Shown here: piece after piece, positions 1 to 55,535 of the stretch
Layout: each line of letters starts with the position of its first letter
How positions within the stretch are numbered: the first letter of the stretch is position 1
Position numbers and translations under genes: made by a program
Notes under the pieces: generated by a model
Database searches by the model: none
What the model saw: the letters and a program-made list of their open reading frames with translations, nothing else
What the model was told of the DNA's origin: nothing
DNA from: Chloroflexota bacterium
Lineage (GTDB): Bacteria > Chloroflexota > Anaerolineae > Anaerolineales > Anaerolineaceae
Length of the DNA: 55,535 nucleotides
Assembly: GCA_012729755.1 (NCBI GenBank)
Contig: JAAYCN010000042.1
Location: 1-55,535, forward strand
Direction of reading: 5' to 3'

Positions 1-130
1 GGATGCATCTTGTCACTGCTTCTCCTGATTTAGATGCTAAAATCAGGTTCGTACCCCCTATCCTTCTGGATAATATCGCTGTCCAGCTCGGTGATTGGAG
101 TGGTTACCATCTGCTGGCTTCTCACCTGTG

Positions 131-243
131 GGCGGCAGGTTTGTGAGGAGGCAGGTTGTGAGGCAGGTTTGTGAGCGGCAGGCTGTGAGCGGCAGCTGTG
201 AGGAGGCAGGTTGTGGGCGGCAGTGTTGTGGGCGGCAGTGTGA
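131..243. repeat. Irregular GGCAG/TGTGAG tandem repeat
   Basis: About seven to eight imperfect units of roughly 14-16 bp built on GGCAGGTTGTGAG, with variants ending GTGAGC, GTGAGG or GTGGGC. The units are too irregular and too short for a CRISPR. The frames that run through the repeat encode nothing recognisable. The rest of 1-877 holds one dispersed-repeat copy and no gene I can support. Confidence 0.7.
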
Positions 244-417
244 TTTACAAATGAAAATGTCATATTTTGTGGGGGGCAGGACAATCGCATCTTATTTTTC
301 AATAAAACAGGTCTTTAGGTCTTCTATTTGGTGTATTAACCGGATAGATGGTGAGGGTCTGTATAACTGGGGAGAGGTTCTAATGTCGCCAGAAATTATC
401 AACCTGATCAAACAGAT

Positions 418-706
418 CAAACACCCTCTTCCGTCTCACTGTGCTCGCCAGCTTCCCCCAAGAGGAAGCCTCGCGGAGCTGTTTCGTCGGATTTCACCAG
501 ATCTGCCTGATACATCTCTCGTAGGGATGGGTGTGGTCACCCCAACCCCAACCTGCTGGAACACAACCTAACACAGTCCTAATCCTGTCAGCTGACGCGA
601 ATTTGACCAAACATACCGAAACACCCTCTTTAGCCTCGCTCTGATATCAAACCAAAAACTCGCATTTTGTTTTGCTAAGGCCGCTCATTTAGTTGTGATT
701 ACCCTA
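418..706. repeat. Dispersed intergenic repeat, copy A
   Basis: Two modules of a family seen in five intergenic regions of this window. The first, near 418-474, reads ACACCCTCTTCCGTCTC, then GCTCGCCAGCTTCCCCC and a GGAAGCC arm. The second, 611-706, has ACACCCTCTTTAGCCTCGCT, then ATATCAAACCAAAAAC, then TTTGCTAAGG and CTCATTTAGTTGTGATTACC. Related copies lie at 16428, 18884, 47101 and 48696. It is non-coding as far as can be seen. Confidence 0.65.
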
Positions 707-877
707 TGTGGGGTAGCATATGGATACATTTTATAAGCTGTGGCTATATAGGACATAGCCGATCGCTAACGAAGTAGCGGAGCAGGGGGAAATTAACTCA
801 TGTTGCCGATCATAAAAATTGGCGGCTTACAGGTAAAATTAAGCCGATAATATTCGCATCATCGAGAAAAGGCGGGC

Positions 878-1534
878 ATGTCACGAAAACAACAAATATG
901 TTGGGTCCTGGGAATGACGGGGTGTTTGTTGGTCTTTATGCTATTAACTGGAGCGTACGTTTGGGGGTGGGGGACAGCGGAAGTGGACCAGGCATTCGGC
1001 TCAGGGTTAGTGACGCGGGTAAAACCGCTGACACACGATATTTTCGCGGTGATCACCATACTGGGCGATACCAATTTTGTGACGGTAGTGACCGTCTTGA
1101 TCAGTCTTGTGTTTATTATTAAGAAGCTGTGGCACCAATTGGCAATCTTTTTGCCGGCGATTTTAAGCGGTTGGCAACTGAACAACATTCTGAAGGATTT
1201 GATCGCCCGACCCAGACCTGTTTATCCGGAAGCGGTGCATCATATGACCAGTTTCAGCTTTCCTTCGGGGCACGCGATGATCTCAGTGGCGCTTTTCGGC
1301 AGCCTGGCTTATATTCTCCTGCCGTATCTTAAAACCAAAGCAGCGCGGCGAGCGCTGCTGGTGGGTGCGGTTTTGCTGACCCTGTTGGTCGGTTTCAGCC
1401 GGCTGGTTTTAGGGGTGCATTACCTGACGGATATCGCGGCGGGTTTCGCTTTCAGCGGGTTTTTGCTCCTCCTGATCCTTTTCGCAGACCAGCGGGAATG
1501 GTTCCGCAGACCACCGCTGAACCGTCTTTACTGA
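878..1534 (+). CDS. PAP2-family membrane phosphatase
   Basis: A 218-aa integral membrane protein of the PAP2 (type 2 phosphatidic acid phosphatase) superfamily. It should hydrolyse a lipid phosphate or pyrophosphate at the outer membrane face; undecaprenyl pyrophosphate or phosphatidylglycerophosphate are typical substrates of the family. All three signature motifs are visible: K106 with RP at 113-114, PSGH at 129-132, and S164-R165 followed by H171 and D175, matching SRX5HX3D. About five to six hydrophobic segments surround them. The start was taken at the first in-frame ATG. The gene converges on the CoA-transferase genes with a 7-bp tail overlap. The family is certain; the exact lipid substrate is not. 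Confidence 0.9.
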   Translation: MSRKQQICWVLGMTGCLLVFMLLTGAYVWGWGTAEVDQAFGSGLVTRVKPLTHDIFAVITILGDTNFVTVVTVLISLVFIIKKLWHQLAIFLPAILSGWQLNNILKDLIARPRPVYPEAVHHMTSFSFPSGHAMISVALFGSLAYILLPYLKTKAARRALLVGAVLLTLLVGFSRLVLGVHYLTDIAAGFAFSGFLLLLILFADQREWFRRPPLNRLY

Positions 1535-2190
1535 AGCATCTCGCCTACCTGCCCCTCTTTTGGCAGGTGCAGCGGGCAGCCGGTTTTCGCTCTGACGCTT
1601 TCGATGGTCTCACCGGGCGCGATGGCAACCAATTCGAGGCCTAGTTCCGCGCGCTTGAGAATGGCGGCATCGGTCACAATGGTAGTGACAACGCCAATTG
1701 CGGTGAGCGGCAGGGTGCACTCGGACAGGATTTTAGGCTCTCCATATTTGGTGACATGCTCCATGGCAACGATGACCTGACGCGCTCCGGCGACCAGATC
1801 CATTGCCCCGCCGGGACCGGGCAGGAGTTTGCCGGGTACGTACCAGTTGGCCAGGTTGCCTTTTTCGTCAACCTGCAAGGCGCCGAGAATGGTCGCGTCG
1901 AGATGGGCGCCGCGGATAATGCCGAAGGAGACAGCGCTGTCGAAAAACCAACCGCCGGGAATGACCGTGATGCATTTGGCGCCGGCATCGATGATATCGC
2001 GATCGATCTGCTCACCGACTGCTTCGGGTCCGCAGCCGATGACGCCATTCTCGGCCTGAATCAATACCTCAACATCATCAGGAAGATACTGGGTGGTGAG
2101 GGTTGGGATGCCGACACCGAGGTTGATGACATCGCCATTCCTGAGCAGGCTGGCGACGTTGCGGGCAATGAAATGTCTGACATCACTCAT
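1528..2190 (-). CDS. CoA transferase subunit B
   Basis: A 220-aa beta subunit of a family I (3-oxoacid type) CoA transferase, which swaps CoA between carboxylic acids such as acetoacetate/succinate or butyrate/acetate through a glutamyl-CoA thioester. It has the N-terminal GVGIP loop (25-29) and the catalytic glutamate in QAENGVIG (E47), followed by the conserved GGAMDLV segment in the C-terminal half. Its ATG overlaps the stop of subunit A as ATGA, so the two subunits are translationally coupled. The acid pair cannot be told from sequence (AtoAD, CtfAB and ScoAB look alike). In a fermentative anaerobe an acetate- or butyrate-linked role is plausible. Confidence 0.9.
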
Positions 2191-2876
2191 TTGAGCACCT
2201 CCTCACTTTGGATGACCATATCAACGAAAATGCCGGGGATGTCGATCTCTTCGGGGGGTAATTCGCCGACAGGCACGATTTGGTCGGCTTCGAGGATGGT
2301 GAAATCAGCAGCTGGCGCCATAATGGTGTTGAAGTTCTTGGTGGTTGCCCGACAGACGGCGTTGCCCATCAGGTCGGCTTTGGTGGCTTTGACCAGGGCA
2401 AGATCGGCATGGAGCGGCAGCTCGAGCAAATAGTCTTTGCCGTTGGCATGAATGATTTGCTTGCCCTCGGCGAGAAGTGTGCCGTAGCCGACGGTGGTGA
2501 GGAAACCGCCCAACCCATAGGCGGCGGCTCGGATGCGTTCGGCGAGGGTGCCCTGGGGGATGAGTTCGACCTCGAGTTTCCTGCTCTCGTAAAGGCTGAT
2601 TAGTTCAGTATTGGTGCGGGTGAATGAGATCTTGAGCTGTCTGACACGGCCTTCAGAGATGACCTGGGAGGCTGGATACCAGATCCCGGCGGGGTCATTG
2701 CTGCAGTTATTGCAGACGAGGGTCAGATCGCGCGCGGCGCTCTCATGCAGATATTTGAAGAGTGTGCCCGGCGCGCCTACCCGGTTAAAACCGCCGAGAA
2801 GGATGGTTTGACCATCCTGGAATTTCTCGATGACGGCTTGCTTGCTGGCTAATTTATCGCGTGAAAATTTACCCAA
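2187..2876 (-). CDS. CoA transferase subunit A
   Basis: A 229-aa alpha subunit of the same family I CoA transferase, providing the CoA-binding half of the heterodimer. The glycine-rich GGFNRVGAP stretch at 28-36 is the family signature, and the chain is close to the usual alpha-subunit length. The start is TTG at 2876, chosen because AAGGAGGAG lies seven bases upstream and no better ATG exists. The stop overlaps the start of subunit B (ATGA). A PadR-type regulator lies just upstream on the same strand and is a candidate controller, though that is inferred only from position. Confidence 0.9.
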   Translation of the reverse strand: MGKFSRDKLASKQAVIEKFQDGQTILLGGFNRVGAPGTLFKYLHESAARDLTLVCNNCSNDPAGIWYPASQVISEGRVRQLKISFTRTNTELISLYESRKLEVELIPQGTLAERIRAAAYGLGGFLTTVGYGTLLAEGKQIIHANGKDYLLELPLHADLALVKATKADLMGNAVCRATTKNFNTIMAPAADFTILEADQIVPVGELPPEEIDIPGIFVDMVIQSEEVLK

Positions 2877-2982
2877 AACGTTTCTCCTCCTTGACTGTGA
2901 CTCTATCTTATTTTACACGAAGGCGGCGAAAACGCGGACAGTTCCAGTGGTTGGGCTTAGTTTTAGGGAAGTGAACAGCAAT

Positions 2983-3528
2983 TCAGCAAGCGAGTTTTTC
3001 GCGGATGGAGACCAGCCAATCGTAAATGGCGCGAATCTGGTGGAGGCGGAAGGTCGTAATGAACCCGTCCTCGTCGCGCGGAGATGTTCGTTCGGCCTCG
3101 CTTTCAATTCCTTCCACCCAGGATCTGGCAGCAGTTATTTGCGCTTCAATCAACTGGGGCAAGGTCGCAGGTTTGAGATGCCTGACGAGGATGAGCTTAA
3201 CCAGGAATTCCTGCCGCATGAGGCGCGCTTTGAGGACGGGCGTGGATAACCACTCGTTGAAGGTGGTTTTTCCGGCCTGGGTGAGCCGAAAATATTTGCG
3301 AAGCGGCTGCGTTTGCTGGACGATTGAGTTGTCTGTTTCGATCAATCCGATTTTTTCAAATCTATCCAATTTGGCATAAAAGAGCGGTTGCTTGATCACC
3401 CAAACACGCTGCATGCCCGGCAGAGATTGAAAGAGCTGGTAGAGTTCGTAACCATGCCTGGACTGATCAAGGAATAAACCTAACAGGGCGTAATCCACCG
3501 TGTTTGACGAGAAGAGATTGCGAGCCAT
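2983..3528 (-). CDS. PadR-family transcriptional regulator
   Basis: A 181-aa regulator with an N-terminal PadR winged helix (DYALLGLFLDQSRHGYELYQLF, then a recognition helix and a wing near residues 30-75) and a longer helical C-terminal part for dimerisation, as in the larger PadR subfamily. The start was moved to the internal ATG at 3528 because upstream residues do not fit the family. A TATAAT lies at 3544-3539, only ten bases before this ATG, so the mRNA is probably nearly leaderless. It is divergent from the metal-chelate importer (3637 onward) and upstream of the CoA transferase genes; either could be its target. Confidence 0.8.
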   Translation of the reverse strand: MARNLFSSNTVDYALLGLFLDQSRHGYELYQLFQSLPGMQRVWVIKQPLFYAKLDRFEKIGLIETDNSIVQQTQPLRKYFRLTQAGKTTFNEWLSTPVLKARLMRQEFLVKLILVRHLKPATLPQLIEAQITAARSWVEGIESEAERTSPRDEDGFITTFRLHQIRAIYDWLVSIREKLAC

Positions 3529-3538
3529 TGTGATGTTG

Positions 3539-3544
3539 ATTATA
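3539..3544 (-). promoter_or_regulatory. -10 box of padR, near-leaderless start
   Basis: A perfect TATAAT on the minus strand, ten bases before the ATG of the PadR gene. Transcription would start within about five bases of the start codon. No good -35 hexamer is visible, so confidence is moderate. Confidence 0.45.
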
Positions 3545-3636
3545 CCTGAAGGTTTTTCGGCGCCTGATCTAGCGGCAAATATGGTAGAATGGCCCCTACT
3601 CAATAAATGAGTAGCCTATTCGAGTTTGGAGCAAAG

Positions 3637-4809
3637 ATGAAGCGTAACATAATCCTAATTCTCACCCTGATAACGCTCACGCTGAGCGCCTGCACGGGGA
3701 CAACCGCACCAGTCGCTGAACCCAGCGCAACTGAGGCGCTGGCCAATGAGGCGAAGCCCAACGAAGCACCCACAGCCGAAGCGACTGCCGCGGAACCAGC
3801 CGCAGAAGCTGGAGCCGGCTATGTAGTAAACGACGCGTTAGGTCGGGAGGTCAGATTTGACAAGATCCCTGAGCGTATCGTATTGGCAGGGCGGGGAGTG
3901 TTTATGGTGGCTGACGCGATTTATATGTTCCCCGAAACGAGCGAAAGACTGATCGCTATCGCGGCGATGACCCAAAAAAGCGAGGCTTTTTTGAAAATGA
4001 TCGACGCGAATTATGCCCAAAAACAATCGTTCGACCGCAATGCGGGTGCGGAACAAATCGCCGCGTTTCAGCCTGATTGTGTGGTCATGAAAACGACCAA
4101 CGCTGAGATGGGAGATGGTCTGGCGGCACTGGGAATCCCGGTGGTGTTTGTGGATTTTGAGACTCCTGAGCAGTATTCAAGAGATCTCGCGACGTTGGGA
4201 CAACTCTTTCAGAACCCTGAGCGGGCGCAATGGCTGATTGATTATTTTAAGAACAAGCTGAAAGGTGTGTTGGTCGAGACTGAACAGCTCAGCGAAGAGG
4301 AACGACCTGATACTTTGCTGCTGTATTACAACGAAACGGATGGCGCGGTGGCTTTTAATGTAGCGCCAAAGAACTGGATTCAAACCATGCTGGTAGAGAT
4401 GGCTGGCGGGAGACCAGTCTGGGGTGAAGCACAGTTGGAAAAGGGCTGGATGAAGGTCACCCTGGAACAGATCGCCGCATGGAATCCAGAGGTCATCGTG
4501 GTGACAGCTTATTCGCTAAACATCCCGGAGGTGGTTCAAAAACTGAACGCCGATCCACAGTTTCAGGCGCTGGAAGCTGTGAAGAACGGCAAATTCTATG
4601 GGATGGCGGCGGATGTGTATTCGTTCGATCAGCCGGATACGCGGTGGATTATGGGGGTGGAGTGGCTGACTGAGCTGCTGCACCCGGATCGCTTTCCGAA
4701 TTTCATTCTGACAGATGCGGCGGAAGAGTTTTATCGGGAACTCTATGGCATGGACAAAACCTCTTTCCAACAAAACATCCTGCCAATTCTGACCGGGACG
4801 GTGAAATAA
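3637..4809 (+). CDS. Metal-chelate ABC importer binding lipoprotein
   Basis: A 390-aa lipoprotein of the periplasmic-binding family used by iron-siderophore, haem and cobalamin importers (Peripla_BP_2 fold). It has a signal peptide with lipobox LSAC (C19), an Ala/Glu/Thr/Pro-rich linker to about residue 60, then the DALGREVRFDKIPERIVLAG segment that opens this fold. Two lobes joined by a long helix are implied by the spacing. The ATG at 3637 was chosen over an upstream frame start because it begins the signal peptide and has GGAG in front. The permease and ATPase follow directly. Fe3+-chelate, cobalamin or another metal complex cannot be separated from sequence. Confidence 0.88.
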   Translation: MKRNIILILTLITLTLSACTGTTAPVAEPSATEALANEAKPNEAPTAEATAAEPAAEAGAGYVVNDALGREVRFDKIPERIVLAGRGVFMVADAIYMFPETSERLIAIAAMTQKSEAFLKMIDANYAQKQSFDRNAGAEQIAAFQPDCVVMKTTNAEMGDGLAALGIPVVFVDFETPEQYSRDLATLGQLFQNPERAQWLIDYFKNKLKGVLVETEQLSEEERPDTLLLYYNETDGAVAFNVAPKNWIQTMLVEMAGGRPVWGEAQLEKGWMKVTLEQIAAWNPEVIVVTAYSLNIPEVVQKLNADPQFQALEAVKNGKFYGMAADVYSFDQPDTRWIMGVEWLTELLHPDRFPNFILTDAAEEFYRELYGMDKTSFQQNILPILTGTVK

Positions 4810-4824
4810 GCGCACGGAGGCGCA

Positions 4825-5820
4825 TTGGCTCAAAATAATCACCAGACCGCCAGACCAACGATTGTTTGGCTGGCGGTCGCGTTCTTTTTATTGATCCTTC
4901 TGGCGGTTTTCATTGGACGTTATCCGGGACCTTTTTTAATGTCTCCCGGGAGACTGTTGAATGACGCGCTGGCACAACGTTTGGTATTTAACCTGCGATT
5001 GCCACGGATTCTCACCGCAGTATTGTTGGGAATGTCTCTCTCGGCGGCAGGGGCGGTTTTGCAGATGATCTTTGGCAACCCATTGGTTGAGCCAGGCTTT
5101 CTGGGTGTCTCGCAAGGGGCGGCGTTTGGAGCGGCGTTCAGCATCATTACGTTCTCCGGGATGACATGGCTTGTGCAGCCTGTGGCGGCCTTGTTCGCTT
5201 TTGTCGGTCTTGGCCTTTCATATCTGGTGGCGCGGCATGTGCGGTTTGGGGGTTGGCTGTTAAGGCTGATTCTGGCAGGGATCGCGGTGTCGGCTTTGTT
5301 TTCAGCGGGATTGGGAATCTTGAAATATGTGGCTGATCCGCTGAGTCAGCTGCCTGAGATCACCTTCTGGATGTTGGGTGGTTTGTGGACGTTGAATTGG
5401 CCGAAATTTCTTTCAATCGTTCCGGCTGTATTACTCGGATTGAGCGTGATTTGGCTGATGCGTTGGCGGTTGAATCTGCTCTCACTGAACGATCAAACCG
5501 CTTTCTCGCTCGGCACCGCGCCAGCCAGAGAGCGACTGATTCTGTTGACCATGGCTGTGTTGGTCACCGCAGCGGTAGTTTCGGTGGCGGGAATAGTCTC
5601 CTGGGTGGGGTTAATCATCCCACACATTGTAAGGCGCGTTTTCGGAGCGGACGCGCGAGAATTGATCCCAGCCTCAATGCTGATTGGGGCGATGTTCACG
5701 CTGGTTTGTGACACGTTGGCACGGACGATTTTTCCGGGTGAGGTTCCGCTGGGCATTTTAACATCTTTGATCGGGGCGAGTGTTTTTCTTTATCTGATGC
5801 ACGCCGGAAAGCGACCCTGA
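4825..5820 (+). CDS. FecCD-family ABC permease
   Basis: A 331-aa membrane permease of the FecCD/BtuC family with about ten transmembrane segments, forming a homodimeric channel for the chelate delivered by the upstream lipoprotein. Family features include LRLPRILTAVLLGMSLSAAGAVLQ near the N-terminus, NPLVEPGFLGVSQGAAFG, and the VSVAGIVSWVGLIIPHIVRRVFG coupling-helix region. The start is TTG at 4825, with GGAGG four to eight bases upstream; no suitable ATG is present. It sits 15 bases after the binding-protein gene and 4 bases before the ATPase gene, so the three form one operon. Confidence 0.9.
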   Translation: MAQNNHQTARPTIVWLAVAFFLLILLAVFIGRYPGPFLMSPGRLLNDALAQRLVFNLRLPRILTAVLLGMSLSAAGAVLQMIFGNPLVEPGFLGVSQGAAFGAAFSIITFSGMTWLVQPVAALFAFVGLGLSYLVARHVRFGGWLLRLILAGIAVSALFSAGLGILKYVADPLSQLPEITFWMLGGLWTLNWPKFLSIVPAVLLGLSVIWLMRWRLNLLSLNDQTAFSLGTAPARERLILLTMAVLVTAAVVSVAGIVSWVGLIIPHIVRRVFGADARELIPASMLIGAMFTLVCDTLARTIFPGEVPLGILTSLIGASVFLYLMHAGKRP

Positions 5821-5824
5821 CAGG

Positions 5825-6631
5825 ATGAACGAAATCAACAAGCCGAATGAGACAGTGAAAGAGTCCGTCATCCAGTTTGAGGCGGTGACGTTTGGCTATG
5901 CGGGGTCGAAAGGGCTGGTTTTGGACGGCATGAGCCTGGATGTCTTGAAAGGCAGCTTGACCGCCATCCTCGGGCCAAACGGGGCAGGGAAAACGACACT
6001 CTTGCAGCTCATCCTGGGATGGTTGCGGCCGCGCTCCGGGATGATCAAACTTAACAACAAGCCATTGGCTGATTATTCGAGGCGCGCAATGGGGCAGGCG
6101 ATGTCGCTCGTGCCGCAATCGGAGCATATCAGCTTTGATTTCGAAGTTGTGGATTACGTCCTGTTGGGCCGCGCGCCTTATCTGGCGCCGCTAGACCAGC
6201 CGACCGCGCAGGATGAGGCGATCGCCATGGAGACGCTGGAAATGGTGGGGATCTCACAGCTGGCCTCGCGGCCGGTGACCGCCTTGAGCGGCGGGGAACG
6301 GCAACTGGTGCTGCTCGCGCGTGCGCTGGCCCAGCAGCCGAAGCTGTTGCTTTTGGACGAACCTACATCGCATCTCGACCTGGGCAACAAAGCGCGACTG
6401 ATCAGCATCCTGAGGCAGCTGAATCGTCAGGGTGTCAGCGTGATTTTCACTACACATGAGCCTGAGGTAGCTTCGCAACTGGCAGACCAGATGATTCTAA
6501 TGAGGGACGGCAAAGTAATGGGGGCGGGGTCCGCCGGAGATGTGTTTGAGGGCAAGACGCTGAGCGAGCTGTATGGCGTGCCAGTCACGGTGGCGGAAGT
6601 TGAAGGCCGTCGGGTCGCTATCTGGGGATAA
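5825..6631 (+). CDS. Metal-chelate importer ATPase (FecE/BtuD type)
   Basis: A 268-aa ABC ATPase powering the importer encoded just upstream. Walker A GPNGAGKTT (50-58), the Q-loop VPQSE (about 96-100), signature LSGGERQ (154-160), Walker B LLLLDEP (174-180) and a switch histidine in TTHEPE are all present. Length and the VVDYVLLGRAPYL segment match ATPases of siderophore/cobalamin importers. It is the last gene of the three-gene operon; no clear terminator follows, and the next gene starts 84 bases later with its own ribosome site. Confidence 0.9.
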   Translation: MNEINKPNETVKESVIQFEAVTFGYAGSKGLVLDGMSLDVLKGSLTAILGPNGAGKTTLLQLILGWLRPRSGMIKLNNKPLADYSRRAMGQAMSLVPQSEHISFDFEVVDYVLLGRAPYLAPLDQPTAQDEAIAMETLEMVGISQLASRPVTALSGGERQLVLLARALAQQPKLLLLDEPTSHLDLGNKARLISILRQLNRQGVSVIFTTHEPEVASQLADQMILMRDGKVMGAGSAGDVFEGKTLSELYGVPVTVAEVEGRRVAIWG

Positions 6632-6715
6632 AAGACGTTAAACGCCGTCAATTGATGACACAAATTGAATTATTGGTGATACGATAGAGTCATCTTGTAC
6701 CAAGGAGTGTTTGAA

Positions 6716-7252
6716 ATGATCAATCACTATCCTGAAATACCGCCCCGAACAAAGCCCTTTAAGCGAGCCATCAACAAGGTTGTTTTGTTTGTGCTTGGGC
6801 GGGCATTACAATCACTTTCGAAAGCAGACCCGTTGATAAGAGCCGAGACGGCTACCTGGCCGGAAGGTTTCACGCTGGCGATGCTGGTCAAGCCAAAAGG
6901 CGGGTCGATGGCGGTCAGACGGATGCCCGATTTGAGTTTGAAATATCTGGGCAGCCAGTTCCCCAACGACGAAGCTGATGTGACGATCTATATTAATGAA
7001 GTCGAGAGCGCGTTTAAGATGTTTACCGGTCAATTAGGGTCGGATGTGGCATACGCGCGGCATTCGATCAGCGCCAAGGGCGACCTGTCGTATACCGTTT
7101 CGGTGGTGAGAGTGATCAATGTGGTAGAGGCGTATCTGTTCCCCAGGTTGATCTCGAGAGGATTGATGAAAGAACCGCCGCCGATTCCATGGGGGAGAAG
7201 ACAATCGCTGCGTTTGAAAACCTATCTGCTTGGCATTTTATTTGGCATTTAA
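6716..7252 (+). CDS. SCP2-like small protein upstream of Fe-ADH
   Basis: A 178-aa soluble protein of uncertain function. Its centre (DVTIYINEVESAFKMFTGQLG, then a SAKGDLSYTVSVVRVINVVEAYLFP segment) resembles the SCP2-like lipid-binding fold, but I am not certain of the match. The ATG at 6716 was chosen because AAGGAG lies nine bases upstream, whereas the earlier TTG has no such site. It is 11 bases before the Fe-ADH gene, which is followed by AOR, so the three are one transcription unit. A role in handling a hydrophobic aldehyde or alcohol for the two enzymes is possible but is inferred only from context. Confidence 0.6.
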   Translation: MINHYPEIPPRTKPFKRAINKVVLFVLGRALQSLSKADPLIRAETATWPEGFTLAMLVKPKGGSMAVRRMPDLSLKYLGSQFPNDEADVTIYINEVESAFKMFTGQLGSDVAYARHSISAKGDLSYTVSVVRVINVVEAYLFPRLISRGLMKEPPPIPWGRRQSLRLKTYLLGILFGI

Positions 7253-7263
7253 GAGGAGGAAAG

Positions 7264-8454
7264 ATGAACTTCCCTGAATATTATGAATTTTCGTTTCCTG
7301 TCAAAATCATTTCGGGTCATACCGCGCTGAACAAGCTGCCGGTCGAGTTGGCACAAGCTGGACTGAGCCGACCGCTGGTGATCACTGACCCTGGGGTCGG
7401 AAAGGCGGGCTTGCTGGAGGTCTTTTTGAACGCCTTCGCGGAAAGCGAGATTACAATTGGCGCGATCTTTGACCAGACGCCGCCGGAATCGTCGACCCTT
7501 GTCGTCAACAAGATCGCCGATCTGTTTCGCGAGAAGAACTGTGACAGTTTGATCGCGCTGGGAGGCGGGTCGGTGATTGATACCACCAAGGGTGTGAATA
7601 TCCTGGTCAGCCATGATTCTAATGACATTAATCAGTTTCGCGGCGCTGATATTCTGACCGGCCCCCTGAAACCATTTTATGTCGTGCCAACTACCGCGGG
7701 GACAGGGTCGGAAGCGACGAATACGGCGGTAATCCAGGATCTGGAAAAGGGCGTGAAGATGTTAATCGTGTCGGAGTTGCTGATGCCGAAAGCTGCGGTG
7801 CTCGACACGCGGATGACTTTGACGCTGCCGCCAAAACTGACCGCGGCGACGGGGATGGACGCGCTGACGCACGCGATGGAGGCGTATATCAGCATTCAGC
7901 AGAACCCGATCAGTGATGTGTTCGCCACTCAAGCGATCATGCTGGTGGGGCGGTGGTTGAGGCATGTGACCGCCAACCCGCAGGATAAGAACGGCAGATT
8001 GGCGATGGCCAACGCGAGCACGATGGCGGGAACAGCTTTTTCAAACTCAATGGTGGGGTGTGTGCATTCCATCGGGCACGCGACTGGGGCGGTGGCCCAC
8101 GTGCCGCATGGGGTGGCGATGAGTGTCTACCTGCCGCACGGGCTAAGGCTCAACCTGCCCAAAGCGGCTGAGCGGATCGGTGAGATGCTGCTGTACCTGG
8201 CGGGGCCTGAGGTTTATGTGGCGACTCCACCCGAAGAACGACCCGCGAAAACTATCGCCGAGGTTGAGCGGCTAAAACAGGATTTGTATGAGCTTAGCGG
8301 GCTGCCTCGCACATTGCAGGAAGCGGGGGTGGACAAGGATCTGTTCGAGAAGATCGCGGCGCTGGGGATTAATGATGGCTCAGCGCTGATGAATCCGGTG
8401 GAATTAACGCTTGAAAGAGCCAGACAACTGCTTGACGCGGCCTGGCAGGGCTAA
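7264..8454 (+). CDS. Iron-containing alcohol dehydrogenase
   Basis: A 396-aa group III (iron-dependent) alcohol dehydrogenase that interconverts alcohols and aldehydes with NAD(P)H. The cofactor loop GGGSVIDTTKG, the TAGTGSEAT segment and the metal-binding residues in ATGMDALTHAMEAY and GCVHSIGHATGAVAHVPHG (Asp plus three His) are present. The start was set at the ATG at 7264 after AGAGGAGGAAAG; the longer frame has no ribosome site and overlaps the previous gene. Coupled with the AOR encoded 13 bases downstream, it could reduce the aldehyde made by AOR or supply aldehyde to it. The substrate is unknown. Confidence 0.92.
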   Translation: MNFPEYYEFSFPVKIISGHTALNKLPVELAQAGLSRPLVITDPGVGKAGLLEVFLNAFAESEITIGAIFDQTPPESSTLVVNKIADLFREKNCDSLIALGGGSVIDTTKGVNILVSHDSNDINQFRGADILTGPLKPFYVVPTTAGTGSEATNTAVIQDLEKGVKMLIVSELLMPKAAVLDTRMTLTLPPKLTAATGMDALTHAMEAYISIQQNPISDVFATQAIMLVGRWLRHVTANPQDKNGRLAMANASTMAGTAFSNSMVGCVHSIGHATGAVAHVPHGVAMSVYLPHGLRLNLPKAAERIGEMLLYLAGPEVYVATPPEERPAKTIAEVERLKQDLYELSGLPRTLQEAGVDKDLFEKIAALGINDGSALMNPVELTLERARQLLDAAWQG

Positions 8455-8467
8455 CCGGAGTTCGCAT

Positions 8468-10414
8468 ATGATCAAGGGAGTAACCGGGAAAATCCTTTGG
8501 GTTGACCTGAGCGCGGGTACGTGCGTGGAAGAAAGAGTTCCGGAGGAAGTGTATGAGCACTACCTGGCCGGAATCGGACTGGCAGCCTATTATCTCTATA
8601 AGCGTATTCCTGTCGGCGCGGATCCGCTCGGGTCTGAGAACGTGCTGGCTTTTGTGCCGGGGCTGTTGACGGGAACCGGTTCGATGATGACAGGGCGTTG
8701 GATGGTGGCGGGGAAGTCTCCATTGACGCAAACCTGGGGCGACGCCAACTGTGGCGGCACGTTTGCTCCTGCGATTAAGCAATGTGGTTATGACGGCATT
8801 TTTTTCGTTGGTAAAAGCGAGAAGCCGGTTTATTTATCAGTCAGCGCGGTTGGCATTGAGCTGAAAGACGCCAGCGAATTATGGGGAAAAGACACAAGAG
8901 AGACAGAGGCTCTCATTCAGGCCGCGGCGGAAAAGCGTAAACCGCAGGTGGTTTGTATCGGCCCGGCCGGGGAGAAACTCTCGCTGATCGCTGGGGTTTC
9001 AAACGATCAGGGCAGAATGGCCGCGCGCAGCGGGCTTGGCGCGGTAATGGGAAGCAAAAAACTGAAGGCGATCGCTCTCAATGGGACTCAGCGCATTGAA
9101 GCAGCTGATCGCGAACAGATGAAAGCCCTGACGCAGGGGTTTATGAAACACGCTAAATTTAAACCTAATCTGCCGAGCGGTAAATTCATGCGGTTTTTGG
9201 GGAAGATGATGGCTTTTCTGCCATTGGCGATGCGCCAGGACGGCATGCTGTATAAGATCATGCTGCAAAAATGGGGCACGATCTCGATGAATGAGTTTTC
9301 GATCGTCACCGGCGACGCGCCAATCAAGAACTGGGCTGGGTCAGATAAGGATTTCACCGGGAAGCTCAGCGCGTCAATTAATCCGGATGCGATCAGAGAG
9401 CTCGAACTGAAGAGGTATCACTGTTATTCCTGCCCGATTGGCTGTGGAGGCTATTGCCGCATGTCCGATGGCGGAGAGACGCATAAGCCAGAGTATGAAA
9501 CCATTTTGGCTTTGGGCGGACTGCTGATGAACCGCGATCTGGACTCGCTGATGGTGATGAATGAGAAGCTAAATCGCGCCGGCATGGATTCGATCTCAGC
9601 TGGCGGAACTGTGGCGATGGCAATTGAAGCTTTTGAGAATGGCAAGTTGACGCTGGAAAACACAGGTGGAATTGAGCTGCGCTGGGGAAACGCCGCAGCC
9701 GCGGAAGCATTGATTGATCTGATGATTGAGCGGCGCGGGTTGGGCGATATCCTGGCGGATGGCGCGAAAGCGGCGGCAGAGAAACTCAACAAAGCGTGTG
9801 AAGAATACGCGATCCACGCAGGGGGTCAGGAGCCGGCGATGCATGACGGCAGGGCTGACCCGGGATTCGCGCTGCACTACGCGGTGGAACCGACACCAGG
9901 CCGGCACACGATCGGGTCAATTTTGTATTATGAAATGTTCCAGATGTGGCGCAAATCACAAAAGGTGCCCAAGCCGTCGCCAATTTTTTACCCGAAAAAG
10001 TGGAAATATCGCGGAGACAAGAACAACGCCGGCATCGCTGTCGCCAACAGCAAAATGAAGATGATCATGGATGGAGCGGGGCTGTGTCTGTTTGGCGCGT
10101 TTATCGGCGTGCACCGCCTGCCCATTTTTGAGTGGCTGAACGCGGCGACAGGCTGGAACAAGACCCCTGATGACTACCTGGATATGGGCAGGAATATTCA
10201 GACCCTGAGGCAGGCTTTTAATCAGAAACACGGCGCCCCACTCAGACACGAGATGAGCAATCGGCTGATTGGCAAACCTCCGCTGAGAGAAGGCGCGAAT
10301 AAGGGATGGAGCGTGCCGATTGAGGAGCTCGTGCCGCTGTATTGGCAGGGCATGGGCTGGAATCCTGATAATGGCCGGGTGGCTGAGGCGGACGTCGCTT
10401 TGGAGGGCTTGTAG
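8468..10414 (+). CDS. Aldehyde:ferredoxin oxidoreductase (AOR)
   Basis: A 648-aa tungsten- or molybdenum-pterin AOR, oxidising aldehydes to acids with ferredoxin or running backwards to reduce acids. The N-terminal domain begins GVTGKILWVDLSAG and carries TGTGSMMTGRWMVAGKSPLT, a family hallmark. The [4Fe-4S] cysteines are C319, C322 and C326 in the CYSCPIGC segment, with C540 in GAGLCLFGAF as the likely fourth ligand; C330 is an extra nearby cysteine. The ATG at 8468 has GGAG eight bases upstream, and residues before it are not family-like. Last gene of the SCP2-like/Fe-ADH/AOR operon. Dedicated tungstate transport or pterin genes are not in view. Confidence 0.92.
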   Translation: MIKGVTGKILWVDLSAGTCVEERVPEEVYEHYLAGIGLAAYYLYKRIPVGADPLGSENVLAFVPGLLTGTGSMMTGRWMVAGKSPLTQTWGDANCGGTFAPAIKQCGYDGIFFVGKSEKPVYLSVSAVGIELKDASELWGKDTRETEALIQAAAEKRKPQVVCIGPAGEKLSLIAGVSNDQGRMAARSGLGAVMGSKKLKAIALNGTQRIEAADREQMKALTQGFMKHAKFKPNLPSGKFMRFLGKMMAFLPLAMRQDGMLYKIMLQKWGTISMNEFSIVTGDAPIKNWAGSDKDFTGKLSASINPDAIRELELKRYHCYSCPIGCGGYCRMSDGGETHKPEYETILALGGLLMNRDLDSLMVMNEKLNRAGMDSISAGGTVAMAIEAFENGKLTLENTGGIELRWGNAAAAEALIDLMIERRGLGDILADGAKAAAEKLNKACEEYAIHAGGQEPAMHDGRADPGFALHYAVEPTPGRHTIGSILYYEMFQMWRKSQKVPKPSPIFYPKKWKYRGDKNNAGIAVANSKMKMIMDGAGLCLFGAFIGVHRLPIFEWLNAATGWNKTPDDYLDMGRNIQTLRQAFNQKHGAPLRHEMSNRLIGKPPLREGANKGWSVPIEELVPLYWQGMGWNPDNGRVAEADVALEGL

Positions 10415-10426
10415 CGGGAATTTCAC

Positions 10427-10455
10427 TTGACACGCTGGGGGGCATGGATTATTAT
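10427..10455 (+). promoter_or_regulatory. Promoter of the metQNI transcript
   Basis: A perfect -35 TTGACA (10427-10432), a 17-bp spacer and -10 TATTAT (10450-10455). Transcription would start near 10462, leaving an untranslated leader of about 230 bases before metQ. Confidence 0.8.
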
Positions 10456-10461
10456 GCACGG

Positions 10462-10692
10462 CAAGGTTAAAAATGGCAGGAAAATTCACTCCAATGATTA
10501 ACACTATGGTCATGCGCAGGCGATGGATTTCGTTCTGCGCTGGAGAAGTTGCCACAATCTAGCCATTAAGAACGAGCCCATCGCCTGATTCAATCTGGTA
10601 AGGTAGATGGGTGAAGATCAGTCGACAGACAGCCACCGATCTACCGGTGGCTTTTTCGTTTAGCTTGTTAATCGTTAGAAATTGGAGAAGAA
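10462..10692 (+). promoter_or_regulatory. Structured leader with alternative pairings ahead of metQ
   Basis: The leader can form a long hairpin: 10517-10526 pairs perfectly with 10578-10587 (10 bp), 10530-10536 with 10569-10575 (7 bp), and 10539-10543 with 10559-10563. Downstream, 10602-10608 (GGTAGAT) is complementary to 10639-10645 (ATCTACC) inside the terminator, an antiterminator. A third pairing, 10577-10582 with 10606-10611, competes with both. This is the logic of a transcription-attenuating riboswitch. A methionine transporter suggests SAM or methionine sensing. I do not see the SAM-I core or a T-box motif, so the class is unassigned. Confidence 0.6.
10631..10656 (+). terminator. Intrinsic terminator in the metQ leader
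   Basis: AGCCACCG (10631-10638) and CGGTGGCT (10645-10652) form a perfect 8-bp stem with a 6-base loop, followed by TTTT. It lies about 40 bases before metQ, so it must be bypassed for expression. Its loop and 3' arm overlap the antiterminator pairing described for the leader. Confidence 0.8.
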
Positions 10693-11574
10693 ATGAACAA
10701 AAAACTAAATATCCGAAACGCAGCGCTGACATTCGCGGCTTTCAGCCTGTTTGCGGCAGGTCTTTTATCCGCCTGCCAGACGGCAGCACCGACAGCCGCG
10801 CCATCCGAAGCGCCGGCGGAAGCCACTGTGACTGGGCCTTTAAAAATCAAGATCGGCGTCAGCCCGGTGCCACATGGTGATATCGTTAATTTCGTCAAAG
10901 AAAACCTGGCCGAGGCCGCGGGTCTGGAGATTGAAGTGATCGAGTTTAATGATTATGTATTGCCGAACCTGTCGCTCGATGACAAGTCGATTGACGTCAA
11001 CTTCTTTCAACACCTGCCTTACCTGACAGATTTCAATGCCAGCAATGGCACGGATTTGATCTCAGTGGCTGGGATTCATATCGAACCGCTTGGTATTTAT
11101 TCCAAAGCGCTGAAGTCGCTTGACGAAGTGCCGGATGGGGCGGTAGTGGGCATTCCGAATGACGCTTCGAACGGCGGGCGGGCGCTGAACCTGCTGGCGG
11201 CTAATGGAATGTTGAAATTGAAAGAGGGCGTGGGTTTTGAGGCGACTGTCGCGGATATTGTTGCAAACCCCAAAAATCTGAAGATCACTGAGCTTGAGGC
11301 GGCGCAATTGGTCAGATCACTTGAAGACACGTCTGTTTCGGTAATCAATGGCAACTACGCCCTGCAGGGAGGGCTGACCCCAGCCAAAGACGCGTTGGCG
11401 CTGGAGAGCGGTGAGAATAACCCTTATGTTAATATTTTAGCTGTCAAACAGGGTAATGAAAGCAACCCGGCGATCTTGTTATTGGTCAAACTGCTTACTT
11501 CAGATGAGGTCAAGCAGTTTATCGAAGAAAAATACGCCGGTTCGGTAATCCCGGCTTTCAGCACGCTAAATTAA
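10693..11574 (+). CDS. metQ: Methionine-binding lipoprotein MetQ (NlpA family)
   Basis: A 293-aa lipoprotein that delivers methionine to the MetNI importer. It has a signal peptide with lipobox LLSAC (C28), a short Ala/Pro/Glu linker, then the NlpA fold starting KIGVSPVPHGDIVNFVKE. The conserved DVNFFQHLPYL and IPNDASNGGRALNLL stretches, which contact the ligand in this family, are intact. The ATG has GGAG about eight bases upstream. It is first in a metQ-metN-metI operon controlled by the leader just upstream. Methionine is the expected ligand; D-methionine or derivatives are possible. Confidence 0.92.
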   Translation: MNKKLNIRNAALTFAAFSLFAAGLLSACQTAAPTAAPSEAPAEATVTGPLKIKIGVSPVPHGDIVNFVKENLAEAAGLEIEVIEFNDYVLPNLSLDDKSIDVNFFQHLPYLTDFNASNGTDLISVAGIHIEPLGIYSKALKSLDEVPDGAVVGIPNDASNGGRALNLLAANGMLKLKEGVGFEATVADIVANPKNLKITELEAAQLVRSLEDTSVSVINGNYALQGGLTPAKDALALESGENNPYVNILAVKQGNESNPAILLLVKLLTSDEVKQFIEEKYAGSVIPAFSTLN

Positions 11575-11595
11575 CGCAGTGATAAATCAATGAAT

Positions 11596-11622
11596 GGCAG
11601 GGCACCTTCAAAACGCCCTGCC
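11596..11622 (+). other. Hairpin between metQ and metN
   Basis: GGCAGGGC (11596-11603) and GCCCTGCC (11615-11622) make a perfect 8-bp stem with an 11-base loop and no U tract. It probably protects or processes the metQ part of the mRNA, letting the binding protein be made in excess over the membrane parts. Confidence 0.6.
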
Positions 11623-11638
11623 GCAACAGAGTGAGAAG

Positions 11639-12616
11639 ATGATCACACTTAAAGGTGTCAGCAAGTCATTTGGAAATGGTGGCAACGCCGTGCACGCGCT
11701 GCATGAGGTTGACCTTGAGGTAGGGCGCGGTGAGATTTTTGGCGTGGTGGGGGCGAGCGGCGCAGGGAAGAGCACGTTAATTCGCTGTGTGAACCTGCTC
11801 GAGAAGCCTGATAAGGGCAGCGTGGAAGTGGACGGACAGGTCATGACCACCCTGGGGGACGCGGAGCTGCGCAAGGCCCGTCAGCGCATTGGCATGATCT
11901 TTCAACTTTTTAATTTATTAAGTTCGAGGACGGCGGCTCAAAACGTGGCTTTTCCGCTGGAAATCCAGAAAATGGAAAAGCCACTGAGAGAGAAACGGGT
12001 GGAGGAGCTGTTGGAAATGGTGGGGCTCACTGATAAGGCCGGGTCTTATCCGGCGCAGCTCTCAGGCGGCCAGAAACAGCGGGTGGGCATCGCCCGCGCA
12101 TTGGCAACAAACCCCTCTGTGCTGCTCTGCGACGAGGCTACTTCGGCATTGGACCCGGCTAATACCCGGGCGATCCTGACGTTATTGAAGGATCTCAATC
12201 AGCGGCTGGGGTTGACGATCTTGTTGATTACGCATGAAATGGAAGTGGTCAGACAAATCTGCGACCATGTAGCCATTCTGGAAGAAGGGAGGGTGGTTGA
12301 GCAGGGCGCGATCAGCGACTTAATCGCCAACCCAACCAGCCGGCTCTCGCAGGCATTCTTCCCGCCAATCCTTGACTCACAGCCTGCGGAAGGTTCTGTT
12401 TGGGCGGCGATCACTTTTTTGGGTGGCTCGGCGGATGAACCGGTGCTGACTAATTTAGTGCGCAAGTTTGACGTGGAAGTCAATATTCTGGGTGGGTCGA
12501 TTCAGACCATCGGCGGGCAGCGGGTTGGCCAGCTGCAGGTTGAGCTGAAAGGGGAGCAAACCCAAGAAGCGGTTGAGCACCTGCGCGAATTGAACCTAAG
12601 GGTGGAGGTGAGATGA
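11639..12616 (+). CDS. metN: Methionine importer ATPase MetN
   Basis: A 325-aa ABC ATPase with Walker A GASGAGKS, signature LSGGQKQR and Walker B VLLCDEATSALDP, the wording typical of MetN. The last 65 or so residues form the NIL/ACT-like regulatory domain (FLGGSADEPVLTNL onward), which binds methionine and inhibits transport from inside the cell. The start was set at ATG 11639, because the 15 residues upstream are translated from the intergenic hairpin. The stop overlaps the metI start (ATGATG). Confidence 0.93.
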   Translation: MITLKGVSKSFGNGGNAVHALHEVDLEVGRGEIFGVVGASGAGKSTLIRCVNLLEKPDKGSVEVDGQVMTTLGDAELRKARQRIGMIFQLFNLLSSRTAAQNVAFPLEIQKMEKPLREKRVEELLEMVGLTDKAGSYPAQLSGGQKQRVGIARALATNPSVLLCDEATSALDPANTRAILTLLKDLNQRLGLTILLITHEMEVVRQICDHVAILEEGRVVEQGAISDLIANPTSRLSQAFFPPILDSQPAEGSVWAAITFLGGSADEPVLTNLVRKFDVEVNILGGSIQTIGGQRVGQLQVELKGEQTQEAVEHLRELNLRVEVR

Positions 12617-13272
12617 TGGACTGGTCAAGCTGGCTGCCGCGTTTGTGGGAAGCAACTTATCTGACGCTGTACATGGTGAGCGTTTCGGCGCTTTTTACCG
12701 TGGTGCTGGGGTTGCCGCTGGGGATTTTGCTGGTTAATTCGGATTCGCGAGGGCTGGCGCCACGTCCCTGGCTGAATAAGGTGTTGGGTCTGGTCGTCAA
12801 TGTCGCCCGATCGCTGCCGTTCATCATCCTGCTTGTGGTGATCATTCCGTTTACGCGGGCGCTGGTGGGGACGATCATTGGCCCGACAGCGGCGATCGTG
12901 CCGTTGACGATTGCCGCGGTGCCCTTCTTCGCGCGGGTGGTCGAGACGGCGATCAGGGAAGTGGATCGGGGTTTGGTCGAAGCCGCCAGGTCGATGGGGG
13001 CGACGAATGGGGAAATCGTGCGCAAGGTATTGATTCCGGAGGCGTTGCCATCCATATTGTTGGGTGTGGCACTGACGGTGATCAGCCTGATCTCGTATTC
13101 GGCGATGGCAGGCGCGATTGGAGCGGGCGGCCTGGGGGATGTCGCTATCCGGTTTGGGTATCAGCGGCGCGAAGACACAGTGCTATTGGTGACGGTGATC
13201 TTGTTGATTGTCGTCGTGCAAGGCATCCAGTTATTGGGCAACTGGTTGGCGGCGCGGGTCAATAGATGGTGA
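12613..13272 (+). CDS. metI: Methionine importer permease MetI
   Basis: A 219-aa permease with five to six membrane segments and the inner-membrane coupling region EAARSMGATNGEIVRKVLIPEALP. It forms the dimeric channel of the MetNIQ importer. Its ATG overlaps the metN stop, showing translational coupling. No terminator is visible in the 100 bases that follow, where a possible promoter for the next gene (TTGCTT-17-TAAATT at 13325-13353) begins. Confidence 0.93.
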   Translation: MMDWSSWLPRLWEATYLTLYMVSVSALFTVVLGLPLGILLVNSDSRGLAPRPWLNKVLGLVVNVARSLPFIILLVVIIPFTRALVGTIIGPTAAIVPLTIAAVPFFARVVETAIREVDRGLVEAARSMGATNGEIVRKVLIPEALPSILLGVALTVISLISYSAMAGAIGAGGLGDVAIRFGYQRREDTVLLVTVILLIVVVQGIQLLGNWLAARVNRW

Positions 13273-13372
13273 GGAGCAAGACGGTGAGGAGCAAATCCAA
13301 GTGGTTTGGTTTCTGTTGTATACTTTGCTTTGCCCTTTTGGAATGGGTAAATTTTAATAACGCAAGGTGACC

Positions 13373-14266
13373 ATGGACAAAGAACTGACTAACCAGACAG
13401 ATGAATTGACTCAAAAGACACCGAAAAAGCACAATCCGGCTGTGGATTGGATTCTCAGGCTGATCAAAGGCGTCATTATTGGCTTTGGGGCGATTACCCC
13501 CGGCCTTTCAGGCGGCTTGTTGGCGGTGGTGTTGGGTGTCTATGAGCCGTTGATGCGGTTTCTGGGGCACCTGAAAGATAAGTTCATAAAAAACCTGTTC
13601 TACTTCATTCCGGTGGGTATTGGCGGCGCTGCGGGGGTGGTGATTTTTTCAAAGCTGGTTTCATATTCCTTTGAGAACTTCAAAGCGCCGTTTATCTGGC
13701 TCTTTTTGGGTTTTATCGCCGGCACGTTTCCTTCCTTATATCAGACCGCGGGGAAGAACGGGCGGAAAGGCTACCATTATCTGATTTTGATTTTACTGGC
13801 GATCGGCACTTATTTTTTGATGCGCTGGATGGAAACGATCACGAATGTAAACTTGCCGCAGACGCTGGTCAGCTGGTTGTTGGCTGGACTGTTGACCGGA
13901 CTGGGCGTAGTCGTGCCGGGGATGAGCCCATCGAATTTCCTAATCTATATTGGTCTGTATAAACCGATGTCGGATGGTATCGCGGCGCTGAATATGGGTG
14001 TGATTTTGCCATTAATTGCTGGTGTGTTGATCAGCGTTTTGGTTTTGGCAAAGTTGGTGAACTGGATGTTCGATCGGGCTTATGGGGTGATGTATCATCT
14101 GATTCTGGGGATTGTCATTGGCTCATCGGCGGCAATCGCGGTGATTCACGGGCAGACCAGCGGGTCGATGATAGCGGTTTGCGCGGGGTGCTTTGTGGTT
14201 GGGGGGATCGCGTCGTACTTGTTAGCCAAGTTGGAGGAAAAATACCCGCGAGAGTCGTTGTTTTAG
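13373..14266 (+). CDS. DUF368/PopT-type polyprenyl-phosphate transporter
   Basis: A 297-aa membrane protein with about eight hydrophobic segments of the DUF368 family. Members were recently described as undecaprenyl-phosphate (C55-P) flippases (PopT) that recycle the lipid carrier of cell-wall synthesis. Visible family marks are KGVIIGFGAITPGLSGG near the N-terminus and the internal GLGVVVPGMSPSNFL repeat of the same motif, which suggests an inverted-repeat fold. The start is ATG 13373 after AAGGTGA, rather than GTG at 13367. It stands alone in an apparent single-gene unit and converges on the cupin gene. Confidence 0.85.
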   Translation: MDKELTNQTDELTQKTPKKHNPAVDWILRLIKGVIIGFGAITPGLSGGLLAVVLGVYEPLMRFLGHLKDKFIKNLFYFIPVGIGGAAGVVIFSKLVSYSFENFKAPFIWLFLGFIAGTFPSLYQTAGKNGRKGYHYLILILLAIGTYFLMRWMETITNVNLPQTLVSWLLAGLLTGLGVVVPGMSPSNFLIYIGLYKPMSDGIAALNMGVILPLIAGVLISVLVLAKLVNWMFDRAYGVMYHLILGIVIGSSAAIAVIHGQTSGSMIAVCAGCFVVGGIASYLLAKLEEKYPRESLF

Positions 14267-14320
14267 AGGAAGAAAGAATCGCAAGCTGAATAAGCGGCCC
14301 TGCTGATGGCAAGGTCTTCA

Positions 14321-14347
14321 CGCCTGGCTTCATGCCGAAGCCAGGCG
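14321..14347. terminator. Perfect 11-bp hairpin between convergent genes
   Basis: CGCCTGGCTTC (14321-14331) and GAAGCCAGGCG (14337-14347) with a 5-base loop, between the PopT-like and cupin genes. There is no long T run on either side, so it may be a weak bidirectional terminator or an mRNA 3'-end structure. Confidence 0.5.
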
Positions 14348-14389
14348 GTTGGGTGGTTGTGTCAGTATGCGGCCGCTTTGATCGTTAGA

Positions 14390-14746
14390 TTATTTTTGAA
14401 CCAGTATTGTTTCATCCGGCAGGTTGGGGACGAGGCAGAGGAATTCAAAAGCCTGGTTACCCAAAGATGTATAGGAATGGGGCACATTGGCAGGAATAAA
14501 GACGACCGCGCCTTCTGACACCTCAAGGGTCTGATCACCGATGATGACCTGAGCCCGCCCGCGCAGGACGTATTGTTCATGCTCGACCTGGTTGACATGC
14601 AGGGGCATTGAGGCGCCAGGCTCAATCCGAAAAGCGCGCATGGCAAAATGGGGGCCTTCTTCGGGGCTGATGAGCATTTTGCGGGTAATTCCTTCACTGG
14701 CGGCGACGGGGGTAGAAGCGATATCTTCAAAGCGTTTTACACTCAT
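14390..14746 (-). CDS. Small cupin-domain protein
   Basis: A 118-aa single-domain cupin. Motif 1 reads PLHVNQVEHEQYVLRG (around residues 48-63) and motif 2 PANVPHSYTSLGN (around 85-97), giving the usual metal-binding His, Glu and His set with one position changed. Small cupins bind a metal and act as isomerases, dioxygenases or ligand sensors. Nothing here narrows the role. GAAAGGAT lies upstream of the ATG, and a TAGAAT box is seen about 25 bases before it on the minus strand. Confidence 0.85.
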   Translation of the reverse strand: MSVKRFEDIASTPVAASEGITRKMLISPEEGPHFAMRAFRIEPGASMPLHVNQVEHEQYVLRGRAQVIIGDQTLEVSEGAVVFIPANVPHSYTSLGNQAFEFLCLVPNLPDETILVQK

Positions 14747-14888
14747 AAGGATCCTTTCTTTCTCTGGAGATGATTCTATCTCATCAAAGAAAAACTTTAC
14801 AAAATGTTCATGTTTGTTAGTCTTTTGACAGAGAAAATACGGATCAAATAGAGTATGATAGGCTTATTTTGAAGTCGAGGAATGTGAG

Positions 14889-15812
14889 ATGAAAAGGGAG
14901 AAAAAAGAACTGAACGAAGCAGATCGCCTGGAGCGCAAGATGAGGGCGGCGAGAACCTGGCGGGATATTGGCGATTATTTGCTCTGCATGCTGGGGGGTG
15001 TGATTTACTCGGCTGGCGTCAATCTGATTGTTTTCCCGATTGGGCTTTATATCGGCAATTACACTGGCATTGCGCAGATCATTCAGGACATCCTCAGGCA
15101 CTTCTTTCCGGGTATGGCAGACATTCGCGGCTTATTGTTGTTGGCGATGAATATCCCGATGCTGGTTGTTTCGTTCACGATCATCAACCGCAAGTTCTTC
15201 TTCAAGACAGTGCTGACGATCATCATGGTGACAATTTCCATGCAGTTGATTCCGGTAAAACAGATCATTCCGGGAATCACTGATACGCTGACTCTGTGCA
15301 TCATCGGCGGACTGGTAGCAGGGCTTGGTTCGGGTTTGAGCCTGCGCAGTGGAGGGTCAGCCGGCGGGGTGGATATTTTGGGTGTATACCTGAGCCTGAA
15401 ACACGAAGGTTATAGTGTTGGAAAGGTCGCGTTGATTATCAGCTTATTGGTATACGCTTACACATTGTTTACTTTCCCGGTTGCCATTGTGATTTACTCA
15501 ATTATCTTCACGCTGATTCTGGTGTATGTCATTGACCAGGTGCATTTTCAAAATCGCAAGATTCAGGTCACAATCGTCTCAAAAGATCGGGGGGTGTTGG
15601 ACCTGATCACGAAAAAGATTGTCAGAGGAGCCAGCTATTGGGAAGTAAAAGGCGCATATACGGATGAACCGCGTTATCTGATTACGACAGTGGTTTCAAA
15701 ATATGAGTTGATTCGCTTACGCCGCCTGGTGATTGAACTCGATCCGCACGCGTTTCTGATCGAAGGCACTGAGGTCAATGTCACTGGCTACTTTCCGAGC
15801 CATTTCTTTTAG
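14889..15812 (+). CDS. YitT-family membrane protein
   Basis: A 307-aa protein with a charged N-terminal tail, five to six membrane segments (about 30-220), and a cytoplasmic C-terminal DUF2179 domain of about 80 residues starting near QVTIVSKDRGVLDLI. The GLGSGLSLRSGGSAGGVDILG stretch is the strongest family mark. Function is not established for the family; ion or metabolite transport with a sensor-like C-terminal domain is the usual guess. A TTGACA at 14825-14830 upstream may belong to its promoter. Confidence 0.85.
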   Translation: MKREKKELNEADRLERKMRAARTWRDIGDYLLCMLGGVIYSAGVNLIVFPIGLYIGNYTGIAQIIQDILRHFFPGMADIRGLLLLAMNIPMLVVSFTIINRKFFFKTVLTIIMVTISMQLIPVKQIIPGITDTLTLCIIGGLVAGLGSGLSLRSGGSAGGVDILGVYLSLKHEGYSVGKVALIISLLVYAYTLFTFPVAIVIYSIIFTLILVYVIDQVHFQNRKIQVTIVSKDRGVLDLITKKIVRGASYWEVKGAYTDEPRYLITTVVSKYELIRLRRLVIELDPHAFLIEGTEVNVTGYFPSHFF

Positions 15813-15830
15813 GGTTTGATTGTTTTGGGA

Positions 15831-16262
15831 CTATTGGTCGTCTTCAGTGCGCAGGTAGTTATAGTCCATTGGGCTTAATAGGGCTGATTTGTCCTCTTCC
15901 CAATTGAAGGGGTCGGCTTCGTAGAACCAGCCTTCGCCGTATGGATCCGTTTTAATTAAAGAGGGATCATTCAACAGGGCAGTATTAGCCGCGCGAATGC
16001 GACCCATCAGGGGGTTTTCTACTTCAACCTGACCATCAGATGTGGTGATCTGGACCAGCTTATTGCCGACGTAGGCATTGCTGCCTACTTTGGGCAGGGT
16101 CAGCGCTGTGATATTGGCGAGTTTCGCGGCAGCTTCTTCGGTTAGGCCGATGCGGAGGCGGCAGCCTTTGGATTGAACCCACGTGCCACTAACCGCATAG
16201 AGACGATCCGTGGGCACATGGTAAGAAATATTATCGATCTGATAAGTCAGTGATTCAACCAT
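15831..16262 (-). CDS. GcvH-like protein lacking the lipoyl lysine
   Basis: A 143-aa protein that aligns over most of its length with glycine-cleavage H protein: GLTEEAAAKLANITALTLPKVG matches the segment before the swinging arm, and NDPSLIKTDPYGEGWFYEADP matches the C-terminal end. At the place of the ESVKA lipoylation hairpin it reads TTSDGQVEVENP, with no lysine, so it should not carry lipoate. No other gcv gene is present. It could be a structural or regulatory relative rather than a carrier. The start was taken at the first ATG. It converges with yitT. Confidence 0.7.
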   Translation of the reverse strand: MVESLTYQIDNISYHVPTDRLYAVSGTWVQSKGCRLRIGLTEEAAAKLANITALTLPKVGSNAYVGNKLVQITTSDGQVEVENPLMGRIRAANTALLNDPSLIKTDPYGEGWFYEADPFNWEEDKSALLSPMDYNYLRTEDDQ

Positions 16263-16427
16263 TTTCGCCTTGATGACGCGCTGGAATAGACAGTTATTAT
16301 TTTATACGATTTTGTAATTTTTTGCCATGATTAACGGGGGATTAGTCGAGGATAATTACAGCGTATTTGTCAGCGAAACCTGCAAAATGAGACCCAACAC
16401 ATCTTGGGTAATACGAATTCAGCAAGC

Positions 16428-16582
16428 ACGTCGAAACACACTCTTCAGTCTCGCTGCGCTCGCCAGCTTCCTCCTGGGGGAAGCCTCGTTTAGCCACTTT
16501 AAAAATTCTTATTGGATAAAACCGAATCACTTGCCTCTTGTTTGGCTAAATCCGCTGATTTAGACACGGTTGCACTGGAAGT
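16428..16582. repeat. Dispersed intergenic repeat, copy B
   Basis: Contains the core CTCTTCAGTCTCGCTGCGCT and the inverted arms around CCTGGGGGAAGCC, then the tail module TTGTTTGGCTAAATCCGCTG and TTTAGACACGGTTGC. It occupies most of the gap between the GcvH-like gene and trmD. The remaining bases hold only the trmD promoter. Confidence 0.65.
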
Positions 16583-16595
16583 TACTGGCGATTGC

Positions 16596-16624
16596 TTGCC
16601 CAAAGCGAGTCATTCCGATAGAAT
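16596..16624 (+). promoter_or_regulatory. trmD: Promoter of trmD, probably leaderless
   Basis: TTGCCC (16596-16601), 17-bp spacer, TAGAAT (16619-16624). Only six bases separate the -10 box from the ATG at 16631, and no ribosome site is present, so the transcript should begin at or next to the start codon. Confidence 0.65.
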
Positions 16625-16630
16625 CAGAGC

Positions 16631-17392
16631 ATGAAAATCGATATTTTCAGTCTTTTTCCGGATGTTTTCACGCCATATCTCAATATTTCTATCCTCAAAC
16701 GCGCTATTCAGAATGGATTGCTTGAGGTGAATACTTACAATATTCGCGATTGGGCAACTGACAAGCACCATACGACGGATGACACGCCTTATGGCGGGGG
16801 CGGGGGAATGGTGATGAAGCCGGAGCCAATCTTCGCAGCGGTTGAAGCGATTTTGGGGGCACCACCTGTTTGCCCGGTAGTCCTGCTCTGCCCACAGGGA
16901 AGAGTATTCAATCAGGCACTCGCCAGAGAACTGGCGGGGCATGATCATATCGCCTTGATCGCTGGGCGGTATGAGGCGTTTGATGAACGCATTCGTGAGC
17001 ATCTGGCAACTGATGTGATTTCGATTGGGGATTATGTGTTAACAGGCGGTGAGCTGCCGGCTTTGGTGATTCTGGACGCGATAGCGAGATTGCAGCCGGG
17101 TGTGTTAGGTGATGATGAAGCCACCAGCGATGATTCATTTGCGGAACATGGCTTGTTAGAATATCCACAGTATACAAAGCCTTCTGTCTTTCGGGGCTGG
17201 GAGGTGCCGGAGGTATTAGGCAACGGACATCTGGCGAAGCAGAATGAGTGGAAGCATGAACAGTCTTTATTGCGCACGCTCAAGTGGCGGCCTGATTTGC
17301 TTGAAAAAGTCAATTTGACTGATAAGGACAGGGCTTTTCTCGAGGCGCATGGGCTAAACAGCGCCGCGGCTGAAGAAAACAACACGATTTGA
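16631..17392 (+). CDS. trmD: tRNA (guanine-N1-)-methyltransferase TrmD
   Basis: A 253-aa SPOUT methyltransferase that makes m1G37 in tRNAs, preventing frameshifts. The N-terminus (IDIFSLFPDVFTPYLNISILKRA) and the DDTPYGGGGGMVMKPEP loop are diagnostic; the knotted SAM site is in the ISIGDYVLTGGELPALVILD region; the C-terminal helical domain includes PEVLGNGHLAKQNEW. Length is normal. It stands alone rather than with rpsP, rimM and rplS, its common neighbours, and appears to be leaderless. Confidence 0.96.
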   Translation: MKIDIFSLFPDVFTPYLNISILKRAIQNGLLEVNTYNIRDWATDKHHTTDDTPYGGGGGMVMKPEPIFAAVEAILGAPPVCPVVLLCPQGRVFNQALARELAGHDHIALIAGRYEAFDERIREHLATDVISIGDYVLTGGELPALVILDAIARLQPGVLGDDEATSDDSFAEHGLLEYPQYTKPSVFRGWEVPEVLGNGHLAKQNEWKHEQSLLRTLKWRPDLLEKVNLTDKDRAFLEAHGLNSAAAEENNTI

Positions 17393-17435
17393 TTTGAGAT
17401 TAATCTTTTATCTTGACGAAATATAAAGGAGCAGC

Positions 17436-18758
17436 ATGCAGGAAAATAAATTGAATTACGGCAAGACATTTTTATTGGGATTTGGCTTTTTTGCGGTGAT
17501 GGTAGCCTGGTCGGTTTACAACTCATTTGTGCCGCTCTTTCTGGGCAACAAGTTTAACCTCTCGCCAGCCACAATCGGGTTCTTTATGACGCTGGATAAT
17601 ATCGCGGCGCTGTTTTTGCAGCCAGTAATCGGTTCGATCTCTGACCGCACGCGCACGAAGATCGGCAGGCGGCTGCCGTTCATGCTGGTCGGCGCGCCGA
17701 TCGCAGCAATTGCCTTTTTCTTCGCGCCGATGGCGGCGATCCCGATGTTGGATATTCCGAGCTCGGCGCAGCTGCCCCTGTTTGTGACGTGTACGATTAC
17801 TTTCATGCTGGCAATGGCGATCTGGCGTACGCCGGTGGTGGCCTTAATGCCGGACGTGACGCCTTCACGTTTCCGCTCACAGGCGAACGGCGTAATCAAT
17901 TTTATGGGCGGTGTTGGTTCGATTATCGCCTTTCTGATTGGCGGTAAGCTTTATAAAATCAATCAGGCTTATCCCTTTTGGCTGGCAGCGGTCTTGGTGT
18001 TGGTGGGGGTGTTTTTGGTGTTCCTCTTTATTCGCGAGCCAAAGATCTATGAAGAAAACCCCAATATTGAAAAGCCCAATCTGTGGCGCAGTCTGAGGCA
18101 GATCTTCGAGGAACGTCAGCACAACGCCATCCGCATCTTTTTAGCGATCTTCTTCTGGTTTGTGGCGATGAACGCAATAGAAACCTTCTTCACGCTTTTT
18201 GCCAACCGTTCGTTGGGGATGGCGGAAGGGGACGCGGTGTCGCTGTTGACGTTGAACTCGCTGGCGTTTGTCTTGATGGCGCTGCCAGCTGGGTATATCG
18301 GCGGCAAGGCCGGGCGCAAACCGACGATCAGCGCGGGGCTGGTGGTGATGATTTTGGTAATGCTGTCGATTTTTATTATCCCCAAAGAGACGCTGACGGT
18401 TAATTTGTTCAAGCTGCCGATTCTGGGGAACGTGCCGGTGGTGGGGGTGATGCTGCTGGTGGCTGGCCTGGGTTGGGCGCTGATTAACATCAATTCGCTG
18501 CCGATGGTGGTAGATCTGACCGACGCTGTGCAGATTGGCACTTATACGGGCCTGTATTATCTGTTCTCAACCCTCGCGGCGATCGCCGGGCCAAACGTTA
18601 ATGGTTGGATCGTGCAGCTGACCGGCAATAATTACGCTTCAATCTTTGTGATTGGCCCGATTTTCATGCTGGCAGCTTTGATCTCAATTTTGGGTATGAA
18701 GGGTGGAGAGGCGCAGACAACGCGTCCCAGTACCTTTGCGGAAGGCTCGGAGATTTAA
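17436..18758 (+). CDS. MFS transporter (GPH/SLC45-like)
   Basis: A 440-aa, 12-segment major facilitator. The loop after the second helix reads IGSISDRTRTKIGRRLPFMLVG, the pattern of the glycoside-pentoside-hexuronide and SLC45-like carriers that move sugars with cations or protons. A central charged loop separates the two six-helix halves (about residues 205-230). The start was set at ATG 17436 with AAAGGAG upstream. Probably sugar uptake; no catabolic genes adjoin it. A strong terminator follows. Confidence 0.85.
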   Translation: MQENKLNYGKTFLLGFGFFAVMVAWSVYNSFVPLFLGNKFNLSPATIGFFMTLDNIAALFLQPVIGSISDRTRTKIGRRLPFMLVGAPIAAIAFFFAPMAAIPMLDIPSSAQLPLFVTCTITFMLAMAIWRTPVVALMPDVTPSRFRSQANGVINFMGGVGSIIAFLIGGKLYKINQAYPFWLAAVLVLVGVFLVFLFIREPKIYEENPNIEKPNLWRSLRQIFEERQHNAIRIFLAIFFWFVAMNAIETFFTLFANRSLGMAEGDAVSLLTLNSLAFVLMALPAGYIGGKAGRKPTISAGLVVMILVMLSIFIIPKETLTVNLFKLPILGNVPVVGVMLLVAGLGWALININSLPMVVDLTDAVQIGTYTGLYYLFSTLAAIAGPNVNGWIVQLTGNNYASIFVIGPIFMLAALISILGMKGGEAQTTRPSTFAEGSEI

Positions 18759-18780
18759 ATAGTTTAAGTCAGTGTTTTGC

Positions 18781-18811
18781 ATCCCCGATCAAATAAATCG
18801 GGGATTTTTTT
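18781..18811 (+). terminator. Terminator after the MFS gene
   Basis: ATCCCCGAT (18781-18789) and ATCGGGGAT (18797-18805), a perfect 9-bp stem with a 7-base loop, followed by six T. Confidence 0.92.
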
Positions 18812-18883
18812 GTTTGAATTGTTCGTCGGCTTGCGCGCGACCTGCCTGAAACGTGTTTGTCAGATTCATACCGGTGGAAAATC

Positions 18884-19152
18884 TCTGAGCGAACGCATCG
18901 AAATACCCTCTTCAGTCTCGCTGCGCTCGCCAGCTTTCCCCCCAGGGGAAGCCTAAGTTTTGTCGGGTTTCATCCGACCTACATCCTCCGGAGCAAAACT
19001 CAATGTGTGCTGGCTAATGTGAATTCAACAAAAACACGTTGGAACACCCTTTTAAGTTTTGTTTTGTTCGCTAGCTGAAGCCTGATATCAAACCAAAAGA
19101 CTTGCATTTTGTTTGGCTAAAGTTGTTCATTTAGACGTGGTTGCCCTGGAAT
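18884..19152. repeat. Dispersed intergenic repeat, copy C
   Basis: The fullest copy. It has the core (about 18899-18954: CCTCTTCAGTCTCGCTGCGC, then CCCCAGGGGAAGCC), the short inverted element TGTCGGGTTTCATCCGACCT (18961-18980), a degenerate second core near 19030-19065, and the tail GCATTTTGTTTGGCTAAAG ... TTTAGACGTGGTTGCCCTGG to 19150. It fills the gap between the MFS terminator and the tetR promoter. Confidence 0.7.
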
Positions 19153-19163
19153 CAATATACACC

Positions 19164-19192
19164 TTGACAACAACAAGAATTGAGAATAATAT
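19164..19192 (+). promoter_or_regulatory. Promoter of the tetR gene
   Basis: TTGACA (19164-19169), 17-bp spacer, TAATAT (19187-19192). The proposed TetR operator begins two bases downstream, across the expected start site. Confidence 0.75.
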
Positions 19193-19193
19193 A

Positions 19194-19209
19194 TTGAACG
19201 TTGTTCGAA
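19194..19209. promoter_or_regulatory. TetR operator site 1
   Basis: TTGAAC-GTT-GTTCGAA, a near-perfect inverted repeat, just after the -10 box of tetR. It matches site 2 at 19838 in sequence and flanks, suggesting autoregulation. Confidence 0.6.
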
Positions 19210-19229
19210 TTGAAAGTGACGAGTGAATT

Positions 19230-19787
19230 ATGAATACTTCTGTTACATCTGAGAAAGATATTTTGGAAGCCTGCAGGCAGTTAGTTTCAGATAAAGGTCT
19301 TTCTTTTTTGAATATGCGTGCAGTTGCAAAATCCTGTGGAGTGGCATTAGGTTCCTTATATTATTATTTCCCGTCAAAAAATGATTTGCTGATTGCAACT
19401 ATTGAAAGCGTGTGGGAAGATATTTTTAGAATAAAGGATACTGATATAAGTAAATTGCCTTTTCCTGAATTTATAGATCGATGCTTCGGACATATTCAGT
19501 TAGGCATACAGAGGTACCCCAACTTCTTTACAATACACTCAATCAGTTTTTCAACTTAAAGTCAAAACAAAGCGCGAGATTCGATGGAACACTATCTCGC
19601 TCAAATCAAAGAGCAGATGTTAAGCTCACTGCATGCAGATGAGCGTGTCTGCAAAGATGCTTTTTCAACTGACTTTTCTGAAGCTGATTTTGTTGATTTT
19701 GTGTTATCAAATATCATTTGTTTATTGATACAAAAAAAGAACAACTGTGTTTTGCTTCTGGAGGTCATTCGTCGCACGATATATTAA
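19230..19787 (+). pseudogene. TetR/AcrR regulator interrupted by an in-frame stop
   Basis: A TetR-family repressor split by a single TAA at 19557-19559. The first part (109 aa) has the helix-turn-helix LNMRAVAKSCGVALGSLYYYF and the start of the ligand domain. After the stop, the same frame continues as SQNKARDSMEHYLAQIKEQM and runs to 19787. The total of about 185 residues is a normal TetR length, so only one codon is wrong. The N-terminal part alone would keep the DNA-binding domain but lose most of the dimer interface. AT-rich codon use differs from most of the window. It may be a recent pseudogene, a read-through gene or a sequencing error. Confidence 0.8.
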
Positions 19788-19802
19788 TCTTTTGATTACT
19801 CT

Positions 19803-19827
19803 TCCAGTCTAACTGACTGGATTTTTT
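19803..19827 (+). terminator. Terminator after tetR
   Basis: TCCAGTC (19803-19809) and GACTGGA (19815-19821) with a 5-base loop, followed by six T. It separates tetR from the downstream pair. Confidence 0.85.
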
Positions 19828-19837
19828 GGAATATTTA

Positions 19838-19852
19838 TTGAACAATGTTCAA
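19838..19852. promoter_or_regulatory. TetR operator site 2
   Basis: TTGAACAATGTTCAA, a perfect inverted repeat with a 3-base centre, 20 bases before the next gene. It matches site 1 upstream of tetR, so the interrupted repressor probably controlled the membrane-protein pair that follows. Confidence 0.7.
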
Positions 19853-19872
19853 ATCGAAAGGAGATATTAATC

Positions 19873-20535
19873 ATGCAAGCTATATTTGAAACAGTTTTCG
19901 ACATTGTTTATCTATCCACCGTCATTTTTCTTGGCATAAAAATGATAAAAGGGAGCAATGGAAAACGTCAGTATCTTTTATATGGAGTGATGGCTGTCAT
20001 TTTAGGATTTGGTGATGCATTCCATTTGGTTCCTCGGTCCATTGCACTGTGTACAACTGGATTAGAAAACTATACTTCAGCTCTTGGAATTGGGAAGTTG
20101 ATTACTTCCATTACCATGACCCTTTTTTATGTGCTGCTCTACTATGTGTGGCGTGAGCGCTATAAGATTGAAGGGAAAACAGAACTCACAGCAGCTGTAT
20201 GGGTTCTTGCACTTTCCCGTGCAATACTCTGCTTTATGCCTCAGAATGAGTGGTTAAGTGCGACGCTGCCATTATCCTGGGGAATCTATCGAAATATTCC
20301 ATTTGCACTTTTGGGACTTTTGATCGTAGTTATTTTTTATCAAACCGCAAAACAGAAAAACGATCACAGTTTTAAATATTTATGGCTCACGATTGTTTTG
20401 AGTTTTGGTTTTTATATTCCAGTGGTATTGTTTGCGGATTCCATGCCTATTGTAGGAGCTCTCATGGTTCCAAAAACGTGTGCATATGTTTGGACAGTAC
20501 TTATTGGATACAATGCTATGAAAGGAGATCGTTAA
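19873..20535 (+). CDS. Seven-helix membrane protein of unknown function
   Basis: A 220-aa protein with about seven hydrophobic segments and no motif I recognise. Internal histidine and acidic residues occur in GFGDAFHLVPRSIAL near residues 46-60. Start at ATG 19873 after GAAAGGAG. It is followed, one base after its stop codon, by a DUF2871 gene, and is preceded by the TetR operator, so the two form a TetR-controlled operon. Codon use is AT-rich like the whole 19.2-21.8 kb island. Similar proteins with TetR and DUF2871 partners are, to my memory, found in Firmicutes, but I cannot verify that here. Confidence 0.75.
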   Translation: MQAIFETVFDIVYLSTVIFLGIKMIKGSNGKRQYLLYGVMAVILGFGDAFHLVPRSIALCTTGLENYTSALGIGKLITSITMTLFYVLLYYVWRERYKIEGKTELTAAVWVLALSRAILCFMPQNEWLSATLPLSWGIYRNIPFALLGLLIVVIFYQTAKQKNDHSFKYLWLTIVLSFGFYIPVVLFADSMPIVGALMVPKTCAYVWTVLIGYNAMKGDR

Positions 20536-20536
20536 A

Positions 20537-20944
20537 ATGAAAATGTATTTGAATTTTTCTTTATTTTATGCTGTCGCCGCTATGGCAGGAGGTGTGTTCT
20601 ACCGAGAATTTACTAAATGGAATGGATTTTCCGGTTCAACTACACTCGGAAAAGTACATACACATTTGTTTTTACTTGGTATGATGGTTTTTTTGGTCGT
20701 AGCACTGTTTGCTAAAAATGGCAATCTCCATACCCAAAAAACATTTCGTGCCTTTCTATACATTTACAATACAGGTGTTCTTTTGATGGTTATCATGATG
20801 ATTATTCGCGGAATTCCACAGGTCACAGGCATTACCCTTTCATCAGGAATTGACGCTGCGATTTCCGGTATTGCAGGGATAGGACACATTTTAGTCGGCA
20901 CAGGAATCATTCTATTGCTGGTGTCTCTTAAAAAACTATTCTGA
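20537..20944 (+). CDS. DUF2871 family membrane protein
   Basis: A 135-aa four-helix membrane protein. The N-terminus (AAMAGGVFYREFTKWNGF) and GKVHTHLFLLGMMVFLVVALF match the DUF2871 family, whose two conserved histidines (in VHTHLF) hint at metal or haem contact. Function is unknown. Its ribosome site AAAGGAG lies inside the end of the previous gene, and the two genes are coupled. Together they may act as a two-part membrane unit derepressed by a hydrophobic TetR ligand. Confidence 0.8.
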   Translation: MKMYLNFSLFYAVAAMAGGVFYREFTKWNGFSGSTTLGKVHTHLFLLGMMVFLVVALFAKNGNLHTQKTFRAFLYIYNTGVLLMVIMMIIRGIPQVTGITLSSGIDAAISGIAGIGHILVGTGIILLLVSLKKLF

Positions 20945-21063
20945 AAAAGTTGGGTTGTTGAGAAACGTTTATGCCTGTGATTTTTTCTCTGCGCAGCTTC
21001 AAATTATCAGGAATTGTCTGATGTATTCATAAAAATGAGTCCTGCCTGATTATGACATTTATG

Positions 21064-21093
21064 ATGAGCGGTGGCATTTGGCCGCCGCTCATC
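21064..21093 (+). terminator. Hairpin after the DUF2871 gene
   Basis: GATGAGCGGTGGC (21064-21076) pairs with GCCGCCGCTCATC (21081-21093), 13 bp with one G-U. No T run follows. The rest of 20945-21246 holds no gene I can support. Confidence 0.55.
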
Positions 21094-21246
21094 AGATTTA
21101 GTCTCTTCAGAATTAATCGCAGTATTCTATACGGGATGAGTGTTTGCACTTACGTTTGCGGGTATCTCTTTTTGGCGTATAAATTTTAAATATCTGAACC
21201 AAGAAATCATTTTCAATAAAAACATTGAAAGGAACAAAACGCGTCT

Positions 21247-21796
21247 ATGAAATATGCAATCGTATACAGCAGCAAAACTGGCAATACTAAATTTTTAGCA
21301 GAATCATTAAGTTCTCATCTAAAAGAAAGGGATTGTATTCTTTGTGAAACAAGGCAGGCTAATAAGGTTGATGCAGATTTATATTTTGTAGGCTTTTGGA
21401 CGTGCCGAGGGGAATGTGATAAAGACACTAAACACTTCCTGGAGATGTTAAAAAGCAAAGATGTTTTTCTTTTTGGGACATCCGGATTTGGAGAAAGTCC
21501 TGCTTACTACAAAAAGATTCTGAAAAGAACACAGAAATACTTGAATGCATCTATAAAATTAGTTGGGAGTTTTATGTGTCAGGGTAAGATGCCGATTCAA
21601 ATCAGAAAAAAATATAAAAAAAAAGCTCAATTCTATTTTTTATCGAATGTACGCAAAACGTATGGTCAAAAATTATGACAATGCCTTAGGTCATCCGAAT
21701 CAACAAGACTTAAAACAATTTTTTTCTGAAATTGAAAATACATTGCCCGGTTTAGATTCTTGTGGACAGGTAACAGAAAGTAAGGATTCAAAGTAA
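21247..21796 (+). pseudogene. Flavodoxin-family protein, frameshifted at a poly-A tract
   Basis: A flavodoxin-like protein with the FMN phosphate loop YSSKTGNTK (8-16) and the central VGFWTCRGECDKDT and GTSGFGES loops. The reading frame breaks at a run of nine A (21616-21624): the uncorrected frame ends at 21678 after 143 aa, while removing one A continues into KKLNSIFYRMYAKRMVKNYD and on to 21796, giving about 182 aa. The C-terminal part (ALGHPNQQDLKQF) is typical of small flavodoxins such as BilS-like proteins. So the gene is frameshifted by homopolymer slippage, or expressed by transcriptional slippage. It belongs to the AT-rich island. Confidence 0.8.
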
Positions 21797-21897
21797 GGAT
21801 TCACCGCTTGCTTGAATCTCGATTCAATTTTATACTTATAGTTACGCGAGCCCGAGAAATCTCGGGGGAATTTAATCATTACCAGAGGAGAAAACAT

Positions 21898-22977
21898 ATG
21901 AGCAAGAAATTTGTTTTAGTGTTCAGCCTGATCATTGTCGCCTCAATGATGCTGGCGGCGTGCGCCAAGCCCGCCCCGACCCCGGCACCGGCTGAACCGG
22001 CAGCACCAGCTGAACCGGCAGCGCCTGCGGCCGCAACTGAGGCTGACTGTGCCAAACCCGAAGTGATTTGCATTGGTTTGGTTACTGATGTTGGCGAAGT
22101 GGATGACAAATCCTTTAACCAGGCTTCGTGGGAAGGTGTTGTGGCTGGCGGCAAAGAAGTCGATGCGATCGTCAACTATGTTGAGACCAAAGACGCCAAA
22201 GACTATGTGGCCAACATGCAGCTGTTCCTCGACAAGGGATATGACATCCTTGTGACTGTTGGTTTCGCGCTTGGGGACGCAACAGTGGAAGCTGCCAAGG
22301 CTAATCCTGATGTCAAATTTATCGGCGTTGACCAGTTCCAGGGCGAAGTCGTTCCGAATTTGGCTGGCTTGATTTTTGATGAAGCTAAGTCAGGCTTCCT
22401 GGCCGGTGTTTTGGCTGGCAAGCTGACCAAGACCAAGGTGGTGGCGGCAGTTTTAGGCACCGATTTGGTTCCCCCGGTGGTCAATTTCAACCGCGGTTAT
22501 GTCGCTGGCGCGAAATGGGTTGATCCTGAGATCAATGTCATTTCCACCTATCATCCCGGTGGCATGGATGTAGCTTTCACCGATCCCGACTGGGGCGCCA
22601 CGACTGCCCGCCAGGCGATTGGCCAAAAAGCTGATGTTGTCTTCGGCGCTGGCGGCAAGACCGGCAACGGCGCTTTGATTGAAGCAGCCAGCAATGAGGG
22701 TCTGTACTGCATCGGTGTTGACACCGACCAGTGGGAAACTGTTCCGGAAGCTCACAAATGTCTGGTTTCATCAGCGACCAAGGCGATCTCTCCTTCCATC
22801 GTTGATTTAATCAAGATGGCTAAGGATGGCAGCTTCCCGGGAGGAAACTATATTGGCAGTTCCGCTTTGGCTCCTTTCCATGATTTCGAAGCGATTATTA
22901 CCCAGGAAATCAAGGACGCGCTTGACGAGGGGCTGAAAGCCTACGACGCCAATGCCATTACGCTACCCGAAAAGTAG
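21898..22977 (+). CDS. BMP-family nucleoside-binding lipoprotein
   Basis: A 359-aa lipoprotein of the BMP/PnrA/Med family, the binding component of nucleoside-type ABC importers. Lipobox LAAC at C22 follows a signal peptide; an Ala/Pro/Glu linker runs to about residue 50. The mature domain begins ICIGLVTDVGEVDDKSFNQASWEGV, the classic motif (VDDKSFNQ) of BMP proteins. The ATG at 21898 has AGAGGAG upstream; the 30 earlier residues of the open frame are not signal-like. A small CCCGAG/CTCGGG hairpin precedes it. It opens the importer operon; a terminator-like hairpin separates it from the permease genes. Confidence 0.92.
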   Translation: MSKKFVLVFSLIIVASMMLAACAKPAPTPAPAEPAAPAEPAAPAAATEADCAKPEVICIGLVTDVGEVDDKSFNQASWEGVVAGGKEVDAIVNYVETKDAKDYVANMQLFLDKGYDILVTVGFALGDATVEAAKANPDVKFIGVDQFQGEVVPNLAGLIFDEAKSGFLAGVLAGKLTKTKVVAAVLGTDLVPPVVNFNRGYVAGAKWVDPEINVISTYHPGGMDVAFTDPDWGATTARQAIGQKADVVFGAGGKTGNGALIEAASNEGLYCIGVDTDQWETVPEAHKCLVSSATKAISPSIVDLIKMAKDGSFPGGNYIGSSALAPFHDFEAIITQEIKDALDEGLKAYDANAITLPEK

Positions 22978-23001
22978 CCCATATCGAATTAGTTGTGCTG
23001 A

Positions 23002-23031
23002 GAGGCGACGCGTTCACGTCGCCTCGTTTTT
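23002..23031 (+). terminator. Intercistronic terminator after the BMP gene
   Basis: GAGGCGACG (23002-23010) and CGTCGCCTC (23017-23025), a perfect 9-bp stem, then GTTTTT. Partial termination here would keep the binding protein in excess over the permeases and ATPase. Confidence 0.8.
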
Positions 23032-23055
23032 CAAATCATAAGGAGGTAATCCAGC

Positions 23056-24156
23056 GTGGAACAAAAAACACCCTCCAAAAATAACTGGTTAATGACAATT
23101 TGGAGAACCATCCGCGTGCCGTTGCTGGCGATTCTCTCTGCGCTGTTGGTTGGAGCGGTAATCCTGCTTGTGTCAGGCGCAGACCCGCTCAAAGCGTATG
23201 CTGCTCTGTTTAAGGGAGCTTTTGGCAACGCCAATTATCTGAAGCGCACGCTCGAAAAAACCACCCCACTTATTTTTGCGGGTCTATCGGTAACCTTCGC
23301 TTTTAAGGCGGGGCTTTTTAATATTGGCGCGCAGGGTCAATTGTTGATGGGCGCGATCACAGCTGGTTTTTTAGGCTTCGCGATTAAAGGGCTGCCGCCT
23401 GTTTTGCATATCGTGCTGGCTTTATTGGGGGGATGTGCCGCAGGGGCTTTTTATGGCTTGATCCCGGGTTTGTTACGTTCTTATTCGGGAGCGCATGAGG
23501 TGATCACCACGATCATGCTTAACTATATCGCGATCAATCTGACCGATTATCTGGCGGATGGTCCCTGGAAGGACCGATCGGGCACGAACGTGATTGCCCG
23601 GTTGCCGTTAATTGAGGACTCGGCGCGCATCCCATTTTTTGGGCCGGTGCCGGTTGGGTTCATTATCGCTATCTTGATCGCTTTTATTATCTGGTATATG
23701 CTCGAGCGCACTAACTTTGGGTTTGAAATCAACTCGGTTGGATTGAACTCGCATGCCTCGCGCTACGCGGGGATGAAAACGAAGCTGTTGATGACCAGCG
23801 CTCTGGTGGTCGCCGGACTTTTGGCTGGCTTTGGAGGCAGCGTTGAGACTTTGGGGGTGGTGGGACGCTTCCAGCCCGGGTTTAATGCCGGGCTCGGTTT
23901 CGATGGGATCACAGTCGCTCTGCTGGGGCGCAGCAACCCCTTTGGGGTGATTCTTTCATCGCTGCTGCTCGGAGCGATGAAAGGTGGAGCCAACGTCATG
24001 CAGTTTGACGCAAAAGTGCCGCATGAGATCATTGACGTCATCCAGAGTATGATGCTGTTCTTCGTGACGGCAGACCTGGTGATTCGCAAGTTGTTCAGAA
24101 TCATAAAAGACACAGGCGGCGAGGTTACCCTGACCGCGGGATGGGGGCAAAAATGA
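23056..24156 (+). CDS. Nucleoside-type ABC permease, first subunit
   Basis: A 366-aa permease of the BPD_transp_2 family (YufP/NupB-like) with about nine to ten helices. The motif LIFAGLSVTFAFKAGLFNIGAQGQLLMGA near residue 70 is characteristic of this subunit, as is GVVGRFQPGFNAGLGFDGITVALLGRSNP in the second half. The start is GTG at 23056, supported by AAGGAGG eight bases upstream. It pairs with the next permease to form the channel fed by the BMP lipoprotein. Confidence 0.9.
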   Translation: MEQKTPSKNNWLMTIWRTIRVPLLAILSALLVGAVILLVSGADPLKAYAALFKGAFGNANYLKRTLEKTTPLIFAGLSVTFAFKAGLFNIGAQGQLLMGAITAGFLGFAIKGLPPVLHIVLALLGGCAAGAFYGLIPGLLRSYSGAHEVITTIMLNYIAINLTDYLADGPWKDRSGTNVIARLPLIEDSARIPFFGPVPVGFIIAILIAFIIWYMLERTNFGFEINSVGLNSHASRYAGMKTKLLMTSALVVAGLLAGFGGSVETLGVVGRFQPGFNAGLGFDGITVALLGRSNPFGVILSSLLLGAMKGGANVMQFDAKVPHEIIDVIQSMMLFFVTADLVIRKLFRIIKDTGGEVTLTAGWGQK

Positions 24157-25166
24157 CGGTTGGAGTCATGAACAACGGAAAAATCAGACGCAGGCCAGCC
24201 TGGGCGAGCCCATTGATTTTTGGAGTGATCGTGATCGCAGTCGCGGTTTTTTCTTTCATGAAAAACCCGAGTGTGACAGAGGCCGTGATGAGCGCGATGA
24301 TACGCTTCGCGGTGCCTTTAATGTTAGGCGCGCTTTGCGGCATTTATTGTGAACGGGCCGGCATTGTTAATATCGGTATCGAAGGGCAGATGCTGCTCTC
24401 GGCTTTTACCGCTTATATGACTAATGTCTGGACGGGCAATCTGATTTTGGCGCTGTTGGCAGGCGCGCTGACTGGGGCGCTGCTGGGATACTTCCTGGCA
24501 GTCATCTCGATCAAGCTCAAGCTGAACCAGATTATCGGCGGTACGGTGATTAACATTTTGGCGATTGGGATCACTGGCTTCTTCTACCAGGTTGGCATGA
24601 CCACTAAGGGCAAGTTCGGTCCAATCAGATTGGGACCTTTGGCTAAAATCCCCCTGGTTGGTCCAGTGCTGTTTAACAACCCGCCGATCACCTACATCGC
24701 GTTTTTGATGGTGATTATCAGCCATATCATCTTCTTTCACACGCGCTGGGGTCTGAGAACACGGGCGGTTGGAGAACACCCGCGCGCGGCTGACACGCTG
24801 GGTATCGACGTTTTTAAAACGCGTTATCTCAACACGATTATCGGCGGCGCGCTGGCAGGCCTGGCAGGGGCTTTCTTAACCCTGGAGGGCGTGGGAACAT
24901 TTGAACGCAATATGACCAACGGCCGCGGTTTTATCGCTTTGGCGGTGATGATTTTCGGCAAGTGGAACCCAATCGGCTCCGCTTTGGCCGCTTTGCTGTT
25001 TGGCCTGGCGAACGCGTTGCAGACACAGCTGCAGTTCATGGGCATCAATATTCCGCACCAGTTTATCGGCATGATCCCATATGCACTGACGATTGTGGTC
25101 GTCTCTGGTTTCATTGGCCGCTCTCGGCCGCCTGCCGCTGAAGGCACCCCCTACGAGAAGGAGTAA
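24153..25166 (+). CDS. Nucleoside-type ABC permease, second subunit
   Basis: A 337-aa permease (YufQ/NupC-like) with the FGALCGIYCERAGIVNIGIEGQMLLSA type motif: here LGALCGIYCERAGIVNIGIEG, followed by helices to a C-terminal GFIGRSRPPAA. The start was taken at ATG 24153, which overlaps the previous stop as ATGA. It is two bases from the ATPase gene. Confidence 0.9.
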   Translation: MTVGVMNNGKIRRRPAWASPLIFGVIVIAVAVFSFMKNPSVTEAVMSAMIRFAVPLMLGALCGIYCERAGIVNIGIEGQMLLSAFTAYMTNVWTGNLILALLAGALTGALLGYFLAVISIKLKLNQIIGGTVINILAIGITGFFYQVGMTTKGKFGPIRLGPLAKIPLVGPVLFNNPPITYIAFLMVIISHIIFFHTRWGLRTRAVGEHPRAADTLGIDVFKTRYLNTIIGGALAGLAGAFLTLEGVGTFERNMTNGRGFIALAVMIFGKWNPIGSALAALLFGLANALQTQLQFMGINIPHQFIGMIPYALTIVVVSGFIGRSRPPAAEGTPYEKE

Positions 25167-25168
25167 AC

Positions 25169-26692
25169 ATGAAAACAACCACGGATACTCCTGTGCTCGA
25201 AACGAAAGATATTACCAAAACTTTTCCCGGCACTCTGGCGAACAGCAAGGTTTCTATTCGCCTTGAGCAGGGCGAAGTTTTGGCGCTGTTGGGAGAAAAT
25301 GGCGCGGGCAAGACGACGCTGATGAACATTATCTATGGCCTGTATGATCAGGATTCGGGAGAAATATTTCTGAACGGCGAGCCATACAACATCCGCAACC
25401 CACATGACGCGATCGCGGCGGGCATCGGCATGGTGCATCAGCATTTTATGTTAGTGCCGGTGTTTACGGTGCTCGAAAATATCATGCTTGGCGCGGAAGT
25501 GATGAAGGGTCCGTTCCTGAATAAAACTCAAGCCAGGCAGGAGATTCTGGAGCTCTCGAACCGATATGGTTTGGAGGTTGACCCAGACGCGGTGGTTGAA
25601 GATCTGCCGGTGGGTATTCAGCAGAGAGTTGAAATTCTCAAAGCCTTATTCAGGGACGTAAAAATTTTGATTCTGGATGAGCCGACCGCAGTGCTGACCC
25701 CTCAGGAGATTCAGGAACTTTTTCAGATCATGCGACATCTGACCGAAAGCGGTGTATCAATTGTTTTCATTACCCATAAACTCAAAGAAGTTCTCGAAAT
25801 CGCTGACCGCATTGTGATCATGCGGCGGGGTGAGGTAGTGGGCGAAGCGAACCCGCGGCAGGTGAGCGAACATGACCTGGCCAATCTGATGGTCGGCCGC
25901 GAGGTCAGCCTAGTGGTAGATAAAAGCGAGGCCGCGCCGAAAGGCGTGCAATTTGAGGTTAAAGACCTCGTAGTCAAAGACCCAATGAAAGGGCTGGCGG
26001 TAAACCATGTCAGCTTTGCGGTCAGAGCGGGGGAGGTGTTGGGAATCGCCGGCGTGCAGGGCAATGGACAAACGGAACTGGCCGAAGCGATGACCGGCTT
26101 GCGCAAACATGAAGGCGGGACGGTTTGGATCAGCGGCATGGAAACGCCTCAGGCTAACCCGCGCGCGCTGGTCGAACACGGCATGGCGCATATCCCGGAA
26201 GACCGGCATAAGCACGGTTTGATCTTGCAATATCCGCTGACAGATAACTTCGTGCTGTGCACTTATTATAAAGAGCCTTACTCGAAGCATGGCGTGAGGA
26301 ATAAGAAGGCGATTCTGACCACTGCGGAGGAATTGATCAAACGCTTTGACGTGCGTACCCCTTCCGCGTTTATTTCCGCGGGGGATCTCTCGGGCGGCAA
26401 CCAACAGAAGGTGATCGTGGCCCGCGAGCTAAGCAGAGATGTGAGCGTGGTTATTGCCAATCAGCCAACGCGAGGTTTGGATGTGGGCTCGATAGAGTAC
26501 ATTCATAAGACATTGATTCGACTGCGCGATGAAGGTGCGGCGGTATTAGTGATTTCATCTGAACTGGATGAAATCATGTCTCTCTCCGACCGTATCGCGG
26601 TGATGTACCGCGGCGAGATTGTGGATGTCGTAGACGCGAAGCAAACGACACGTGAAGAACTTGGCCTGCTGATGGCAGGGTCAAAAAGCTGA
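25169..26692 (+). CDS. Duplicated-domain ATPase of the nucleoside importer
   Basis: A 507-aa ABC ATPase with two nucleotide-binding domains fused, as in YufO and RbsA-type proteins. Domain 1 has Walker A GENGAGKTT, signature LPVGIQQR and Walker B ILILDEPTAVLTPQE. Domain 2 has a degenerate P-loop (GVQGNGQTE), signature LSGGNQQK and ANQPTRGLDVG, so only one site is likely catalytic. It ends the BMP-permease-permease-ATPase operon, which probably takes up purine nucleosides for salvage. Confidence 0.9.
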   Translation: MKTTTDTPVLETKDITKTFPGTLANSKVSIRLEQGEVLALLGENGAGKTTLMNIIYGLYDQDSGEIFLNGEPYNIRNPHDAIAAGIGMVHQHFMLVPVFTVLENIMLGAEVMKGPFLNKTQARQEILELSNRYGLEVDPDAVVEDLPVGIQQRVEILKALFRDVKILILDEPTAVLTPQEIQELFQIMRHLTESGVSIVFITHKLKEVLEIADRIVIMRRGEVVGEANPRQVSEHDLANLMVGREVSLVVDKSEAAPKGVQFEVKDLVVKDPMKGLAVNHVSFAVRAGEVLGIAGVQGNGQTELAEAMTGLRKHEGGTVWISGMETPQANPRALVEHGMAHIPEDRHKHGLILQYPLTDNFVLCTYYKEPYSKHGVRNKKAILTTAEELIKRFDVRTPSAFISAGDLSGGNQQKVIVARELSRDVSVVIANQPTRGLDVGSIEYIHKTLIRLRDEGAAVLVISSELDEIMSLSDRIAVMYRGEIVDVVDAKQTTREELGLLMAGSKS

Positions 26693-26710
26693 TCAAGATC
26701 GAAGCAGATA

Positions 26711-26757
26711 AACCTGTGGAGCCTGATTTTGTTCAGTTCGCTCCACAGGTTTTTATT
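26711..26757 (+). terminator. Terminator after the nucleoside importer
   Basis: AACCTGTGGAGC (26711-26722) pairs with GCTCCACAGGTT (26740-26751), a 12-bp stem, followed by TTTATTTT. Confidence 0.9.
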
Positions 26758-26928
26758 TTAAGTATGGAGAGACGCGCCAATTCACAGCACAGTATATTTT
26801 ATATTGTGCGGAGAATTCCATTGGGGTAGAGTTAATCTGATCATAACCAGAATTTTACGGTTGGTTCATGGCCGACTGGTATGATAAATACGTGAAAGAA
26901 TTCACTTAAACGATTAGAAGGAGCTTTA

Positions 26929-27837
26929 ATGCCCACAATCACTGTTGAAAAAATAAGCAAAACCTTTGGCACGACCAAAGCAGTCAACGACGTGTCTTTT
27001 GAAGTTAACCCAGGCGAAATCTTTGGGCTGCTTGGCCCGAACGGTTCTGGCAAGACAACCAGCATTCGCATCCTGCTCGATATCTATAAAGCTGATTCGG
27101 GCAGGGTGGACATTCTGGGGGGGACGATGGATGAAGAAAAGAAGAACCGCATCGGTTACCTTCCGGAGGAGCGCGGGTTATATCAGGATGTGCCGCTGGA
27201 GACCTGTCTGGTTTATCTGGCAACGCTAAAGGGGATGAAAAAGGCAGAGATCATGAATAAGCTGCCTGGCTACCTTGAGAAATTTGATTTGGCCGCGCAC
27301 AAAAAAAAGAAGGTTAAGGAACTCTCAAAAGGCATGCAGCAGAAGGCACAGCTGATCGCCACGTTGATTCATGACCCGGAAGTGATCATTATTGATGAGC
27401 CTTTCAGCGCGCTTGACCCGGTGAATACTCAGTTAGTCAAAGACCTGTTAATTGAACAGCGGAACGCTGGAAAGACAATTGTGATGTGTACTCACCAGAT
27501 GAATCAGGTTGAGATGCTCTGTGACCGAATTGTTTTGATTCACAATGGGCGGGTGCTGTTGTATGGCGGGTTGCAGGACATTCGAGAGCAGTTCTCGACC
27601 AACGAAGTTCTAATCAATACGGGCAATGGCTTGCCTGGGGCTTTGCCAGGCGTCTTGGAAATTCGCGATGAAGGCACAGTAAAAAGATTGATCCCTGAGG
27701 ACGGCGTGACACCCAAGCAACTGCTGAATTCGTTAGTGAGCGCTGGGGTGGACTTGAAAACTTTCGAGATTGCCACGCCGACCATGGATGAGATCTTTAT
27801 CAAGGTTGTGCAGGAGGATGAAAATCCGCATGAATAA
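26929..27837 (+). CDS. NatA-like ABC exporter ATPase
   Basis: A 302-aa ATPase of the ABC-2/DRA type with Walker A GPNGSGKTT, signature LSKGMQQKAQL and Walker B VIIIDEPFSALDP. The C-terminal ~90 residues form the DUF4162-like tail common in NatA-type sodium exporters and related resistance transporters. Start at ATG 26929 with AGAAGGAGC upstream. The ATG of the first permease overlaps its last 8 bases. A TATGAT box at 26880-26885 may be the -10. Confidence 0.9.
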   Translation: MPTITVEKISKTFGTTKAVNDVSFEVNPGEIFGLLGPNGSGKTTSIRILLDIYKADSGRVDILGGTMDEEKKNRIGYLPEERGLYQDVPLETCLVYLATLKGMKKAEIMNKLPGYLEKFDLAAHKKKKVKELSKGMQQKAQLIATLIHDPEVIIIDEPFSALDPVNTQLVKDLLIEQRNAGKTIVMCTHQMNQVEMLCDRIVLIHNGRVLLYGGLQDIREQFSTNEVLINTGNGLPGALPGVLEIRDEGTVKRLIPEDGVTPKQLLNSLVSAGVDLKTFEIATPTMDEIFIKVVQEDENPHE

Positions 27838-29041
27838 GACACTCGAAGTTGCCAAATATGAATATATGCATCATGTCAGCAAGCGGCGCTTCTGGGTAGG
27901 TTTGTTCTTGCTGCCGCTCGGGATGCTGGCGATCTTTGGGCTGTCGATTCTGATGTCGGCCTGGTCTATCGACACTTCGCCAGTTGGTTATGTGGATCAG
28001 TCAGGGTTAATTACCCTGGCGCCCGAGAAACACTCTAAAGGCGGTTTATTTGACGAGCGGGTGCAGTTGATTGGCTACAAGTCGATTGACGAAGCCACCG
28101 CTGCGGCTAATGAAGGCGAGATTCAGGCTTTTGTGGTTGTGCCGGCTAACTATTTGTCTTCGTTTAAGCTCGAATATAGGTTTATTAAACCGATCAATGA
28201 AGGCATTCAGAAAGAAGTCTCCAATTTCATGCGCAGCAACCTCATGGCTGGTGAGATTGTGCCTAACCTGGCGCGTGTGCAGGAAGGGCCTGATTTTATT
28301 TCACAGTCGCTGGATGGATCGAAGACAAATACGCCGAACGAGTTTCTGAAAATGTTTGTGCCCATGATTGTCGGCATTCTGTTTTTTGTGGTGGTTATCA
28401 TGAGCGGCTCCTATCTGCTGCAGGCTGTAGTTGAAGAGAAAGAAAACCGCACGATCGAAGTGATGATTACTTCAACTTCTCCTAACCAATTGATGGCTGG
28501 CAAGATTATCGGTAATATCAGCGTTGGATTGACGCAGCTTTTGGTGTGGGTGGCGATGGCGTTTATCGCGGCGCTGATCTTTCGCGAAAAGGTGCCCTTG
28601 CTCTTTGAGCTTGACCTCTCATTCAAAAGCCTCGCTGTTTCGCTGCTTTTGTTAATGCCGGCGTTTATCTTTACGGCGGCATTAATGGCGACGCTTGGGG
28701 CGACTGTGACCGATACAGAGGAGTCGCAGCAGGTTTCTGGCATAATCATCCTGCCGATGACGCTTCCTTATTATTTCGTGGCAGTTTTCATGGAACACCC
28801 GAATGGGTTGATTGCCAAAGTGTTGAGTTACTTCCCGCTGAGTTCGCCGGTTGCAACCACCCTGCGCATGGCATTTACGAATCTGTCTACTTTTGAAATC
28901 ATTGGGATATTCATCAGTCAGGTTATTTTCGCTGTTTTTAGCGTATGGCTGGCTGGCAAAGTGTTCAAACGCGGCATGTTAAGTTATCACCGCCGCTTAA
29001 AATTGAAAGATATTTTCAGCAAGGAGGCCAGTCATGCGTAA
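27830..29041 (+). CDS. NatB-like ABC-2 permease, first
   Basis: A 403-aa ABC-2 membrane protein: one N-terminal helix (residues 20-45), a large extracytoplasmic domain of about 130 residues (VGYVDQSGLITLAPE onward), then five helices, including the EEKENRTIEVMITSTSPNQLMAGKIIG coupling stretch typical of NatB. The start is ATG 27830, which gives the family N-terminus and lies behind GGAGG; the upstream frame starts are in the ATPase gene. It overlaps the next permease gene by 8 bases and should pair with it. Confidence 0.88.
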   Translation: MNKTLEVAKYEYMHHVSKRRFWVGLFLLPLGMLAIFGLSILMSAWSIDTSPVGYVDQSGLITLAPEKHSKGGLFDERVQLIGYKSIDEATAAANEGEIQAFVVVPANYLSSFKLEYRFIKPINEGIQKEVSNFMRSNLMAGEIVPNLARVQEGPDFISQSLDGSKTNTPNEFLKMFVPMIVGILFFVVVIMSGSYLLQAVVEEKENRTIEVMITSTSPNQLMAGKIIGNISVGLTQLLVWVAMAFIAALIFREKVPLLFELDLSFKSLAVSLLLLMPAFIFTAALMATLGATVTDTEESQQVSGIIILPMTLPYYFVAVFMEHPNGLIAKVLSYFPLSSPVATTLRMAFTNLSTFEIIGIFISQVIFAVFSVWLAGKVFKRGMLSYHRRLKLKDIFSKEASHA

Positions 29042-30269
29042 GTTCTGGAAAGTTGCCAGACATGAGTTTCTCACCACGGTGACCCGACGATCTTTTTTGC
29101 TGGCTCTGATTTTAGTTCCGCTCGTCCCGGCACTGTTATTAGGCCTGTTCAACTTGCTTAACCGCGGAAATGAAAATAACCTGATGGAGATTTTCGCAAG
29201 AGAAGTGGCCAATCCGCTGCCGTTTGGTGTGTATGACCAATCTGGTTTGATCAAAGATTACCCTGACTGGTTGACCAAAGGCGCTTTGATAGAGATGAAA
29301 GACGAGGCAACCGCGCGAGAAGCGGTCAGCTCCGGGCGTTTGCAGGGGTTCTATAAGATTGACGCGAATTATCTTGAGAGCGGCAGGGTTGTTCTGATTA
29401 AGCCAGAGATCAGCATGTTTACGGGTGTGGCTCAAAGCGAGGGGGTTACCGATTTGATCAACTACAACCTGATGGGCTCGTCGCAGGACCTATACCTGCG
29501 CTACACCAATCCCATCCAGTTCGAAGCCTCGCCAATCAATCCGGAAACGGCTGACACGCGCGACACCTCCAATATGGCGAATTTTTTTGTGCCATATGCA
29601 ATAACGATGTTTTTCTATTTCATCATTATTTTCAGTTCGAGCATGATGCTGAATTCGGTCGCTAAGGAAAAAGAAAATCGGGTGATGGAAGTGTTAATCT
29701 CATCAACCGATCCGCTTTCTTTGTTCGTCGGTAAGATTATCGGGCTGTCGTCGGTGGGGTTGCTGCAGGTCTTGGTCTGGCTGGGCTCAGCGATTGGGCT
29801 GATGCGCGTGGCTGGGAAGTCGTTTGATGTGCTGAGAGGCATCGTGATTCCCTGGTCCTCTCTGGCATGGGCGATCCCGATCTTTTTGCTTGGCTATTTT
29901 ATCTATGGCAGCCTGATGGCAGGGTTGGGAGCGATTTCGACCAATCTGAAGGAAGCCAACCAGTCTGTGTTCATCATTACCATTCCCTTAATTTTCGCGC
30001 TTCTCTCGATGGGCCAGCTAATCCAGGCACCAAATGGGACGATTTCGGTGGTATTGAGTTTAGTTCCATTTACCTCGCCGATAGCGATGATGACGCGTTT
30101 GTCGATTGGCAAGGTGCCCCTGGCGCAGATCTTGATCTGTATTGTCTTGCTGGCTGTTATGGCATGGCTGATAGTAAACGGGGTGGCTAAGCTTTTCCGC
30201 GCTCAAACTTTATTGACCGGTCAGAAATTCAAGATAGGCAGCTTTTTGAAGACGATGTTTGCCCGATAA
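29034..30269 (+). CDS. NatB-like ABC-2 permease, second
   Basis: A 411-aa paralogue of the preceding permease, with the same plan: N-terminal helix, extracytoplasmic domain (FGVYDQSGLIKDYPDW), then helices with KEKENRVMEVLISSTDPLSLFVGKIIG. ATG 29034 follows AAGGAGG. Two related permeases beside one ATPase suggest a heterodimeric exporter. Sodium, a peptide or a drug are possible cargoes; nothing in the sequence selects one. A hairpin at 30293-30318 follows. Confidence 0.88.
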   Translation: MRKFWKVARHEFLTTVTRRSFLLALILVPLVPALLLGLFNLLNRGNENNLMEIFAREVANPLPFGVYDQSGLIKDYPDWLTKGALIEMKDEATAREAVSSGRLQGFYKIDANYLESGRVVLIKPEISMFTGVAQSEGVTDLINYNLMGSSQDLYLRYTNPIQFEASPINPETADTRDTSNMANFFVPYAITMFFYFIIIFSSSMMLNSVAKEKENRVMEVLISSTDPLSLFVGKIIGLSSVGLLQVLVWLGSAIGLMRVAGKSFDVLRGIVIPWSSLAWAIPIFLLGYFIYGSLMAGLGAISTNLKEANQSVFIITIPLIFALLSMGQLIQAPNGTISVVLSLVPFTSPIAMMTRLSIGKVPLAQILICIVLLAVMAWLIVNGVAKLFRAQTLLTGQKFKIGSFLKTMFAR

Positions 30270-30292
30270 GTTTCATCTGGCATTGACGCTGT

Positions 30293-30318
30293 TCCACCCC
30301 AACAGAAGTTGGGGTGGA
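30293..30318 (+). terminator. Hairpin after the NatAB-like operon
   Basis: TCCACCCCAAC (30293-30303) and GTTGGGGTGGA (30308-30318), 11 bp with a 4-base loop. The T content downstream is modest. Confidence 0.65.
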
Positions 30319-30397
30319 GTCGTTCTTGCACCCTTTAATCTGCCCCTTTTGATGGGCGCCGTTGAACTTAAGAAGGAACTCCAGCTCAGGAGGAAAG

Positions 30398-31558
30398 ATG
30401 AAATCAAAATTGATATTGATCGCGGTCGTTTTAATCATGCTGTTGTGCGCCTGTAATTCCCACCAGGCACCGACCCCGTCTGATCCGCTGGATGCGATTC
30501 GCACCGCGGCGGCGGCAACGGTGGTGGCGATGACCACGCAAGTAATGCAGACGCAGATGGCGCAGCCGAGCATGAATACTCCCAACCCCACGCCGGTGTT
30601 AACTCTGCCACCTGTGGCAACTCCTGTGGGGAATAGTGTAGCGCAGACGGAAGCTGCGACCTCAGTGGTGGAAAAAGACGATGGAACTCCCTGTAATCGG
30701 GCTGAATTTGTGGATGAGACTGTGCCTGATGGGACTAAATATCCGGCTAACACGAAATTTGAAAAGACCTGGACGCTCAAAAACGTCGGCTCGTGCGCGT
30801 GGACTTCGGCTTACGCGGCGGTATTTGTGAAGGGGGATTCGATGTCGGGGCCAGCCGCTCAGACGCTTGCGACTGAGAAAGTTGACCCGGGACAAACACT
30901 GACGATCCGCGTGAATTTCACGACCCCTTCAACAGCCGGCACCTATCGGGCTGAGTATAAACTGAGAGATGCGAATGGGGTGCTGTTCGCCTTTAATAAT
31001 CCTGACGCTACTTTTTGGGCGGAGGTTGAAGTGGCAGGCGCCGCGGTCACCGCAGCCCCGGTCGCGCCCCAGCCATTCAGCAGCCTTGATGTCGGTTATT
31101 GCAGCGCGCAATGGTCATCGGGTTTGGGGAACCTGCCCTGTCCGGGGAAAGCGGGCGATCTCGCGGGGTTCGTGTTTTCGGACAGCACGCCGATGCTTGA
31201 AAACGGCGTGGAAGATGATGAGCTCGGGTTATGGCTGGGCGTGCAGGATGTGAAGGATGGCTATATCAAAGGCGTTTATCCGGAGGTGACGATCGGATCC
31301 GCAGCGCAATTCAGCGCGGTGCTCAGTTGTGATCGCGCGCAGTCAGCCTGTGATGCCAGGGTGTCGTTTGGCTATCTTGAAGGAGGCAGCGAACAATGGC
31401 TGGATTCGTGGCATGAGGTGAATGATGGGGCTTTTAACCGTGTGAATGTGGATTTGAGCGCCTTGGCTGGAAGGTCAGTGAGACTGATGTTGAAAGTGGA
31501 CGCGTTAGGCGACCCCAGAGGGGATATGATTCTAATCATGGCGCCCAAACTGAAGTGA
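30398..31558 (+). CDS. Lipoprotein with Nbr1-FW-like Ig domain
   Basis: A 386-aa predicted lipoprotein. The signal peptide ends in LCAC, with C19 as the lipid-bearing residue; a Thr/Pro/Ala-rich linker runs to about residue 90. The next ~110 residues are an FW-type Ig-like domain, recognised by FEKTWTLKNVGSCAWTSAY, DPGQTLTIRVNFTTPSTAGTYRAEYKL and a terminal beta strand. The last ~150 residues form another beta-rich domain with paired cysteines and an unassigned fold. In eukaryotes the FW domain is in NBR1; bacterial copies are extracellular binding modules. The ATG at 30398 follows CAGGAGG. Confidence 0.78.
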   Translation: MKSKLILIAVVLIMLLCACNSHQAPTPSDPLDAIRTAAAATVVAMTTQVMQTQMAQPSMNTPNPTPVLTLPPVATPVGNSVAQTEAATSVVEKDDGTPCNRAEFVDETVPDGTKYPANTKFEKTWTLKNVGSCAWTSAYAAVFVKGDSMSGPAAQTLATEKVDPGQTLTIRVNFTTPSTAGTYRAEYKLRDANGVLFAFNNPDATFWAEVEVAGAAVTAAPVAPQPFSSLDVGYCSAQWSSGLGNLPCPGKAGDLAGFVFSDSTPMLENGVEDDELGLWLGVQDVKDGYIKGVYPEVTIGSAAQFSAVLSCDRAQSACDARVSFGYLEGGSEQWLDSWHEVNDGAFNRVNVDLSALAGRSVRLMLKVDALGDPRGDMILIMAPKLK

Positions 31559-31569
31559 TTTAGCTTCGC

Positions 31570-31597
31570 TTGACAAAACAAGAGCTTAACCTACAAT
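31570..31597 (+). promoter_or_regulatory. Promoter upstream of the second FW lipoprotein
   Basis: TTGACA (31570-31575), 16-bp spacer, TACAAT (31592-31597). It gives the second lipoprotein and probably queG their own promoter. Confidence 0.7.
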
Positions 31598-31640
31598 AAA
31601 AAGCAACAGAAACATGCTTCGTTCCGGCTTTGGAGATTGT

Positions 31641-32255
31641 ATGAACAAGAAAAAATTCCACGCTATATTAGTGTTTGGGTTGATTGGTTTGGTGATGACC
31701 CTCAGCGCTTGCAGTCAAAAAGTTCCGACCCCTGACATGGATAAGGTCAATATGATGATCGCGGAAACTGTGGCTGTGCAGCGGACAAAAACCGAGATTG
31801 CCCGACCGACCAATACACCAACAGTGCAGCCAACTGCGACCAATACCCCTGAGCCACCAACTCCGATGCCTACTCCGACCTCCATGGAGGTGACCGCCGT
31901 GACCCTTAGCGCTCAACCAATCAGCGGTACCGACGGCGGCACGTGGGTCTCGAGCAGCCCAGCTGACAAGGCCACGCAGCTTCAGGGACAAACCTTCAAA
32001 GTGACAGTAAAGCTGATGAACATCGGCACTTCGACCTGGACAACCGATTACAGCATTCGCTATATTGATGGCGACATCAAAGCCAGTCCTGACACTTATC
32101 GCATGCCGGTTTCTGTTCCGCCTGGCGCTCAGATTGATATTATAGTGACCCTGACCGCACCAACCAAAACTGGCATGTTGAGAGGGAATTGGGGCATTTT
32201 TAACAGCGCCAATGTGGCTTTTTCAGGATTCTATTTTGAGTACGATATCCAATAG
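31641..32255 (+). CDS. Small lipoprotein with Nbr1-FW-like domain
   Basis: A 204-aa lipoprotein: signal peptide with LSAC (C24), a linker of Thr/Pro/Asn repeats to about residue 80, and a single FW Ig-like domain starting near VSSSPADKATQLQGQTFKV and including MNIGTSTWTTDYSIRY and APTKTGMLRGNWGIFN. It is a shorter relative of the preceding gene. Start at ATG 31641, in front of the signal peptide, with GGAG upstream. It is 8 bases from queG, so the two share a transcript, although their functions seem unrelated. Confidence 0.78.
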   Translation: MNKKKFHAILVFGLIGLVMTLSACSQKVPTPDMDKVNMMIAETVAVQRTKTEIARPTNTPTVQPTATNTPEPPTPMPTPTSMEVTAVTLSAQPISGTDGGTWVSSSPADKATQLQGQTFKVTVKLMNIGTSTWTTDYSIRYIDGDIKASPDTYRMPVSVPPGAQIDIIVTLTAPTKTGMLRGNWGIFNSANVAFSGFYFEYDIQ

Positions 32256-32263
32256 AACTGATT

Positions 32264-33316
32264 GTGGCCAGCCAAACTGAAAACCTGAATGAGCAGATTA
32301 AAGCCGAAGCGTCAAGCCTCGGCTTTGTTTTATGCGGGTTTTCAGAAGCTCATCGTTCGATACGCTATGATCGCTACCTGCGCTGGTTGGAGGAAGGGTG
32401 TCACGCGGGGATGGGCTATATGGCGCGGCCAGAGGCGATTTTAAAACGGGAACACCCCGCGCACCTGTTGGAAGACTGTCAGACGGTTATCTCGCTGGCG
32501 ATGGCCTATGCGCCGATCAAACCCAACAGGGCTGAGGCGGAGAGAAGACCAAAGGGGCGCATCGCGGTTTATGCCGCTTACCCTGATTATCACGACCTGA
32601 TGAGAAAAGCACTGGCTGAACTGGCGGCAAAACTGACCTCCTTGTCGCGGAGCGAGGCATTTGTCGCGGTTGATACATCGCCGATTTTGGAAAAATCTTT
32701 TGGGCATCAGGCAGGTTTGGGATGGGTCGGACGAAACAGCCTGGTCATCAATCCAAAATATGGCTCGTGGCTGTTTTTGGGCGAGGTATTGACGACAGCG
32801 CGCTTTGAGTCGGACAGCAAGCCAATGCCAGACGGATGTCGGGACTGCCGACGCTGTGTGATGGCTTGCCCTACCAGGGCGATCAGAGCGGACCGGTCGA
32901 TTGACGCGCGAAGATGTCTGAGTTATCTGACGATTGAACACCGTGGCAGCATCCCGGAGGCTTTTCGGGAAATGATGGGAGATCGAATTTTTGGATGTGA
33001 CACCTGTCAGACCGCCTGCCCGTATAATCGGGCGGTCGAGGGTTTGCCTTCGCCGGCAATGTCTTCTCAGGTGATAGGCCCATTCCCTGATTTAATCGAA
33101 AGCTTGAGGTTGACAGAAGGGCAGTTTAAAGAACGGTACGCGGGTACCGCTGTGCTGAGAGCGGGTTATGCTGGCTGGCGGCGGAATGTGGCGATCGCGC
33201 TGGGAAACTCAGGACAAGATGAAAACGTGCCAGTTCTGGAAGAAGTCTTAAGCGAAAATCAGGATCACGTGGTCAGAGAAGCGGTTTTGTGGGCGCTGAA
33301 GCATTTGGGCAGGTAA
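32264..33316 (+). CDS. queG: Epoxyqueuosine reductase QueG
   Basis: A 350-aa cobalamin-dependent reductase for the last step of queuosine synthesis, converting epoxyqueuosine in tRNA to queuosine. It shows SPILEKSFGHQAGLGWVGRNSLVI (the B12/substrate region with the conserved VDT Asp), two [4Fe-4S] motifs (CRDCRRCVMACP and CDTCQTACP) and a short C-terminal HEAT-like tail. The start is GTG at 32264, close to the upstream stop. Cobalamin dependence fits a genome that may import cobalamin with the importer at 3637-6631. Confidence 0.93.
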   Translation: MASQTENLNEQIKAEASSLGFVLCGFSEAHRSIRYDRYLRWLEEGCHAGMGYMARPEAILKREHPAHLLEDCQTVISLAMAYAPIKPNRAEAERRPKGRIAVYAAYPDYHDLMRKALAELAAKLTSLSRSEAFVAVDTSPILEKSFGHQAGLGWVGRNSLVINPKYGSWLFLGEVLTTARFESDSKPMPDGCRDCRRCVMACPTRAIRADRSIDARRCLSYLTIEHRGSIPEAFREMMGDRIFGCDTCQTACPYNRAVEGLPSPAMSSQVIGPFPDLIESLRLTEGQFKERYAGTAVLRAGYAGWRRNVAIALGNSGQDENVPVLEEVLSENQDHVVREAVLWALKHLGR

Positions 33317-33438
33317 ATGGCGTTTCATTAGAAGAAGATTGTCTTCCTCAAGCTTTCAGGTCATAAGTTTTCGAATCAATCTATGGCATAATTAATTTGC
33401 CAGATAAAAGACGGAAAATTTCGTGCCAAGGAGCAATC

Positions 33439-36327
33439 ATGCAAACCCTCCATGTTATTTCACACACGCATTGGGATCGAGAATGGTATAAGACTTTTCA
33501 GCAATTTCGCCTGCAGCTGGTTCATTTGGTTGACAACCTGCTGACAATTCTCGACACGGACCCTGAATATAAGTTTTATATGTTGGACGGCCAGACGATT
33601 GTGCTGGAGGATTATCTGCAGATGCGCATGGCGAACTTCCCGAAACTGAGAGAATATATTCAGAACGGGCGTGTATTGATTGGGCCCTGGTATATCTTGC
33701 CGGATGAGTTTCTGGTTTCCCCTGAAGCTACCATCCGCAACCTGCTCATCGGCCGTCAAATCTGTGGCTTATTCGACAATCGCATGATGGTGGGATACAT
33801 TCCCGACCCGTTCGGACATATCAGCCAGATGCCGCAGATCCTGAATGGTTTTCATATCGACACGGCCTGCTTATGGAGGGGCGTGCGGGAAGGCTCTCCG
33901 ACGCTGCTGCGCTGGCAGGCACCTGACGGCAGCGAGGTATTATTAGCACACCTTTATAACGGTTACGGCAATGTGGCGGATTGGCCAAAGAATGATTTGG
34001 ACGAGTCAGCGGATTATTTAAACAAGGAGGCTGAGAAATTAGCGCCTTATGCGCCTGCTTCTCACTTTTTGATGATGCGCGGGACGGACCACTACGAGCC
34101 GCGCCCGAACTTGCCTGAAACCATTGATTACTACAATAAAACAAATCGAAAGAATCGAGTGGCGCTGCATTCAACCCTGCCTGGTTATCTGGCTGCGGTA
34201 ACGCAGGAAATTGAAGACGAAAAACTGACCCTGCAGACGATTGAAGGTGAGCTAAGAGATCCGCGTAAGGCGCATATGCTGCCGGCCGTGCTTTCAGCCC
34301 GCATGTGGATCAAACAGCGCAACTGGTATTCGCAAACCCTGCTGGAAAGGTGGGCTGAGCCTTTCAGCCTGTGGGCGGAGTTAAACGCGAGGGGGGATGA
34401 AGCCTTTACCCCGATCACTGAATTCCAGACAGGCGAGCGCATCGCTGACCCGGCGCCGATTATTCACCAGGCCTGGAAGCTGCTGATTTCGAACCATCCG
34501 CATGACTCGATCTGTGGATGTTCGATTGACGCGACGCACTCAGATATGGTTTCACGTTTTGATCAGGTTGACCAAATCGGTGAGGCGCTGACCAGTCAAT
34601 CGCTCAGGTCTATCAATGCCAGCATCAACAGCCTGAGCGACCAACACGGTGTTTACGCGGCGGTCAATGTTTTCAACGCCGCGCCATATTCTCAGACTGG
34701 CAAGGTCAGTATCGACGTGGATCTGCCTGAGAATGGGAAGGTCGCTATTCTGGATAGCGACGGCCTACGGCTGCCTGTTGAGCTCGATGTTCTTGACCGC
34801 GAGGTGGTTGAGTCGAATGTGTTCCCGATTTCGGAATTGCAAAACCAATTGATGAGCGCGGCCAGCGAAGGACGCAATGACAAACACCTGATCAGCGCGC
34901 GCCTGACCGAGGAAGACGGGTTGGCGACGATCGAAGCGGAGTTCAGCGCTTTGTTGCCCGCAGATGAGGCCAACCTCAATATCGCGCTTGGTCAAGTCAT
35001 GGATCTGATCTTGAATAATCCTCCTGAAACGCCGGTGAGAGCGAAAGTTTTTAACGCCAAATCGGCAGAAATCAGCTTTATCGCCAAGGATGTGCCGGCG
35101 TTTGGTTTTTCCACCTATCATGTCGCCGTTTGTGAAGATGAAGTGGTAGAAACCCAGGCGGCTGAACCTGATGAGCCTGAGGATGCTTTGGTTATTCACA
35201 ACCAATACTTAAGCGTAAGCGTCGACGCCCAGGACGGCACGTTCTCAATCACCGATCTTCGTAGCGGGCAGGTTTATCATCGGCTCAATCAGTTTGTGGA
35301 TACCGGCGACAGGGGGGATGAGTATAACTACACGCCGCCCGAAAATGATCGCCAGCATCTGCCCGAGGTGGATTTTGCAGAAGTCAGCACAGGTCAGTTG
35401 GAGCAGACAATCTATATCAGGTACAACTATGAGCTGCCGGTCTCTTTGGCTGATGACCGTTCATATCGGTCGGAAATGACCGAGAATTGTCCCTTGGATG
35501 TGATCTTGAGATTGGCTGATGGAGCCGCGTATGTGGATGTTGAAGTCAGCTTTGAGAATCAGGTTCTCGATCACAGGCTGGAAGTGCGCTTCCCAAGTGG
35601 TTTAACTGTGTCATCAGCGCGTTATGACGGGCATTTCGACGTTGTCGAACGCGCGATTGATCTGCCCGAGGCGGATAATAGTTGGCGTGAACTGCCCCGA
35701 CCCGAAGCGCCACAACGCACTTTCGCAGATGTAAGCAAGGCGGGGAAAGGCCTGATGATCGCTAATCTGGGCTTGCCAGAGGCCGCGGCATTGCGCGCGG
35801 AGGATGGGTCAGCAGTGATCGCGCTCACTCTGCTAAGGTCAGTGGGCTGGCTTTCGAGAGATGACTTATGGAACCGTCAGGGTCACGCTGGGCCGCCTCT
35901 GGCTACGCCTGAGGCGCAGGTGTTGGGACTGCACCAGTTCAACTATCGGATTATCCCCCATGATGGCGACTGGTTGAAAGCCTCCCAGATGGCGCATGCC
36001 TATCAGACCCCATTAACCGCTCAGGTCAGCCTGCCTAAGAAAGGCGCGTTGAGCTCACCGAACAGTATGGTTGTGGTTGAACCGAGTTGCTTCCTGGTGA
36101 CTTCGATTAAGGTCGCTGAGGATGAGACTGGGTGGATTGTCAGAGGCGTGAACTTGTCTGACCAGCCGATCGAAGTCAGCGTGAAGCCCAATCTGATGGC
36201 AAAATCAGCCGCTTTGGTGAACCTGGATGAAAGTCTCATCAAAAAATTGCCGCTTGGCAAGGACGGGGTGAAGCTGGCGGTGAAGAGCAAACAGGTGACG
36301 ACTGTTTTGTTCAGAGTAATGGAATAA
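33439..36327 (+). CDS. Alpha-mannosidase, glycoside hydrolase family 38
   Basis: A 962-aa GH38 enzyme that releases alpha-mannose from glycans or mannosyl compounds, such as 2-O-alpha-mannosyl-D-glycerate in the MngB subgroup. The N-terminal zinc site motif HTHWDREWY, the catalytic DPFGH region (GYIPDPFGHISQMPQIL) and the NHPHDSICGCSIDATHSDM motif are complete. C-terminal beta domains follow. No signal peptide, so it is cytoplasmic and acts on imported substrate. The ATG at 33439 has AAGGAG upstream. The next gene starts two bases after its stop. Confidence 0.93.
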   Translation: MQTLHVISHTHWDREWYKTFQQFRLQLVHLVDNLLTILDTDPEYKFYMLDGQTIVLEDYLQMRMANFPKLREYIQNGRVLIGPWYILPDEFLVSPEATIRNLLIGRQICGLFDNRMMVGYIPDPFGHISQMPQILNGFHIDTACLWRGVREGSPTLLRWQAPDGSEVLLAHLYNGYGNVADWPKNDLDESADYLNKEAEKLAPYAPASHFLMMRGTDHYEPRPNLPETIDYYNKTNRKNRVALHSTLPGYLAAVTQEIEDEKLTLQTIEGELRDPRKAHMLPAVLSARMWIKQRNWYSQTLLERWAEPFSLWAELNARGDEAFTPITEFQTGERIADPAPIIHQAWKLLISNHPHDSICGCSIDATHSDMVSRFDQVDQIGEALTSQSLRSINASINSLSDQHGVYAAVNVFNAAPYSQTGKVSIDVDLPENGKVAILDSDGLRLPVELDVLDREVVESNVFPISELQNQLMSAASEGRNDKHLISARLTEEDGLATIEAEFSALLPADEANLNIALGQVMDLILNNPPETPVRAKVFNAKSAEISFIAKDVPAFGFSTYHVAVCEDEVVETQAAEPDEPEDALVIHNQYLSVSVDAQDGTFSITDLRSGQVYHRLNQFVDTGDRGDEYNYTPPENDRQHLPEVDFAEVSTGQLEQTIYIRYNYELPVSLADDRSYRSEMTENCPLDVILRLADGAAYVDVEVSFENQVLDHRLEVRFPSGLTVSSARYDGHFDVVERAIDLPEADNSWRELPRPEAPQRTFADVSKAGKGLMIANLGLPEAAALRAEDGSAVIALTLLRSVGWLSRDDLWNRQGHAGPPLATPEAQVLGLHQFNYRIIPHDGDWLKASQMAHAYQTPLTAQVSLPKKGALSSPNSMVVVEPSCFLVTSIKVAEDETGWIVRGVNLSDQPIEVSVKPNLMAKSAALVNLDESLIKKLPLGKDGVKLAVKSKQVTTVLFRVME

Positions 36328-36328
36328 G

Positions 36329-37333
36329 TTGGAATCTCAGGCTGCGCCCGCGCCAGATTTTTTTCTGGGAAGCATTCCTGTTTATGGCAGATTGATTCTT
36401 GCCCCAATGGATGGGCTCTCTGATCCAACCTTTCGCTGGATTACACGAAAATTAGGTTCAGCGTATTCGGTGTCTGAGTTTATCAACACGCTGGATTACA
36501 CCGTGATGAGGCATTTCCAGGAGAACCGCCTGCTGTTTCGAGAGCAAGAACGGCCGTTTGGTTTTCAGCTATTGGACAATGACCCCTGTCGGATGGCGAA
36601 CGCGGCCGTAAGGTTGATGGAGGAATTTAAAGCGGATTTCTTTGACATCAATATTGGTTGTTGTACACAAAGAGTCACCTCGCGCGGGGCGGGGGCTGGC
36701 TTGATGCGTACACCGGAGCTGGTCAAACAAATTTTTATCGAGGTCGGAAAGGCGGTTAATGTTCCGGTCACAGCCAAACTGCGTTTGGGTATCGATAACG
36801 GCTGTTTAAATTATCGGGAAATTGCGGAAATCGCGGTCGAAAATGGCGCCAGAGTGATCACTTTGCATGGCCGCACGAGCAAAATGGGTTACAGCGGCAG
36901 GGCGCGTTGGGAGCCAATCGCTGAATTAAAGAAGGCGCTGCCCGTGCCGGTGATTGGCAACGGAGACGTTGCCAGTGTGGGTGACGCTCGGCGCATGTTC
37001 GACCAGACCGGCTGTGACGCTGTGATGATCGGGCGCTACGCCAAACAAAACCCATGGATATTTGGCTGGAAAGACCGCGATGAGGTCACGCCGAACGAAG
37101 TTTACGCGCTGATTCGATATCAATATGCGGAAATGGCGCGCACTTATCCCAGGGGGAGCGCGATAAAGGCCTTCAGGAAGTATCTGAAGGCTTATCTTGA
37201 ACCTTATCAGTTGACGCGATTGGAACTCTCAGAGTTGTTGAGATGTGAGGACGAAGTGACACTATTAGGCCTGATTAACCATACATTCAGCGCGCTAGGA
37301 GTTGACGTTGCACGGCAGCATTTATGGGGTTAG
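36329..37333 (+). CDS. tRNA-dihydrouridine synthase (DUS)
   Basis: A 334-aa FMN-dependent enzyme reducing uridines to dihydrouridine in tRNA D-loops. The barrel begins VYGRLILAPMDGLSDPTFRW; the catalytic cysteine loop is NIGCCTQRVTSRGAGAGLM (C111, with a second cysteine at 112 where most homologues have proline), and IGRYAKQNPWIF is the conserved phosphate site. The start is TTG 36329, two bases after the mannosidase stop, because no ATG in the right place fits the family N-terminus; this is uncertain by a few residues. The Cys-Cys arrangement is worth checking. Confidence 0.88.
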   Translation: MESQAAPAPDFFLGSIPVYGRLILAPMDGLSDPTFRWITRKLGSAYSVSEFINTLDYTVMRHFQENRLLFREQERPFGFQLLDNDPCRMANAAVRLMEEFKADFFDINIGCCTQRVTSRGAGAGLMRTPELVKQIFIEVGKAVNVPVTAKLRLGIDNGCLNYREIAEIAVENGARVITLHGRTSKMGYSGRARWEPIAELKKALPVPVIGNGDVASVGDARRMFDQTGCDAVMIGRYAKQNPWIFGWKDRDEVTPNEVYALIRYQYAEMARTYPRGSAIKAFRKYLKAYLEPYQLTRLELSELLRCEDEVTLLGLINHTFSALGVDVARQHLWG

Positions 37334-37363
37334 AAAATATGCATAAAAGGAGCCGCAAAGCTT

Positions 37364-37369
37364 TATAAT
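37364..37369 (+). promoter_or_regulatory. -10 box of the Atg22-type MFS gene
   Basis: TATAAT 42 bases before ATG 37411. No convincing -35 is visible. AGAGGAG lies just before the ATG. Confidence 0.45.
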
Positions 37370-37410
37370 TTCATTGTTATTCATTCAGATGCTTATCGAG
37401 AGGAGATCTT

Positions 37411-38754
37411 ATGGAAATGGGTGAGGATAAATTGGTCGAAGAACAAAATGAAGCTAAACACAAGAAGGCTATCTGGGCCTGGACGATGTACGATTGGGCG
37501 AATTCGGCCTTCGCGACAACGATTATGGCTTCAATCCTGCCGGCTTATTTCAGTACTTATATCGATCCGGGCAACAGCGTGGCTATCTGGGGCTCGGTGG
37601 TGGCGATTGGCAGCTTGATCGCGGCGTTGATTAGCCCGGTGCTTGGAGCGATCGCGGATTTCAAGGGTTCTAAAAAGCTCTTTTTGGGGTTCTTCGCGGG
37701 GTTGGGTGTTGTCAGCACCGCGCTGCTTTTATTGGTTAAAGCCCCTACGGACTGGTTGTTGGCCTGCGTGCTCTATATTTTGGGCACGGTTGGTTTTGCC
37801 GGTTCGCTGGTGTTTTATGACGGTTTGCTGCCTCATGTAGCGCGTGAAGACGAGATGGACAAAGTCAGTTCGCGCGGCTATGCTGTAGGTTATATTGGCG
37901 GAGGCTTGCTGCTGTTGATCAATGTGCTGATGATCTTTTTTGGCCCGAAACTCTTGCCGAACATGGACACTGACGCGGCAACGCAGCTAATGATGCGGTT
38001 GAGCCTGGCCAGTGTGGCTGTCTGGTGGGCAGTTTTTTCGCTGCCGCTGTTCAAATATGTCAAAGAGCCAGTTCGTAAAGTGGAAAGCGCCGAGCTGCAC
38101 CTGAATGTCGTGACGGTGGGTTTCAAGCGCTTCTTTAAGGCGCTCAAAAATATCAGCAAGTTCAAGGATCTTTTCCTGTTCCTGCTGACTTTTCTGATTT
38201 ATTCGAATGGCATTGGCACGATCATTACCATGGCGGTCATATTTGGTGGAGATCTGGGCTTTGGCAACCTGACTTTGATCGGCACACTGCTATTGGTTCA
38301 ATTTGTAGCCGCGCCATTCGCGATATTGTTCGGAAAACTTTCTCAGAAGTTGGGCATCAAGCGCGCAATTACGCTCAGTCTGATTATTTATACGTTGATC
38401 GCGATTGTGGGCTACTTTATGTCTAAAGAGTGGCACTTCATCGTATTAGGGCTCGGCGTGGCAACCGTACAGGGCGGCAGCCAGGCGCTTAGCCGCTCGT
38501 TGGTGGGTCAGCTGATGCCAAAGAGCAAGACCGCTGAGTTTTATGGCTTCTTTAGTGTGGCTGAAAAGTTTAATACAGTGGTCGGCCCCTTGTTGTTCGC
38601 AGTCGTCAAGCTGATCACAGATAACAGCCGGTTGGCAATTATCTCCCTGGTAATTTTCTTTGTGGTTGGCATGATCTTGCTGCGAAAAGTAGACATTGAC
38701 CGGGGCGTTGCGCAGGCCGCTGCTGAAGACGCCAAAATGATCACTGTCGAGTGA
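37411..38754 (+). CDS. MFS transporter, Atg22/UMF1 type
   Basis: A 447-aa, 12-helix transporter. The opening IWAWTMYDWANSAFATTIMASILPAYFSTY is characteristic of the Atg22/UMF1-like family, as are YDGLLPHVAREDEMDKVSSRGYAVGYIGGG and LSRSLVGQLMPKSKTAEFYGF. Substrate unknown; amino acid efflux is known for the yeast vacuolar member. It stands alone with its own -10 box and is followed by a hairpin at 38792-38824 that overlaps the next promoter. Confidence 0.88.
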   Translation: MEMGEDKLVEEQNEAKHKKAIWAWTMYDWANSAFATTIMASILPAYFSTYIDPGNSVAIWGSVVAIGSLIAALISPVLGAIADFKGSKKLFLGFFAGLGVVSTALLLLVKAPTDWLLACVLYILGTVGFAGSLVFYDGLLPHVAREDEMDKVSSRGYAVGYIGGGLLLLINVLMIFFGPKLLPNMDTDAATQLMMRLSLASVAVWWAVFSLPLFKYVKEPVRKVESAELHLNVVTVGFKRFFKALKNISKFKDLFLFLLTFLIYSNGIGTIITMAVIFGGDLGFGNLTLIGTLLLVQFVAAPFAILFGKLSQKLGIKRAITLSLIIYTLIAIVGYFMSKEWHFIVLGLGVATVQGGSQALSRSLVGQLMPKSKTAEFYGFFSVAEKFNTVVGPLLFAVVKLITDNSRLAIISLVIFFVVGMILLRKVDIDRGVAQAAAEDAKMITVE

Positions 38755-38821
38755 CTTTACTGGTTAGCAGCCTGATAACTAAATGTTTACGAAAGGGGTC
38801 GCTGATTTAATTGGCAACCCC

Positions 38822-38849
38822 TTTACATTAAGTGTGAGAATAATATAAT
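38822..38849 (+). promoter_or_regulatory. Promoter of the ATP-grasp/GNAT operon
   Basis: TTTACA (38822-38827), 16-bp spacer, TATAAT (38844-38849). The -35 overlaps the right arm (38817-38824) of a hairpin that ends the preceding gene. Confidence 0.7.
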
Positions 38850-38891
38850 CGAAGTCTGGTTATTTCTTACAGATAAAACTAAAAGGAAACA

Positions 38892-39953
38892 ATGAAACGT
38901 TTTCGTGTGGCAGTGCTTGCTAATCTCAAAAAAAACGCGCCCTGTTTTGAGGGCATGTCGGAGGACCAGTGGGATGATCTGGACTCCGAGTCGACTGTGT
39001 TGGCTATTCGAGACGCTATTCGTCAGGGCGGGCATGAAGCTGAGTTTTTAGAAGCTGACGAGACGATCATTGACACCGTGAGGGACTACGCGCCTGATAT
39101 CTGTTTCAACATCGCTGAGAGCCATTTTGGCGACTCCCGCGAAGCGCAGATTCCGGCGATTTTGGAAAAACTGCGTATTCCTTATACCGGTTCGAAAGTG
39201 CTTTGCCTGGCGCTGACGCTTGACAAGCCAATGACAAAGCGTATTCTGGCCTGGCATGGATTGAGGACGCCGGCCTTTCAGAGCTTCGAACGTTTTGATG
39301 AGCCCCTGGATGAGGATCTGCATTTTCCGCTATTCGTTAAACCTGCCCGAGAAGGGACGGGCATGGGTATTTCTTATGAATCCATCGTACATGATGAATA
39401 TGAACTGCGGAAACAAATCGAATATATCATCAAGCGCTATCATCAGACTGCGCTGGTGGAAACCTTTATTGAAGGGCGTGAGATCACGCTCGGGATGGTA
39501 GGCAATCTGATTGGCCCGGTTGCCCGCAGGCTGCCCGATGATGAAAACGCGCCGCGCAATACGGCTGGTTTAACCTTTCTGCCGCCAATGGAAGTTGACC
39601 TGAACCCTTATAAGATGACGGATGGGGTGTATGCCAATCGCCTGAAAACCGCTTTGGCTGCTGATCTGACCTATCTCTGTCCGGCGCCAATCTCGGAAGA
39701 ACTGTTGGACATGTTGAACTGGCAGGCGGCCGCTGTGTTTAGAGTGACTGGCGCGCTGGATTGCGCGAGGGTTGATTTCAGGTTAGATATCAACGACAAT
39801 TTAAAACCATATATTCTCGAGATTAATCCTTTGCCAGGCTTGTCGCCGGTGATCTCAGATCTGGTAATTGAAGCCGAAGCGGCGGGAATTCACCATACCG
39901 AATTGGTAAACATGATTCTTAATACGGCTTTGTCGCGTTATGAGATGATATAA
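38892..39953 (+). CDS. ATP-grasp ligase related to D-Ala-D-Ala ligase
   Basis: A 353-aa ATP-grasp enzyme. It shares the ligase fold of Ddl: FNIAESHFGDSREAQIPAILEKLRIPYTGS in the N-terminal half, FPLFVKPAREGTGMGI as the ATP-binding strand, and VDFRLD ... LEINPLPGLSPVISD with the metal-binding residues. The N-terminus differs from true Ddl, so this belongs to the related family often found in Chloroflexota and Clostridia. The natural peptide substrate is not known. Three GNAT genes follow closely, and their product could act on the same molecule. Confidence 0.82.
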   Translation: MKRFRVAVLANLKKNAPCFEGMSEDQWDDLDSESTVLAIRDAIRQGGHEAEFLEADETIIDTVRDYAPDICFNIAESHFGDSREAQIPAILEKLRIPYTGSKVLCLALTLDKPMTKRILAWHGLRTPAFQSFERFDEPLDEDLHFPLFVKPAREGTGMGISYESIVHDEYELRKQIEYIIKRYHQTALVETFIEGREITLGMVGNLIGPVARRLPDDENAPRNTAGLTFLPPMEVDLNPYKMTDGVYANRLKTALAADLTYLCPAPISEELLDMLNWQAAAVFRVTGALDCARVDFRLDINDNLKPYILEINPLPGLSPVISDLVIEAEAAGIHHTELVNMILNTALSRYEMI

Positions 39954-39960
39954 ATCTGAT

Positions 39961-40395
39961 ATGATCAGGCAAATGACAGTTCAAGATTATCCAGCGGTTG
40001 TGGCGCTCTGGGCGCGCACCTCAGGGATAGCGCTGAATGATTATGATGATTCTGAACAGCGGATTGCAGCTTATTTGCAGCGTAATCCGACCACCTGCTT
40101 TGTCTGCGAAGAGGATGACGAGGTGATTGGCGTGATTCTGGCTGGTCACGACGGACGGCGGGGGTTCATTTACCACGTGGCGGTCGACCAAAAACGCCGA
40201 GGCGAAGGGATCGGTACGGCGCTTTTGAACACGGCTGTGGAGGCGTTGAAAGCTCAGGGCATTCATAAGGCAGGCATGCTGGTCATAGCAGGCAACACTG
40301 ATGGAAACACCTATTGGGAAAAACGGGGCTGGGAACGCCGCACTGATGTTTATTATCGCAACAAGTTACTGAACGAGAAAAAGGACGCTGAATGA
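39961..40395 (+). CDS. GNAT acetyltransferase 1
   Basis: A 144-aa N-acetyltransferase with the acetyl-CoA loop VAVDQKRRGEGIGTALL (RRGEGIG) and the usual beta-bulge strand before it. It lies 7 bases after the ATP-grasp gene. The ATG overlap of the next gene (ATGA at 40392) couples the two. Substrate unknown; rimI-like or antibiotic-type activities are possible. Confidence 0.82.
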   Translation: MIRQMTVQDYPAVVALWARTSGIALNDYDDSEQRIAAYLQRNPTTCFVCEEDDEVIGVILAGHDGRRGFIYHVAVDQKRRGEGIGTALLNTAVEALKAQGIHKAGMLVIAGNTDGNTYWEKRGWERRTDVYYRNKLLNEKKDAE

Positions 40396-40892
40396 AACCA
40401 TCTATCCGCTTAGCTACAAAAGAAGATATCCCATTTCTGGTTGAATCACGGATCGCATTCTTTAATGAGCTGTGGGGTGAGCCTCTGACGGAAGCTCAGC
40501 AGGCAGAGGCGAGACAGCTGTTGCCCGCTCAATTTGAGCACGCGCTGGGGGAGACGCTTTTTTGCTTTCTTGTCGAAGTGGGAAATAAACCTGTCTCGAT
40601 GGGATGTCTCGCCACGCAGCAGAAGTTGTATCACCCCAATTTGCCAAAAGGGCGGGCGGGGAAGCTATTAAATTTTTACACGCCGCCTCAACATCGGCGC
40701 GAAGGACATGCGAGATTGCTGATGGGGCATATCATTGAATTCGCCAAAACGCATCAGATCGGAGCGATTTCGCTAAACGCGACCAGCATGGCCAAGGAGC
40801 TTTATAAAGACGCTGGGTTTATTCCGGACCCGGCGCAGATTCACCTGCCGATGACATTGAAGCTGGATGAGGACGGTCAGACTGTAAATTGA
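40392..40892 (+). CDS. GNAT acetyltransferase 2
   Basis: A 166-aa GNAT. The acetyl-CoA-binding loop is QHRREGHARLLMGHII. The N-terminus (SIRLATKEDIPFLVESRIAF) and overall plan closely match the next gene, so these two are tandem paralogues. Start overlaps the previous gene as ATGA. Confidence 0.82.
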   Translation: MKPSIRLATKEDIPFLVESRIAFFNELWGEPLTEAQQAEARQLLPAQFEHALGETLFCFLVEVGNKPVSMGCLATQQKLYHPNLPKGRAGKLLNFYTPPQHRREGHARLLMGHIIEFAKTHQIGAISLNATSMAKELYKDAGFIPDPAQIHLPMTLKLDEDGQTVN

Positions 40893-40918
40893 CAAATCTC
40901 GCTGTTCGGTGAGGAAAA

Positions 40919-41401
40919 ATGCCATTGACTATCAGACTCGCGACTCAAAAAGACATTCCCCAGCTTGTGGAAGCGCGATTAGCTTTTATGGAAGCGCTGT
41001 GGAACAAGCCAGTGGAAGAAGCGGTGAAAACAAATGGCCGCAGGCGACTGCCGGAACAATTTAAGGAAATGATGGCGAATAATCTCTATTGTTTTCTGGC
41101 TGAGGTCGATGGGCAAATTGTCTGTGTGGCTTATTTTTACATCCTCGAGTTCCTTTTTCACCCCAAATTGCCGACAGGGCATTTTGGGAGGATTTCCAAT
41201 GTTTATACTCCGCCCGAACATCGTCATCGAGGCTATGCGCGGGCGGTGATGGAACACATCATTGATTTCGCGCGAAGCCGTCATCTGGATTCAATCACAT
41301 TGGACGCTTCTGACGCGGCAAAGCCGCTCTATGAAGCGCTCGGTTTTGTTGAAGATAATCTTGACCAGCATCTGCCGATGACGCTCAGGCTGACCTGCTG
41401 A
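40919..41401 (+). CDS. GNAT acetyltransferase 3
   Basis: A 160-aa paralogue of the preceding GNAT (TIRLATQKDIPQLVEARLAF; loop EHRHRGYARAVMEHII). It differs mostly in the middle, which may change substrate. The start is the ATG at 40919, 26 bases after the previous stop. Confidence 0.82.
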   Translation: MPLTIRLATQKDIPQLVEARLAFMEALWNKPVEEAVKTNGRRRLPEQFKEMMANNLYCFLAEVDGQIVCVAYFYILEFLFHPKLPTGHFGRISNVYTPPEHRHRGYARAVMEHIIDFARSRHLDSITLDASDAAKPLYEALGFVEDNLDQHLPMTLRLTC

Positions 41402-41485
41402 GTGGCGAGCCCGAACTAATTCTGCAGGGGTCGTTGGGCGGGTTGTTTGGGCTATAATCTATGAAGTGAACAAAAAGGAATGCCC

Positions 41486-42484
41486 ATGAAAGTGTTCATC
41501 GTAGGCGGTACAGGCTTTTTAGGCTATTACACAGTCAGGGTTTTACGCGAGCATGGCCACGAGGTAAGCACCATGGCTCTCCCGCCTCTTCCGCAAGAAG
41601 GGCTGCTGCCCGCAGAGGTGGATGTTTCCCTAGGGGATTATCGTCAGATGAGTGATGGGGAATTGGAGCGGTTGATTGCTGGCTGCGATGGTCTGATCTT
41701 CGCGGCTGGTGTGGATGACCGAGTCGTTCCGAAGGCGCCTGCTTATCCGTTTTTTTATGAAGGCAATGTCATCGCCACCAGACGTTGGATCAGGCTGGCG
41801 AAGCGCGCTGGCATCAAACGAGCAGTGATCTTCAACTCCTATTTCGCGACTATGGACAAGCGCTGGCCGGAGCTCAAACTGGCAGAAAAGCATGTGTATA
41901 TCCGCAGCCGCCGCGAGCAGATCAGCGCCAGTTTGGCAGAAGCTGGCGTCGACATGACGGTTTCATTCCTGATGCTGCCTTATATTTTTGGCTCAATGCC
42001 AGGGCGCACCCCTTTGTGGAAGCCCCTGATCGCCTACCTGAACAGCTTCTTGCCGGTCTTGTTCTATCCCGCTGGCGGCAGTGCGATGGTGAGCGTTGAT
42101 GAGGTTGGTCAGGCAGCGGTTGGCGCGCTGGAGCACGGTGAACACGGCTGTGAATATGAGATCGTGGCTGAGAATCTTACCTGGAAAGAGATGATCGCCC
42201 GCCTGTTAATGGGAGTTGGAAAGCGCAAGCCAGTGGTCATTTTGCCAAAGTTTATGGTGCGGCTGGGCGGCTGGCTGGTGAAACAATATCATCACGCCAG
42301 AGGACTGGAGGGCGGTTTGGATTTGCCGGCATTTGTGGAGGTGCAGACTCGCCACGCCTATCTGAACCCTGGACAAGCCAGAAAAGCGCTTGGTTACTCT
42401 GGCGCTGATCTGGATGAGGCGTTTCGAGCGACAATGTTGGCTTGTGTGCCGGAAAAGGTGAAAGAAGATGCCGCCGCTGATTAA
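41486..42484 (+). CDS. NAD(P)-dependent epimerase/dehydratase
   Basis: A 332-aa extended short-chain reductase with the dinucleotide motif GGTGFLG (9-15 approx.) and a first beta-alpha-beta unit ending HGHEVSTMALPP. The usual YxxxK catalytic pair is not obvious: the stretch EKHVYIRSRREQI has Y and R instead, so it may be an atypical or non-catalytic NmrA-like member. The ATG at 41486 fits AAGGA seven bases upstream. TATAAT at 41453-41458 supports a separate promoter. It overlaps the next gene by 17 bases. Confidence 0.75.
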   Translation: MKVFIVGGTGFLGYYTVRVLREHGHEVSTMALPPLPQEGLLPAEVDVSLGDYRQMSDGELERLIAGCDGLIFAAGVDDRVVPKAPAYPFFYEGNVIATRRWIRLAKRAGIKRAVIFNSYFATMDKRWPELKLAEKHVYIRSRREQISASLAEAGVDMTVSFLMLPYIFGSMPGRTPLWKPLIAYLNSFLPVLFYPAGGSAMVSVDEVGQAAVGALEHGEHGCEYEIVAENLTWKEMIARLLMGVGKRKPVVILPKFMVRLGGWLVKQYHHARGLEGGLDLPAFVEVQTRHAYLNPGQARKALGYSGADLDEAFRATMLACVPEKVKEDAAAD

Positions 42485-42872
42485 AATATTCAGCCTGAAA
42501 GGTACCAAATATGCGTTTTTAGTATTAGGCATGCTGTTGGCAGTCGGCTGGGTGTTGGTTTGGTTTGAACTAGTCAATCGGCTGATTGTCGGTTATGGCG
42601 AGTCGGTCACGGGTGTGGATACTACTCTGATGTTGGGTGTTTTTATTGGCTTAATTGGTGTGGGGTTTTTAACTTCCATGATCGCCAAAGACCGGCGGGG
42701 ACTGACTTATGGGGTCTATGCTGGCCTGGCAGGTATGGCTATCTCGGGGGTGATGCTCTGGCGCTCGGGCTTATTGGCCGCCCTTGTGGCAGGAGTCGCT
42801 TTGTTTGGGGGATATAACGGCGGATCGCTTGGCGAGCTATATCAGATTGCCAGAGCCCGGCATCGCAGATAG
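42468..42872 (+). CDS. Small four-helix membrane protein
   Basis: A 134-aa protein with about four hydrophobic segments and a basic C-terminal tail. It overlaps the epimerase gene by 17 bases and must be co-translated with it. No family recognised. It converges on murE with a 6-base gap. Confidence 0.65.
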   Translation: MPPLIKIFSLKGTKYAFLVLGMLLAVGWVLVWFELVNRLIVGYGESVTGVDTTLMLGVFIGLIGVGFLTSMIAKDRRGLTYGVYAGLAGMAISGVMLWRSGLLAALVAGVALFGGYNGGSLGELYQIARARHRR

Positions 42873-42878
42873 CTTAGC

Positions 42879-44429
42879 TCAGCTGGGAAGGTAAGGCATT
42901 TCTGGCCCGGGAATGTTGAGGTGTTCGCTCAAAGCGGCGCGCAAGGCCGCGCGGTCATCCCATGGGTATTCGGTCGTTTCAAAGCACATTGATTGTTCGT
43001 GGCCTTTGCCGCAAATGACGATTAAATCGCCTGGTTGGGCGATACTGACCGCGTAGCGAATAGCTTCGCGCCTGTCGCCGATGCGGAAGAAAGTCTGGCC
43101 TTCAATGCCGCCTGCTTCGATGGCTGAAGACGCCATGTCCTCGAGGATCGCCGCTAATGATTCCGTGCGGGGATCTTCGGCGGTGAGAATGGAAACATCG
43201 GCGAATTGGGTGGAAACCTTGGGCATCATGCGCCGTTTCTCGCGGTCGCGCAAGCCTGCTGAGCCGTAGACCGCGATGACGCGTTTGTCGGTGAGCTGAC
43301 GGACAGTTTCGAGGGCGCGCTGTAAGGCGTTGGGGGTGTGGGCGAAGTCGACGATAGCTGTGAAGTTTTGGCCAAGATCAATTCGCTCCATGCGACCGGG
43401 GACGATGGGCAAAGTTTGCAGGGCACGCAGCGCGGTTTTGATATCAACGCCAAGCGCGAGCACAGTTGCCGCGATGGCAGCAAGGCAATTCGAAACGTTG
43501 TAAAGCCCGATCATATGTGTTTCAACCTGATAAACTTGCCTGTGAAGATGCAAACGGAAGCGCAGTTTTTGGGGCGAATTCTCGATTTGATCTGCCCAAA
43601 GGGCAGCCTGGTTGACCATGCTGTAAGAGATCTGTTTTTTGGGAGAGACGTGTTTCAGATAGCTGTAAGAGCGATCGTCCTTGTTGAGCACGGCAACGCG
43701 GGGGTTGCCAATGCGCTTGTGAGGCGTCGCCCGCAGATATTCGAATAGTCTGCCTTTGGCTTCGAGGTAGTTTTGCCAGGTGCCGTGGTAGTCGATGTGC
43801 TCGTGAGTGACGTTGGTGATCACGGCGACATCGTAATCGCAAGCCTCAACTCTCAATTGAGCCAACCCGTGTGATGTGGTTTCGAGCACGCAATGAGTCA
43901 TTCCGGCCTTAACCATCAGCGACAGGTAATATTGAATTTCAGGAGAATCGGGCGTAGTGACGTGAAAGCCAGTGTCAAGCTCCTGCGTGCCAATCTGCGC
44001 GCTGACGGTTGAGATCATGCCCGCTTTGATGCCCGCTTCGGTCAGGATGTGGTGAATCATCGAAGTTGTCGTTGTTTTGCCATCGGTGCCGGTTACACCA
44101 ATCACGCGCAATTTGTGGGCAGGGAAGTCGTAGAAGGCGCTGGCAAGGTGAGCGAGCGCGCGGCGCAGGTCGCCCTGGGCGTGCACATAAGGAATTTCAA
44201 GGTTTTTGGGCCTGGGCCGGTCACTGACAATCGCAGCGGCGCCTTTGGCAATCGCCTGAGGGGCATAGTTAAGACCATCGGAGCTTTCTCCTGAAATGGC
44301 GACGAACAACCAGCCGGGTTGAACCTTTCGGGAATCCGCGGTGACGCCCCCAATCAACAGCCTGGGAATTTCACCTTCGATCTTGACCGGGACGTATTTA
44401 AAAAGGGTGGAGAGGTATTTTCTTGACAC
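42879..44429 (-). CDS. murE: UDP-MurNAc-tripeptide ligase MurE
   Basis: A 516-aa Mur ligase that adds the third residue to UDP-MurNAc-L-Ala-D-Glu. P-loop GVTGTDGKTTTT, the VLETTSHGLAQLRVEACDYDVAVITNVTHEHIDYHGTW region and the carbamylated-lysine helix EAKGRLF are present. The specificity loop reads AEDPRTESL; the Arg there is the meso-DAP-type feature (DNPR), but the preceding residues differ, so DAP, ornithine or lysine should be tested. It is the last gene of an operon after the 201-aa membrane protein (3-base gap). Confidence 0.92.
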   Translation of the reverse strand: MSRKYLSTLFKYVPVKIEGEIPRLLIGGVTADSRKVQPGWLFVAISGESSDGLNYAPQAIAKGAAAIVSDRPRPKNLEIPYVHAQGDLRRALAHLASAFYDFPAHKLRVIGVTGTDGKTTTTSMIHHILTEAGIKAGMISTVSAQIGTQELDTGFHVTTPDSPEIQYYLSLMVKAGMTHCVLETTSHGLAQLRVEACDYDVAVITNVTHEHIDYHGTWQNYLEAKGRLFEYLRATPHKRIGNPRVAVLNKDDRSYSYLKHVSPKKQISYSMVNQAALWADQIENSPQKLRFRLHLHRQVYQVETHMIGLYNVSNCLAAIAATVLALGVDIKTALRALQTLPIVPGRMERIDLGQNFTAIVDFAHTPNALQRALETVRQLTDKRVIAVYGSAGLRDREKRRMMPKVSTQFADVSILTAEDPRTESLAAILEDMASSAIEAGGIEGQTFFRIGDRREAIRYAVSIAQPGDLIVICGKGHEQSMCFETTEYPWDDRAALRAALSEHLNIPGPEMPYLPS

Positions 44430-44432
44430 GGT

Positions 44433-45038
44433 TTACCCGTAAATTTTAGGTTTGTGTGTGGCTCTCGGCTGAGCGGAAAGAAACTTGAGGGCGATCATAA
44501 TCGCCAGCCCACCGATCAGCAGGCAAGCCAACCCCACTTTAATCAGCGTCAGGTATTCCATGCCAAGCAAGCGGCAGGCTTTGATCATAAAGCTTGCCTG
44601 AACGGTTGGGCTGATGGCGAACATCCCATTGGGGGCTGATTCTAGAGCCAATGAGATCACACCTTGAATTTCGGCAGGTGTCGTCGGGGCAATCTTCCAG
44701 ACGCTGCTTCCCTTCTGCCCATCGCTCACAGAGGTCATCTGACGTTTTTGAGGGGTGACAACGAAACCCGGCAGGTCAAGCTCCTGATCGAGGGCGCTGC
44801 CTGGAATGAGACCTTCACCCGCGCTGAACTTGACGCGTACCTGACTGGACTTGCCGATCAGTACACGCAGGGGATAGTGAACGCTGACCTTGATGGAGTT
44901 GCCGCTGATGTAATCAGGAACGCTTAGCTCCTGAAATTCGCCCGTACCGGGATAGAGAGCGGTCCAGGTCAGATAGCCGCCCAAAAGGGTCAGGAAAACC
45001 CCAATGATGAGAAAAATAGCTTTGGTGGAAAGTTTCAT
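44433..45038 (-). CDS. Membrane-anchored protein of unknown function
   Basis: A 201-aa protein with one helix at each end (about 8-28 and 162-188) and a ~120-residue extracytoplasmic domain of beta type between them (GNSIKVSVHYPLRVLIGKSSQVRVKFSAGEG). No family recognised. Its ATG overlaps the stop of the 59-aa gene (ATGA), and murE begins 3 bases after its stop. Cell-envelope context suggests a wall-related role, but this is inference. Confidence 0.7.
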   Translation of the reverse strand: MKLSTKAIFLIIGVFLTLLGGYLTWTALYPGTGEFQELSVPDYISGNSIKVSVHYPLRVLIGKSSQVRVKFSAGEGLIPGSALDQELDLPGFVVTPQKRQMTSVSDGQKGSSVWKIAPTTPAEIQGVISLALESAPNGMFAISPTVQASFMIKACRLLGMEYLTLIKVGLACLLIGGLAIMIALKFLSAQPRATHKPKIYG

Positions 45039-45214
45039 TTGATAAAAACAACTCCGATTAAACCAAACATTATCATTGCCAGGCAGAGCATGGCAAGCAA
45101 GTTTTGTCCAGATTGTAACCCATAGTAGAGAATGAAGGGAAGCAGTATCTCGACAGCGAGAATAGCGAGTTTGACGCGAAAAATGAGCTCGGCGCGATCA
45201 ATTTTTGGCTTCAT
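45035..45214 (-). CDS. 59-aa membrane protein between lctP and the 201-aa gene
   Basis: A short gene easily missed by length cut-offs. It encodes MKPKIDRAELIFRVK followed by two hydrophobic stretches (residues about 16-31 and 39-58). Both ends use ATGA overlaps: its start with the lctP stop (45214-45211) and its stop with the start of the 201-aa gene (45038-45035). Such double coupling supports real translation. No homologue recognised. Confidence 0.75.
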   Translation of the reverse strand: MKPKIDRAELIFRVKLAILAVEILLPFILYYGLQSGQNLLAMLCLAMIMFGLIGVVFIK

Positions 45215-46824
45215 AACGCCCCGGATGGAATAAAAGCGGAAATGATCGTCGTAATGACAGCGACAAGGGTGACCAACACGAGTTCATAAACGATTAAGCG
45301 CCGAAGGATCAGCCCTTCTTTTTGGGCGAACCCGACTGTGGTCGCGCCGACCATGACTTTGGCTGGCGCCATTACGCTGCCGATAGAGCCGCCTGTGGTC
45401 TGGGCGGCCAAAATCCACGGCGCGCTGAGGCGCATCAGGCGGGCGGCTTCCTGGTGAAGGACGCCAAACAAGACGTTGGAATTATTGTTGGATCCGGTCA
45501 AAAACGCGCCGAGCACGCCGATAAAAGGGACAAAGAAGGGGTAAATATAGCGATTGATTGATTCGCTGATACCCCTGGCGAGGATGTTGGTCATGCCGGT
45601 ATGCTGCATGATGGTGGCGATCGACACCATGGCAATCACACCAAGGCTGGTATCGACCGCGCCGTGAAGCGTGCGGGAAATGATGCGGCTTGCTGCGCCG
45701 CGAGTGAAATAACCTCGCCGCCCATAGACGAGAACGGCAAAGAGGCAACTGTAGAACATCAGCATGCTTGGGTGAGCGAACAGGTGGATTGCCTTTCCTT
45801 CACCCGCGGGGGTTACCCAACCCAGTTTAGTGGCGATCTCGGGGAAGAACATCGACAGGCGGACGGTGTGCAACAAAGCATTGAGCGGTTTGACCAGGAC
45901 AACGACAAACCCTAATACCATGACGAAGATATAGGGCGAGACAAGCGCCAAAAAGCTTCTCTTTAAAACCGGATCAGGTGGTTGTGATTGAGCTGATGGA
46001 TCAGTTGGTTCTGGCTTGGTCGGGCTTGGGGAACTGACCTGTTGGTAAAGAGGCAGACGATTGACCAGGAGCAGCGTAATCGTGCCCAAAATGACCGCGC
46101 CGGTTGTGGCGACCATCTCCAGCCCATTGACCGCCATCAGATACTGGGTGATTGCCATCACGGCGCCGACGATAGTTACCGCGGGGAAGAGGTGTTTGAC
46201 ACCGCGCCAACCGCCGCCGATGAGGGCGATCATCAACCCGCCCGGGATGATGGGAATGGCAAGCAGAATGGACGATGGCGAGGCAAGCGTTTCTTTTGGC
46301 ATGCCGGTGACACCGATCAGGGCGTTGAAAGCGGCAGCCATGACTCCAAAATTGACCGACCAGTTATGACCAATGGCTGCCATGACAACCGAGTTGAGAG
46401 GGGTGTAGCCAAGCGTGACCAGGATGGGCGCCGCGATGGCAACAGGCACACCGAACCCGCCCATGACTTGCAGGAAGGTGGTAAGCATCCACGCTACCAA
46501 GAGCACCTGTATGCCGCGGTCTTTGGAAAGCGCGGGGATTTCGATGCCGATACGTTTGATGGCGCCGACTTCGTTGGCGATGTTGAGCAGCAATAAAGCG
46601 CCCCAGACAATGGTCAGCACGTCCAGCGCGAGTAAGACGGCTTTAATTTGGGCATACGCCAGCATAGTGGCCGTTGCGCCATAAGCTGTGAAGGCGATGA
46701 CTACGGCGATGGCCCAGCTTAGCGCTCCGGCGCGCATTCCGCCCCATTTGAAGCCGAGCATGAGAATGAGAACGCTCAAAATGGGCAGCAGCGAGAGAAT
46801 CCAGGTGAAAAGGTTAAGTGTCAT
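45211..46824 (-). CDS. lctP: L-lactate permease family transporter
   Basis: A 537-aa, ~13-helix permease of the LctP/GlcA family, importing L-lactate or glycolate with protons. Diagnostic segments are GFGVPVAIAAPILVTLG, the TGSNNNSNVLFGVLHQEAA loop and AQTTGGSIGSVMAPAKVMVGATTVGF. A TATAAT at 46852-46847 on this strand gives a 16-base leader. It opens the operon with the 59-aa, 201-aa and murE genes. In a fermenter it could import or export lactate. Confidence 0.92.
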   Translation of the reverse strand: MTLNLFTWILSLLPILSVLILMLGFKWGGMRAGALSWAIAVVIAFTAYGATATMLAYAQIKAVLLALDVLTIVWGALLLLNIANEVGAIKRIGIEIPALSKDRGIQVLLVAWMLTTFLQVMGGFGVPVAIAAPILVTLGYTPLNSVVMAAIGHNWSVNFGVMAAAFNALIGVTGMPKETLASPSSILLAIPIIPGGLMIALIGGGWRGVKHLFPAVTIVGAVMAITQYLMAVNGLEMVATTGAVILGTITLLLVNRLPLYQQVSSPSPTKPEPTDPSAQSQPPDPVLKRSFLALVSPYIFVMVLGFVVVLVKPLNALLHTVRLSMFFPEIATKLGWVTPAGEGKAIHLFAHPSMLMFYSCLFAVLVYGRRGYFTRGAASRIISRTLHGAVDTSLGVIAMVSIATIMQHTGMTNILARGISESINRYIYPFFVPFIGVLGAFLTGSNNNSNVLFGVLHQEAARLMRLSAPWILAAQTTGGSIGSVMAPAKVMVGATTVGFAQKEGLILRRLIVYELVLVTLVAVITTIISAFIPSGAL

Positions 46825-47100
46825 AGTATGAAAGTTTTACCGGACTATTATAGTTTAGGCTGAGGTTTTTGACGTCATTAGAAGCAGATGAAGGGGAATG
46901 GAGGTATAGTTTGGACTTTGAGAATGCGAGGGCGGAAAAAAGATGGTTGCTGAGAAAAAGAGAAGATGCTTTAATGTCACGCGGGGTTTGTTGAATAAGA
47001 CGAGTGAGGCGCACTTCAAAAGCTGTTTTGCATTTCATGGAAATAAACATTGCGTGGCGGTAACGGGTCGAGATGGGTTTCGACGATTTCTGCGGATGTT

Positions 47101-47312
47101 GGCAGGCGATGCGGAGCTCAGCGAACACATTGAAAGACCCTCATCAGTCTCGCTCTCGTGGCGTTCTTACTTAATTACCCAATATCTTTTGTCGGGTTTC
47201 ACCCGACCTACCCGACATAGTATCGAAATTAAAGTCTCTGAATAATAAGATTATTCTTCAACAAACCTTTGCATTTTGTTTCGCTAAAGACTCACATTTA
47301 GATGTGATTACC
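47101..47312. repeat. Dispersed intergenic repeat, copy D
   Basis: Contains the lead module GGCAGGCGATGCGGAGCTCA (47101-47120), the core TCATCAGTCTCGCTCTCGTGG in shortened form, the element GTCGGGTTTCACCCGACCTA (47191-47210), and the tail TTTGCATTTTGTTTCGCTAA ... TTTAGATGTGATTACC to 47312. It lies in the 0.85-kb spacer before the secreted-protein gene. Nothing else coding was found in 46825-47674. Confidence 0.65.
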
Positions 47313-47324
47313 TGTTTATGACGT

Positions 47325-47353
47325 TTGTTTATGGAGTGGATGCTTGCTATAAT
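47325..47353 (+). promoter_or_regulatory. Promoter of the secreted-protein gene
   Basis: TTGTTT (47325-47330), 17-bp spacer, TATAAT (47348-47353). It implies an untranslated leader of about 310 bases, with no obvious structure or small gene that I can support. Confidence 0.55.
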
Positions 47354-47674
47354 TATGAAATAAGCAATAGTGTTTGCCTTAGAATTAGAGTGTTATACGA
47401 TCAGATGTTATCTATGATCATCCAAAGGCGGCAGTTGCAAGGTTGCGTTGTCAATAATATCGAGCAGGTATGCACATAACGCAGGTTCGGACCCCATCAA
47501 GAAAGGAGTGACTGGAAACGGCAGATATCAATCGAATCCCGAATGTGAGAAGGGCTGGGCTCTGTTCAGCAATTGGTTCTCATAAATCAGCGATGATAGA
47601 CTTCAGGATGCAATGGAATAAGCTGAGAAAGCTTTTAACTATCTTTCGGAATGAAGAAAAAAGAAAGGAATACC

Positions 47675-48307
47675 ATGGTAAAACAAAGCAGGATTAATAT
47701 TATTGTTTGTATCGTGTCAGTATGTACGTTGTTGGGGTTGACCAGCTTTTTTGCCCCTAAAGCAGTCCGCGCGGATGAGGTTCTTCCGGGATCGGAAGGA
47801 ATAGAGGCCCGGAAGATGGAATCAGGAAACGTGCAGTGGGATGGAAGGACACAGGTGATGTCCTACGGAGGGGGAGGATTTAATTCTTTTAACGCTGCTG
47901 TCTATCCTATAGGAGATAATTGTATAATGAACGGCGAAGCAGAAACAAAGCCTGCTTTTCATAATGTAAATCTTCCAAATGGTTCGGTTATCTCTTCAAT
48001 TGATTTTAGTGGCCATGATTATAGCGACATTTCAGAGATGAAGTTGGAATTCATCGAATCTAAGTTTGACGGCGTAATTGGAAGAACTTGGGCCGTACTT
48101 AATTCTAATATAGACTTTGATGGTGGAGTATACGTCAGATCGATGCCTTTCGACCCGCCCATTGTAGTGGATAACCTGGTATATAATTATGTGCTCAAGC
48201 TTACGATGCCAAGGTTGACTGAACAAAATGTTTTATTCTGCCAAGCAACTATTTCATATAATCCCCCCTCTATTTTTGCCCAGGCATTGCCCTTAATCAG
48301 AAAGTAA
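47675..48307 (+). CDS. Secreted beta-rich protein of unknown function
   Basis: A 210-aa exported protein: signal peptide VCTLLGLTSFFAPKAVRADE with an AxA-like site near residue 33 and no lipobox. The mature part is rich in Asp, Asn and beta-strand patterns (MSYGGGGFNSFNAAVYPIGDNC) with two cysteines (about 85 and 190) that may pair. No family recognised. The ATG at 47675 has GAAAGGA five bases upstream; the earlier ATG at 47651 lacks one. It stands alone between repeat-rich spacers. Confidence 0.65.
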   Translation: MVKQSRINIIVCIVSVCTLLGLTSFFAPKAVRADEVLPGSEGIEARKMESGNVQWDGRTQVMSYGGGGFNSFNAAVYPIGDNCIMNGEAETKPAFHNVNLPNGSVISSIDFSGHDYSDISEMKLEFIESKFDGVIGRTWAVLNSNIDFDGGVYVRSMPFDPPIVVDNLVYNYVLKLTMPRLTEQNVLFCQATISYNPPSIFAQALPLIRK

Positions 48308-48328
48308 CGCTAGAATTTTTCGAATGTT

Positions 48329-48359
48329 CTTCATGCCCGCAATAAATGCGGGCATGAAG
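48329..48359 (+). terminator. Hairpin after the secreted-protein gene
   Basis: CTTCATGCCCGC (48329-48340) pairs with GCGGGCATGAAG (48348-48359), a perfect 12-bp stem. No T run follows, so termination may be weak. Confidence 0.65.
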
Positions 48360-48695
48360 GCATTTAGACAGAGTAAGATGATTGTTTACAGGATAATTGC
48401 CAGATGGAAATGACCCGAAACCAGTGCTGTATACGGCCATGCTGACCTTAAACTCATTCTCTTCGGGCAAATCTAAAATGGGTAACTTTTTTAACATGAA
48501 ATTCCCTGGCATGAGGGAGTGAAAAATGGTAAGGGCGGCGAAAGTTCATTTTATGTAAGTTGGGTGGAGCGATCGCGTATATCATCTAAACTATTTCTCA
48601 TGGAGCGCAACCCAACAAACTGGATCCATCTTGGACTTTCGTTTGATGACAGAAAACAGGCGGGCATGGAAGTTTGCCTCTACAGATAAAGGTTT

Positions 48696-48842
48696 TTGGC
48701 AGGCGATGCGGAGTTTCGGCTTGTACAGTAAAACAACCTCTTCAGTCTCGAGCGCTCCCCGGCTTCTTCCATGGGGAAGCCCCGTGGAGTTCTCATCTAA
48801 ATAACTCGATATCTATTTTGCCGGGTTTCACCTGACCTGCCT
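48696..48842. repeat. Dispersed intergenic repeat, copy E
   Basis: Contains GGCAGGCGATGCGGAG (48698-48713) as in copy D, then CCTCTTCAGTCTCGAGCGCTC with a CTTCTTCC/GGGGAAGCC arm, and CCGGGTTTCACCTGACCTGC (48821-48840). It occupies part of the 0.86-kb gap before the two-component genes. Confidence 0.6.
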
Positions 48843-49128
48843 GCTTGGGTAAAGCTCTCAGGCTCAATGATGACAGTTTTGAGCTGACAAGTGAGGCTGG
48901 GCATGGATATTCAGAGTCAAAGATTGGTGAGGGCGTGAGACGGTGGGTTGAGAAGGATGCCGCGATGATTATTTCACGGTGAAAATTTATAAGGGCTTCG
49001 AATTGAGTGAATAGGGGCTGTGTTTGAAACGCTTGTTGGGTCAAGGCATTTGGCCGTGTCTGCATTGCTGGTTTCATATGTTTATCTTAGTTTCGTGGTG
49101 TATTATGATGATTAGAGGCAAATATTAA

Positions 49129-49146
49129 ATATCTGGATCCAGATAT
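49129..49146. promoter_or_regulatory. 18-bp perfect palindrome before the response-regulator gene
   Basis: ATATCTGGATCCAGATAT, between a possible -10 (TATGAT, 49104-49109) and the ribosome site AAGGAGG (49158-49164). It fits an operator or a 5'-UTR hairpin. Confidence 0.65.
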
Positions 49147-49171
49147 CGTTCATTCGCAAGGAGGTGTAATC

Positions 49172-49840
49172 GTGAAACTGTTATACGCCGAAGATGAACA
49201 GGCTCTTTCGGAAGCTGTTGTTGATTATCTTACATATCATAAGTATATAGTTGATGCTGTATATGATGGCGCTGATGCTTATGATTACGCGATATCAGGC
49301 GATTATGATGGCATCATTCTTGACATAATGATGCCGAAACGAGATGGCTTGGAAGTGCTTTCTGAACTGCGCAGAAACGGATGCAGGACACCGGTACTTC
49401 TGTTAACAGCCAAGACACAAGTGGAAGATCGTATTCTAGGCTTGGACACTGGTGCAGATGACTATTTACTCAAACCTTTTGATATGGGCGAACTAATTGC
49501 CAGAATCCAAGCTATGCTGCGGCGACGGGAAGAATTTCATCCCGATTTGATAAGCTTTGGCGACTTAACATTAGATATGCAGTCTGGTGCGCTTGGTGCA
49601 GGCGATATGTCCTTTCAGTTGCCAAAGCAGGAATATCGCCTTATGGAGCAACTTATGCTACATCACTCGATGTATCTGTCTACAGAGGATTTGCTTGTAA
49701 AAGCATGGGGCTACAATACAGAAACAGATATATACAGTGTCTGGTTGTATATCTCCTATTTGCGTAAACGGCTTTCTGTAATGGATTCCAAGGTAAAGAT
49801 CATTTCAAAACGAAATATCGGATATAAATTACAGTTTTAA
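49172..49840 (+). CDS. OmpR/PhoB-type response regulator
   Basis: A 222-aa regulator. The receiver domain carries the acidic pair near E7/D8, phospho-acceptor D51 in ILDIMMPK, the switch residues T79-A80-K81 and K101 in the LLKPF loop. A winged helix of the OmpR type occupies about 125-222 (YRLMEQLMLHHSMYLSTEDLL ... ISKRNIGYKL). The start is GTG at 49172 with AAGGAGG 7 bases upstream. The kinase gene begins two bases after its stop. The VTC/DUF4956/CotH genes downstream are its most likely target. Confidence 0.92.
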   Translation: MKLLYAEDEQALSEAVVDYLTYHKYIVDAVYDGADAYDYAISGDYDGIILDIMMPKRDGLEVLSELRRNGCRTPVLLLTAKTQVEDRILGLDTGADDYLLKPFDMGELIARIQAMLRRREEFHPDLISFGDLTLDMQSGALGAGDMSFQLPKQEYRLMEQLMLHHSMYLSTEDLLVKAWGYNTETDIYSVWLYISYLRKRLSVMDSKVKIISKRNIGYKLQF

Positions 49841-49842
49841 AC

Positions 49843-51063
49843 ATGACGAAGACATTAAAAAAACGATTTATTATCTTCACTATGACAGCAGTTACCTGTC
49901 TTTTGATTTTCATTGTAATTGCAATCAATGGACTCAACTGGGTGATGTTGGATCGGCTGTCAGATTTGGAAATGGAAATACTTGTAGAATCTGGTGGTGT
50001 GTTTCAAAAGATGAATTTCAATCGCCCCCCCCTCTTTGCACCCCCGCTAAATATGGATCGGATGCGCTCCGCACGATTCTTTGTCGTAAGAAGTGATGCT
50101 GATGGTAATATCAAGGATGTAAATACGGATCAAATTTTCTCGATAGATATCGAAACTGCAAAAAACTATGCCGCAACCGCTTGGGAGACAGGTAGAGAAT
50201 CGGGAAGAATTAAAGGATATAAATTCGCCGTAAAGCAAATTGGACCAGATCGATTGATTTTCTTTATGGACACATCAAGACAGAATGAGAGTTTCTATCT
50301 GGTCTTATTTGTTTCATGTGCAATTGCAGTACTTTGCTGGTTGATCGTTCTTGTATTTGTCATTTTACTTTCAGGCAAGGTCATTCGTCCGGTTCTTGCA
50401 GGTATGGAAAAACAAAAACAGTTTATTACTAATGCCGGACATGAAATGAAAACGCCGCTAGCAATCATTCAGTCCAACAACGACACGATGGCACTCATCC
50501 ATGGTGAGAACAAATACAATGCGCATATCCGCACACAGACAAAGCGGCTGAATGTGCTGATGTCAAATCTCCTGATTCTTGCCAAGCTGGACGAGGAAAT
50601 CCGTTTGCCAACGGATCCGATAAATATCAGCGAGGTTACTAATGAACTCTTGCCTGCATATCAGGATGCTGCCCTGACTCGCAATCTTAACTTCCATGTG
50701 CTGATTGAGCCAAATATTACAATGCTGATTAACAAAGATAGCTTGCGACAGATGCTGACAATACTTCTGGATAACGCATTAAAGTACACGCCTGAAAATG
50801 GGAATATCCATCTGGCGCTGATAAGACATGGCAGGCATATTCAAATTATCGAAGAAAATACCTGTGATCCATCTCATGAGCCAGACCCTGAGAGATTGTT
50901 TGAACGTTTTTATCGGGGAGACTCTGCACGAACTCAGGACGTGGAATCTTCTGGTTATGGCATTGGATTATCTGCTGCACGAGCAATTTGCGAAAAATTT
51001 AATGGAAAGCTGACTGCTGGATATACCTCCGCAGAAAGCATCCGTTTTATTGCCAGTTTTTGA
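49843..51063 (+). CDS. Sensor histidine kinase
   Basis: A 406-aa kinase: helix near 10-30, an extracytoplasmic sensor segment to about 150, a second helix (~152-175), then the dimerisation/phospho-acceptor domain with H200 in NAGHEMKTPLAII and the ATP domain with DNALKYTPENGNIH and GYGIGLSAARAI. The C-terminal end is shorter than usual. It pairs with the preceding regulator and is followed by a terminator. The sensed signal is unknown. Confidence 0.9.
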   Translation: MTKTLKKRFIIFTMTAVTCLLIFIVIAINGLNWVMLDRLSDLEMEILVESGGVFQKMNFNRPPLFAPPLNMDRMRSARFFVVRSDADGNIKDVNTDQIFSIDIETAKNYAATAWETGRESGRIKGYKFAVKQIGPDRLIFFMDTSRQNESFYLVLFVSCAIAVLCWLIVLVFVILLSGKVIRPVLAGMEKQKQFITNAGHEMKTPLAIIQSNNDTMALIHGENKYNAHIRTQTKRLNVLMSNLLILAKLDEEIRLPTDPINISEVTNELLPAYQDAALTRNLNFHVLIEPNITMLINKDSLRQMLTILLDNALKYTPENGNIHLALIRHGRHIQIIEENTCDPSHEPDPERLFERFYRGDSARTQDVESSGYGIGLSAARAICEKFNGKLTAGYTSAESIRFIASF

Positions 51064-51081
51064 GTTCAATTAATGTTCACA

Positions 51082-51119
51082 AACCTTCCTGCGTTTGTTC
51101 ATATGCGGGAAGGTTTTTT
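51082..51119 (+). terminator. Terminator after the histidine kinase
   Basis: AACCTTCCTGC (51082-51092) pairs with GCGGGAAGGTT (51105-51115) with one G-U, then four T. The next genes need their own promoter. Confidence 0.85.
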
Positions 51120-51145
51120 CTTAAGTAATTCATAGGTTCGTTTTC

Positions 51146-51151
51146 TATAAT
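51146..51151 (+). promoter_or_regulatory. -10 box of the VTC operon
   Basis: TATAAT just after the terminator, 28 bases before the VTC start and ahead of AAAGGAG at about 51162. No clear -35, which would fit activation by the response regulator. Confidence 0.55.
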
Positions 51152-51178
51152 AACCGCATAGAAAGGAGCTGATGCCCA

Positions 51179-51850
51179 TTGCAATTCAGACATGAAGCAA
51201 AACATGAAATCAACAGATCCGATGTAATAGTCTTGCGGCAAAGGCTGCGCGCGGTGATGAAATCGGACAGTTATGCCATAAACGGACAATATAAGATCCG
51301 CAGTTTATATTTCGACAGTCTTGCTGACAAAGCACTCAGAGAAAAGTTGGACGGTGTGGACATTCGGGAAAAATATAGAATTCGGCTGTATAACCATGAT
51401 CTCTCATTCATTCGTTTGGAACGGAAGTTCAAGCAAGGCGGTCTTGGCTATAAGAATTCGACAGTCTTAACACCTGAACAGGCACAAGCGATTGTTGATG
51501 GGAACGTGAGTTGGATGTCGGACAATGACGATGAAGTTATCCTCGGATTCTACCTCCGCATCCGCAATGAAGGACTGGTGGCAAAAGTAATTGTGGACTA
51601 CACTCGTGAGCCTTTTGTTTTCGGTCCCGGCAATGTGAGAGTAGCGCTGGATTACAACATCCGCACTGGGATGGGGTGTACGGATTTTCTGAATTCTGCT
51701 TGCGTGACCGTCCCCATCAAGGATTCGCCCTGTATTCTCGAAGTTAAGTGGGATAACTATCTGCCCGATGTGATTCGGGATGCAATACAGCTTGAAAGCA
51801 GGAGAAACGGTGCATTCTCCAAATACGCCGCTTCTCGTATGTACGATTAA
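51179..51850 (+). CDS. VTC-domain protein (polyphosphate polymerase-like)
   Basis: A 223-aa VTC-type enzyme of the CYTH-like tunnel fold. Eukaryotic VTC4 makes polyphosphate from ATP. Charged strands typical of the tunnel are visible: RHEAKHEI, YKIRSLYFDS, REKYRIRLY, LERKFKQGG and ILEVKWDNYLP. The start is TTG at 51179, close to AAAGGAG; the nearest ATG is out of frame. It is followed by DUF4956 and CotH genes, a recurring trio. Polyphosphate synthesis is the expected reaction, but substrate transfer to a partner is also possible. Confidence 0.85.
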   Translation: MQFRHEAKHEINRSDVIVLRQRLRAVMKSDSYAINGQYKIRSLYFDSLADKALREKLDGVDIREKYRIRLYNHDLSFIRLERKFKQGGLGYKNSTVLTPEQAQAIVDGNVSWMSDNDDEVILGFYLRIRNEGLVAKVIVDYTREPFVFGPGNVRVALDYNIRTGMGCTDFLNSACVTVPIKDSPCILEVKWDNYLPDVIRDAIQLESRRNGAFSKYAASRMYD

Positions 51851-51878
51851 TAAAACACGAAAAAGGAAAAACCCAACA

Positions 51879-52550
51879 ATGACTTTTGATGATATTTTTA
51901 AGTCCAGTTTTCTAGAGAATGTATCTTCCGTAAGCGTTATCGATATGCTATTGACCATTGTGTTGTCCTTTGGCATCGGTGTGTTTATTTTTCTTATCTA
52001 CAAGAAGACTTACCGTGGTGTGATGTATTCCTCCGGGTTCGGCACCACATTGATCGCACTTACGATGATCACCTCCATCGTCATTCTTGCTGTAACCTCC
52101 AATGTGGTTCTATCCCTTGGCATGGTAGGTGCGCTCTCTATCGTTCGATTCCGTACTGCCATTAAAGATCCGTTGGATATTGCATTTTTATTCTGGGCTA
52201 TTGGCGCTGGCATTATCCTTGCGGCCGGCATGATTCCTCTGGCAATCATCGGCAGCGTATGCATTGGTCTGATTTTGTTGATATTTGTCAATCAAAAACC
52301 CCATACGCATCCCTATATGGTCGTGCTGAACTGTGTAAATCATGATGTGGAAGTGAAAGCTAAGGAATTTCTTGCAAAGAATGTAACTCGTACCACGGTT
52401 AAGAGTAAGTCTGCTACAAAGGGTGCGATTGAAATGAACATTGAAGTCCGTCTCAAGGAGGACGATACCGATTTTATCAATATTCTCTCCGAAATGCCTG
52501 GTGTGAACAGCGCAGTTATAGTTTCCTATAACGGTGATTACATGGGGTAA
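51879..52550 (+). CDS. DUF4956 membrane protein
   Basis: A 223-aa protein with about four membrane segments (roughly 22-150, including the GMVGALSIVRFRTAIKDPLDIAFLFWAIG motif) and a soluble C-terminal domain of ~75 residues with a ferredoxin-like pattern (VEVKAKEFLAK ... IEMNIEVRLKE). Function unknown. The start is ATG 51879 after AAAGGA, rather than an in-frame upstream start inside the VTC gene. It is part of the VTC-DUF4956-CotH set and may form the membrane part of the complex. Confidence 0.85.
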   Translation: MTFDDIFKSSFLENVSSVSVIDMLLTIVLSFGIGVFIFLIYKKTYRGVMYSSGFGTTLIALTMITSIVILAVTSNVVLSLGMVGALSIVRFRTAIKDPLDIAFLFWAIGAGIILAAGMIPLAIIGSVCIGLILLIFVNQKPHTHPYMVVLNCVNHDVEVKAKEFLAKNVTRTTVKSKSATKGAIEMNIEVRLKEDDTDFINILSEMPGVNSAVIVSYNGDYMG

Positions 52551-52554
52551 GACG

Positions 52555-54510
52555 ATGGCGAGAAGTAAACGTTTCGATAAAATCGCATGGGCAGTGACGG
52601 CTTTGATGCTGGTCGTTGCCATTCTGTTTATGAATGGCGGTGTCTTTGGCCTTGAGGTTATGGCGCATACCATGGGATATGAAAGTCGTCTGTTTGACAA
52701 TACTCGGGTGCATACCATTGATATTGTTATGAACAATTGGGACGAATTTATTGACAATGCTATGAGCGAAGAATACTACACAGCCGCTGTAGTGATTGAC
52801 GGAGAAGCCTATAAAAACGTGGGCATTCGTGGAAAGGGAAACACATCCCTTTCCACGGTTTCTTTCATGAACAGCGATCGCTACAGCTTTAAGGTGGAGT
52901 TCGACCAATATGACAGCTCCCTTACCTATCATGGACTTGATAAGTTGAATCTGAACAATTTGATTCAGGATACTACAATGATGAAAGACTATCTGACTTA
53001 CACCATGATGAATGAGTTTGGTGTTCATGCTCCGTTATGCAGTTTTGTGTATGTTACAGTCAACGGTGAGGATTGGGGTCTTTATCTTGCGGTAGAAGGC
53101 GTTGAGGATGCTTTTCTTAGACGGAATTACGGTTCTGACTATGGCGAGCTCTATAAGCCGGACAGCATGAGCTTCGGCGGTGGTCGTGGAAACGGCAAGG
53201 ATTTCAACATGGATGATTTCCTGAACCGTGACGATTTGTCTGAACGTCCTGGTGAATTCAATGAGGGTATGGCCATGCCGCAGATGCCCAATATGGGGGA
53301 TTTTGATCTTTCACAGACGCAGGGTGGTTTCGGCGGAAATAAGCCACCGATGCCTGGAATGAGGAATGGTATCAATCCTGAAATGCCTGACATGGGAGGC
53401 TTTGGAGGAATGAGATCTTCCGATGTGAAGCTGCAGTACATCGATGACAATGCCGACAGTTACTCCAACATTTGGAACAACGCCAAGACCGATATTACTG
53501 ATGCCGATAAGACACGCCTGATTGAATCTCTGAAAAAACTCTCAAACACAGAGGAAATCGAATCAGTCGTAGATATTGAGCAGGTCATTCGCTATTTCGT
53601 CGTACACAACTTCGTCTGCAACGATGACAGTTACACGGGCTCCATGACACACAACTACTACCTGTACGAAGAAGATGGAAAGATGGCAATGATACCGTGG
53701 GACTATAATCTGGCATTCGGTACGTTTCAAGGGGGAAATGCGCAGAGTACGGTTAATACTCCCATTGATTCTCCCATAGCTGGCGGTTCTGGTGAAGATC
53801 GTCCTATGTGGAACTGGATTACGGCAAATGAGGAATTTACCGAAATGTATCACCAGTATTTTGCAGAATTTTTGAATACAGTCGATATCACGAGTATCGT
53901 CGACAACGCGTATAATTTAATCAAATCCTATGTAGAAAAAGACCCGACAGCGTTCTTTTCTTATGAAGATTTTGAAACCGGCGTGGAAACCATGCGCCAG
54001 TTCTGCAGTCTGCGAACAGAAAGCATCACTGCACAACTTGCGAACGGTGAGACATCTGAAACCATGAGCTATGCCGATGCGTCCAGTCTTACACTGTCCC
54101 TTATGGGTTCTATGAAAATGGGCGGCGGATTTGGTGATGGTATGTCGGATATGCCTTGGAATAAGGATGGTTTCAGTGGGCAGATGCCGAGTATGGGTGA
54201 AATGCCTGAGGGCTTTGATCCTTTCCAGATTCCCGGAGGAAACAGCGAACAAATACCAGGATCATTGGAGCAAATTGATTCTGCTAATAACCTGTATGGA
54301 GATTCGGAGTCGACCGAACAAGACAGCAACACATCCGACGAAACAATTCGTCCATCCCGTGACAATATGCTGATGCCTGGTGGGGATTTTAAGTTTGGTA
54401 TGAGCGATATGAAGACCACCGCATCCAACACTTCCAGCTGGATATGGACTGCTGTATTCGTACTGATCCTGTGTGCAGGCTTAGTTATTGCGAAGGTATA
54501 CAAGCATTAA
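52555..54510 (+). CDS. CotH-kinase family protein with Met/Gly/Pro-rich inserts
   Basis: A 651-aa protein: N-terminal helix (about 12-33), extracytoplasmic CotH-like kinase domain, and a C-terminal helix (SSWIWTAVFVLILCAGLVIAKV). CotH of Bacillus phosphorylates spore-coat protein. Family segments are GIRGKGNTSLS, GLDKLNLNNLIQD, WGLYLAVEGVEDAFL and the active-site pair VCNDDSYTGSMTHNYYLY and MIPWDYNLAFGTF. Two low-complexity inserts (about 205-290 and 515-620) are rich in Met, Gly, Pro and Asp. It starts 5 bases after DUF4956. The two ends in the membrane with the kinase outside imply surface phosphorylation. Confidence 0.85.
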   Translation: MARSKRFDKIAWAVTALMLVVAILFMNGGVFGLEVMAHTMGYESRLFDNTRVHTIDIVMNNWDEFIDNAMSEEYYTAAVVIDGEAYKNVGIRGKGNTSLSTVSFMNSDRYSFKVEFDQYDSSLTYHGLDKLNLNNLIQDTTMMKDYLTYTMMNEFGVHAPLCSFVYVTVNGEDWGLYLAVEGVEDAFLRRNYGSDYGELYKPDSMSFGGGRGNGKDFNMDDFLNRDDLSERPGEFNEGMAMPQMPNMGDFDLSQTQGGFGGNKPPMPGMRNGINPEMPDMGGFGGMRSSDVKLQYIDDNADSYSNIWNNAKTDITDADKTRLIESLKKLSNTEEIESVVDIEQVIRYFVVHNFVCNDDSYTGSMTHNYYLYEEDGKMAMIPWDYNLAFGTFQGGNAQSTVNTPIDSPIAGGSGEDRPMWNWITANEEFTEMYHQYFAEFLNTVDITSIVDNAYNLIKSYVEKDPTAFFSYEDFETGVETMRQFCSLRTESITAQLANGETSETMSYADASSLTLSLMGSMKMGGGFGDGMSDMPWNKDGFSGQMPSMGEMPEGFDPFQIPGGNSEQIPGSLEQIDSANNLYGDSESTEQDSNTSDETIRPSRDNMLMPGGDFKFGMSDMKTTASNTSSWIWTAVFVLILCAGLVIAKVYKH

Positions 54511-54544
54511 CAAACGATAAGAAAAACGCTACAGCAATACGCGT

Positions 54545-54873
54545 TTACGGTTCAAAGACAATGATCGTTTCTTTCGGTAACTTATCGTGTTCACAGGTCA
54601 GAAGATGCGCTATGCCTTTTTCGAAAAGCAATTTATTTACTTCCTGTCCCGGTCGGCAAGCCGTATGATTTCTGCTGTTCCGTTCTCAAAATTAAATGAT
54701 ATTTCTCCCCACTCGTTGTCCTTGTCTGGTAAACAGGATGGCTGCTGGTTGCGGATGCCACGACAACTTGCGGATATTCTTCTACAAGGCAGGATCACAG
54801 TTGTATTTCTTTGAAAATGCACTGACTGTATTCTTGGTATTGTGATACAGCCAACGCCGTAAGACATGTTCAT
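54545..54873 (-). pseudogene. Decayed gene remnants, two frames
   Basis: Two protein-like pieces lie in different frames on the minus strand: one ending ISFNFENGTAEIIRLADRDRK, and a second giving GQEVNKLLFEKGIAHLLTCE ... TIIVFEP. They look like parts of one small gene broken by a frameshift, but no family was recognised, so this is a tentative reading. Confidence 0.4.
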
Positions 54874-55045
54874 AAGAATCGATCGTACGCTTGCTTAAGC
54901 CCTGTGTAATTTTGAAAGTGAGTAAACCATCAATAGCTTTTGATAACAAAATTGATGTGTGTGGTTTTGAGCCTAGCAAACAATGGTTCATTTTTAAATC
55001 CTTCGATTCTAAAATATGAGCGACCTCTGTATGCACGGCTAACAA
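54782..55045 (-). pseudogene. Truncated tyrosine integrase, core-binding domain only
   Basis: An 87-aa frame whose middle (SKAIDGLLTFKITQGLSKRT, IDSYEHVLRRWLYHN) matches the SAM-like core-binding domain of phage/XerD-type integrases. A more natural start is the ATG at 54991. The frame then loses similarity and stops; the catalytic RHRY domain is absent. It is a remnant of a mobile element beside a tRNA-like fragment. Confidence 0.6.
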
Positions 55046-55100
55046 AAAACCAGAGTATTGCGCACTCTGGCTGCTTGCGCCCTGTAAAGGGTCCTTCTCA

Positions 55101-55138
55101 GTAGTGGGGAGCGGATTCGAACCACTGCTCTACCCCGC
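55101..55138 (-). other. tRNA-like remnant or attachment site
   Basis: On the minus strand the sequence carries a D-arm-like GCGGGGTAGAGCAG joined directly to a T-arm and acceptor end, AGTGGTTCGAATCCGCT then CCCCACT. The T-arm can form a 5-bp stem with a TTCGAAT loop. There is no anticodon region, so it is not a tRNA gene. It is probably an integration scar or attachment site, next to integrase debris. AGTGGT could mark the junction. Confidence 0.5.
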
Positions 55139-55199
55139 AATGGAAACCAATGATATAAGACAAGCGCATCACAAAGTCAAATTTTCATTGTGGGGCGGC

Positions 55200-55451
55200 G
55201 CATGGTACAAACAATTTAGATGATCTAAGTTTGGCCGTTCGTTTGGCCTCCTCACAGTTTGGCCTCACAGAATTGCTGGCACAAATTGCTGGTAAGGCAA
55301 TTGCTGGTAATGTAGGATTACGATACATATTGGACAGTGACTGAAAAAGGAGAATAGCAGGAAATGGAAGTATCCGTTATTGTTTGGCCGTTCGTTGGTT
55401 TGGCCGTTCAGCAATTCTCAGTATGGAAAAAGTGGGGAGGGCATGGTACAA
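55200..55451. repeat. Nested direct repeats at the right end
   Basis: GCATGGTACAA occurs at 55200-55210 and 55441-55451 with similar flanks (TGGGGCGGC and TGGGGAGG before them). Between them are three TTTGGCCGTTC units (55230, 55383, 55399), two TTTGGCCTC units and three AATTGCTGG units (55271, 55284, 55299). Insertion debris or tandem expansion is likely. A 42-codon frame (55364-55492) runs through the last units; I do not call it a gene. Confidence 0.6.
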
Positions 55452-55488
55452 GAAATGCATTGAAGAGGGGAAAAGGAGCAAGTATGGG

Positions 55489-55535
55489 ATGAGAGACAAA
55501 CTTCGTATTGGAGAGATGATCCAGGCATTGCGCAA
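55489..55535 (+). CDS. Start of a probable XRE-family regulator, cut by the window end
   Basis: Fifteen complete codons, MRDKLRIGEMIQALR, then the window ends. The pattern (IGEMIQALR) is that of an XRE helix-turn-helix opening. AGGAG lies about 10 bases upstream. ATG overlaps the stop of a short upstream frame as ATGA, so translational coupling is possible. The identity is tentative because little can be seen. Confidence 0.5.
   Translation, partial: MRDKLRIGEMIQALR

Follow-up and report, generated by a model that had tools for sequence, protein, structure and literature searches.

A switching leader upstream of metQNI

The locus studied here lies in a 55,535-nucleotide stretch of DNA from a Chloroflexota bacterium of the family Anaerolineaceae (referred to as the window), where the methionine importer operon metQNI is preceded by a leader with alternative helices and an intrinsic terminator. 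The question raised by this locus is what such a leader senses and by which means. The initial annotation had proposed a new or strongly diverged riboswitch with SAM or methionine as the ligand. The comparison of related leaders given below points to another answer: the metQ leader is likely to be a ribosome-mediated transcription attenuator which reads methionine supply via a leader peptide.

The features of the locus are listed in Table 1. The promoter, described earlier as strong, was borne out by its match to the consensus and also precedes the other leaders, and the 10-bp and 7-bp helices, the competitor, the antiterminator and the terminator were all recovered at the places first given for them. 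The folding of the window leader was 5 standard deviations better than that of dinucleotide shuffles (z -5.05), and in the window alone, compared with shuffled spacers, the helices gave p = 0.003 (1:2), p = 0.04 (2:3) and p = 0.03 (3:4). The switching RNA is thus real, but the 29-codon ORF that carries segment 1 and hairpin H1 had been overlooked. H1 is formed by differing sequences in most leaders and is weak in L084 and L090.

Table 1. Features of the metQ leader and operon in the window
Feature	Position	Strand	Details
Promoter	10427-10455	+	TTGACA-17 nt-TATTAT; consensus scan, 11/12 matches
Leader peptide ORF	10473-10562	+	29 codons, MAGKFTPMINTMVMRRRWISFCAGEVATI; stop TAG 10560-10562; runs through first helix
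Key Met codon	10512-10514	+	two codons before CGA TGG; same place in 15/15 leaders
Hairpin H1 within ORF	10514-10540	+	GCGCAG 10514-10519 with CTGCGC 10535-10540
Segment 1	10517-10526	+	10-bp helix with segment 2; CAGGCGATGG pairs with CCATCGCCTG 10578-10587
Inner 7-bp helix	10530-10536, 10569-10575	+	TCGTTCT with AGAACGA
Segment 2	10569-10587	+	10578-10587 pairs with segment 1; 10576-10582 pairs with segment 3
Competitor helix 2:3	10576-10582, 10606-10612	+	(G)CCCATC with GATGGG(T)
Segment 3	10602-10613	+	10606-10612 pairs with segment 2, or 10602-10613 pairs with segment 4
Antiterminator 3:4	10602-10608, 10639-10645	+	GGTAGAT with ATCTACC; lengthens across one mismatch, GTAGATGGGTG 10603-10613 with CACCGATCTAC 10634-10644
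Segment 4 (pairing with segment 3)	10634-10645	+	overlaps terminator 5' arm and loop
Intrinsic terminator 4:5	10631-10656	+	AGCCACCG-ATCTAC-CGGTGGCT, then T run; arms 10631-10638 and 10645-10652
metQ	10693-11574	+	substrate-binding lipoprotein (NlpA/MetQ family); Pfam Lipoprotein_9, E 1.8e-90
metN	11594-12616	+	ATPase with NIL domain; profile match
metI	12613-13272	+	permease; profile match

The matches of metQ to the NCBIfam MetQ models were below the model cut-offs. Directly upstream of the leader is a gene encoding aldehyde ferredoxin oxidoreductase (window 8411-10414), which ends 12 bases before the -35 box.

No Rfam family reached threshold in the window, and the sub-threshold matches in the leader had E values of at least 6. 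The search of the whole window, together with that of the leader at a lax threshold, returned nothing real, in agreement with the initial annotation that the leader belongs to no known riboswitch class. A T-box reading was rejected, there being no Rfam match and the GGTGGG stretch belonging to segment 3. The single SAM-I riboswitch match of the genome (G000:C103:38267-38366, minus strand, 85 bits) is located upstream of metK.

Distribution and conservation of the leader

Relatives were collected by a MetQ search, first among 60 relatives and then among 147 genomes of Anaerolineaceae. Within the genus of the window, seven genomes (the window included) have the same device ahead of metQ, as do seven more spread over five other genera, giving 14 metQ leaders from six genera of one family; in an eighth congener genome the locus is cut by a contig end. 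A covariance model built from the 14 leaders recovered all of them and one new leader in G441 (L130 541-757, G441:C207), which carries a Met-rich ORF (MKNFQIREMLCMCLCTMAKRWCLPIFENDSSSG) behind a separate promoter and whose terminator differs greatly in sequence from the others. This 15th leader precedes a gene whose first 69 codons resemble a class I aminotransferase by eye and which is cut by the contig end. The fragment had no match in Pfam, nor at E 1e-8 in 12 relatives; it could possibly encode a methionine aminotransferase.

The MetQ search in the wider class (298 genomes) led to the same family only, and the metQ genes of genus g31 stand mostly behind a permease gene, with no such leader seen. 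The pattern search for the conserved DNA with two mismatches gave mostly noise, and the exact pattern search in 84,980 species gave 38 matches, of which only those in five congeners were real and the rest lay in unrelated contexts. The covariance-model search of the order yielded no high-scoring new leader outside the family and one 27-bit match in G468; weak matches in G451 (C17), G459 and G386, which owe their score to the terminator, were discarded on visual inspection.

As seen in the alignment, the leader sequence is strongly diverged outside a few blocks, and most columns without any variation fall within the terminator, segments 1 and 2 or the key Met codon. The leader is kept in relatives with compensatory changes, a point that had been set beforehand as one on which the proposal of a switch could fail.

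Leader ORF and key Met codon

A short ORF with the same C-terminal part was present in 15/15 leaders. In 14 of them the start ATG is 6-7 nt past the -10 box, where transcription should start, and these ORFs therefore look leaderless; the exception is the window ORF, which starts 17 nt past the -10 box behind AAGG. Every ATG start is in frame with the key Met codon, though the ORF lengths differ by whole codons. After the key Met codon come two codons that vary and next CGR TGG (Met-x-x-Arg-Trp), as in MVMRRRW (window), MVMPRRWH (congeners), SMMMRRRW, CMCSCMMMRRRW, MMMPGMCLWLMDRRW, WLMRRRW and WLMPGRW.

Met codons are crowded before this fixed point. In the 14 metQ leaders, with the start codon excluded, they made up 35 of 216 codons when counted through the key codon versus 1 of the 205 beyond it (p 4e-10), and the crowding was still observed when the key codon was left out (21/202, p 3e-6). 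Some leaders have only one or two internal Met codons (one in L088), which is fewer than in classical control runs. Elsewhere the peptide varies freely, with 96 nonsynonymous and 50 synonymous codon differences, giving no sign of selection on the peptide itself; both points sit less well with an attenuator.

The ORF and its Met codons bear directly on the riboswitch reading, in which the leader would be a new or diverged riboswitch for SAM, SAH or methionine and the ORF a coincidence. The conserved alternative helices with their terminator, which form folds that need no protein, would suit such an RNA, and the lack of an Rfam match would be expected of a new class. However, a riboswitch would have no use for the ORF, for its frame or for Met codons massed ahead of one fixed position; no conserved ligand-binding or aptamer-like core beyond the switching segments was seen in the leader alignment, which instead contains an ORF with Met codons in the register of helix 1, the usual appearance of a leader-peptide attenuator; and the SAM-I element of this genome precedes metK instead. 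A riboswitch of this kind is therefore highly improbable, and the switching RNA is most likely not a riboswitch. Methionine, named at first as the likely signal, is retained in that role, while the proposal of an RNA binding SAM or methionine is not.

Another possibility is that the nascent peptide itself acts, Met-x-x-Arg-Trp halting the ribosome upon binding of methionine or SAM and not in response to tRNA charging. The invariance of Arg-Trp in the 15 leaders is what such an arrest peptide would show, but Arg-Trp is encoded by CGRTGG, which is RNA segment 1, so that its conservation is explained by the RNA; the one variable base of CGRTGG is mostly compensated in segment 2, and the residues around Arg-Trp are free to vary. 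Very little credence is accordingly given to peptide arrest.

Relay of mutually exclusive helices

In all 15 leaders the pairings form a relay in the order 1:2, 2:3, 3:4 and 4:5, with 3:4 acting as antiterminator and 4:5 as terminator. Segment 1, a CGRTGG core (GCGATGG with flanks), lies inside the ORF, and segment 2 lies just past the stop codon. Helices 1:2, 2:3 and 3:4 overlap one another in 15/15 leaders. Compared with dinucleotide shuffles, Fisher p values over the 15 leaders were 2e-14 (1:2), 9e-12 (2:3) and 6e-11 (3:4), which are overstated because the leaders are related; with nine representatives they were 1e-10, 2e-8 and 2e-7, respectively. Scored singly, helix 3:4 was weak in L084, L085, L087, L088 and L130.

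Pair counts from the alignment for helix 1:2 and the terminator gave 92.8% paired, with 32 cells changed on both sides as compared with at most 8 in slid controls. Segment 1 hardly varies, maybe because each segment must match two neighbours, so that a change runs through the whole chain. What sequence comparison shows directly is the ORF with its Met codon at a constant position, along with the terminator and a set of helices that exclude one another.

Ribosome position and proposed mechanism

For every codon in turn, each leader was folded as far as the terminator loop with the ribosome placed as a block on that codon, its footprint reaching to +12; the folding is at equilibrium and ignores timing. 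With this footprint, a ribosome up to the key Met codon keeps 1:2, mostly together with 3:4, whereas a ribosome one to three codons past it, and up to about +11, leads to 2:3. In 11/14 leaders the predicted switch from 1:2/3:4 to 2:3 fell on the key Met codon or no more than about two codons away from it. The cleanest case was L085, in which H1 and 2:3 form without a ribosome, 1:2 and 3:4 with the ribosome at the key Met codon, and 2:3 at the next codon. L002, L007 and L089 were computed to be without the switch, and little change in 3:4 was computed for L084, L086 and L088. With a footprint to +15, the switch came about one codon earlier in several leaders, and 1:2 was computed to be allowed again once the ribosome had reached the final codons or the stop codon.

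A ribosome with the key Met codon in its A site reaches to about where GCGATGG begins. Counted from the start of the P-site codon this is the 12th base, roughly as far as the ribosomal helicase extends. An early idea, that the Met-stalled ribosome covers segment 1 and termination follows, was dropped after the codon-by-codon folding.

From the conserved layout and the computed switch position, we infer that the short ORF is translated, that charging of tRNA-Met is the signal and that starvation turns the operon on. In the proposed mechanism, a ribosome would begin translating the ORF close to the transcript's 5' end and, when charged tRNA-Met is scarce, would stop with the key Met codon in the A site. 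The stalled ribosome would cover the 5' arm of H1 and leave the GCGATGG core of segment 1 (from 10520) free, so that 1 may pair with 2 and 3 with 4, the terminator would be blocked and metQNI would be read. When methionine is plentiful, the ribosome would move over segment 1, 2 would pair with 3, and 4 would fold with 5 into the terminator. Given the computed switch position, metQNI should be read preferentially when methionine is short. All 14 metQ leaders of the set stand before a methionine importer gene, and for an importer, turning on under starvation is the useful direction.

The folding of the ribosome-free RNA bears on a further alternative, namely that with little initiator fMet-tRNA the leader is translated less, and read-through takes place on RNA that is not being translated. 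Three points would fit this alternative: RNA without a ribosome is already computed to form 1:2 and 3:4 in the window and several other leaders, the ORFs have a leaderless appearance, and methionine is used in initiation too. Against it, an elongator Met codon stands at a fixed place with Met codons crowded before it, and L084, L085 and L089 are computed to fold to 2:3 without a ribosome, so that initiation sensing of this kind appears very unlikely. Since methionine is the start residue as well as the signal, initiator and elongator tRNA-Met could both be read; a methionine-specific sensor working on a new principle, in which the leaderless ORF reads both tRNAs or the nascent peptide directly senses methionine or SAM, is considered unlikely.

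Comparison with known systems

Leader-peptide attenuators have been described for many amino acids. In its ORF with control codons, its exclusive helices and its terminator, and in the use of the amino acid of the operon as the signal, the metQ leader resembles the trp/his attenuators (E. coli trpL and hisL; Firmicutes His leaders, PMC2965389, PMC9413887). It differs from them in its methionine control residue, its mostly leaderless ORF, its Chloroflexota host, and its five segments instead of four. With one more segment than in the trp/his type, the stalled ribosome would have to leave segment 1 free and not cover it.

The leaderless mycobacterial cysteine attenuators, as they are represented in PMC13236596 (citing Canestrari 2020), likewise have a leaderless ORF responsive to an amino acid; they contain cysteine runs and belong to another phylum, and the likeness drawn here is one of ORF type. 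The Corynebacterium ilvB-II motif (PMC10272879) was also first a candidate structured RNA and then a uORF attenuator, and is a precedent for the correction from riboswitch to attenuator made here, although it concerns branched-chain amino acids and the ilvBNC operon in Actinobacteria. The SAM-I riboswitch and the Met T-box are cis-RNA controls of methionine genes as well; neither has a match in the leader, where sensing would need translation.

In a 2010 survey of premature terminators, leader-peptide systems were known from Proteobacteria and Actinobacteria only, and Firmicutes were added; in a survey of Actinobacteria, no conserved RNA element was detected upstream of methionine operons. A search of the open-access literature turned up neither a leader-peptide attenuator for methionine nor one in Chloroflexota, and within that scope the novelty is provisional. 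If the proposed mechanism is true, methionine would join the amino acids with leader-peptide attenuators, and the known layouts would be extended by one of five segments, where segment 1, set at a fixed spacing, is left free by the stalled ribosome. Switching leaders without a riboswitch match would then deserve a check for short ORFs first.

Other short ORFs upstream of transporter genes

In addition, short ORFs with a high content of Ile, Val, Leu and Tyr were observed at L133 466-570 (G378, reverse strand of the locus; MTKFIGIMVIIFIMWVLYYLYYGKAPVLGWENNG) and L135 509-619 (G439; MINSISIYVYVYIFMLMVMLIYHSRFRVRLTEVKTK). Both are followed by an intrinsic terminator and a livK-like gene, which resembles the gene for the binding protein of a branched-chain amino-acid ABC transporter. 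Their layout resembles that of the metQ leaders, which counts in favour of the attenuator reading, and the two are probably additional attenuators of the leader-peptide type within Anaerolineaceae.

A Met-containing short ORF of different layout (MKRASMKYMIKAPLYFLWSCL) was also found upstream of metQ on the reverse strand of L009 (161-226, G030), behind a tRNA-Cys-like gene and followed by the inverted repeat GCGGGT...ACCCGC and TTTT.
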